Both the position numbers and the translations under genes were made by a program. The notes under the pieces are model-generated. The model was not told the origin of the DNA and made no database searches. It was given only the letters and a program-made list of their open reading frames with translations. Positions 1 through 37,701 of a stretch of 37,701 bases of DNA are shown one piece after another (the stretch's first letter is position 1; every line of letters begins with the position of its first letter). Origin of the DNA: Desulfobulbaceae bacterium (GTDB lineage Bacteria > Desulfobacterota > Desulfobulbia > Desulfobulbales > Desulfobulbaceae); the NCBI GenBank assembly GCA_019163135.1, contig JAFLKR010000172.1, positions 1 through 37,701 on the forward strand. Direction: 5' to 3'.

Positions 1-1218
1 GAACCGCAGGAAGTGCTTCCTCAAGCGGAGGCCATACTTAATCCGAAACAACAAGGGTGCACTTTTCCCTTCAGGCAGCTCGCTGGAGTGGGGGTCGCTT
101 TTTTCCTGACCATCGCCCTGCGCAAGGCCCTGGTGGAGAGCGGCCTTTTAACATTGAGCACGTTGCCCAATTTAAAAAAATACCTGGACCTGGTTGCGCT
201 CGGCACGGTCGCGGATGTGGTTCCCCTTGCTGGGGTTAATCGAATTTTAGTTCGCGCAGGACTTGAAGTTTTATCTGCAAAAAACCGTTATGGCATTCTT
301 TCTCTCTGTGAAAACTGTGGGATAGCTGACCATCAGGTCCTTGCAGAGGACATAGCATTCAAACTGGCTCCACGGATCAATGCTGCCGGACGATTGGGGC
401 AGCCACAAATAGCAGTCCGCTTGCTGGTGGCGGACGACATCGAGCAAGCCCGGCAACTGGCCAGTAAACTTGAACAGATGAACGGTGAAAGGAAACAACT
501 GGAGCTTGAAGTTCTGGAGGTTATTGAAGAACAGTGCCGGCAGCAGGTTGACGCCGGAGCGTACGGGTTGGTTGTTTATAAGGAAAAATGCCATCCAGGG
601 GTTTTGGGAATTATCGCGTCCAGAATTTCTGATCGATTCTGCCGACCTACGATCATATTCACTGATGATTACAACAGAGAGGAGGGGGGATTGAAAGGCT
701 CAGGAAGATCCGTGCCGGGTATAAATCTCTTTCAAGCCCTGGAGCGGTGTTCTGCCTGGATAGGGCAGTTTGGCGGCCATGCCATGGCTGTTGGCCTGAC
801 TATTAAAAAAATGCAACTGGAACATTTTGCACTTGAGTTCAATCTGCAGACGGCGCCCCCAACCACTGTTTTCATGCAAGGAGTCAGCATGCCGATTGAT
901 TTTCATTTTCAAAATAAAAAGATGCTGGGGCAGGATTTTGTCCAATCGCTACAACTGATGCAACCGTTTGGGGAAGGGAATCCGGAACCTGTTTTTTTAT
1001 TATCCCGAGAACAACTTCTTAATCCCAGAGCGGTCAAAGGTCATCTTGCTTTCCAGATTCGCACAGACCGGCAGGTTTTTCCTGGGATCGGCTTTCACCT
1101 GGCCGATCCGAACCGGAACTTCAATGAGCCTGTCGATCTGGTATTCCAATTAAAACGGTCCTGGTTTAAAGGGGTAGGGCGCGATCAGGTCCAAGCCCTC
1201 CGTCTCGTAGCCATTTGA
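1..1218 (+). CDS. recJ: RecJ, single-stranded-DNA-specific 5'-3' exonuclease (3' part only)
   Basis: The reading frame is open from base 1, so the gene starts before the window; 405 C-terminal codons are present and the GTG at 13 is an internal codon. RecJ degrades single-stranded DNA 5' to 3' in RecF-pathway recombination and mismatch repair in the cytoplasm. Visible family marks are the NPKQ...CTFPF and LAGVGVAF segments, then LVALGTVADVVPL (end of the DHH catalytic half), a linker helix, and the DHHA1 block with GLKGSGRS...GGHAMAVGL. The C-terminal ~100 residues fit the OB-like domain of RecJ. The DHH motif itself must lie upstream. Transcription continues rightward into a 202-base gap before purB. 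Identification is firm; only the N-terminus is missing. Confidence 0.93.
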   Translation, partial: EPQEVLPQAEAILNPKQQGCTFPFRQLAGVGVAFFLTIALRKALVESGLLTLSTLPNLKKYLDLVALGTVADVVPLAGVNRILVRAGLEVLSAKNRYGILSLCENCGIADHQVLAEDIAFKLAPRINAAGRLGQPQIAVRLLVADDIEQARQLASKLEQMNGERKQLELEVLEVIEEQCRQQVDAGAYGLVVYKEKCHPGVLGIIASRISDRFCRPTIIFTDDYNREEGGLKGSGRSVPGINLFQALERCSAWIGQFGGHAMAVGLTIKKMQLEHFALEFNLQTAPPTTVFMQGVSMPIDFHFQNKKMLGQDFVQSLQLMQPFGEGNPEPVFLLSREQLLNPRAVKGHLAFQIRTDRQVFPGIGFHLADPNRNFNEPVDLVFQLKRSWFKGVGRDQVQALRLVAI

Positions 1219-1242
1219 TATTATGGCAGATATAAAATTTAA

Positions 1243-1258
1243 CATAATATATATTATG
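1243..1258. repeat. 16-base perfect AT-rich palindrome between recJ and purB
   Basis: CATAATATATATTATG reads the same on both strands. It sits 25 bases after the recJ stop and about 160 bases before purB. It could be an operator half-site pair or simply AT-rich DNA; no regulator is visible here. Confidence 0.35.
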
Positions 1259-1296
1259 CGACATTTGAAAATGATGGTTTTAAAGCTGGTCCTGCG

Positions 1297-1318
1297 TCGA
1301 CATTGCTCGCAATGTCGA
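1297..1318. repeat. Hairpin, 9-bp stem with CTCG loop, upstream of purB
   Basis: TCGACATTG (1297-1305) and CAATGTCGA (1310-1318) are perfect inverted repeats around a four-base loop CTCG. No T-run follows on either strand, so it is not a standard Rho-independent terminator. It lies about 100 bases upstream of purB, in what would be its leader or promoter region. Confidence 0.45.
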
Positions 1319-1420
1319 TACACTGAAAAGATCCTTTGCGGCAGCAAATTGTTGAACTAATCATAGAAACAAGCTAAAGGCCCCACACTACCAAATCTCA
1401 TTCCACTAAGAGCACATCCT

Positions 1421-2863
1421 ATGAATCGCGACATTTACCAGGAACCCCTGGTTTCCCGTTACACCAGTCGAGCCATGCAGGAACTTTTTTCCGACCGTTT
1501 TAAGTTTACCCACTGGCGCAAATGCTGGGTGGCCTTGGCTGAAGCGCAGCATGAACTCGGCCTTGCCTCCGTGACCGCCGAGATGGTCGCTGAACTGAAA
1601 GCGCACGTAGAGGATGTTAATTACGACGTGGCTGCGGCCAAAGAACGTGAAATCCGTCACGATGTCATGGCGCATGTCTTTGCCTACGGCCAACAGTGCC
1701 CGCTCGCCGAGCCTATCATTCACCTCGGAGCGACTTCACAATTCGTAGTCTGCAACACCGACCTGCTTATCCAGAAACGGGGACTGCAGCTTATCAAACA
1801 ATCGCTCGTCAGGGTTATCGCTAACCTTGCCACCTTTTGCGCGCAATATAAAGACCTGGCTACGCTTGGCTTTACCCACTACCAACCAGCCCAGCCGACC
1901 ACGGTCGGTAAACGCAACACCCTGTATATTCAAGATTTATTGATGGACCTTGAGTATATTGAACATCTTGAAGAACAGATAAAAGCCAGGGGCGCCAAGG
2001 GAACTGTGGGCACCCAGGCGACCTTCATCGAACTCTTCAACGGCGATCACCAAAAAGTTAGAGAGCTCGACCGGAGGGTCTCTGAAAAAATAGGCTTCGA
2101 CACATTTTTTGCTGTAACTGGCCAGACTTACCCAAGAAAGCTGGACATGAAAACCTCGGAAACCTTGTCCGGGATCGGCGCCTCTGCTCATAAATTCGCA
2201 GTCGACCTTCGCCTGCTTTCTAATTTAAAAGTACAGGAAGAGCCTTTTGAAAATAAACAGGTCGGTAGTTCGGCCATGGCATATAAACGCAACCCGATGC
2301 GCTCGGAACGCATGACCGGACTAGCGAGAAAACTAATGGGGCTACCGGCCAACTTCGCGGCAACCGCCGCGAATCAATGGTTCGAGCGCACTTTGGACGA
2401 TTCGGCCATCCGGCGCATGGACTTGGCTCAAGCCTTTCTGTTGACCGACGCAATTTTAAAGTTGTATATAAACATAACCAACGATATGGTTGTGTATCCG
2501 AAACAAATAGAACGTCACCTTAGAGAAGAGCTCCCCTTTATGGCCACCGAAAAAATCTTGATGGCCTGCGTTGCGCGAGGAAAAAGCCGACAGGATATCC
2601 ACGAAGTTATCCGCGAGCATTCCGTGGCAGCCGGTCTCGATGTCAAGAATCAGGGCATTCATAACAATCTCATCGAGAGGCTGGCCGCTGACGATCGCAT
2701 TCCCTTTGACTATCAGGAACTCGACGGGCTACTGGGTAATTACCAGCAGTTCACCGGTCGTGCCGCCATGCAGACTACTGAATTCCTCGAGGAGGTCGTT
2801 GCTCCGGTGCTTGACAAGTACAAACATTTTTCCGGTGATATTGACGCTTCTTTAAGCGTTTGA
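1421..2863 (+). CDS. purB: Adenylosuccinate lyase
   Basis: PurB removes fumarate from SAICAR and from adenylosuccinate, so it acts in both IMP synthesis and AMP formation. The 480-residue protein carries the fumarase/aspartase superfamily signature GSSAMAYKRNP at about 282-292 (catalytic loop) and the general-acid/base region FTHYQPAQPTT at 151-161; HLGATS near 101 is a further conserved substrate loop. The length is at the long end of the range, closer to the eukaryote-like PurB type. The ATG at 1421 is preceded only by a weak purine stretch (TAAGAG). It heads a run of same-strand genes; purC, another purine gene, lies 3.7 kb downstream on the other strand. No frame damage is visible. Confidence 0.95.
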   Translation: MNRDIYQEPLVSRYTSRAMQELFSDRFKFTHWRKCWVALAEAQHELGLASVTAEMVAELKAHVEDVNYDVAAAKEREIRHDVMAHVFAYGQQCPLAEPIIHLGATSQFVVCNTDLLIQKRGLQLIKQSLVRVIANLATFCAQYKDLATLGFTHYQPAQPTTVGKRNTLYIQDLLMDLEYIEHLEEQIKARGAKGTVGTQATFIELFNGDHQKVRELDRRVSEKIGFDTFFAVTGQTYPRKLDMKTSETLSGIGASAHKFAVDLRLLSNLKVQEEPFENKQVGSSAMAYKRNPMRSERMTGLARKLMGLPANFAATAANQWFERTLDDSAIRRMDLAQAFLLTDAILKLYINITNDMVVYPKQIERHLREELPFMATEKILMACVARGKSRQDIHEVIREHSVAAGLDVKNQGIHNNLIERLAADDRIPFDYQELDGLLGNYQQFTGRAAMQTTEFLEEVVAPVLDKYKHFSGDIDASLSV

Positions 2864-2891
2864 TTTTACAACTTCATGTGTTGCGTAAACT

Positions 2892-3107
2892 ATGAACATC
2901 TCGCCTGCCATCGTTGAGTGTTACCTGCTCATTCGTCCCGAAAAAATCAGTTGGTTGCGGTTTATACTCGAAGGCTATGACGGACTCGCTATTCTGACCA
3001 CGATTTCCGCAGCATCCGGCCTGGTGCGTCTCCAGACTCTTGCTCCTCGTTTTGACGAAACCATGCACCTGGTCGACGCCTTGGCGGGCGACTTGACCCA
3101 GTTTTAA
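2892..3107 (+). CDS. DUF4911 family small protein
   Basis: A 71-residue protein, 28 bases after purB and 48 before miaB. It matches my recollection of the DUF4911 family of Desulfobacterota: a short N-terminal strand, then the pattern ISWLRFILEGYDGLA, a variable turn and a C-terminal helix (about 50-68). Function is unknown. The sequence shows no signal peptide, membrane segment or metal-binding Cys/His cluster, so it is probably a small cytosolic alpha/beta protein. Its position directly before miaB could mean a tRNA- or translation-related job, but that is inference from neighbourhood only. Confidence 0.75.
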   Translation: MNISPAIVECYLLIRPEKISWLRFILEGYDGLAILTTISAASGLVRLQTLAPRFDETMHLVDALAGDLTQF

Positions 3108-3155
3108 CCTCACCTGCAACCTTAATAAGGGAACCTATCCTTTCGTAATAATGTC

Positions 3156-4511
3156 ATGAGTAAAAGCCTCTATATCAAAACCTTTGGCTGCCAGATGAAC
3201 GAACGCGACTCCGAGATCATCGAGCAACTCCTGGCTCAAGAGGGATATGTCCCGGCTGATCGCGCCGAAGGTGCCGATGTGGTCTTGATCAACACCTGCA
3301 GTATCAGGGAAAAAGCCGAGCAAAAGGTTTTTAGCCTGCTCGGACAGTTGCGGGACGAAAAAGCACGCAATCCATCGCTGCTGCTGGGAGTTATCGGATG
3401 TGTCGCTCAACAGGAGGGTGAGCGTATCCGGGACCGGATGCCGCATGTGGACCTGATTGTCGGTACTCAGCAAATCTACCGCTTGCCGGAAATGCTCGCT
3501 CGCCTCGAGCAACGGGTTACCTCCAGGGAGATCGCCATTAACCTTGAGGCTTCTTTTCATATTCCGCCCTTCCAAAAGCTCCTCGTTAACGCCTCGCCCT
3601 TCCCTGCCTCCTCTGGGTTTAAACGATTTGTCACTATCATGCAGGGGTGCAATAACTATTGCAGTTATTGCGTGGTTCCCGGCACACGAGGTCGCGAGAT
3701 CAGTCGGCCCATGGCTGACATAATCGAAGAGGTGGAGATTCTGGCTAGTCAGGGGGTCAAGGAAATCACCCTGCTCGGGCAAAATGTCAACTCCTACGGC
3801 CTAACTAACCCGGTCGCTGACTTAACGGTCTCTTTTCCTGAACTGCTCCGCCGGGTGGCGTCCATCAATGGGTTGCAGCGACTCCGCTTCACCACCTCCC
3901 ACCCCAAGGACCTTTCGGAAGACCTCATGCGTTGTTTTGCCGAGATCGACATCCTTTGTCCCCATTTTCATCTCCCGGTGCAATCGGGGTCCAATGCCGT
4001 CCTGAAACGGATGAATCGAAAATATACCATTGAAACCTATTTGGAGAAAGTGGCAGGACTCCGTCGTTTTTGTCCTGAAATCGCTCTGGCAACCGACATC
4101 ATTGTCGGGTTTCCCGGGGAAACCGAAGAGGATTTTCAGGCAACCCTGGAATTGTTATCCTTGGTCCGTTTTCACGGTTCGTTTTCCTTTAAATACTCGG
4201 ATCGACCCCACACTCATTCTGTTAATTTTCTTGACAAGATTCCCGAAGAGGTCAAAAGTAGACGATTGCTGGCATTCCAAACCCTGCAGGATGCCATTGG
4301 CTTGGAACGTAATGCTGAATGCATCGACAAGGAAGTTGAGGTTATGCTTGAAGTTTGTGCCGGAGATGATTGCAAAGGGCGCACGCCTGCCCACCAGATG
4401 GTCCATTTTAACAGGCAGGGGTTACCACTTGCCCCGGGAGACCTGGTGACCGTTAAAATTAATCAGGCCGGCAAACACTCGCTCAAGGGCGATATTCATT
4501 TAAAACATTAA
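3156..4511 (+). CDS. miaB: MiaB, tRNA-2-methylthio-N6-dimethylallyladenosine synthase
   Basis: MiaB adds a methylthio group to i6A37 of tRNAs reading UNN codons, using two [4Fe-4S] clusters and SAM. The 451-residue protein has the three N-terminal UPF0004 cysteines at C12, C48 and C82, which hold the auxiliary cluster, and the radical SAM triad CNNYCSYC at C165, C169 and C172. The GTRGREISR motif after the triad is typical of MiaB rather than RimO or MtaB. The C-terminal ~65 residues fit a TRAM RNA-binding domain. Full length, no anomalies. It follows the DUF4911 gene by 48 bases and precedes the PHP gene by 34, consistent with one transcript. Confidence 0.96.
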   Translation: MSKSLYIKTFGCQMNERDSEIIEQLLAQEGYVPADRAEGADVVLINTCSIREKAEQKVFSLLGQLRDEKARNPSLLLGVIGCVAQQEGERIRDRMPHVDLIVGTQQIYRLPEMLARLEQRVTSREIAINLEASFHIPPFQKLLVNASPFPASSGFKRFVTIMQGCNNYCSYCVVPGTRGREISRPMADIIEEVEILASQGVKEITLLGQNVNSYGLTNPVADLTVSFPELLRRVASINGLQRLRFTTSHPKDLSEDLMRCFAEIDILCPHFHLPVQSGSNAVLKRMNRKYTIETYLEKVAGLRRFCPEIALATDIIVGFPGETEEDFQATLELLSLVRFHGSFSFKYSDRPHTHSVNFLDKIPEEVKSRRLLAFQTLQDAIGLERNAECIDKEVEVMLEVCAGDDCKGRTPAHQMVHFNRQGLPLAPGDLVTVKINQAGKHSLKGDIHLKH

Positions 4512-4545
4512 TTTACTTCATTAAACTACTGCAAGAGCGACGTAA

Positions 4546-5202
4546 ATGATTGATCTGCACACGCACACTTTTTTTAGCGATGGAGCCCTGGTGCCATCCG
4601 AGCATGTTCGGCGGGTTGAAATCCTCGGGTACGAGGCGATTGCCATCACCGACCATGCCGATTCCTCCAACCTGCACCTGCTGATCCCTAATCTTATCAA
4701 AGTCGCCCGTGATCTCAACTCGGTCAACACCACCCGGTTGATTGTCGGAGTCGAGTTGACCCATGTCCCCCCTGCCCTCATCGCCCCTCTGGCCGCGGAA
4801 GCGCGGGCCCTCGGCGCCCAAATCATTGTGGTTCACGGCGAAACCCCCGTGGAACCAGTGTTGCCGGGAACTAATCGGGCCGCTCTGGAGGCCGACATTG
4901 ACCTTCTCGCCCACCCTGGTTTCATTACCGAAGAAGAGGCCGCTCTGGCCGCCAGAAAAAATATTCTGCTGGAACTTTCCGGCCGGAAAGGACATTGCTT
5001 GACCAATGGACATGTGGCAAAAATGGCGGAGAAAACCGGCGCTCTCCTGGCTATCAACGCTGACGCGCATACTCCCGGTGATTTCCTGACTGCCGAGATG
5101 GCCGAAAAAGTGGGTTTGGGCGCCGGACTCAGCAAGGAGCGCTACCTGCAGGTTCGCCGCAATATGGTAGACCTGGTGCGCAGACTCAAGCCGCTCGCCT
5201 GA
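4546..5202 (+). CDS. PHP-domain phosphoesterase (histidinol-phosphatase-like)
   Basis: A 218-residue PHP-domain protein. Metal-binding motifs of the PHP fold are all present: DLHTHT at 3-8, ITDHAD near 38, GVELTH near 66, HGE near 99, LLAHPGF near 124 and NADAHTP near 169. PHP proteins hydrolyse phosphate esters with two or three metal ions; this short form is often called histidinol-phosphatase-domain protein, but the real substrate is unknown and no histidine genes are near. It starts at ATG 4546, 34 bases after miaB. Cytosolic, no signal peptide. Membership in the fold is firm; the reaction is not. Confidence 0.85.
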   Translation: MIDLHTHTFFSDGALVPSEHVRRVEILGYEAIAITDHADSSNLHLLIPNLIKVARDLNSVNTTRLIVGVELTHVPPALIAPLAAEARALGAQIIVVHGETPVEPVLPGTNRAALEADIDLLAHPGFITEEEAALAARKNILLELSGRKGHCLTNGHVAKMAEKTGALLAINADAHTPGDFLTAEMAEKVGLGAGLSKERYLQVRRNMVDLVRRLKPLA

Positions 5203-5301
5203 GTTTACCCGGGCCAACTCGGCCGCCACACGAAAAAATTTCTGAATCCGCGCCCCACGAAAACGCGGTCCTCATTAACAATCATTCTGGATTTGCACCC
5301 C

Positions 5302-6171
5302 ATGCACTATCAGGGAACTATTTATCGGCCCCCCAGCGAGGCCGGCAGTATCTTGCTGCAGGTCACTACCGGCTGTTCCCATAACAAATGCAGCTTTTGC
5401 GGGATGTACAAAGGGCAGCGCTTCACAATCAAACCCGAGGATCAGATCCTTGCGGACATTGATTTTGCCGCCGCTCATTATCCCCAGGCGCGCCGTCTTT
5501 TTCTTTGTGATGGCGACGCCCTGATTCTGCCCCAGGAACGACTGCTGACCATTCTTGAGCGGATCGAAACCCGTTTGCCCCTGATCACCAGGGTGGGTAT
5601 TTATGCCAACGCCAAAAGTTTGCGGTCAAAATCGATAATGGAACTGCAGGAATTGCACCGACATGGGCTCGGCATTGTCTACATGGGGCTGGAAAGCGGA
5701 GATGATCCGACCCTTGCAGCGATGCACAAAGGCGCCACCGTCGCCGAGATGATTGAAACCGGTACCAAGGCCCGGCGCGCCGGGCTGCAATTATCCGTCA
5801 CCGTCCTGCTCGGCATCGCCGGGCCTGAGCGCTCAAGTCTCCATGCCGCAGCAACCGGTCGGGTCTTGAGTGCCCTTGACCCCGAGTATGTTGGGGCATT
5901 GAGCCTAATGCTGGAACCGGGAACTAATCTGTACAGCGAGTACCAGGCTGGCCGGTTCGCCATGCCGGAACCCTTGGCGATCCTGCAGGAACTGCGGACC
6001 ATGATAGCGAACACCGAACTCAGCCAAGGGCTGTTTCATGCCAACCATGCTTCCAACTATCTGCCGATCCGGGCCAAACTCCCTGTAGAAAAAGCCGAGA
6101 CCCTCGCCTTGCTCGACCAGGCCATAGCCGGAAAGATGGCATTGAAACCGGAACACCTCAGGGCGCTTTAA
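5302..6171 (+). CDS. Radical SAM protein of unknown function
   Basis: The protein starts best at ATG 5302; an upstream in-frame TTG at 5293 is less likely. It has 289 residues. The cluster motif is CSHNKCSFC at C25, C30 and C33, i.e. CX4CX2C rather than the usual CX3CX2C, followed by GMYKGQRF. A GLESGDD segment near 130 fits the SAM-binding GxIxGxxE-type region of the COG1032/HemN-like group. The N-terminal YRPPSEA motif is shared by a family of similar-length bacterial and archaeal radical SAM proteins that I recall without assigned function. It lies 100 bases after the PHP gene on the same strand. The substrate cannot be deduced. Confidence 0.85.
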   Translation: MHYQGTIYRPPSEAGSILLQVTTGCSHNKCSFCGMYKGQRFTIKPEDQILADIDFAAAHYPQARRLFLCDGDALILPQERLLTILERIETRLPLITRVGIYANAKSLRSKSIMELQELHRHGLGIVYMGLESGDDPTLAAMHKGATVAEMIETGTKARRAGLQLSVTVLLGIAGPERSSLHAAATGRVLSALDPEYVGALSLMLEPGTNLYSEYQAGRFAMPEPLAILQELRTMIANTELSQGLFHANHASNYLPIRAKLPVEKAETLALLDQAIAGKMALKPEHLRAL

Positions 6172-6221
6172 TCGTTCCTCTGCCTCCCCGTATCATCTTA
6201 ACTCACGCGAGTATATTGGAT

Positions 6222-6476
6222 ATGCCCACCCCACTAACCGAAGGCCAAAAAATTGCCACCATCAACACCGAATATATTGAAATGGACAAGTTGCTCAAAC
6301 GCGAAGACCTCGCGGCCAGCGGCGGTGAGGCCAGATATCAGATCAGTCAGGGGCTGGTGGCGGTCAACGGTGTTCAGGAAATGAGGAAACGACGGAAGCT
6401 CTATGCAGGCGATGTGGTCTGCTTTGCTGGGGTCGAAATTCGGGTTGAAAAAGAACAACCTCCTGTTTCGCACTGA
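6222..6476 (+). CDS. YbcJ-type S4 RNA-binding protein
   Basis: An 84-residue S4-domain protein, started at ATG 6222 (a TTG two codons upstream is the alternative). The fold is shown by MDKLLKREDLAASGGEARY, then ISQGLVAVNGVQEMRKRRKL, then AGDVVCFAG, the helix-helix-strand layout of the S4 domain that binds structured RNA. Length and layout match the E. coli YbcJ family of ribosome-associated small proteins. Role here: probably ribosome or rRNA binding (inference). Its last codons also form one arm of the purC terminator hairpin at 6457-6499. Confidence 0.85.
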   Translation: MPTPLTEGQKIATINTEYIEMDKLLKREDLAASGGEARYQISQGLVAVNGVQEMRKRRKLYAGDVVCFAGVEIRVEKEQPPVSH

Positions 6477-6499
6477 TTTTACAAACGAAACAGGAGGTT
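6448..6499 (-). terminator. Rho-independent terminator of purC, inside the S4 gene end
   Basis: AACCTCCTGTTTCG (6457-6470) and CGAAACAGGAGGTT (6486-6499) form a perfect 14-bp stem with a 15-base loop. Read leftward, the stem is followed by GTTCTTTTTC, giving the U-tract for purC transcripts. Read rightward there is no T-run, so it is at best a weak stop for the S4 transcript. The left arm codes for the last residues of the S4 protein. Confidence 0.75.
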
Positions 6500-6518
6500 C
6501 TGTGGTGAAGATTACGGC

Positions 6519-7409
6519 CTAGCGGGTGAGTTTTTGTTGCGCCTCGAGGTAACGGCTTTTGGTCTTTTCCAGAATCTCTGCCGGTACAGTCGGGGGCGGT
6601 GGCTGCTTGTTCCAGTCGATAGAGCTGAGATAATCGCGCAGGAATTGTTTGTCAAAGCTCGGCTGACCTTGCCCGAGGGTGTATTGGTCCTCTGGCCAGA
6701 AACGGGAGGAATCCGGGGTCAAGACCTCATCAATCAGCAGCAGAGTATCGCCGATCATCCCTAACTCAAATTTGGTGTCGGCAATGATAATTCCCTTGGT
6801 ACGGGCATAATCGGCGGCTCGTTGATAGAGTTTGACGCTGACTTCGGCCATTTGGTCGGTCAGTTCCCGGCCTACCAGTTCCCGCATCCGCTCAATCGAA
6901 ATGTTTTCATCATGCAACCCCTGCTCCGCCTTGGTGGAGGGGGTGAACAACGGCTCGGGAAACTTTTCGGATTCGCGCATCCCCTTGGGCAGTCTAAAGC
7001 CGCAGACCGTGGGGTTTTTTTGATACGCGCTCCAGAACGAACCGGAAAGATACCCGCGAACAATACACTCGATTGGCACCACCTCGGTCCGCTTGACCAG
7101 CATCGATCGCCCTTCCAGTTGCCTGCGGTACGGACGACAGATGGCGGGGAACTGATCGACATCAGCGCTGATCAGGTGGTTGGGGATAATATCACTCAGC
7201 AATCCGAACCAGAATAGGGAAATTTCAGTCAAAACCTTGCCCTTGCCGGGGATAGGGTCGGCCATGACCACATCGTAGGCGGAAATCCGGTCGGTGGCCA
7301 CCATCAGCAGTTTATCGTCATGGCCGGGAATCTCGTACATATCCCTGACCTTGCCCCGATGTAATAATTTCAAATCCGGACACTCGGTGGTGATCACAGC
7401 ATCACTCAT
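6519..7409 (-). CDS. purC: Phosphoribosylaminoimidazole-succinocarboxamide synthase
   Basis: PurC (SAICAR synthetase) joins aspartate to CAIR using ATP in purine synthesis; its product is a PurB substrate. The 296-residue protein shows HRGKVRDMYE near 17 (nucleotide loop), ATDRISAYDVVM near 38, GKVLTEISLFWF near 57, EVVPIECIVRGYLSGS near 108 and DTKFELG near 211, all hallmarks of PurC. It is transcribed leftward, convergent with the S4 gene 42 bases away, and ends at the hairpin at 6448-6499. It is separated from the Hsp20 genes by a 174-base divergent region. Length is normal for the ~290-300-residue type. Confidence 0.96.
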   Translation of the reverse strand: MSDAVITTECPDLKLLHRGKVRDMYEIPGHDDKLLMVATDRISAYDVVMADPIPGKGKVLTEISLFWFGLLSDIIPNHLISADVDQFPAICRPYRRQLEGRSMLVKRTEVVPIECIVRGYLSGSFWSAYQKNPTVCGFRLPKGMRESEKFPEPLFTPSTKAEQGLHDENISIERMRELVGRELTDQMAEVSVKLYQRAADYARTKGIIIADTKFELGMIGDTLLLIDEVLTPDSSRFWPEDQYTLGQGQPSFDKQFLRDYLSSIDWNKQPPPPTVPAEILEKTKSRYLEAQQKLTR

Positions 7410-7511
7410 CTCTTCACTCCCTGATACTATTGATTAAACAAAACTGGTCTGCATCGCTGCAGTTGCTATCCAGGCTAAAAAAACAACCAACTTTACCGAC
7501 TGCCTGCATCC

Positions 7512-7539
7512 TTGACAACTTGTTCCGACATCTTACTAT
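7512..7539 (+). promoter_or_regulatory. Sigma-70-type promoter of the hsp20 pair
   Basis: TTGACA at 7512-7517 is a perfect -35 box, with a 16-base spacer to TACTAT at 7534-7539 (-10, 4 of 6 consensus bases). It ends 44 bases before the first Hsp20 start, whose Shine-Dalgarno AAGGAGAGG is strong. No CIRCE inverted repeat and no sigma-32 -10 element (CCCCAT-like) was seen, so heat control is not evident from this region. Confidence 0.55.
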
Positions 7540-7583
7540 TTTTTATCATTTAAAACCATAACCCTTACAAGGAGAGGTGCAGC

Positions 7584-8042
7584 ATGGCATTTATACGATT
7601 TGCAGATCGACCGGCTTTCCGTAATCCCTGGGCTGAATTTGAACGGATTCGCCAAGGGCTCGATGAACTCTCCCGAACCTATGTTGACCAAGGGAAAACA
7701 CAAAGTCGAGCCAATGTCTATCCAGCCCTTAATATTTACGAGGAAACCGATCGATTGATCGTCACCGCTGAGTTGCCCGGTGTCAAGGCCCAGAACCTGG
7801 AACTATCCATTGAAGGAGAAACGCTCAACCTCCAGGGGAAACGGGACAACAAACAGAGTGAACCCGGCATTTCCTATCATCGCCGCGAGATTGAATCCGG
7901 CAGTTTCAGTCGGGCGCTCACCCTGCCGGTCAAGGTCGATGCGGAACAGATCGGTGCCAAACTCAGCAACGGCATTCTCACTATCACCCTGATGAAGGCT
8001 TCGGCCGTTACTCCCCGTCAGATCAAAGTCAGCGCCGAATAG
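7584..8042 (+). CDS. Hsp20/alpha-crystallin small heat-shock protein (first of pair)
   Basis: A 152-residue ATP-independent holdase chaperone that keeps unfolding proteins soluble in the cytoplasm. The N-terminal arm (1-45) is followed by the alpha-crystallin domain (about 48-145), with LIVTAELPGVKAQNLELSIE and the closing signature AKLSNGILTITL, the A-x-x-x-N-G-(V/I)-L motif. The C-terminal tail is short (RQIKVSAE) and holds the I-x-V element used for oligomerisation. The Shine-Dalgarno AAGGAGAGG lies 6-7 bases before ATG. The second Hsp20 gene follows after 12 bases. Confidence 0.93.
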   Translation: MAFIRFADRPAFRNPWAEFERIRQGLDELSRTYVDQGKTQSRANVYPALNIYEETDRLIVTAELPGVKAQNLELSIEGETLNLQGKRDNKQSEPGISYHRREIESGSFSRALTLPVKVDAEQIGAKLSNGILTITLMKASAVTPRQIKVSAE

Positions 8043-8054
8043 GAGGGCCATCCG

Positions 8055-8453
8055 ATGACTGAACAGGAATTGAAGATCCAAGAGAAGAAAACAGCCAATC
8101 CGGGCGACGAAACCACCAAGAACGAAGCCTGTTTTGCCCCGCATGTGGATATTTTCGAGACCGATAAGGACGTGACCGTAATTGCCGATATGCCGGGTGT
8201 GACCACCGAGGGGGTCGATCTTTCCTTGGAAGATAACATCCTCACCATTCAAGGAAATCGAGTTTTACAGAAACAACCGGGACGGATTTTACTTGAGGAG
8301 TATGAAAGCGGCCATTACCTGCGACGTTTTACGGTTGCTGAAACTATTGATCAGGAGAAGATCGAAGCTTCGTTGAACGATGGGGTCTTGCGGGTGCGGC
8401 TCCCCAAAACCGGCCCGGCGCAGCCGAAAAAGATTGAAGTTAAAATGGGCTGA
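8055..8453 (+). CDS. Hsp20/alpha-crystallin small heat-shock protein (second of pair)
   Basis: A 132-residue paralogue of the preceding Hsp20. Its N-terminal arm is charged and lysine-rich (KIQEKKTANPGDETTKNE), and the alpha-crystallin domain runs from about 33 to 127. Key segments are VTVIADMPGVTTEGVDLSLE, YLRRFTV and the signature ASLNDGVLRVRLPK. The tail KKIEVKMG carries the I-x-V-type anchor. The start is set by AGGAGGG just upstream of ATG 8055, 12 bases after the first gene stop. Tandem Hsp20 pairs with different arms commonly co-assemble; that these two do so is inference. Confidence 0.93.
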   Translation: MTEQELKIQEKKTANPGDETTKNEACFAPHVDIFETDKDVTVIADMPGVTTEGVDLSLEDNILTIQGNRVLQKQPGRILLEEYESGHYLRRFTVAETIDQEKIEASLNDGVLRVRLPKTGPAQPKKIEVKMG

Positions 8454-8508
8454 GCAGTTGCCGCTTCGCCGTTGCTGAAATCCAGGTGACAACGGTCGAT
8501 ATTTTTCT

Positions 8509-9354
8509 TTATCGTGCCGGCCGTTGCACTAGTTCGGTGCAGGCGGGGTTAGAGTAGGCCACCAGTTCCGCGACCAATGACCCAACCACAATTTTGGAAT
8601 GAATCTCCACTGGTACCCGGCACCGGTCATCGGTGAGCCAGAGGATGGTGTTGCCGCTCTTTTCGTACAACCCTTTAAACTCCATTTTCGGCTGGACCTT
8701 GAGCGTTGCCTTCTTACCAAAGATCGTTTCCCGTTGCTCCCGCTGCAAAAGAGCGACCCGGACCTCGTTGCGTTTCTTATCGGCAAAGGTAGGAACCACT
8801 ATTTCTTCTCCCTCTTTGAACAATAATGCCCTGGTGATGATGAACGAGGCAAATTCGTTGTAGACCGTGCCTTCGATATCGAATTGCTCCTGTGGTTCCT
8901 TGTTTTTTTGATAGCGGACAGTGTGGGCGAGTTGGTCATACAGGGTCAGACGGTGGATTTTTCGGCCATAGCCTTCGTTCTGCCGCACCTCATAACGGTA
9001 AGGCAGTTTCATAGGGCCGCTGACCGAACAACGGAAGGTGTCATCCACCGGATAGATGAGTTTGAGTGGGCCATAATCTTTCACCTTGGCCGAAATGGTA
9101 TACGCCTCCGACTTGGCCTTCTCTGGGGTGATTTCCATGTAGATGTCGCCTATTTTGACACCGCCGCTCCAGGAAACTGCATAGTGCAGCGACTCCGTCC
9201 CTGAAAAAACTGTAGCGAGCACCGCCGGGTCCACCTGGGTGGGCTGGGTTTCCAGGACCGTGTTCATCGCCGTTTCCGCCACGGCATGGTGGAGCCACAA
9301 CAGGGTGAACAGCAGGGAAATAAGCGTGCTGAGGAATCTGGGAAAAAAACGCAT
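8509..9354 (-). CDS. DUF3108 protein, exported
   Basis: The ATG at 9354 gives 281 residues starting MRFFPRFLSTLISLLF, a Sec signal peptide probably cut after the AVA near residue 25. A longer frame from 9378 would bury the signal and overlap the prenyltransferase gene. The mature part matches my recollection of DUF3108: LHYAVSWSGGVKIGDIYME, a beta-rich middle with YRYEVRQNEGYG, and a C-terminal FKGLYEKSGNTILWLTDD before VPVEI. The family is thought to be periplasmic and beta-sandwich-like; its role is unknown. The start codon follows the upstream stop by one base (TGATATG), so it is translationally coupled to the menaquinone operon as its last gene. A job in the cell envelope next to quinone synthesis is speculation. 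Confidence 0.8.
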   Translation of the reverse strand: MRFFPRFLSTLISLLFTLLWLHHAVAETAMNTVLETQPTQVDPAVLATVFSGTESLHYAVSWSGGVKIGDIYMEITPEKAKSEAYTISAKVKDYGPLKLIYPVDDTFRCSVSGPMKLPYRYEVRQNEGYGRKIHRLTLYDQLAHTVRYQKNKEPQEQFDIEGTVYNEFASFIITRALLFKEGEEIVVPTFADKKRNEVRVALLQREQRETIFGKKATLKVQPKMEFKGLYEKSGNTILWLTDDRCRVPVEIHSKIVVGSLVAELVAYSNPACTELVQRPAR

Positions 9355-9355
9355 A

Positions 9356-10213
9356 TCAGGGTGAGGTTGCCAAGGCAAGCCAGGTGGCCAAGAAAAGAGT
9401 CAGGGCAATCAGGCCGTTCATCAAAAAAAAGGACTGACGGATGCGTGACAGGTCTTTGGGATTGACGATGAGATGCTGGTAAAAGAGGGCTAAGCCGGTG
9501 AGCAGGACGCCGAGATAATACCAGAAATTGAGTCCAGTCTGCATCCCGGTCAGGGTGAAAAGGCCAAAAGCCAGGACATGAAACCCCACGGCGATTCGGA
9601 AACCGGTGCGTCGACCAAAGATTGCCGGCATTGAGTAGAGTCCGGCATTGCGGTCAAAGTCAGCATCCAGACAGGCATAGATGCAGTCAAAGCCCGCCAC
9701 CCAAAACAGCACGCCCAGTGAAAGCACCCATGGGTAGCCTTCAAGATTCGCGGCCACCGCCACCCAACCGCCGAGCGGTGAAAAAGCCAGGGCCACTCCG
9801 AGGACAACATGGCAGAGCCAGGTGAAACGTTTGGTCAGCGAATAGCCGAGGGTCAGCGCCAGGGCCACCGGCGCAATCAACATGGCCATGGGGTTGAGCA
9901 TGTAACAGGCAAAAAAGAACAGGCCAGCGGCCAGCACCACCATTGCCCAGGATTCGACCAGGGTGACTGCGCCCGCAGGCAAGGCCCGATCTGCCGTGCG
10001 CGGGTTGGCGGCGTCGAAGCGTCGATCGACAATCCGGTTGAATCCCATGGCGCTGGTTCGTGCGCCCACCATGGCCAGGATAACCCACAAAAAAACGGAA
10101 ATAGGGGGTACGCCCCGGCCGGCAAGGAAGGCACCCGTCAAAGCAAAGGGCAGGGCAAAGACAGTGTGCTTAAATTTGATCATTTCCAGCAGGATGGAGA
10201 TTTTTTTCCACAT
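9356..10213 (-). CDS. mqnP: UbiA-type prenyltransferase of menaquinone synthesis (MqnP-like)
   Basis: An integral membrane prenyltransferase, 285 residues from ATG 10213 (MWKKISILL); a longer frame from 10276 overlaps ubiX and is disfavoured. The first Asp-rich motif is NRIVDRRFDAANPRT (NDxxDxxxD type), and the second is DADFDRNAGLYSMP, both binding Mg-prenyl diphosphate. About eight or nine hydrophobic helices are visible. UbiA proteins normally attach the isoprenoid tail to 4-hydroxybenzoate; inside a futalosine operon the acceptor should be the 1,4-dihydroxy-6-naphthoate product. That assignment rests on context. The start follows the ubiX stop by two bases and is one base from the DUF3108 gene at its end. 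Confidence 0.88.
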   Translation of the reverse strand: MWKKISILLEMIKFKHTVFALPFALTGAFLAGRGVPPISVFLWVILAMVGARTSAMGFNRIVDRRFDAANPRTADRALPAGAVTLVESWAMVVLAAGLFFFACYMLNPMAMLIAPVALALTLGYSLTKRFTWLCHVVLGVALAFSPLGGWVAVAANLEGYPWVLSLGVLFWVAGFDCIYACLDADFDRNAGLYSMPAIFGRRTGFRIAVGFHVLAFGLFTLTGMQTGLNFWYYLGVLLTGLALFYQHLIVNPKDLSRIRQSFFLMNGLIALTLFLATWLALATSP

Positions 10214-10215
10214 GA

Positions 10216-10788
10216 TCAGAGGCCCTGCCAGCGTTTGATCTGCACGGAGGTCACTGCAATCCCCAACAGATCGCAAATGCGGGCGGCAAAGTTCCGGGCG
10301 ATGTCATCCAGCCCCTTGGGCCTAGTGTAAAAGGAAGGCATCGGCGGACAGATAATCGCGCCGGCCTCATGGACAGCCAGCATGTTCTTGAGATGGGTTC
10401 GATTCAAAGGGGTTTCGCGCACGGCCAAGAGCAACGGTCGCCGCTCTTTGAGGGTGACGTCGGCACAGCGGTGGAGCAGATTGCCGCAATACCCGTTTGC
10501 TATTGCCGCCAGGCTGCCCACGGTGCAAGGCAGGACCACCATGGCGTCGTAGCGGGCGGATCCTGAGGCCGGCGGGGCGGTGAAGTCATCGGAGGCAAAC
10601 CACCGCGACACCTGCGGCAATTGTTCCGGCGTCATCCCCAGTTCGATCTGCAGCACTTTGCGGCCCGCCTCGGACAGGATGCCGTGGACCTCAACCTGCT
10701 CTGCGGCAAGCAATTCCAGCAAGGCCGGCACATAGAGCATGCCAGTGGCTCCGGTTATCCCCAAAAGAAGGCGCTGACAGGCGGCCAT
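10216..10788 (-). CDS. ubiX: UbiX family flavin prenyltransferase
   Basis: UbiX joins dimethylallyl phosphate to reduced FMN, making the prenylated flavin cofactor that UbiD-type decarboxylases need. The 190-residue protein has LLLGITGATGMLYV at its N-terminus (FMN-binding loop), PCTVGSLAAIANGYCGNLLHRCADV near 87-111, and RRPLLLAVRETPLNRTHLKNM near 116-136 (conserved RET and phosphate-binding region). ICPPMPSFYTRP near 145 is typical of the family. Start ATG 10788 follows the menG stop by one base. In this operon the decarboxylase it serves should remove the naphthoate carboxyl group; no UbiD homologue is in the window. Confidence 0.93.
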   Translation of the reverse strand: MAACQRLLLGITGATGMLYVPALLELLAAEQVEVHGILSEAGRKVLQIELGMTPEQLPQVSRWFASDDFTAPPASGSARYDAMVVLPCTVGSLAAIANGYCGNLLHRCADVTLKERRPLLLAVRETPLNRTHLKNMLAVHEAGAIICPPMPSFYTRPKGLDDIARNFAARICDLLGIAVTSVQIKRWQGL

Positions 10789-10789
10789 A

Positions 10790-11509
10790 TTATGCTTTTA
10801 CCCCAACATAGATGGAGACGATGCCAAAGGTCATCGGTATTCTGGACACCGTCGTGAACCCCGCCTCGCGCATCATGGCCAGCAGTTCCTCCGGCTCATA
10901 AAAGGCGGCGATCGATGAGGCCAGATATTGATAGGCCTCCTTGTCGCCTGAGATTAATCCGGCTATCAAGGGCAGGACCCGATTGAGATAAAAACTGTAC
11001 AGCGGCTTGATGATCGGGTTGGTCGGCCGGGAAAATTCCAGGATCAGCAATTTGCCGGATGGACGGAGGATGCGGTGCATCTCCTGCAAACCCTGCAGGG
11101 TCCGCGAGAGATTGCGTACCCCGAAGGCCACGGTACAACCCCAGAACGAACCGGTCGGCGCCGGGATGATTTCGCCGTCGCCGCAAACGGGGAAAATACG
11201 TTCCGCGCGCCCGTCTTTGGGCAAGGTCTTGGCTCCGGCCCGGAGCATATCTTCGCAGAAATCAATGGATAGCACCTTACGTTTCGGGGCCTGACGAGCT
11301 AACTCAAGCGACAACGGCAAGGTTCCGGCACAGAGATCCATGACCCATCCTCCGGGAAATTCGCGGAGCAGACGAATGGTCCGCCAGCGCCAATAGCGGT
11401 CGATCTTTAAGGAAAGCAAGGAGTTAAGGAGATCATACCGGCCGCTGATCGAAGAAAATTTCTCCTTCACAAATTTTTTTTTCTCGTCAGGGAGATGCGC
11501 AGTTTCCAT
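10790..11509 (-). CDS. menG: Demethylmenaquinone methyltransferase (UbiE/MenG family)
   Basis: A SAM-dependent C-methyltransferase, 239 residues from ATG 11509 (a TTG one codon upstream is possible). The family pattern is clear: FSSISGRYDLLNSLLSL near 18, DLCAGTLPLSLELARQAP near 58 (motif I), VAFGVRNLSRTLQGLQEMHRILRPSG near 128 with the UbiE signature, and EFSRPTN near 158. Motif I reads DLCAGT instead of the common DVAxGTGD. It catalyses the last step, methylating demethylmenaquinone at the membrane surface. It lies 46 bases after mqnA and one base before ubiX. Confidence 0.93.
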   Translation of the reverse strand: METAHLPDEKKKFVKEKFSSISGRYDLLNSLLSLKIDRYWRWRTIRLLREFPGGWVMDLCAGTLPLSLELARQAPKRKVLSIDFCEDMLRAGAKTLPKDGRAERIFPVCGDGEIIPAPTGSFWGCTVAFGVRNLSRTLQGLQEMHRILRPSGKLLILEFSRPTNPIIKPLYSFYLNRVLPLIAGLISGDKEAYQYLASSIAAFYEPEELLAMMREAGFTTVSRIPMTFGIVSIYVGVKA

Positions 11510-11555
11510 CAATTTCTATATTTTTAAAGAGTTGATAAGATGTATGAGGGGGCGA

Positions 11556-12380
11556 TTATAGAAAAATTTTCAATGGGAGCGCCTCGGCCGGGGCTTCTCC
11601 CCTGTCGACCAGATACTGAAAAAAACGTTCCAAGGCTTGCATCTTGACGGGCGAGAGGTCATGCTCGATGCCCAGCAGATACCGGGAGCAAGCCTCGCAA
11701 TCCATGGGGATACGCCGCGCAACCCGGTCGCAAATCTCGGCCATTCGTCGCGCGCCCTGCTCCCGACAATCGACCAGGGTCCGCCGGATAGCTCTGGCGA
11801 TTTCGGGTTGTTCGGCCAGGAACTCCTCACGGACGGCACATACGGAAAATACAAAGGGCAGGCCGGTTTTTTGATGCCATATTTCGCCGAGATCGAGTTG
11901 TACCGGATATCGATTGGCGCTTTTCAGTCGCAGGGCATCGTCACCGATCGCCAGCACGGCGCGGACTTCGGAGGTTTTGGCCTGTTCCCCGGAGACATCG
12001 CCAATGGTATAATGAGGGTGGATCTGGAAAAATTCTTCCAAAATAATCTTGACCAGACGGACCGAGGTGTCCGACTGCCCGGTCAGGAGTACCGATTGCC
12101 CCTCAAGCGCTGCGGGAGGCAGTTCGGAAAAAAGAAAAACACTGCCTACCGGCCCGGTGGCGCTGATGGAGAGATCCGCTAAAATCTGATACCTTTCCGG
12201 ATGGGCGGCGTAGGCATAGGAACTGACAAACCCCATGTCGATCTGATTTTCTGCCAGCAATTTGTTCAATTGACTCGGCTGCCCCTCAATGATCAGCCAG
12301 TCAGCCGGCAGAGATTGCTCCTTCCAGATCTCGTAGATCGGGGCAACATTGATATAGTTGACCATGCCGATGCGCGCCAT
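11556..12380 (-). CDS. mqnA: Chorismate dehydratase
   Basis: MqnA converts chorismate to 3-[(1-carboxyvinyl)oxy]benzoate, the first step of the futalosine route. Start at ATG 12380 gives 274 residues beginning MARIGMVNYINVAPIYE; it has GGAG seven bases upstream, unlike a TTG at 12395. The protein has the periplasmic-binding-protein-like fold of the MqnA/MqnD family: GFVSSYAYA near 50, the SDTSVRLVKIILEEFF hinge near 102 and AVLAIGDDALRL near 139. It is cytosolic, with no signal peptide. The gene starts 11 bases after the deaminase gene stop. Confidence 0.93.
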   Translation of the reverse strand: MARIGMVNYINVAPIYEIWKEQSLPADWLIIEGQPSQLNKLLAENQIDMGFVSSYAYAAHPERYQILADLSISATGPVGSVFLFSELPPAALEGQSVLLTGQSDTSVRLVKIILEEFFQIHPHYTIGDVSGEQAKTSEVRAVLAIGDDALRLKSANRYPVQLDLGEIWHQKTGLPFVFSVCAVREEFLAEQPEIARAIRRTLVDCREQGARRMAEICDRVARRIPMDCEACSRYLLGIEHDLSPVKMQALERFFQYLVDRGEAPAEALPLKIFL

Positions 12381-12391
12381 AATACTCCTGT

Positions 12392-13624
12392 TCAAACTCG
12401 TATGCGTAACGGAACCAGCGCACTGCCGGTGGTTGCCAGATGGTTATAGACCTGGGTTGCGGTCGTCTTGTGCACGGGAACCGGGACCCGTAACAGGTCC
12501 GCATCTTTTCCCGGTGCCAGGGTGCCAAGTCGGTCGCCTAAGCCCAAGGCCTCAGCGCCGCCCCGGGTTGCCATCGCAAAAATAAGGGCGGGGTCAACCT
12601 CGGTATGTTCGGTGGCGAGCAGCTGCATCTCCCGCCAGATGGAGAGTTCGGGGTTGCTGGCCAGGCTGTCGGTGCCCAGGGCCGGCAGAATGCCGTGTTC
12701 CAGATATTGCGCTACCGGTGCGCTGCCGGTGCCGAGAAACCGATTGGAACCGGGGCAGAGGCAGACCTTGGCGCCCTGCCCTGCCAATATCCTGATTTCC
12801 TCAGGGGCAACATGAATGGCGTGGATACAGAGGGTCCGGGCATCGAGCAAGCCCAATCGGTGGAGATAGTGGATGGAACCGCCGTTTTTATTTGCCAAGG
12901 GCTCAAAGGAATCGTCCCAGAAGCCACGCGCGCGCACAAATTCAACCAGTTCGCCGCGGCCGTGCCGAATCATCTCGTTTTCCGCCGCAGGCTCAGCGGT
13001 ATGGATCGGGAAAAGCTGTCCCAGCGATGCGGACCGCGCCTTGAGCTGCTGCAATAACCGGGCATGGGTGGAATACGGCGCGTGACCTGAACAGAGGGCC
13101 TGGTCAGGTTCCGACTGCAGGCGCAAGAAATTTCTGGCCAGGGTGCGTTCCGCCAGCCCCAGATATTCCGTGAATGGAAGAAGAATGCCTGCAAAGGAGC
13201 TCGCCAGGTTGCGGCCGATCAGGGTGTTGCCGATATCGGCAAGGACACTGACCCCGCTGGCGTACAACTGTTCGGCAACCTGGAGCGCCGCCTGTTCGGC
13301 CCGATCGCCGTCAGCACCCAAGGTGTCGCGAAGTAGCAGCAATTGGGTGATCCAACAGGTAAAGCTGCCAAGGAACGGAGTAGCTGCAAGTTCCGCCAGA
13401 TGAGATAATTCCAGGTGGACATGGGCATTGACCAGTGCCGGAGTCAGGGCCGCGGCCGGATGAGTGATCACTTCGGCCAGTGGATAGCGCTGCTGCAGTA
13501 GCGATAGCGCATCGACTGCGACAATCTTGCCGCCGCTGACGGCCACCCCACCATCGGCAATGATCGGGCCGCAGACCGGTACAACCCAGGAGGCGGCATG
13601 GATGCGAAGCGGGTCGAGCGTCAT
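12392..13624 (-). CDS. mqnX: Amidohydrolase, probable aminodeoxyfutalosine deaminase
   Basis: A 410-residue amidohydrolase-superfamily protein. Metal and catalytic marks are NAHVHLELSH (HxH, near 66-75), IHTAEPAAEN near 207 with the His/Glu pair, CIHAIHVAPEE near 265 and GTDSLASNPELSIWREM near 317. These match the ATZ/TRZ-type deaminases. Given its place between mqnC and mqnA it most likely deaminates 6-amino-6-deoxyfutalosine to futalosine. The family is firm, the substrate is inferred from context, and guanine or S-adenosylhomocysteine deaminase are the alternatives. Its ATG overlaps the mqnC stop by one base (TGATG). Confidence 0.85.
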   Translation of the reverse strand: MTLDPLRIHAASWVVPVCGPIIADGGVAVSGGKIVAVDALSLLQQRYPLAEVITHPAAALTPALVNAHVHLELSHLAELAATPFLGSFTCWITQLLLLRDTLGADGDRAEQAALQVAEQLYASGVSVLADIGNTLIGRNLASSFAGILLPFTEYLGLAERTLARNFLRLQSEPDQALCSGHAPYSTHARLLQQLKARSASLGQLFPIHTAEPAAENEMIRHGRGELVEFVRARGFWDDSFEPLANKNGGSIHYLHRLGLLDARTLCIHAIHVAPEEIRILAGQGAKVCLCPGSNRFLGTGSAPVAQYLEHGILPALGTDSLASNPELSIWREMQLLATEHTEVDPALIFAMATRGGAEALGLGDRLGTLAPGKDADLLRVPVPVHKTTATQVYNHLATTGSALVPLRIRV

Positions 13625-14682
13625 CAGACCGGGGTGTAATCCATCAGGCGCTGTTGCGGTTGAAAACCGGCATCACGCACCAGCCGTCGAATTTCTTGCT
13701 CGGAGAGACGGAAATGAACCCCGGCAGCAGCGACCACGTTCTCCTCGATCATGGTGGAGCCAAAATCATTGGCCCCGAAAAACAGGGAAAGCTGGGCGAT
13801 TTTTGGTCCCTGGGTGACCCAGGAGGCCTGAATATTCTGAAAATTATCAAGAAAAAGGCGACTGAGCGCCAATATCCGCAGATAGCTGAAGGCCGTGGTT
13901 TTTTCGATTTTCCGCACCGCCGCCAGAGGGGTGTGATCGGGCTGGAACGGCCAGGGAATAAAGGCGGTGAAACCACCGGTCCGATCCTGAAGGTCGCGTA
14001 GCCGCTGCAGATGCTCCAACCGCTCTTCGATGGTCTCGATATGGCCAAACATCATGGTGGCTGTGGTCCGCAACCCCAGGTGGTGGGCGGCTTCCATCAC
14101 TCCGATCCATTCATCGGCGCTGCATTTATTGGGGGCCAATTCCTTGCGGACCCGGTTATTGAGGATTTCGGCCCCCCCTCCGGGAATGGAATCGAGGCCG
14201 CTGGCAATCAACCGCTGCAGGACCGCAGTGATCGACAGGCCGGACAATTGGGCAAAATGATGAATCTCAGGCGGAGAAAAACCGTGAATATGGATTCCGG
14301 TGGCCTTGATGAACTGCAGCATGTCCTCGTAGTACTCGAGGGGCTTGTCGGGATGGAGCCCACCCTGCAACAGAATCTGGGTACCGCCGAGTGTTTGGGT
14401 TTCTTTGATTTTTTCAGCGAGTTCAGCCTTGGAAAGCACTTGGCCGCCGGGATCTTCAGGTGCCTTAAAAAAGGCACAGAATTTACAGGCGGAACTGCAG
14501 ATATCGGTATAATTGATATTGCGATCGATAACATAGGTCACCACCGGTTCAGGATGCAGTCGCGTCCGCACCGCGCCGGCGAGAAAGCCCAACTGGTGCA
14601 GGCTGGCCTCCCGCTCCAACCGGAGAAATTCCTGCCCGTCGATCCGCTCCCCCTGCTCTATTTTGTTGAAAATCCGTTGCAT
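13624..14682 (-). CDS. mqnC: Cyclic dehypoxanthinyl futalosine synthase
   Basis: MqnC is a radical SAM enzyme that cyclises dehypoxanthine futalosine. The 352-residue protein has NYTDICSSACKFCAF near 57-71 with the CX3CX2C cluster motif, then GGTQILLQGGLHPDKPLEYY near 99, which separates MqnC from MqnE, and LDSIPGGGAEIL near 164. TMMFGHIETIEERLEHL near 204 and FIPWPFQPDHTPL near 240 are also conserved. It starts five bases after the mqnE stop and ends overlapping the deaminase start, so it is translationally coupled on both sides. Full length. Confidence 0.95.
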   Translation of the reverse strand: MQRIFNKIEQGERIDGQEFLRLEREASLHQLGFLAGAVRTRLHPEPVVTYVIDRNINYTDICSSACKFCAFFKAPEDPGGQVLSKAELAEKIKETQTLGGTQILLQGGLHPDKPLEYYEDMLQFIKATGIHIHGFSPPEIHHFAQLSGLSITAVLQRLIASGLDSIPGGGAEILNNRVRKELAPNKCSADEWIGVMEAAHHLGLRTTATMMFGHIETIEERLEHLQRLRDLQDRTGGFTAFIPWPFQPDHTPLAAVRKIEKTTAFSYLRILALSRLFLDNFQNIQASWVTQGPKIAQLSLFFGANDFGSTMIEENVVAAAGVHFRLSEQEIRRLVRDAGFQPQQRLMDYTPV

Positions 14683-14687
14683 GGCAA

Positions 14688-15782
14688 TCAGAAAGTTGCA
14701 AGAACGTTGTAGAGGGTATCGCGCTGCACCGGTTGCCGCCCGGCCTCCTGGATCAGTCGGATCAAGGTCTTGTGGCCCATGGCTTGTTCCGTTTCCGCGC
14801 CGGCCATGTGGGTGATGACCTCCTCCTTGACAGTGCCGTCCATGTCGTCGGCACCGAAGGCCAGCGCCACCTGGGCCAATTTGGGGCCGATCATAACCCA
14901 GTAGGCCTTGATGTGAGGGAAGTTGTCGAGCATCAACCGGCTGACCGCGATATTTTTAAGATCGTCGATGCCGGTGGTATTGGAGTGTTCGGACATTTCG
15001 GTGTTTTTAGGATGAAAAGCCAGCGGGATGAAGGCCAGGAAGCCTCCGGTCTCATCCTGGGTGCGACGCAGGGCATCCAGATGCTCCAGGCGCTCATCCA
15101 TGGTTTCGATATGCCCATAAAGCATGGTGGCATTGGTCCGCAAACCCTGAAGGTGGGCGATCCGGGAAACCTCCAGCCATCCTTCGCCGGAGAGTTTCTC
15201 TTTGCAGGTCAGTTGCCGGATACGCGGACTGAAGACTTCCGCTCCCCCGCCGGGAATCGATCCCAGTCCAGCCTCGATCAGGGTCTGCAGGGTCTGGTCT
15301 ACCGGTTTGCCGGCCAACTGGGCGAGATGGTGAATCTCGACACAGGTGAAGGCTTGGATATGGACCTCGGGCCGCACTTCTTTGATACCTCGCAGGAGAT
15401 CAAGATAATAGGAGAACGGCAGGTCGGGATGAATACCACCGACCATGTGAATTTCACTGATCGGCTCGTCAAGTCGTTCCCTGACCTTAGTCTTAACCTC
15501 TTCGACACTCATCTCATAGGCAAGCGCATGCCCTTTTTCCTTGCCAAACGCGCAAAATTTGCAGAGATTGGTGCAGACATTGGAATAATTAACATGCTGG
15601 TTGTAGATGAAGAAGGCTTGGTTGCCGTTCTTCCGTTCCCTAACGATATTGGCAAGGTAGCCAAGTGCCAGTATGTTGCTTTGGGCATAGAGTTGTCGGC
15701 CATCTTCCAGGCTGAGCCGGTCCCCGCCGCGTACTTTTGCTAGGATTTTTCCCAGCCCGGCTTGCTCGATATATGTGTCCAT
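14688..15782 (-). CDS. mqnE: Aminofutalosine synthase
   Basis: MqnE adds a SAM-derived adenosyl radical to the MqnA product, yielding aminofutalosine. The 364-residue protein has NYSNVCTNLCKFCAFGKEKG near 66-85 with CX3CX2C, then the diagnostic EIHMVGGIHPDLPFSYY near 112, SIPGGGAEVFSPRIR near 177 and FIPLAFHPKNTEM near 254. It is the first gene of the leftward operon. The start at 15782 lacks a good Shine-Dalgarno at normal spacing; GGAG lies about 18 bases upstream and a TATAAA only 8-9 bases upstream. The upstream sigma-gene terminator ends 28 bases before the start. Confidence 0.95.
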   Translation of the reverse strand: MDTYIEQAGLGKILAKVRGGDRLSLEDGRQLYAQSNILALGYLANIVRERKNGNQAFFIYNQHVNYSNVCTNLCKFCAFGKEKGHALAYEMSVEEVKTKVRERLDEPISEIHMVGGIHPDLPFSYYLDLLRGIKEVRPEVHIQAFTCVEIHHLAQLAGKPVDQTLQTLIEAGLGSIPGGGAEVFSPRIRQLTCKEKLSGEGWLEVSRIAHLQGLRTNATMLYGHIETMDERLEHLDALRRTQDETGGFLAFIPLAFHPKNTEMSEHSNTTGIDDLKNIAVSRLMLDNFPHIKAYWVMIGPKLAQVALAFGADDMDGTVKEEVITHMAGAETEQAMGHKTLIRLIQEAGRQPVQRDTLYNVLATF

Positions 15783-15809
15783 GATGATCTTTTATAATTC
15801 TCCATGGTT

Positions 15810-15841
15810 AAAAAAAAGAAGCCCCTTGAAACAAGGGGCTT
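15810..15841 (-). terminator. Rho-independent terminator of the sigma factor gene
   Basis: Read leftward: AAGCCCCTTG, loop TTT, CAAGGGGCTT, then CTTTTTTTT. The 10-bp perfect GC-rich stem (15819-15828 with 15832-15841) and the U-tract are textbook. It lies 27 bases after the sigma gene stop and 28 bases before mqnE, so it separates, or attenuates read-through between, the two. Confidence 0.92.
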
Positions 15842-15867
15842 TATGTCTGTTGAACTGAGAATGGCGT

Positions 15868-17187
15868 TTAATCAAGGAAAAAACGAAGTTTTTCTCTGCG
15901 ACTGGAGTGTCGCAACCGGTTCAGAGCCTTTTTCTCGATCTGACGGATACGTTCACGTGAGACATTGAAACGCTTGCCGATTTCTTCCAGGGTATATTCC
16001 GCTTTTTCACCGATCCCGAAGCGCAACCGGATTATTTTTTCTTCGCGATCGGTCAGGGTTGACAGCACCTCGGTGACCCGATGGGCCAGTTCCCGATTCT
16101 GGACCGCATCGTAGGGGGATTCCGATTCTTGGTTCTCAAGGAAATCACCCAGAGTGGAATCGTCATCGCCCACCGGAGTTTCCAGCGAGATTGGCTCGCG
16201 GGACGCCTCCAGGATCGCCAGGATTTTATCCATCGGCAGATCGGTCATCTTGGAGATTTCCACCGGAGTCGGTTCGCGTCCCAACTCCTTGAGCAGGGAA
16301 TAAAAGGCCTTGAAAAACTGGCTGCGAAGCTCAAGAAAATGGACCGGCAACCGAATAGTCCGGGTCTTGTCAAGAATAGCCCGGGTGATCGCCTGCCTGA
16401 TCCACCAAGATGCATACGTGGAAAATTTGTTGCCTTTTTTATAATCAAACCGGAATACCGCCCGCATCAGTCCCAGATTCCCTTCCTGGATCAGGTCGGC
16501 AAGGGTTAATCCCTGGTGCATGTAGCGCTTGGCGATGGAAACCACGAGGCGGAGATTGGCCCGGATCATCGAATCCTTGGCAAACTCGATCGACCGGTTA
16601 TAGGCCTCAATCTTGGTGTTGAGCTCGAATAGTTCCCGTTTCTCTGGATAGTTACGGTAAGCAATGCTGACGCAATGCTTCATGTAGTTGAGCTGCTGTT
16701 TTTTGGGCTTGAGGGTCGGGTCCCGGCGCTGCCAGAGATCGATGCGATCAACCAGCATTTTGATTTCTACCACTGTCGAGGTGTCCAGTCGGATAGCCTC
16801 AATGATGGAATCAAATCCTTCGCGGATGGTTTTCGAATATTTGGCTTCTTCTTCGGGGGTGAGGAGGTCGAATTGCCCCATTTCCCTGAGATAGGTGGTG
16901 GTGGTTTCTTCCGACTCGTGCTCTTCGCTGTCGGGCAAGGTGTCGGCGGAGTTGTCATCCTCTCCGCACTTTCTGCCGGTCCATTCTTCGCCGGAAAGGG
17001 TCTTGCGCTTTCCCGTTTCCTCCTGGGTGACAATCTCTATATTGTTTTCACCGAGAAAATCAAAAAGTTCCTCTATAGCCCCCGGATCTTTCACGTGTTC
17101 GGGGAGTAATTCATTAAGATGCTGAAAGGTTATACAGCCCTCATCCTTACCGGCCTCAAGAAGGTCATTTTTTATACCAGCTAGCAC
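15868..17187 (-). CDS. rpoD: RpoD-family sigma-70 factor, compact form
   Basis: A sigma-70 factor of 439 residues, well short of the ~580-610 usual for primary sigma factors of this phylum. In order: a region 1.1-like N-terminus (1-50), an acidic linker (70-92), region 1.2 ([19 protein letters not shown]), a reduced non-conserved region (~85 residues), region 2 with [30 protein letters not shown] and [14 protein letters not shown], region 3 with [13 protein letters not shown], and region 4 with [20 protein letters not shown]. Region 3.0 reads [13 protein letters not shown], where primary sigmas read IRIPVHMIETINK; the His and Glu that touch the extended -10 are kept. The GTG start is supported by AAGGAG nine bases upstream. 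It may be the housekeeping factor or a second, group-2-like one; no dnaG neighbour is present to decide. Confidence 0.88.
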
Positions 17188-17385
17188 TTGCCTTCTCCTT
17201 TAAAACTGTATGATCACACATAAGTGGTTTTAGACGCAAAAAGAATATTATAGTTTAATCTTTTATTAAAAAAATGCAATCAAAGAGTGTTTTTCACGCC
17301 AAAAAAGCATATACAATAATAAAATTTATTTGAAATAGTACAAATATAAGCGAGTTAGATAATCGTACCTCAGGAGGATCAAAAT

Positions 17386-19005
17386 ATGGACAATGATAGA
17401 GTGGTAAACATTCTCCAACAAAGGTCAAGCGGAATTCTGCTTCCGGTTTTTTCCCTGCCGGGTCCTTTCGGGATTGGCGACCTCGGTGAACCGGCCAGGC
17501 TCTTCATTGACTTCTTGAAGAAGAGCGGCCAGAGATATTGGCAGATTCTCCCCCTTGGTCCCACCAGCAGGATATTCGGCGACTCTCCTTACATGAGCTA
17601 TTCCACCTTTGCCGGCAGCCCTCTGTTGATCAGCCTTGACCTGCTCATCGAGCAGGGGTTGCTGCAGATAGAGGAGTTGGCCCCGCCTCTCTTTTCGGAA
17701 TACAGCGTCGAGTATCAAAAGGTTGATACCTACAAAAAAGGCATCCTTAAATTGGCCTGGAAACGATTCCAGGCCGGTTCTTCTTCGTCAGGCACCCTCA
17801 AAGCGTTCACCCTAGCCCAGCCTTGGGTTGTCGATTACGGACTTTTTCTAGCCCTCAAAGGCAAATACTCCCAGAAGCCCTGGTATCAATGGCCGTTACC
17901 GTTGCGGCAGCGGCAGCCCGAGGCTTTAAGCCTGGCGACTGCGGAACTCAGCGACCAGATTGATTATTATATTTTTGAGCAGTACCTTTTTTTCAGCCAG
18001 TGGCAACAGTTGCGTTGCTATGCCAACGGGTTGGGAATCCAGCTCATCGGTGACCTGCCCATTTATGTCGCCCTCGACAGTGTTGATGTCTGGGCGAATC
18101 AACAAATTTTTCAACTGGACGCAAAGCGTTGCGAGCCTGCCCTGGTGGCTGGCGTGCCTCCTGATTATTTCAGTGCCGACGGTCAGCGTTGGGGGAATCC
18201 CCTTTACTGCTGGAACACGGACCATCCCAAAGTGAAAGGCCAATTGTGGGATTGGTGGGAACAACGACTGCGACTAAATTTCACTTTGGTCGACACCCTG
18301 CGAATCGATCATTTCCGCGGTTTCGAATCGTACTGGGCAATTCCGGCCGCAGAGAAGACAGCAGTGAACGGACAATGGCAAAAGGGCCCCGGGCTTCCGT
18401 TTTTCAAGGAAATGGACAGACGACTCGACGGCATGAGTATCATCGCGGAGGATTTGGGCCACCTCACCCCAGAAGTCGAAGCGCTGCGCATGGAACTGGG
18501 ATACCCTGGCATGAAAATTCTGCTGTTTGCCTTCGACGGCATGGTGGACAACAGTTATCTTCCCTATAATCTGGGAAAAAACTGCGTTGTCTACACTGGC
18601 ACCCATGATAACGATACGGCGGTCGGCTGGTATCTCAGTCCAGCGGTCGATTCGGCGAGCAAACAACAGGCCAAACGGTTTGCCAACCGGCAAGATGATG
18701 ATGCCGGATCCTTCCATCAGGATCTGATCTATCTAGCCCTGTCCTCGGTTGCAAATCTGGCGATACTGCCCATGCAGGATGTCCTGGGCTTCGGTAACGA
18801 CTGCCGCATAAATGTGCCCGGCACCACCCTCAACAACTGGCAATGGCGGTGTGCCCTGCGTTTCATCAATAACGATCTTGCCGCCTGGTTGCGGGAAATC
18901 TCTCTGCTGTTCGGTCGGGTACCGCTGATCTGTCCTGATAGCAATGCCGCAGCTTTTTTGCCGGAACAATCCGCTGCCGCAGCACCTCCGAGGCCTTTAC
19001 TGTAA
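17386..19005 (+). CDS. malQ: 4-alpha-glucanotransferase (amylomaltase)
   Basis: MalQ moves alpha-1,4-glucan segments between maltodextrins, in glycogen or maltose metabolism in the cytoplasm. The 539-residue GH77 protein shows SSGILLPVFSLPGPFGIGDLG at the start, WQILPLGPT near 47, DSPYMSYSTFAGSPLLISL near 60, DTLRIDHFRGFESYWAIP near 304 (catalytic Asp), IIAEDLGHLTPEV near 349 (acid/base Glu) and YTGTHDNDT near 404. Length is typical of the bacterial short type. CAGGAGGATC precedes ATG 17386. Transcribed divergently from the sigma gene across an AT-rich 198-base region. The C-terminus ends with an alanine-rich tail. Confidence 0.96.
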   Translation: MDNDRVVNILQQRSSGILLPVFSLPGPFGIGDLGEPARLFIDFLKKSGQRYWQILPLGPTSRIFGDSPYMSYSTFAGSPLLISLDLLIEQGLLQIEELAPPLFSEYSVEYQKVDTYKKGILKLAWKRFQAGSSSSGTLKAFTLAQPWVVDYGLFLALKGKYSQKPWYQWPLPLRQRQPEALSLATAELSDQIDYYIFEQYLFFSQWQQLRCYANGLGIQLIGDLPIYVALDSVDVWANQQIFQLDAKRCEPALVAGVPPDYFSADGQRWGNPLYCWNTDHPKVKGQLWDWWEQRLRLNFTLVDTLRIDHFRGFESYWAIPAAEKTAVNGQWQKGPGLPFFKEMDRRLDGMSIIAEDLGHLTPEVEALRMELGYPGMKILLFAFDGMVDNSYLPYNLGKNCVVYTGTHDNDTAVGWYLSPAVDSASKQQAKRFANRQDDDAGSFHQDLIYLALSSVANLAILPMQDVLGFGNDCRINVPGTTLNNWQWRCALRFINNDLAAWLREISLLFGRVPLICPDSNAAAFLPEQSAAAAPPRPLL

Positions 19006-19405
19006 GACAAGGGCCGAGGCTTTCAATTTATTAAAAAAGTGCAGGCATCCATTGTAATTGCGACGGCAGGCCTCCCGCAGGGTTCTTCCCCCTATTTCGC
19101 AGGACAGCGCCTCCAGCGAAATAGGGGCGACGCAGATTGTCGCTCCAGGGAATCAAGCCTGCCGCCGCATAGCCCCCCCCGTACTTACAACGAAGACAAT
19201 CCTCTGCCGACCAAGGAAAAAGCAAGGCCTTGCTCCTTGCGCAGATGGAATCTGTCGAGTGATACTTTTTTAAGGATAATCCCTATTCTTATTTGCTTTC
19301 CCAGCGCCCTTTCAAGTATAGTTTTAAATTATAAAACTACTGCCGAACGTGCTTACGAAAGGGGGGCTTTCAGCCGTCCGTAATCATTAACCCAGGAGGA
19401 CTGCC
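19006..19405. other. 400-base intergenic region with two hairpins
   Basis: No coding frame with family resemblance was found. It holds a 12-bp perfect inverted repeat (19089-19127, listed separately) and a weak 8-bp AT-rich hairpin TAGTTTTA/TAAAACTA at 19319-19339. The promoter of the selenoprotein gene should lie here, but I could not fix -35/-10 boxes with confidence. AGGAGGA at 19394-19400 is its Shine-Dalgarno. Confidence 0.5.
19089..19127. repeat. 12-bp inverted repeat with 15-base loop
   Basis: CCCCTATTTCGC (19089-19100) and GCGAAATAGGGG (19116-19127) are perfectly complementary. No T-run follows on either strand. It lies about 85 bases after malQ, so it could stabilise the 3' end of its transcript or be a dispersed repeat; one window cannot tell. 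Confidence 0.55.
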
Positions 19406-20725
19406 GTGAACAAAAAAATTCTGCAATTGATCCCGCTTTGCCTGATGCTGGCCCTGTTAGCCGGTGGCTGTGCGGAGACCAAGCAAGCCGAGGTCGGTGG
19501 TACGCCAGCAGCCAAGGAAGCTGTGCAACAGGAACCAACCGTTTACGAAGGTGAGATAACCGGCGTTTCGGAACGGGCAAAATCGATTTCCATTGCCGTC
19601 GGCAAGGGGGATCAAGCCAAGTCGATGCTTGTCAAGTTCGATGACAAGACTAAAGGGGTCAACCAGGCCAAAAAGGGGATCGCCGCCAAAATCATCTATG
19701 AGATGCGCGGCACTGAAGCCTATGCCACCGACATCCAGTTGAAACTCGCCAAACTGCCGGCCGGGGTCACCGAGATCAAAACCACAGAGCTGCAAAAACT
19801 GACCAGTGAGAAGGCCCCGCTCTTCCTGGTGGATTCCAGGCCGTTGGCCCGCTATAACCAGTCGCATCTGCCCGGCGCCCATGCCATCCCCGTGCCGTTG
19901 CTGGAAGAAAAACAAGCGGCGGTACTGCCCAAGAACAAAGATCTCCCCTTGGTATTCTATTGTGGAGGGCCTACCTGAGGCATGTCAACTGCCTCCGCCG
20001 GTCTGGCGAAGAAAATCGGTTATACCAACATTCGCGTCTATCTTGATGGTGAACCTGCTTGGTCCAAAGCCAATCTGCCCACCTATTCCACCAATGAATT
20101 CATCAAAAATGGCAATGTCGTCCTGATTGACATTCGGCCGAGCAAAAAGGCTATTGCCGGAAGGATCAAGGGGGCCTACAGCGTTCCCTACGACACCCTG
20201 GAAAATACCCTTGATGATGTGCCCCGCAACGCCCCTCTCGTCCTCTATGGCGACAAAGAGGTCATGGATGCCGTTGTGGCCGTACGCGACCAGGAATTCA
20301 ACTTTGTCTCCCTGGTTGAAGGGGGGTATCAGGGCTGGGTGAAGTCCGGCGGTGAGATCGAGAAAGGGCCAATCTTCAATACGGAAATTAAATGGGTCCG
20401 TAAACTCGGTAAAGGCGAGGTTTCCGTGGCCGACTTCCGCAAGGCTGTGGCGGGAGAAGAAAAGAATACCGTGGTCGTCGACGCCCGTACTAAAGAAGAA
20501 GTGGCCGAGTTGGGCATTTTTAAGAATACGATCAATATTCCTTTGGATGAAATTCCTTCACGGATGAATGAATTACCCAAGGATAAGAAGATCTACGTCC
20601 ACTGCTCCACCGGTGCCCGAGCCGATATGGCTTATAGCGAACTGGTCAAGCACGGCTTTGATGTAAAATTTTTACTGCTGAACATTAAAGATGCGGAGTG
20701 CGATTGCGAAATTATCAAGCCCTAA
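19406..20725 (+). CDS. Three-domain rhodanese lipoprotein, probable selenoprotein (in-frame TGA = Sec191)
   Basis: Two open frames, 19406-19978 and 19982-20725, are in the same phase, separated only by TGA-GGC. Read through, they give 439 residues with no break in the fold. GTG start with AGGAGGA upstream; lipoprotein signal ending LAGGC (C22). An N-terminal beta-rich region (45-115) is followed by rhodanese 1 (about 120-222), with VDSRPLARYNQSHLPGAHAI and an active loop C186-G-G-P-T-U191, where relatives have CGGPTC. Rhodanese 2 (about 228-315) lacks the catalytic Cys (VLYGDKE). Rhodanese 3 (about 338-425) has the loop HCSTGARA with C400. The tail ends with C432 and C434. Rhodaneses move sulfane sulfur; as an exported, membrane-anchored protein it would act in the periplasm. 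A SECIS-like hairpin follows the TGA. A nonsense mutation is the main alternative. Confidence 0.85.
19976..20011 (+). promoter_or_regulatory. UGA codon and bacterial SECIS-like element
   Basis: TGA is at 19976-19978. Starting 17 bases later, CGCC (19996-19999), loop GGTCT (20000-20004) and GGCG (20005-20008) form a hairpin, extended below a C/A mismatch by CU/AG. The loop GGUCU is the apical loop of the E. coli fdhF SECIS, whose two guanines contact SelB. There are 21 bases between the UGA and the loop; in fdhF it is 18 from memory. The element lies inside the coding sequence, as bacterial SECIS elements do. Confidence 0.8.
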
Positions 20726-20855
20726 GGTCTTTATCGCAGAGAGGAGATACACGGGGAGCCTTTCGTATTTGGCTTCAACTAAACTGGTAACTGACCTAAA
20801 CTGGCCAGAAGGAACGCTACCAAATAACCGCTAATTAAGCCGGGCAACTTTTAAA

Positions 20856-20894
20856 GCCCGACAGACTCTTAAGATTCTGTCGGGCATTTTTTTT
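20856..20894 (+). terminator. Rho-independent terminator of the selenoprotein gene
   Basis: GCCCGACAGA (20856-20865) pairs perfectly with TCTGTCGGGC (20876-20885) and is followed by A and eight T. It lies 130 bases after the stop. CGGGC at 20841-20845 could pair instead with GCCCG at 20856-20860, giving a competing hairpin. Read leftward the T-run is only three bases, so it works mainly rightward. Confidence 0.92.
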
Positions 20895-20915
20895 ACAAAG
20901 ATAATTGGCCATGAA

Positions 20916-20949
20916 CGAAACTCAGTAATCCTCGAAACTCAGTAATCCT
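20916..20949. repeat. Tandem duplication of a 17-base unit
   Basis: CGAAACTCAGTAATCCT occurs twice head to tail (20916-20932, 20933-20949) with no mismatch. It sits between the terminator and the end of the small leftward frame. It looks like a recent slippage duplication; two copies are too few and too close for a CRISPR. Confidence 0.9.
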
Positions 20950-20959
20950 TATACGGGTG

Positions 20960-21139
20960 CTACTGACCATCTATGTAGAAGGGAACCTTCTCGGCGGCCG
21001 GGAGTTCCTGGATATGGAGGATCTCCGGGCGCAGGCCCGCTGGTGGCTGCGATAAAAAAGTGACCTCCATGTCCATGAAACGACCGGTCGACCGCCGATC
21101 TACCTTTTCCTTGAGCAGGAGAATTGTCGGCTTTGGCAT
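20960..21139 (-). CDS. Putative 59-residue protein
   Basis: An ATG frame (21139 to 20960) downstream of the response regulator on the same strand. The product begins MPKPTILLLKEKVDRR, continues FMDMEVTFLSQPPAGLRPEI and ends EKVPFYIDGQ. A purine-rich AAAAAAGGGG precedes the ATG at usable spacing. Residue order looks protein-like, with alternating hydrophobic stretches and few rare residues, but I recognise no family. It begins where the H-box relic of another frame ends, so it could itself be a leftover. No signal peptide or membrane segment. Confidence 0.4.
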   Translation of the reverse strand: MPKPTILLLKEKVDRRSTGRFMDMEVTFLSQPPAGLRPEILHIQELPAAEKVPFYIDGQ

Positions 21140-21148
21140 CCGATCGCC

Positions 21149-21222
21149 CCTTTTTTCGTTCAGCCAGGAGATCGACCTGCCTGCTCACCATGCGCAAGGG
21201 CTCACGAAGATTGCTCGACGTT
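21149..21222 (-). pseudogene. Relic of a histidine kinase H-box (HisKA fragment)
   Basis: Read leftward, one frame gives SSNLREPLRMVSRQVDLLAE, which lines up with [20 protein letters not shown] around the phospho-acceptor of the kinase encoded at 21707-23596. The acceptor His has become Asn and the frame has no flanking kinase sequence. It is therefore a fragment of a kinase of the same subfamily, probably a partial duplication or the remains of a neighbour. DNA similarity to the intact copy is partial, so it is not a recent copy. Confidence 0.55.
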
Positions 21223-21237
21223 GTCCACAAGCACGAA

Positions 21238-21690
21238 TCAGGATGTACCATGGGGTAATTTGACGATACTCAACCAAAAGTCTTCAATTGAGTGAACTAC
21301 TTTGGTGAACTGGGCGAAATCGAGCGGCTTGGTGATATAGCAATTGGCGTGAAGATTGTAGCTTTTGAGGATATCTTCCTCGGCGCTGGAACTGGTGAGA
21401 ATCACCACTGGGATCCGTTTCAACTTGTCATCCTGTTTAATTTCAGCCAACACCTCACGCCCGTCCTTTCGGGGTAAGTTGAGATCGAGAAGGATTATAT
21501 CCGGCCGTGGGGCTGCAGCGTATTCCCCCTGTTTCCTGAGGAAAGCCATGGCTTTCTCGCCATCGCTGACCACATGGAGATTGTTTTTAATTTTGCTGGT
21601 CGTCAAGGTTTCCCTGGCAAGATCAACATCGCCGGGATTGTCTTCGACCAATAGAATTTCAACCATGTGCATACCCTTTGTTACCATCAT
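21238..21690 (-). CDS. Single-domain response regulator (Rcp1-like)
   Basis: A 150-residue stand-alone receiver. ATG 21690 is chosen because AGGAG lies six bases upstream; the open frame continues further up but only through the kinase gene. Receiver marks: VEDNPGD acidic pocket near 15, phospho-acceptor D69 in [24 protein letters not shown] with the switch Ser/Thr near 99, and YITKP with K121. The long alpha4 region and the sequence class match the Rcp1/CheY-like regulators that pair with phytochrome-type kinases of the DLQEPLRMV class, exactly the class of the kinase 16 bases upstream. No output domain, so it must work by protein contact. Confidence 0.9.
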
Positions 21691-21706
21691 CGCCCTCTCC
21701 TGTCGT

Positions 21707-23596
21707 TTAAGACAGTTCTTGCTTGATTTGCAAATTTCCACCATTACTCTTCGGGAAGGTGCAATAAAATGTGGTGCCTTGACCCACCACCGACTCAAAC
21801 CATATGGCGCCACCGTGCCGCTCGATGATGCGTTTACAGACCGCCAGGCCGATGCCGGTCCCATGATATTCCTCACGGGTATGGAGCCGCTGAAAGATGA
21901 TAAAGATTTTTTCGGCATATTTTTGATCGATGCCGATGCCATTGTCTCGTATGGAAATCAGCCAATGTACGTCCGTTTCCCCGGTGCCTACATGAATAGT
22001 CGGAGGGATGTTGATACAAAATTTAATCGAATTGGCTATCAGATTCTGGAACACCTGCACGATCTGCACCCCGTCCCCAATAACTACCGGTAACCGATCT
22101 GAGGTAATCACCGCTCCCGTTGCCAGAATGGTGGACTGCAGGTTGTCGAGAGCCTGAGCCAAAAGGCTATTGCAATCCACTTCCTCAAAGGGACGCCCCT
22201 TGGTGCTTACCCGCGAAAAATCGAGAAGATCCTGAATCAACCGCTGCATCCGTACCGCGCCGTCCACGGCGTAATGAATGAATTTTTGAGCTTTTTCATC
22301 GAGTTGATCCTGGTACCGTTCTTCGAGCAGTTGGACATAACTGGAGACCATACGTAGTGGCTCCTGGAGATCATGGGAAGCCACATAGGCGAATTGCTCT
22401 AACTCCTTATTGGATCGATTGAGCTGTATTAAGGTGTTTTCCAGTTGCTGCTCCGTCTCCTTCCGTATCTCGATCTCTTCCTGCAAGGCATCACGGGAAA
22501 CAAGCGTTTGCTGCAATCGATGGGCCAGGGAGGCAAAGGCCTTGGCCAACTGGGCAATTTCACCCTTCCCCGGAATCACTTCGGTGAACACGAGATGGTC
22601 GGCGCCCATCTTTTTTACCGCCTCGACCAACCGCTTGAGGGGATTCAAAAGGGCGTCGGCACTCATCCAGCCAATCAACAGGGAAACGATCGCTGCCATA
22701 CCGCTAATCGCATAAATGATTCTCCGGAGGTATTTGATCGGCGCCAGATATTCATCCTGATCGATTTCGGTAAGGATGGCGATGTTCCGCTCCGGCAAAT
22801 ACTGATACGCACCGATGACCGGCACGCCCCGGTAATCCGTATAAACAGATGTTCCGCTCTGGCCCTGCAAAACGGTTTGCACCCCCACGGTATAAACGGT
22901 TTTCCTTAAGGCGAAGTCCTTGCCGTACCGCGGTTCCGTAATAAAGTAATTTTGCGCATTAACAAGGTAGGTATCCTCGGTCGCCCGAAGGCCGCTGCGC
23001 TCTTCCATGATAGCGGACAGCTCTTTCAGGTTGAGACGTCCTGCAAGCACGGCAACAAGTTCTCCCCTCTTGTCCTTGATGGGGGCACTGATCACCAGGG
23101 TCGGTTGCTGCAGGGTCATTGAATAACGGATCGTATCGACAAAGGTTTTTTCCCTGCCTTGCAGAAAATATTGAAGGTTGTTCTGAATTTTGCCTTCCTG
23201 TTGCTTGTCGGTCGAGAATACGACCTGCCCCTCTGACGGGCTCAGGATAAACAACTCAACAAATCTCCCTTTCGTTACCATCGGTAGGAGATAGTCGTAG
23301 TGTAAATCTTCAACATACTGTTTTTGTGTTATTCCCGAGGTGGTACTTTTGCCTAACGCCTCTGTGAGTTGCGCTCTCAGAAAGGGCAGGTTACCTGTAT
23401 AGACGATGTCCTCGGTAGCGTCGTTTATCCACTGGTTGATTCGGGTACTCTTCAGGAGATTGGTCGCAATCATAAAAGAGATGGTTTCCTGCTCCAGGGA
23501 CTTCCTGCTGATGTGATACGACAAAAAGCCGGTCAAGAGCACCGGCAGTTGGGCAATTAAGAGAAAAATGAGTAGAATTTTGTTTCTAAGTTTCAC
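21707..23596 (-). CDS. dCache-HAMP sensor histidine kinase
   Basis: A 629-residue membrane kinase. Order: TM1 (about 7-27), periplasmic dCache-like sensor (about 35-290), TM2 (about 293-312), HAMP (about 310-365), a coiled-coil linker (365-400), HisKA with H408 in [16 protein letters not shown], and HATPase_c (about 500-618) with N-box [16 protein letters not shown] and [12 protein letters not shown]. The GTG start overlaps the stop of the upstream binding-protein gene by four bases (GTGA), so translation is coupled. The regulator gene follows after 16 bases. The three-gene order suggests that ligand capture by the binding protein is reported to this kinase. Confidence 0.93.
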
Positions 23597-24612
23597 TGCT
23601 TTTCCGGATGGCTGTAGTAAGCGTTGAGGAGTTCAAGGGAATACAAAGCGGCAACATCCGGCACCGGTTTATCGACAATGCCTTGTGCAACAAGCGTGCG
23701 GTGCATTGATTGCCAAATTGTCGGCTCCATCCAGCCGATCGGGTGTTCACCGGTATGCACCAAAGGCATCTGGGCATCGGCCATTTTTCGCTGAAACACC
23801 GCGTCCTTTTCAGCCACGTACGGCATGGTCACCTTAACGGCGGCATCGGCATCCTCAACGACATCCTTCCAACCTTTGAGGGATGCACGAAAAAAACGCA
23901 GGGCAAGATCCGGGTGGTCTTGCAAATACTGCGCGGTGGCGGCCAGAGTATCCGAATAGAAGGGGATGCCGTAATCACCGGGCCAAATAATATTGAGGTT
24001 AAGGCCCTTGTCACGCAGTTGGACCACGCCATTGCCGATATACACGGGGGTGATATCGGCCTGGCCGGATAAAAATTTTTCATAAAACGGATCGTAGGGA
24101 ACTGTTTGATAATCACTTGGTTGCAAGCCTGTCTTGTTCATCAGGGTGTTGAATAAAATCAGGGCTTCCCCCATCCCGCCTCCTCTCACCCCACCCACTG
24201 CTATGGTTTTGCCTGCAAAATCCTGCGGTCGGGTAATATTTGCATCGGTTCTGGCCACAAAAACAACAGGGCTCCGTTGATAGATGACAGCGACTGCCTT
24301 GACGGGTCCGTCCTCCGCCTGCCTTGAAATAACCGACTCTCCCGAAACAATGGCAAAATCAGCCTTACCCGCCCGCAAACGCTCAAACATGTCGACATCC
24401 TTGCTCCCTTCAAGGAAGTTGACCTCAATATTTTCCGCGGCATAATAGCCCCGTTCCTTGGCCATATAAAATCCGGCAAACTGGACTTGATGGTGCCACT
24501 TGAGCTGCAGGGTGACCACCTCTTTCGGCTTTTCAGGTGGTGGCGGAGGAGAGCAGGACGCGAGGACAAGGGACATGGCGAGGAACATAAATATTGCAAT
24601 TTGATTCTTCAT
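23593..24612 (-). CDS. NMT1/THI5-like periplasmic substrate-binding lipoprotein
   Basis: A 339-residue lipoprotein with the signal MKNQIAIFMFLAMSLVLASC (lipobox LASC, C20) and a proline-rich tether. The mature part starts VTLQLKWHHQVQFAGFYMAK, the hallmark of the SsuA/ThiY/NMT1 class, with GSKDVDMFERLRAGKADFAI near 69, GKTIAVGGVRGGG near 134 and NIIWPGDYGIPFYSDTL near 209. These proteins bind pyrimidine-type thiamine precursors or related heterocycles for ABC importers. No permease or ATPase is nearby; instead the gene is coupled to a kinase and regulator, so a sensory role is likely (inference). AAGGAG precedes the ATG. Confidence 0.9.
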   Translation of the reverse strand: MKNQIAIFMFLAMSLVLASCSPPPPPEKPKEVVTLQLKWHHQVQFAGFYMAKERGYYAAENIEVNFLEGSKDVDMFERLRAGKADFAIVSGESVISRQAEDGPVKAVAVIYQRSPVVFVARTDANITRPQDFAGKTIAVGGVRGGGMGEALILFNTLMNKTGLQPSDYQTVPYDPFYEKFLSGQADITPVYIGNGVVQLRDKGLNLNIIWPGDYGIPFYSDTLAATAQYLQDHPDLALRFFRASLKGWKDVVEDADAAVKVTMPYVAEKDAVFQRKMADAQMPLVHTGEHPIGWMEPTIWQSMHRTLVAQGIVDKPVPDVAALYSLELLNAYYSHPEKQ

Positions 24613-25154
24613 CCCAGCTCCTTGCAGATTTTTCGGTACAACCTCAAATGTATACGAAGATTAGCATCGCGCTGTATTTCGCTACATACAGGGCCTTCTG
24701 ATAAAAAGGTGGCGCCGATGCCTTGTTCGGAGGTTACCTGCAATGAATCACCATGCAGGTATCTTTCACAATCCCCTCAATGCTGAAATAGTCAAGGTAC
24801 CCGCATCGGTTGAATTCGATGAATATTGGGCTGGATCGGGATTGCACACAGAGCGGCCATCTATTTAAAAATTCCATTTTCGTGGTGACCGGAGGCCTTC
24901 TCTTTAAGTATGCCTTATCGAATTGTTTTAGGTCAAGTTGGATTTAGTCAGCAGGCTTTTAAGCGGTTATCTGCACAACGGTCGCGGTCGATACAACAGG
25001 GGGCAATGCTCTGAGATGCTTTGATTGATTTTGGCTATGCATTTTTTTGTTTTGACTCCGACTACTGGTATGCGATAATGACAGTATGGCGGCAGTTTCC
25101 AGCGACTATCTTTTTTTTTGAGGAATATCATTTGGCCATGAAAGGAGCCTGTTG
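24613..25154. other. 541-base divergent intergenic region
   Basis: It separates the leftward binding-protein operon from the rightward hybrid kinase. The right end holds a promoter (25052-25079). A 41-residue frame at 24743-24868 (+), starting MNHHAGIFHNPLNAEIVKVP with GGAGG nine bases upstream of ATG, could be a small gene or relic. No family was recognised in it. I saw no strong hairpin or operator repeat elsewhere in the region. Confidence 0.5.
25052..25079 (+). promoter_or_regulatory. Sigma-70 promoter with extended -10, for the hybrid kinase
   Basis: TTGACT (25052-25057), a 16-base spacer, and GATAAT (25074-25079), five of six consensus bases in each box. The TG at 25071-25072, one base before the -10 hexamer, makes an extended -10. 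It ends 75 bases before the hybrid kinase ATG. Confidence 0.6.
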
Positions 25155-27845
25155 ATGCACTCCAAACTGCACATTCTCTTGGTTGAGGATAATCCCGGGG
25201 ATGCGGATTTGATCCAGGAAATTCTCGCCGATTCTATTTCAATGAGGATTCTATTTACTCTGGCAGACCGATTAGAAGCAGCCTTCCAAATTCTGGAAAA
25301 CACCCAGGTGGATCTTATTCTGCTCGACCTCGGCCTTCCCGACTCCAACGGCCTGGAGACGGTCAAAAAAATGTTCGAGGTTGCGGAAAGCGTCCCGATC
25401 ATTGTCTTGACCGGCCATGACGACCGACAAATGGCGCTTGCAGCCGTCAAGGTCGGTGCCCAGGACTATCTGGTCAAAGGCAAGATAGCGGTAGACGTTT
25501 TTGAACGTGTCATCCGTTATTCCCTGGAACGACACCGAAATCGTCAACGAGTGAAAGAATCCGAGCAATTTCTCCGGGCGACGCTCGATGCCCTTGCCGC
25601 CCATATCGCTATTCTTGACCATACCGGCCGGATTCTGAGCGTCAACAAGGCTTGGGTTGATTTTGCCAAACAAAACAATGCCGACCTCGAATCCATCGGT
25701 GCAGGTGTTAATTATTTTGATGTTTGCGAAGCTGCAAACGGAGAAGATGTTGTAACGGCGGCCGCTGTGACTGCGGGTATCCGGGCGGTGATCAGCGGAG
25801 ACCTTAATGCCTTTCAAATTGAATATCCCTGCCATAGCCCAGCGGAGCAACGCTGGTTTCACCTGGGGGTGACCCCTTTTCCAGGGACTTCAAAACGACA
25901 AGTCGTCGTCGCCCACGAAAATATCACCGCTCGCAAACAGGCGGATAACGCCCTCATTTCAAGTGAAAACCGTATACGCCTTGTTTTTGATACTTCACCG
26001 AACTGCCTGTTCATCAAGGATAAGGCGGGCCGCTATGTCATGGTAAATAAAGCCACCGCACGGTTATTCAACACCACCAGCGAGGAAATGATCGGGAAAA
26101 CCGATGACCAGATAGGCGCCGGCAGTTGGGGCCGTGATACTACCAAGTCTTGGCAAGACCTTAACCTTGCAACCGACAACAACCGAATCCAGCCCACAAA
26201 CGAAGAGGCCTTCTTGCAACATGACGGCACCACCCAATGGTTCCGCACCTTCAGAGCACCCATTGCTTTTGCTGATTTTCCTGATTGTGAACTGACCATT
26301 GCGGTCGACATCACCCTGCAGCGAGAGGCAAGAGAAAAACTACGGAGTTCTCAACTGTTGCTGCGGATCATTCTCGATACCCTTACCAGCAGGGTAATTC
26401 TGATGGATCGGGAACTGCGGATCATCTGGGCGAATCGGACCGCCACTGAGTACGCCAAGAAAGGCAACGACCAATTTATCGGATTGCCTTGTTATGACAT
26501 CTTTCACCATCAAAACGAACCCTGTCAGCATTGCCCGGCGGTACAAGCTATCAACCAGGGCCGCTTGAGTGAACAGGTTGCCAAAACATCACACGGGAGG
26601 ACATGGGTGACCTATGCCATTCCCATCCGCAATGATCTGGGTGAAATTGCCAACGTGGTCGAAGTAGCTGATGACATTACCGACAGGATGGCCCTGGAAG
26701 GGCAGCTGCGTCAGGCACAAAAGATGGAATCACTGGGCACCTTGGCCGGTGGCATCGCCCACGATTTCAACAATATCCTTTCAGGTGTCCTGGGTTATAC
26801 CGAACTGGCCAAAGGAAGAGCAGAGGATCGCACCCTTAAAGAGTACCTCGATGAAGTCTTCTCGGCCGGATTGAGAGCAACGGAACTGGTCCGTCAGATT
26901 CTGACCTTCAGCCGGCGCAGGAATACCGAATTGCAACCGCTCCAGGTACCGCTGGTGGTCAAAGAAGCCTTGAAATTACTCCGGTCTACCCTGCCGACCA
27001 CGGTGGAATTGAAAACCCAGATCGCAAGAGAGGTTGATCCCGTCTTGGCGGATCCTACCCAGATCCATCAAATCATCATGAATCTCTGCACCAACGCCAG
27101 CCATGCCATGGAACCCGATGGCGGCGTCTTGACCATCACCATTGAGCAGATAACACCGGAACCGCGATTCTTTGAACAGCACCTCGATCTCACTCCAGGA
27201 AGTTTCCTCCGACTCCGAGTCAGCGATACCGGTTGTGGTATGTCCCCGGATATCATCGCCTCGATTTTTGACCCGTATTTCACCACTAAAGACCTCGGTG
27301 AGGGTACCGGGCTCGGGCTTGCCGTGGTGCATGGTATCATCAAAGAATATGGTGGGGAAATCCTGGTGGATTCCACGCCTGGACACGGTTCGACGTTTAC
27401 GATCCTGCTCCCGGTAACAGCCAAAGACGTTTTTGATTTGAATCCGGAAACAGACAGCCAGGGAGGATCGGAGCGTATTCTGTTGGTGGAAGATGAACCG
27501 GTTTTGAGCACTCTCTATCAGAAATTTATGGAGCAGGCGGGATATCGGGTGACAACGTTCAATAATTCCCAGAAAGCACTCGATGGGTTCAGGGAAACCC
27601 CTCATGATTTTGACCTGGTACTGAGTGATGTGACCATGCCCCGGTTGACCGGCGATAAAATGGGGCTGCAAATGATGGCAATCCGGCCGGAATTGCCGGT
27701 GGTACTGATGACCGGCTTTAGCCAGCATCTGAATGAAGAATTAGCGGAAGCGCAAGGATTCCGGGGACTCTTACATAAACCTCTCGTGAAAAATTCTTTA
27801 CTCCTCAAGTTACGAGAAATCTTAGATAATCCTCAAAAACATTAA
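25155..27845 (+). CDS. Hybrid histidine kinase REC-PAS-PAS-PAS-HisKA-HATPase-REC
   Basis: A soluble 896-residue hybrid kinase starting at ATG 25155 with AAAGGAG seven bases upstream. Order: receiver 1 (4-120, D58 in LILLDLGLP), PAS1 (about 140-262), PAS2 (about 270-390), PAS3 (about 400-512), HisKA with H536 in GGIAHDFNNIL, HATPase_c (about 635-755) with NLCTNASHAM, DTGCGM and GEGTGLGLAVV, receiver 2 (about 773-890, D825 in LVLSDVTMP). PAS3 carries C446-Y, C457 and C460-P, a cysteine pattern shared with the kinase at 30293-32311 and possibly metal or cluster binding. No membrane segments, so it senses cytoplasmic signals or receives phosphate through receiver 1. Confidence 0.93.
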   Translation: MHSKLHILLVEDNPGDADLIQEILADSISMRILFTLADRLEAAFQILENTQVDLILLDLGLPDSNGLETVKKMFEVAESVPIIVLTGHDDRQMALAAVKVGAQDYLVKGKIAVDVFERVIRYSLERHRNRQRVKESEQFLRATLDALAAHIAILDHTGRILSVNKAWVDFAKQNNADLESIGAGVNYFDVCEAANGEDVVTAAAVTAGIRAVISGDLNAFQIEYPCHSPAEQRWFHLGVTPFPGTSKRQVVVAHENITARKQADNALISSENRIRLVFDTSPNCLFIKDKAGRYVMVNKATARLFNTTSEEMIGKTDDQIGAGSWGRDTTKSWQDLNLATDNNRIQPTNEEAFLQHDGTTQWFRTFRAPIAFADFPDCELTIAVDITLQREAREKLRSSQLLLRIILDTLTSRVILMDRELRIIWANRTATEYAKKGNDQFIGLPCYDIFHHQNEPCQHCPAVQAINQGRLSEQVAKTSHGRTWVTYAIPIRNDLGEIANVVEVADDITDRMALEGQLRQAQKMESLGTLAGGIAHDFNNILSGVLGYTELAKGRAEDRTLKEYLDEVFSAGLRATELVRQILTFSRRRNTELQPLQVPLVVKEALKLLRSTLPTTVELKTQIAREVDPVLADPTQIHQIIMNLCTNASHAMEPDGGVLTITIEQITPEPRFFEQHLDLTPGSFLRLRVSDTGCGMSPDIIASIFDPYFTTKDLGEGTGLGLAVVHGIIKEYGGEILVDSTPGHGSTFTILLPVTAKDVFDLNPETDSQGGSERILLVEDEPVLSTLYQKFMEQAGYRVTTFNNSQKALDGFRETPHDFDLVLSDVTMPRLTGDKMGLQMMAIRPELPVVLMTGFSQHLNEELAEAQGFRGLLHKPLVKNSLLLKLREILDNPQKH

Positions 27846-27874
27846 TAATGGCGAAGCGGTCAACAACTCTCAGT

Positions 27875-29026
27875 TCAAGAGCCTTCAGAAGACTGGCCGA
27901 CCTGCACTCTAATCGGTTCAACTATCCCAACCTGCATCGAAAAATTTTTCAATCCCTGGAGGAGCGGCCAGGTAATAACTTGCCCTTTGGGGATAACGAG
28001 CACCCCGTTTTTCGCCAGGATATCGTCGGCAGCAACCATGCCTACCCCGATTTTCTCGACATTGAGATGTAAGAGTTGTTCCCGTTCATTAACCTTGATA
28101 ATCTCCAAGGCGTCCAGCACCTGGGGGTTGTAGCAGTTATGCTGTTTACGCATCCACTCCTGGATTTCACTACTCCCTTTGCCTTGGAATAACTGCCGGT
28201 CAAAATCAATCGCCACCTTAAGAATCTGAGCGCCTGTCAGAATTTCCTCAAACTCCGAGCCGGCCAACTCCTTGGTGTAGGCATCGAACCGCTTCTGCTG
28301 CAATTCAATCATTTTGGTGATGTTTTCCAACCGTGGAATCTTTTCCAGCAGGGATTTTCCGACCATGGGATGGCTCTCATACATGTGGGTTTCATCCTGG
28401 TTCAGTTCCTGCCCCGCATAGATTTTGTTTAAAACGTCACCGGGCAAGGTTATGCAGCCGATCTGTGACATCACTGCGGCTATTTCGTATTGCCAAAGAT
28501 TAGGAAGCTCCATAATCGAGGCAAGTTTAACCACATAATCCCTAATGCGTAATCCCGAACTAAACGCCAGAGGATTGGCCACCGCCAGGAGTTCGGAAAG
28601 GACATTAATGCTGCCCCTGAGCGTCTTTTGCAGCAGTTCTTTTTCGGCAGTGATCAGGCGATGTTGTCGCACGGCCAAGGCCAGGGAGGTAATAAATACG
28701 GCAGGGGGGCAAGGCTTGGTCAAAAAACGGAAAATCTGGCCGGTGTTGACCGCTTCCATAGCCGTCTCTTGATCGGCATTACCGGTCAACATGAGCCGCA
28801 CCATATCCGGATAGAGGTCTTTGGTTTGCGCCAAAAGTTCTACGCCGGTCATGCGCGGCATCCGCATATCGGAAACGATCACCGCAAAAGGCCCCTCTTC
28901 CCTGAGGATCCGCAGGGCATCCTCTCCTCCCTCGGCTATTTGCAGGGGGAAACGTTTGTGCAGTTGCCGTTGTATGGACTGCAGCACATTGGGTTCGTCA
29001 TCGACAAAAAGAATTTTTTCAGTCAT
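27875..29026 (-). CDS. Response regulator with degenerate HD-GYP-like output domain
   Basis: A 383-residue protein: receiver (4-120) with VDDEPN, D53 in VSDMRMP, LTGNAD and FLTKP, then a helical domain (about 135-300) that follows the HD-GYP layout. In place of HDIGKI it reads SQIGCI, followed by LPGDVLNK and THMYESHPMVGKSLLEKIPRLE; where HHERWDGxGYP is expected it reads LQQKRFD. The metal-binding HD pair and the GYP motif are thus gone, so c-di-GMP hydrolysis is unlikely and a binding or scaffold role is more plausible. A C-terminal tail (310-383) is of unknown type. It is nine bases after the REC-HDOD gene and surely co-transcribed with it. Confidence 0.85.
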   Translation of the reverse strand: MTEKILFVDDEPNVLQSIQRQLHKRFPLQIAEGGEDALRILREEGPFAVIVSDMRMPRMTGVELLAQTKDLYPDMVRLMLTGNADQETAMEAVNTGQIFRFLTKPCPPAVFITSLALAVRQHRLITAEKELLQKTLRGSINVLSELLAVANPLAFSSGLRIRDYVVKLASIMELPNLWQYEIAAVMSQIGCITLPGDVLNKIYAGQELNQDETHMYESHPMVGKSLLEKIPRLENITKMIELQQKRFDAYTKELAGSEFEEILTGAQILKVAIDFDRQLFQGKGSSEIQEWMRKQHNCYNPQVLDALEIIKVNEREQLLHLNVEKIGVGMVAADDILAKNGVLVIPKGQVITWPLLQGLKNFSMQVGIVEPIRVQVGQSSEGS

Positions 29027-29035
29027 ACAATATCC

Positions 29036-30235
29036 TTATATTCCCAATTCCCGACAGAGTTCCAGCCAGTGGTCAAATCGATCGCCGACACCGGCCTGTT
29101 CCAGATAGGCGCTATTCAGGGCCGGAGCGACCAAATGCGGATCAGGATGGAGGATGTGATAAATAACATCGGCGGCATGAACCGCAACCGCAGGGCAAAA
29201 TGCGGGGTTAGGGTAATGATCAAGCCGATGATGAAAGGCCACCGCTTCAACCACCGATCCGGGAAGCCCCCAAAGTCCAATCAAATAGGCGCCGGCATCC
29301 GCATGATCCGCGTTCAAGATGTGCCGTTCGGCCAGGTAAATCTCCAACTGTTGTGCTTTCGACAGTTCAACCACCTCGACATATCGTTGATGAATGCTGG
29401 AATAAAATAATAATTTGCCGATATCGTGAATAAGTCCGGCGATAAAAGCATGGTCTATACTCTCTTTGGTGCCGGTTTCCGCCTGCGCAATTATTTTGGC
29501 ATAAGCGGCAACCCCCATGCTGTGATTCCAGAGGGATTGAACCGAAAAAGTTTTATCGGCTATGGGTTTAAACTCGTTAAAAACACCCACCCCCAGCGCC
29601 AGGGCCTTGACCGTATCCAGCCCCAATAGATGGACGGCCCGCGCCGGGCTATCAATATTTTTAAAAAATCCAAAAAAAGCAGAGTTTACCAGTTGCAGCA
29701 CCTTGGCACTCATGGCCAGGTCTTGTTCTATGATCGCCGCAACATCGTTTAAGCCACATTCGGGGTCTTTGAGTTTACGCTGCAAGGCCGCATAGGTAGC
29801 GGGTAAACTTGGCAAACTGCCCAGGCTGGCAATCAACGCCTTCAAGGGCTCATTTTGCAACAAATCACGAAGCGCACAGGAGCGGCCCAGTACTTCCTTG
29901 AGTATTTCCGGTGAAGAGGGTTTGGCCAGAAACTGATGGGCCACGCCCACGGTGCGCAGGATTGATTCTTCGTCGGCCTGCCCGGTCAACATAATCCGGA
30001 TGACATGGGGAAATTTTTCCTGGACCGTGGCGAGCAACTCGGCACCGTCCATGCCTGGCATCCGCATATCGGAAACGATGACATCGACATGATGCGCTTC
30101 CATAAAGGCAAGCGCTTCCTTGCCGCTCTCCACGAAATGAAAATCCATTTCATGCCGCAAGAAACGGAGCATCCTTTGCAAACCCGAAAGAATATTGGGT
30201 TCGTCGTCGACAAAAAGAATAGAATTTTTTTCCAT
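29036..30235 (-). CDS. Response regulator with HDOD output domain
   Basis: A 399-residue protein: receiver (6-122) with FVDDEPN, D56 in IVSDMRMPGMDG, LTGQADEE and FLAKPSS, then an HDOD domain (about 135-335). HDOD marks are LPSLPATYAALQRKL, a central IIEQDLAMSAKVLQLVNSAFFG and an intact-looking HDIGK near 271. HDOD domains are mostly non-catalytic relatives of HD domains found in regulators of motility, stress and nucleotide signalling. Receiver-HDOD proteins are frequent in Desulfobacterota. It is the third gene of the leftward operon, with 57 bases to the upstream kinase gene and nine to the downstream REC gene. Confidence 0.92.
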   Translation of the reverse strand: MEKNSILFVDDEPNILSGLQRMLRFLRHEMDFHFVESGKEALAFMEAHHVDVIVSDMRMPGMDGAELLATVQEKFPHVIRIMLTGQADEESILRTVGVAHQFLAKPSSPEILKEVLGRSCALRDLLQNEPLKALIASLGSLPSLPATYAALQRKLKDPECGLNDVAAIIEQDLAMSAKVLQLVNSAFFGFFKNIDSPARAVHLLGLDTVKALALGVGVFNEFKPIADKTFSVQSLWNHSMGVAAYAKIIAQAETGTKESIDHAFIAGLIHDIGKLLFYSSIHQRYVEVVELSKAQQLEIYLAERHILNADHADAGAYLIGLWGLPGSVVEAVAFHHRLDHYPNPAFCPAVAVHAADVIYHILHPDPHLVAPALNSAYLEQAGVGDRFDHWLELCRELGI

Positions 30236-30292
30236 ATATTTTAAAATGTTACAAACTAAAATGGTTTAAGCGCGATGAGGACGCTGCCGGAG

Positions 30293-32311
30293 TTAATGGA
30301 GCGGCAACCTAATAAAAAAGGTTGTCCCCTTCCCCGCCTCCGTTTCAAAACGTATGGTTCCTTGATGCTTATCGACAACGACACTCCGGGCAATAGCCAA
30401 CCCTTGCCCAGTACCCTTGCCGATTTTTTTAGTGGTGAAGAAAGGGTCAAAAATTCGATGCTGCACTTTTTCGGGAATGCCACCACCGGTATCAGAAATA
30501 CGGATTTCCATCCATTGATCCTGTATGCAGGTGGAGAGTTTGATCAGCCCTTTCCCGTGGCTGCCGTTATCGGTGACATCGCCGATGGCATGGGCGGCAT
30601 TAATAATAAGATTGAGAAAAACTTGGTTCATCTCCCCTGGCAGGCAGGAAATAAGGGGGAGGTCCGGAGCTAGATCGGTCTCAACGTCAGCCACGTATTT
30701 CCACTCGTTGCGGCTCACCGTGATAGTGCTTTTAAGAGATTGATTGATATCGGTGAGATTTTTTTCTTCTGAACCGGGATGGGAAAATTCTCGCATGGCC
30801 CGGACAATCGTGCCGACCCGATTGATCCCATCCATGCTCTGCTGGACTGTTTTTGGAATTTCACCAACAAGAAAAGGGATGTCGGCCACATCGACAGCCT
30901 CTTCCACAGCTTGAATAAGAGTGGTGACCGATTGCTCATTCTTCAAGGCTTTGAGGAGACGGGTGTATTTTTCGTTTATTTCCAGCAGATCCCGGAAGGC
31001 ATCTCCCAAAAAACGAATATTGTCGCCGACATACTGCACCGGCGTATTGATTTCATGGGCAATGCCGGCGGCCAGCTGGCCAATGGATTCTAATTTCTGC
31101 GCCTGACGGAGTTCGCGCTCCACGGCCAGTTTCTCGGTCACATCCTCAAGAATCTCGATAACGGCGGTAAGGTTGCCGGTTCCATCAAAAATAGGCGAAG
31201 CGAAGGCTCGAAAAATTCGCTCACCTTCCGGAGTTTTTAGTTTAACAATGGCTTCGCGTGATTCTCCGAGGTCAAACACCATTTTGGTAGGGCAGTCCTC
31301 GCACGATGTTAGTTTGTCTTGATCGACAAAGACTTGATAACAGCACGTCCCTATTTCGGTTGCAGCCTGGGGAAACCATCGCCGCATTTGCCGGTTGACC
31401 TGGAGCAACTCCATTTTCGGACTGATCATCGCTACCCCGATATGAAGATTATCCATGATAGAACGCAGTTTTTCCTCGGAGATTCGCAGCGACTGCTCCG
31501 TCTTTTTAAGTTCTGTTATGTCGAGCCGGACCCCGACCAGACCCGCAAGCGCACCTTTGCTATCGGTGAAGGAAGCTTTATGGATAATCCCTGTATGCAC
31601 CGTGCCATCGGGATAAACAATCTCTTTTTCATATATTTGCACGCCGCCGGTTTGCAGCAGTTCTCGATCTTTTTCCTCTAATGCCCTGGCCAAGTCGGGG
31701 GCGTGAAGAGCAGCAGCCGTTTTACCGATGATCGATTCCCGGCGTTGATTAACAACCTGCTCATAAGCACGGTTGCAGCCGATATATACTAAAGATTGGT
31801 CTTTGTAATAAATGGGGACAGGGATAGCATCAATCAGTGTCTGCAGAAAAGTAAGCTGCTCGTTAAGCAGTCTGGTCCGATCCGCCACTTCTCGTTCCAA
31901 CAATTTAGTATGCAGTTTATCCTGCAGTTCAAGCCGATGGTGCCGCAAAGCATTTTCAACGGTGATGACGACCATATTCCGGGTGAAGGGCTTGATGATA
32001 TAGCCATAGATCCCAAGCTCAAGAACCTCCTTCGCTTTTTCAGGATCGTCAATAATGGTGACCATAACTGCCGCTGTCTGCGGATAACGTTCCTTGGCAT
32101 AGCGAACCAAATCTATTCCCGATTCCCCACCCGGCATATCCATATCGGTGAGGATCAGGTCAAAAGGCGTTTCCGCCAGGGTCCGCCTGGCATCCGTTAC
32201 ATCCTCAGCGGTTCTACAGGTATAACCAGCTTTTTCCAATATGATGGTCAACAGTCTGCGAATGTGCGGTTCGTCGTCAACAATAAGTATGGAATTAATG
32301 GGATTGTTCAT
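30293..32311 (-). CDS. Sensor kinase REC-PAS-PAS-HisKA-HATPase
   Basis: A soluble 672-residue kinase: receiver (6-122, D56 in LILTDMDMP, IIKPF), coiled coil (122-155), PAS1 (about 155-268), PAS2 (about 280-392), HisKA with H419 in LAAGIAHEINTPVQYVGDN, an extended dimerisation segment, and HATPase_c (about 540-670) with NLIINAAHAI, DTGGGIP and GKGTGQGLAIA. PAS2 has C323-C324-Y, C337 and C340-P, the cysteine pattern also seen in the hybrid kinase at 25155-27845. The HisKA type (HEINTPxQY) is the same as in the TtrS-like kinase upstream, suggesting the two are paralogues. Second gene of the leftward operon; its likely targets are the two REC proteins downstream. Confidence 0.93.
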   Translation of the reverse strand: MNNPINSILIVDDEPHIRRLLTIILEKAGYTCRTAEDVTDARRTLAETPFDLILTDMDMPGGESGIDLVRYAKERYPQTAAVMVTIIDDPEKAKEVLELGIYGYIIKPFTRNMVVITVENALRHHRLELQDKLHTKLLEREVADRTRLLNEQLTFLQTLIDAIPVPIYYKDQSLVYIGCNRAYEQVVNQRRESIIGKTAAALHAPDLARALEEKDRELLQTGGVQIYEKEIVYPDGTVHTGIIHKASFTDSKGALAGLVGVRLDITELKKTEQSLRISEEKLRSIMDNLHIGVAMISPKMELLQVNRQMRRWFPQAATEIGTCCYQVFVDQDKLTSCEDCPTKMVFDLGESREAIVKLKTPEGERIFRAFASPIFDGTGNLTAVIEILEDVTEKLAVERELRQAQKLESIGQLAAGIAHEINTPVQYVGDNIRFLGDAFRDLLEINEKYTRLLKALKNEQSVTTLIQAVEEAVDVADIPFLVGEIPKTVQQSMDGINRVGTIVRAMREFSHPGSEEKNLTDINQSLKSTITVSRNEWKYVADVETDLAPDLPLISCLPGEMNQVFLNLIINAAHAIGDVTDNGSHGKGLIKLSTCIQDQWMEIRISDTGGGIPEKVQHRIFDPFFTTKKIGKGTGQGLAIARSVVVDKHQGTIRFETEAGKGTTFFIRLPLH

Positions 32312-32440
32312 TCTGCCTCAGCATTATCAATATCATTAATGGTTCGGGAATGTTCATTTCGAGCATGCTTACATCCGTAATAAGCAGATCTATGTTGTCG
32401 GGGTAATTCGTAGCGACCCGCGGTGCTTCACTGGGGTTGC
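32312..32440 (-). pseudogene. Relic of a receiver domain
   Basis: Read leftward, one frame gives SEAPRVATNYPDNIDLLITD followed by VSMLEMNIPEPL. This is the alpha2-beta3-alpha3 part of a receiver (compare EALRLA...PDLIDLLLTDVVMPEMNGPEL), with the phospho-acceptor Asp kept but the Pro of the MP motif lost and no N- or C-terminal parts. It lies just after the TtrS-like kinase stop, where a hybrid kinase would carry its receiver, so the kinase probably lost a C-terminal REC domain. Confidence 0.55.
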
Positions 32441-32478
32441 CCTCGCGCCCGCCGACTCTAGACCGCTGTACGCATACT

Positions 32479-34848
32479 TCACGTTGAGCTTCGTGGCAGC
32501 CGAATAATAAAGGTGGTCCCCTTTCCTTTGGTTGAGTTGAAATCCAGCGTTCCACCATGTTTATTGACAACGGCATCGTACGAGATGGTCAACCCTTGGC
32601 CGGTTCCCCGCCCGACCTCTTTGGTGGTGAAGAACGGGTCAAAAATTTTATTGCCGATATCTTCAGGAATCCCGCAACCGGTATCGGAAAAAGTAATTTC
32701 GATCTGGTTGGCAAGCGCTTGGGTCGTGATGGTAATGCGCCCTTTTTCTCCTTCCATGCCATTGCCGACGTGCTCGGTGATGGCATGGGCGGCATTGACC
32801 AGAATGTTGAGAAAAACCTGCCCGATTTCATTGGGAAGGCAGAGTATCTGAGGCAATTGCGCATCAAGTTGCTTATCAATTTCAGCGACGTATTTCCATT
32901 CGTTACTGGTGACAGTTACCGTGGTTTCGATCAGTCGGTTGATATCCGTCAGTTGTTTTTCTTTGCACCCGGGATGACTGAACTCTTTCATGGCAAGAAC
33001 GATGGAACTGATTTTGGCAATCCCTTCTTGCGATTGATCGAGCGCTTTAGGGATTTCACTTTGGAGATACTCCCAGTCAACGTGGTCTTTAAGCTCTTCA
33101 ATTCGTTCGAGCAGCCCATCGCTAAAAACCGAAACTTTTTCCTCTGCAGCTAACAACTGGTCATAGCCGGTTATCAAGGTATCGATATCCTTGAAAGCCT
33201 CACTGATGAACGAAATATTGCTGCCCAAGTACTGGGTTGGCGTATTGATTTCATGAGCAATGCCTGCGGCGAGTTGGCCGACTGAGGCCAATTTTTGCTC
33301 GCTTAAAAGTTTTGCCTGCAACTGATCGCGCTCCTTTCTTTCCTCCAGGCGGCGGGTAATATTGCGGACGATAGCAACACAACGTCCTTTTCCTCCGGGA
33401 AGCGTAACATGTTGCAACATGACTTCTACGGGAACGAGCTCGCCTTTTTTGTTTTTATGGTTGGTTGTATACTCAATCAAATCAATGGAATGGTTCAACA
33501 ATGGGTCGATAAGGGTTCGAAATTCCTGTTCGGTAATGTCCGTCCTGATATCCACTGGATTCATCCGGAGCATTTCTTCAATTAAATAGCCGGTATGCTC
33601 CAACCCTCCCTGGTTAACATAAAGAAACAAAAGGGTCTCGGGATCAAAAATAAAAACGCAATCACTGGTCCTGTCGAGTGTCGTTTTAAATTCAACAAGA
33701 TCAACAACGGTTTTTTCTCGCGCCTGCTGCTCCTTGGCCAGCCGAGCCATGGTAAACGACAGCTTCCTGTTCAGTATTAAAACATGAAAAACCCCACCGA
33801 GAATAACCACGAGCAACCCGGCAAAACCATGGACCCAAAAACGATATCGTTGATAGAGTTGATGGAGGGTAATCGGGTGGTCTAGATATTTATAGGGCCC
33901 GACTTTCAGTTCCTTCAGACACTCCAGCACCGGGAAATAATCAAGGGGAATGGTCCACCCGTTGGAATGGGAGGCGAGTGCCGCCTTGCTTGCCGGGGCA
34001 ATCTGCAGGAAGGCAAACATCACCTGCTCCGCCAGTTTTATATCAACATGCTGCACCTTGGCCAACGTCCAATTCGGATACAATTGGGTGGAATGCATAT
34101 AAGGGAATATGGTGTTTTCCTGCTGGGCGCTCATGATGCCATAAATATCCCCATCGTCCTGCTGGTCGATGACTTCAAACTCTTCAAGTTTGATTTCTGC
34201 CGCTCGGGCCATTTGTTCGAGAACCCCGGTTCGAACGCATCCGGCATCGATCGTGCCATTCTGCACGGCAAAAACCACTTTATCGTGCCGCCCTAAAAAA
34301 CTGAGCGTTTCAAAATCCTTGAAGGGAGCTATTCCACGCTGCTTGAGATGGCGCCAACCTACCAACCAACCACCGAACGACATCGAATCAACGGCTCCAA
34401 ACCGTTTCCCTTTCAGATCGGCTACGGTCTCAATATCCTTACGTTCAGCTTTTTTAAAAAGAACACCGCCATACTGCGTGGCCTGTTCTCCGCTTCCTTG
34501 GCCTTTGAGAGTGGCTATCCGGGTCGCGCCGAAGATGTACTCGAGATTGATGTACACGGCGGGGTTGGTGATGGTAAAATCGACTCGCCCCTCGTAAACA
34601 GCTTTTTCAACCTCATCGTAATCAAGACAGACGATATGCACGGAGTATCCTGGAAATGAACTGCTCACATACGCCGCTGTAGGCCGCCATTGATCAAAAC
34701 ATTGGTCCTTGCTGCCGACCGACAGCACCCCGATGTTGATCGATGAGGTATCATTGATCGTCGCCTGCAGCAGGGTTGGTGCAGCGAACGCCAAAAAAAT
34801 AAGCGCTATGCTGAATAGCCGGAGTGATAAAGAAATCTTGGCATTCAT
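32479..34848 (-). CDS. PhnD-domain sensor histidine kinase (TtrS-like)
   Basis: From ATG 34848 (CAGGG seven bases upstream) it has 789 residues; ATG 34863 is an alternative start adding five. Order: signal peptide (1-28), periplasmic PhnD-like binding domain (about 36-310) with INIGVLS at its start, FTITNPAVYI near 91, FGAVDSMSFGGW near 150 and NGTIDAGCVRTG near 197, one TM segment (about 337-358), PAS (about 385-500), HisKA with H532 in AAGIAHEINTPTQY, HATPase_c (about 670-785) with NILVNAAHAI, DTGCGIP and GRGTGQGL. The layout matches TtrS, the tetrathionate sensor, but sulfur-oxyanion sensing is only suggested by similarity of architecture. First gene of the leftward operon. Confidence 0.9.
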   Translation of the reverse strand: MNAKISLSLRLFSIALIFLAFAAPTLLQATINDTSSINIGVLSVGSKDQCFDQWRPTAAYVSSSFPGYSVHIVCLDYDEVEKAVYEGRVDFTITNPAVYINLEYIFGATRIATLKGQGSGEQATQYGGVLFKKAERKDIETVADLKGKRFGAVDSMSFGGWLVGWRHLKQRGIAPFKDFETLSFLGRHDKVVFAVQNGTIDAGCVRTGVLEQMARAAEIKLEEFEVIDQQDDGDIYGIMSAQQENTIFPYMHSTQLYPNWTLAKVQHVDIKLAEQVMFAFLQIAPASKAALASHSNGWTIPLDYFPVLECLKELKVGPYKYLDHPITLHQLYQRYRFWVHGFAGLLVVILGGVFHVLILNRKLSFTMARLAKEQQAREKTVVDLVEFKTTLDRTSDCVFIFDPETLLFLYVNQGGLEHTGYLIEEMLRMNPVDIRTDITEQEFRTLIDPLLNHSIDLIEYTTNHKNKKGELVPVEVMLQHVTLPGGKGRCVAIVRNITRRLEERKERDQLQAKLLSEQKLASVGQLAAGIAHEINTPTQYLGSNISFISEAFKDIDTLITGYDQLLAAEEKVSVFSDGLLERIEELKDHVDWEYLQSEIPKALDQSQEGIAKISSIVLAMKEFSHPGCKEKQLTDINRLIETTVTVTSNEWKYVAEIDKQLDAQLPQILCLPNEIGQVFLNILVNAAHAITEHVGNGMEGEKGRITITTQALANQIEITFSDTGCGIPEDIGNKIFDPFFTTKEVGRGTGQGLTISYDAVVNKHGGTLDFNSTKGKGTTFIIRLPRSST

Positions 34849-35727
34849 ATAAAAACCCTGCATAAATCCCCTTCGACCGCCCCGCATATCGGGGAAAATT
34901 ATCTCCGCATGGTTGGTGGCAATGATATTGAGTGTTTTCTTCGAAATAATCATCCCTTTCAAGACGATAAAGCAGGAACAGAAAAGATAGGGCCAGAAAC
35001 GATGCGAACAGTCAACTGGCCTGTGCCCGACGCCCAATGCGGTAAACCCCTCCCTGTTCATTTTGATTATTCCTCTCCATGCTGCTTGAGAAGATGTACC
35101 TATTTTTGTCCGTGCCTTTGACATGGCCAGCCAACCAGTCTTTGAGAAATTCCATCAACTCCATTGAAATCGTGGCCTCTCCACACGCGACCTTGCTTAA
35201 TTCCGACTCCTCAGCAGAATCTGCGGTTAGCCTTGGGACCACTTTACTACCAATAAAAGTATATCGTTTCCGCCAACCGATATCAAATGCCGGGATTAAA
35301 TAATTAATTTCCAGCCTACCTTGGCAAGGTGTTCGCGCAAAACGTTTTGGCTGTCACTGAAGAATTCCTTCGGCCTCGCGCTTGATTGCGCCAGTAATGT
35401 TTGGATTTCGACTCGATGAATATGGTATTCTTCTTAGGACTGGAATATAAAGTTCGGAAGCGACTATGCCGCGTGCCTTGTTGACGGTAAACCCAGCCAG
35501 ATGCTGACCTGGCTTCACGAAAGCGTTAGTGCTAGATCCGCAGCCCAGGTATGGCGAGGCAACAGGGACAGAATAATTTTCGCGAAAGACACGGCAAAAA
35601 ACAGTACCCGGCAGTTGATGGAAGGCACTCTTGCTGACCGGTTGAGCACCTAAAGACTATCCCATGTGAACAGTTCCAACTTTTCCTTCAAATGTGACCT
35701 TCCTGGCAAGGTTACAGCGGTAAATGC
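34849..35727. other. 879-base region without intact genes, with relics
   Basis: It contains a bacteriohemerythrin tail (listed separately), an unrecognised leftward frame at about 35308-35442 ending FSDSQNVLREHLAKVGWKLII without its last residue shown here as conserved, and a rightward frame open from about 35438 to 35653 with an ATG at 35501 (product starts MLTWLHESVSARS). None gives a recognised domain except the hemerythrin tail. The promoters of the TtrS-like operon and of the GGDEF gene must lie here; I could not place them. Confidence 0.5.
35080..35190 (-). pseudogene. Relic of a bacteriohemerythrin C-terminus
   Basis: Inside a leftward open frame (35012-35242 from GTG) the segment ATISMELMEFLKDWLAGHVK plus GTDKNRY matches the last helix of bacteriohemerythrins (compare LMxFLKDWLxxHIxGTDKKY), including the iron-ligand pair His-x4-Asp. 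The four-helix bundle upstream, with its H-HxxxE-HxxxH ligands, is missing. The frame is open further up but without hemerythrin sequence, and ends in an unrelated tail. The oxygen-binding gene has therefore been truncated and fused to other sequence; it is unlikely to work. Confidence 0.6.
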
Positions 35728-37449
35728 ATGCACAAGGTACTCATCGTAGAAAACAACCCGGTCATCATTCAGCTCCTCACCCATTTTTTCCAGGCTGAAG
35801 GTTGTGATATTCGCATCGCCAATGATGGCCTGCAGGCGTTGAGTATGCTGAACTCCTTCATGCCCGATATCCTCTTCACTGATATCATCATGCCGAAAAT
35901 CAGCGGGGATGAATTGTGTCGAATTTTCCGCCAGACACCCAAGCTCAAAGACATTTTTATCGTTGTCTATTCGGCAATCGCCTATGAAGATGAACAGCAG
36001 ATTTTTGAGCTGGGGGCTGATCTCTATATTGCCAAAGGACCAAACAATACCATCAAAAATCACATCCACCATGTCCTTGACCAATTCCGAAGCGGCAAAC
36101 GACGAGAGGACATTCTTCATGGAAAGGAGGAGTTGCATCAGCGGGTCATCACCAAAGAGCTTCTTCTGTCCCGACGACACTACCATGCGATCATGGAAAA
36201 TCTCGCCGAAGCAGTCATCGAGATGGACGATGCAGGCCAGATCGTTAGAGCCAACAGGGCCGCACAGGAACTATTGAACCGCGACCTGACAACACTGCTC
36301 GCCAGCCGATTGACAGACCATCTTACCGGGCCGGATTTCAATTTGGTCGAACCATGGTTTGCTCAGATATCCAGGGGAGGATCGCCTCAATTCTGCTCCA
36401 GTTATAACAACCCTTTAGTGGTAGGCACCCATCAGGTAATCCTCAAACTTCTGCGTATTACCGAAAAGGACGAGTTTTTCATTATCGCCATCCTGCAGGA
36501 TATCACCCCGCACAAGCTCACCGAAGAAAAGCTGGTAAAAACAGCCCATGAATTCAATGCGATTATGGAATCGATTGAATACGGAATTCTGTTCATGGAT
36601 GCAGACCTGAGGGCTCGCATCGCCAACCGGGCTTTTCGTGACATGTGGGGGATAACGGACGAGCTCTTCGCCAGCCAGCCGACGCTCCGCGATCTTATCA
36701 ATTTTAATCGTTATAACGGTACCTACGACGTCCCGGAAGAGCGTTTCGACCGTTTCATAGAAGAACGTGAGGCGGTTGTCAAAAATATGGCAGGCGTATC
36801 AGAGGAATTTCATCGAAAGGACGGATTGATCTACCAATACCAATGCGTAGCGCTTCCCGACGGCGGCAGAATGCTGACCTATTTCGACATTACAAAGCAT
36901 AAAAATACCCAGGCCCAACTAGCCAGGACCTTGGATGAAGTGCATGAATTGGCCTACCGTGACCCTCTGACCGGGCTACCGAATCAGCGATTGCTTCAGG
37001 AACGTTTCTTTCTCACCTCGTCAATGTCCAAACGGAAAGGTTGGCAGATCGCGGTCATGTTCATCGACCTCGACGGATTCAAAAAGGTCAATGACGTCTA
37101 TGGCCATGTAGCAGGCGACATGGTTTTAAAGATGGTGGCTCGGCGTTTATTGAAAATAGTCAGAGAAGCGGACACCGTCGCCCGTATCGGCGGGGATGAA
37201 TTTCTGATTCTCCAGACTGAGGTCAACGACCATGCTACGGTGGTCCATGTCGTCGACAAAATTCTCCAACAACTGGCAGCCCCCTTTGATCTGGTTGGAA
37301 ACGAGATAAAGATCGGAGCCAGTATCGGCATTGCAATATATCCCACCCACGGCGACAATATCGATCTCTTGATCCAGAAAGCTGATAATGCCATGTATCA
37401 GACCAAGAGTCAGGGCAAACAGAGCTATACCTTTGCCCCTGATTACTGA
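35728..37449 (+). CDS. Response-regulator diguanylate cyclase REC-PAS-PAS-GGDEF
   Basis: A 573-residue protein making the second messenger c-di-GMP from GTP. Order: receiver (1-120; acidic pair E8-N9, D52 in LFTDIIMP, switch Ser near 82, K103), a helical linker, PAS1 (about 150-262), PAS2 (about 275-393), GGDEF (about 408-570). The active site is RIGGDEF at 486-492, with the inhibitory I-site R479-E-A-D482 five residues before it, so product inhibition is expected. FIDLDGFKKVNDVYGH near 445 binds metal and substrate. The receiver has Asn where the second acidic residue usually is. Start ATG 35728 has only a weak Shine-Dalgarno. It is the only intact c-di-GMP enzyme in the window and the likely output of the island. 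Confidence 0.94.
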   Translation: MHKVLIVENNPVIIQLLTHFFQAEGCDIRIANDGLQALSMLNSFMPDILFTDIIMPKISGDELCRIFRQTPKLKDIFIVVYSAIAYEDEQQIFELGADLYIAKGPNNTIKNHIHHVLDQFRSGKRREDILHGKEELHQRVITKELLLSRRHYHAIMENLAEAVIEMDDAGQIVRANRAAQELLNRDLTTLLASRLTDHLTGPDFNLVEPWFAQISRGGSPQFCSSYNNPLVVGTHQVILKLLRITEKDEFFIIAILQDITPHKLTEEKLVKTAHEFNAIMESIEYGILFMDADLRARIANRAFRDMWGITDELFASQPTLRDLINFNRYNGTYDVPEERFDRFIEEREAVVKNMAGVSEEFHRKDGLIYQYQCVALPDGGRMLTYFDITKHKNTQAQLARTLDEVHELAYRDPLTGLPNQRLLQERFFLTSSMSKRKGWQIAVMFIDLDGFKKVNDVYGHVAGDMVLKMVARRLLKIVREADTVARIGGDEFLILQTEVNDHATVVHVVDKILQQLAAPFDLVGNEIKIGASIGIAIYPTHGDNIDLLIQKADNAMYQTKSQGKQSYTFAPDY

Positions 37450-37475
37450 CGCCCGTTTTTTCTTCCAATCAGGGG
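37436..37475. repeat. 9-bp inverted repeat spanning the GGDEF stop
   Basis: CCCCTGATT (37436-37444) and AATCAGGGG (37467-37475) are complementary around a 22-base loop that contains the stop codon and a six-T run. No T-run follows the hairpin. It lies between convergent frames and may serve as a weak terminator or transcript stabiliser. Confidence 0.35.
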
Positions 37476-37518
37476 TAACACACTTGTTGCCCACGGATAA
37501 TTCCTTAAAGATAAACGC

Positions 37519-37701
37519 TTAAGGCAACCTTAATGCGTTAAAACATCTAACAAGGAAAAAACAAACGACGAATCCTGTTGGAATCAGTTTGCTTACGGTT
37601 GCACCAAATTTTTGCACTGCCTGTTTGGAAATGATGTGGACCCGTTCGGCTTTGTTGGCGATTTTGCTGATAGTGGCGGTCTTCTCTTCTGCCACTCTGG
37701 C
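37519..37701 (-). CDS. Unidentified C-terminal part of a leftward open frame
   Basis: The frame is open from the window edge to TAA at 37519, coding 60 residues. The visible part begins ARVAEEKTATISKIANKAER, an alanine/lysine-rich helix likely to be coiled coil, followed by a short hydrophobic end (PTGFVVCFFLV). I cannot name a family. Residue use looks coding-like, and the strand is convergent with the GGDEF gene, but at this length chance is possible. Confidence 0.35.
   Translation of the reverse strand, partial: ARVAEEKTATISKIANKAERVHIISKQAVQKFGATVSKLIPTGFVVCFFLVRCFNALRLP

Follow-up and report, generated by a model that had tools for sequence, protein, structure and literature searches.

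The 37,701-nt stretch of DNA analysed here (the window) carries a gene that we read, with a probability of about 80%, as encoding a lipid-anchored selenoprotein with three rhodanese domains, decoded through a SECIS element and acting on sulfane sulfur. Within this reading the individual parts are of different strength. Comparison of the homologous sequences makes it nearly certain that this is a selenoprotein gene and not a pseudogene, with selenocysteine (Sec) decoded at codon 191, and the reaction proposed for the protein is put forward more tentatively. The host genome is a 3.64 Mb draft in 217 contigs, and Desulfobulbus is among its closest named relatives as judged by this protein.

The frame opens with GTG at 19406, closes with TAA at 20723-20725 and holds a single in-frame TGA (19976-19978); with this TGA read as U, the product has 439 residues and one U, at position 191. 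An earlier note on this DNA had proposed that two same-phase open reading frames are one gene, and the translation does run on across the TGA without interruption, as FYCGGPT-U-GMSTASAGLAKKIGY. It had also expected automatic annotation to split the gene, and a listing of open reading frames in which TGA is a stop cuts it into 19406-19978 and 19982-20725. The features of the gene and its surroundings are collected in Table 1. The terminator-like hairpin downstream is absent from the output of the pattern scan, and its loop exceeds that scan's loop limit of 8. A promoter scan of the window gave no match on the + strand, and an Rfam scan of the window gave no match.

Table 1. Positions in the window of the Sec rhodanese gene, its encoded domains and the associated signals
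Feature	Position	Strand	Details and basis
Shine-Dalgarno AGGAGG	19394..19399	+	6 nt upstream of the GTG start; sequence reading
Whole selenoprotein gene	19406..20725	+	439 codons plus TAA, TGA read as Sec at codon 191; homologues
Signal peptide with lipobox LAGG-C22 (predicted lipid-anchored Cys)	19406..19471	+	By eye; Cys in 92/114 rows
N-terminal five-stranded beta domain, residues 44-112	19535..19741	+	Predicted structure
Rhodanese domain 1, residues 119-230, loop YCGGPTUGMS	19760..20095	+	Pfam PF00581 127-221; structure match Z up to 17.5
Cys186, ordinary rhodanese loop cysteine (loop position 1)	19961..19963	+	Alignment
TGA codon of Sec191	19976..19978	+	Loop position 6, directly before helix 193-203; alignment and predicted structure
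SECIS hairpin CGCC-GGUCU-GGCG	19996..20008	+	Conservation, resampling, fold
Rhodanese domain 2, residues 227-325, no catalytic Cys (VLYGD)	20084..20380	+	Pfam, alignment
Rhodanese domain 3, residues 331-424, canonical loop HC400STGAR	20396..20677	+	Pfam, alignment
Terminator-like hairpin GCCCGACAGA...TCTGTCGGGC, then T run	20856..20894	+	By eye

The codon at position 191 was followed through the homologues, where the earlier note had expected Sec to stand at a cysteine position of relatives. Among 129 aligned rows, the site holds U in 94, C in 27 and neither in 8 (5 paralogues and 3 fragments). The 121 rows with U or C reduce to 104 distinct 69-nt windows once identical, incomplete or N-containing ones are removed, and these divide into 85 with TGA and 19 with TGC or TGT, in agreement with that expectation. 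The five distant paralogues with neither Cys nor TGA (L037b, L052, L054, L055 and L056) have another residue or a shorter loop there; L052, L054, L055 and L056 have a shorter first loop that lacks the first Cys and keeps a Cys before the conserved helix (e.g., FYGVGGCLS). Other distant rhodanese paralogues, L043, L044 and L047-L050, carry a TGA of their own at the same site (YCAGATUALS, YCRGFTUGMSPHF), and both types occur in genome G019, the source of L043. Distant members have UVLS or UALS in place of UGMS.

Beyond what the earlier note had claimed, many relatives carry a member of this family, and it extends to other families within the phylum. The named loci used were the best 80 of 149, and the titles among these include Desulfobulbus, Desulfogranum, Desulfofustis, Desulfocapsa and Desulfosediminicola. 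In a set of 55 genomes, the TGA form occurs at the site in 26, with the own genome and distant paralogues counted, and others have Cys; an even draw of 296 genomes from the same phylum gave a match at 1e-40 in 30; and 18 of 23 newly fetched loci (L143-L165) have TGA. A tree of 130 rows, computed with the Sec position masked, requires at least 11 changes between the Sec and Cys states, and midpoint rooting, used for direction only, gives 12 Cys-only groups. This tree was built by a quick method, with support below 80% at 33 of its 123 inner branches, and some genomes stand twice, once per collection, both in it and in the alignment of 114 rows used below.

The hairpin described in the earlier note, with 21 bases between the TGA and its loop, was recovered with that spacing: CGCC at 19996-19999, the loop GGUCU at 20000-20004 and GGCG at 20005-20008, so that it begins 17 nt past the TGA. 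It is present in the predicted fold at a modest energy (z -2.0, 11 of 200 shuffles equally good), and the case that it exceeds chance is made by its conservation, since the folding energy alone is unimpressive. The complete set of four pairs is present in 84 of the 85 distinct TGA windows, compared with 4 of the 19 Cys windows, while resampling of synonymous codons produced four pairs in 9.5 +/- 2.9 of 85 windows, with a maximum of 18 over 1000 trials. The one exception among the TGA windows is the distant paralogue L050, with two of four pairs in this register. Paired changes on both sides of the stem were found at three of its four pairs (C-G to T-A, G-C to A-T and C-G to A-T). In the TGA members, the majority base at the third position reaches 0.95-0.96 across the five hairpin codons, against 0.32-0.58 for the same codons in Cys members; in 11 of 14 other codons of the TGA members it is 0.29-0.61, and the remaining three stand at 0.74, 0.93 and 0.98, the last being ATG. 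The same stem register, with G as the second loop base, is present in all 18 distant TGA members, which belong to other families within the phylum; a few of these members are near-identical to one another. It is strongly supported, then, that the hairpin 17 nt downstream of the TGA is a bacterial SECIS element. Two Cys members, L121 and L131, retain three of the four pairs together with a GGTCA or GGTCT loop, a residual hairpin that looks like the mark of a recent Sec loss.

These data bear directly on whether the TGA could be a true stop, either as a nonsense mutation in a pseudogene or as the boundary between two translationally coupled genes. In favour of a stop, an ATG 3 nt past the TGA does open the downstream frame, a listing that treats TGA as a stop gives two open reading frames, and frames break elsewhere in the gene in 2 of the best 80 named loci. 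Against a stop, TGA stands at the same codon in the 85 distinct windows and Cys in 19, with full-length frames on both sides; termination at this codon would cut a single rhodanese loop in two, and the selected hairpin lies 3′ of the TGA. At the position of the downstream ATG, a non-start codon (other than ATG, GTG, TTG or CTG) is found in 2 of the 85 windows and in 14 of the 18 distant TGA members, so that the ATG is not conserved as a start. We regard a true stop as scarcely credible and retain the selenoprotein reading. The earlier note had named frame decay in close relatives as evidence that would count against it, and the outcome does not refute the reading: the 89% identical relative L010 keeps the frame, the TGA and the hairpin, and the frame is broken in L082 (Cys form, near residue 77) and in L133 (TGA form, within residues 123-183), both draft assemblies. 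Decay or error thus occurs in single strains and is not the rule. Three further explanations were dropped: reading of TGA as Trp, as homologues have Cys; a frameshift, as the frame is continuous; and an assembly error, as the 89% identical relative agrees.

The genes for Sec decoding, whose absence the earlier note would have counted against the reading, are all present in the window's own genome, with selA (616.9 bits), selB (360.8 bits) and selD (375.5 bits) over their cut-offs and a canonical tRNA-Sec of 69.3 bits with a TCA anticodon and a G discriminator. SelB and Sec-tRNA-Sec would read the TGA at codon 191 owing to the downstream hairpin. Among the 26 TGA-form genomes of the 55-genome set, selB exceeds the cut-off in 23, and the remaining three are draft assemblies that are 85-97% complete; selA is matched in all 26, but also in 22 of the other 29, and is not discriminating. 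The selD match of the own genome (L061, C46:13868-14809) is over the cut-off and has an in-frame TGA, so that SelD is itself probably a selenoprotein.

The own genome also holds a second tRNA-Sec-like gene with a UCA anticodon and a U discriminator (L059:1501-1597, equivalent to C18:35337-35429 of the genome), and an open reading frame that we named by eye as LysR-type lies 3′ of it. This tRNA was matched in 11 of the 55 genomes, the own genome included, all of them in the window's genus; 10 copies were fetched, every one of which ARAGORN called tRNA-Sec with TCA, and the discriminator, read by eye, is U in 10 of 10. The available text of one paper describes selC* tRNA-Cys with U73, sometimes with a UCA anticodon, in anaerobes (PMC7609411). 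The second tRNA looks like a selC*-type tRNA-Cys, and it is possible that it puts Cys at UGA and that the own genome makes a mixed product. The full alternative, that in the own genome this U73 tRNA inserts Cys at the UGA, always or part of the time, in place of Sec, draws on its presence in the genus, on its discriminator and on the precedent in PMC7609411, as far as that source was available. The tRNA is no explanation for the TGA of the family, because among the 26 TGA genomes it is matched in four (G000, G003, G007 and G019), and the 22 others have retained the TGA all the same, and the hairpin almost without exception. The own genome has the canonical tRNA-Sec with its G discriminator, selA and selD, and a profile search of that genome found no second selB over the cut-off. 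In the own genome's copy of the second tRNA, moreover, the eighth acceptor pair reads by eye as a C-A mismatch, and energy minimisation does not fold this copy into a cloverleaf. The available text of a further paper holds G73 to be essential for tRNA-Sec (PMC5330540). We consider Cys at this codon very unlikely and hold to Sec. Two full-length cysteinyl-tRNA synthetase (CysRS) matches over the cut-off were found in the genome, at C6:30499-31944 (L180, 554.1 bits) and C2:20139-21527 (L181, 401.8 bits); the weaker of them might serve the second tRNA, though it is aligned over the whole model and no loss of the anticodon domain was seen.

The protein is predicted from its signal peptide and lipobox, read by eye, to be exported and lipid-anchored, as the earlier note had supposed. 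PF00581 matches it in three stretches (E 1.7e-38, 131.6 bits against a gathering score of 22.2). The claim of two further rhodanese domains behind the Sec domain therefore stood as to their number, with the correction that the first of the two lacks the catalytic Cys: it occupies the catalytic column in 0 of 114 rows for domain 2 and in 112 of 114 for domain 3. A structural match links domain 3 to the rhodanese domain of a persulfide reductase that depends on NADH (3nt6, Z 15.1). Ordinary rhodanese loops have six residues, of which the catalytic Cys comes first. The Cys/Sec pair that the earlier note had placed in the loop of domain 1 could be assigned accordingly: in C186-G-G-P-T-U191 (CX4U), Cys186 stands where the rhodanese cysteine normally does, and Sec occupies the sixth and last loop position, before helix 193-203 of the predicted structure. 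Over the 114 rows, residues 186 and 191 are C/U in 88, C/C in 25 and G/U in 1, and in this alignment the redox residue at 191 is thus more constant than that at 186, by one row.

In a search of NCBIfam with the window protein, no model exceeded its cut-off; nine general models for rhodaneses were matched by every one of the 27 aligned members. The nearest selenoprotein models both align to domain 1. NF041203 (rhodanese_LYCAU, CxU), with 126 positions, scores 64.9 bits against a cut-off of 115, and the window protein differs from it in having CX4U and three domains. The rhodanese part of NF045694 (TsoB, rhodanese/DsbD fusion-like, UxxxxU) has the same six-residue spacing, but the match covers residues 122-231 only, at 50.2 bits against a cut-off of 805, and the window protein has Cys for the first Sec. 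Foldseek matches to Escherichia coli YnjE and Chlorobium EanB (2wlr and 6ktv), each a chain of several rhodanese domains, extend over some 400 columns, but identity is 14-17% and the whole-chain TM is weak at about 0.2.

The earlier note had said that rhodanese-type selenoproteins are listed in surveys, and reviews, as far as their text was available, do list several forms. In the accessible part of a 2026 review (PMC13188914), rhodanese-like selenoprotein form 1 (UxxS, WP_010941598.1) is credited to Zhang and Gladyshev 2005; it and the window protein are alike in PF00581, one Sec and UxxS (U191-G-M-S), as compared by the listed motif alone. Since this listed form fits, we file the window protein under the rhodanese selenoproteins already known. 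Two other proteins can be likened to it by description, from the available parts of the papers. RS06465, in the Psr operon of Desulfurivibrio dismutans (PMC12142623), likewise has three PF00581 domains and is an exported, predicted lipoprotein, but it has different gene neighbours, and that part of the paper mentions no selenocysteine. ExtH of Geobacter sulfurreducens (PMC6148476, PMC5877670) is likewise a rhodanese-like lipoprotein, of 49.0 kDa, but it sits in the ext cluster, where the predicted selenoprotein is ExtKL according to the text available. A table row of deep-Sep gives 43, apparently selenoprotein genes, for Desulfosediminicola flagellatus, and the TGA member L097 of that species may well be among them already. 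No description of a Sec rhodanese with this domain layout was found in the literature searched, whose coverage leaves out many journals. Nor was the link to thiosulfate set out below found described in this literature. Gene callers that treat TGA as a stop split the gene, and no NCBIfam model exceeds its cut-off, so that sulfate reducers probably have a conserved periplasmic selenoprotein that is on record as two fragments.

The link to thiosulfate comes from an ortholog in Desulfolithobacter dissulfuricans GF1 (G027), 52% identical and located at 1,559,698-1,560,996. According to the accessible text of a proteome study of this organism, a rhodanese-like protein, GF1_13980, was detected only under thiosulfate disproportionation and not in sulfate-reducing cells (PMC9751629). 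This protein was mapped by the position of its locus tag, some of the calibrating open reading frames being named by eye. The tags are evenly spaced, with dsrC (GF1_24490) found at 2,720 kb versus 2,717 kb expected for 3,242 genes, and tag 13980 is accordingly placed at 1,551 kb on the even-gene scale or at 1,553 kb from dsrC alone. Interpolation between a TRAP-permease-like open reading frame at 1,228-1,230 kb (tags 10880-10900) and a NiFe-hydrogenase-like one (tags 18090-18100) puts it at about 1,556 or about 1,564 kb, depending on the hydrogenase frame chosen (1,991 or 2,010 kb). Overall, GF1_13980 maps to between 1,551 and 1,565 kb, and the sole rhodanese-like open reading frames found in 1,513-1,608 kb are the two halves of the Sec gene, which makes it very likely that GF1_13980 is one half, either one, of the ortholog. 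If this link is true, the existing proteome of sulfur disproportionation already contains peptides of the selenoprotein under the name of a fragment, and the influence of selenium supply on sulfur disproportionation can be put to the test. In Desulfurivibrio alkaliphilus, two periplasmic rhodanese genes are described as very highly expressed in the part of PMC13047784 that was available.

For the reaction itself, we propose that Sec191 would attack periplasmic sulfane sulfur, in thiosulfate, polysulfide or a persulfide, and that Cys186 would resolve the resulting Se-S bond to a selenenylsulfide, which a partner would re-reduce. Domain 3 may take up or hand on sulfane sulfur as a persulfide on Cys400, domain 2 would be a Cys-less spacer, and the protein would have a role in the metabolism of inorganic sulfur, for example in thiosulfate disproportionation. 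A periplasmic sulfane-sulfur reductase or transferase with Sec191/Cys186/Cys400 chemistry, the order of its steps being inferred, is a tentative assignment to which we give slightly less than even odds. The protein might instead be a selenoprotein that acts as a thiol-disulfide (selenenylsulfide) oxidoreductase on protein or small-molecule thiols and not on sulfane sulfur, as the CX4U/CX4C pair, which lies where a helix begins, resembles redox pairs and the TsoB family (UxxxxU) shares the spacing. The three rhodanese domains, the canonical CSTGAR site in domain 3 and the very probable expression under thiosulfate disproportionation argue against such an activity, which we judge unlikely without dismissing it. 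We still prefer the sulfane-sulfur enzyme. A broader proposal, which we think quite improbable, would combine this with the second tRNA: a selenoenzyme of inorganic sulfur disproportionation whose Sec/Cys site handles periplasmic thiosulfate or polysulfide, and whose UGA would be filled by Sec, or by selC*-type Cys when selenium is short, so that one codon would give both forms of the enzyme in the window's genus.

Gene neighbourhoods were compared across 63 named loci longer than 9 kb and the window, and sulfur genes were never constant neighbours. We propose no operon link with the neighbours. The recurring neighbours, a purE-like gene (24 loci) and a purD-like gene (26 loci), both named by eye, an ABC-F-type gene (16 loci) and a TetR regulator (26 loci), look like gene order kept by inheritance. 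Upstream in eight loci lies a molybdopterin oxidoreductase paired with an Fe-S protein, and L109 is the only one of these in which no opposite-strand genes intervene.
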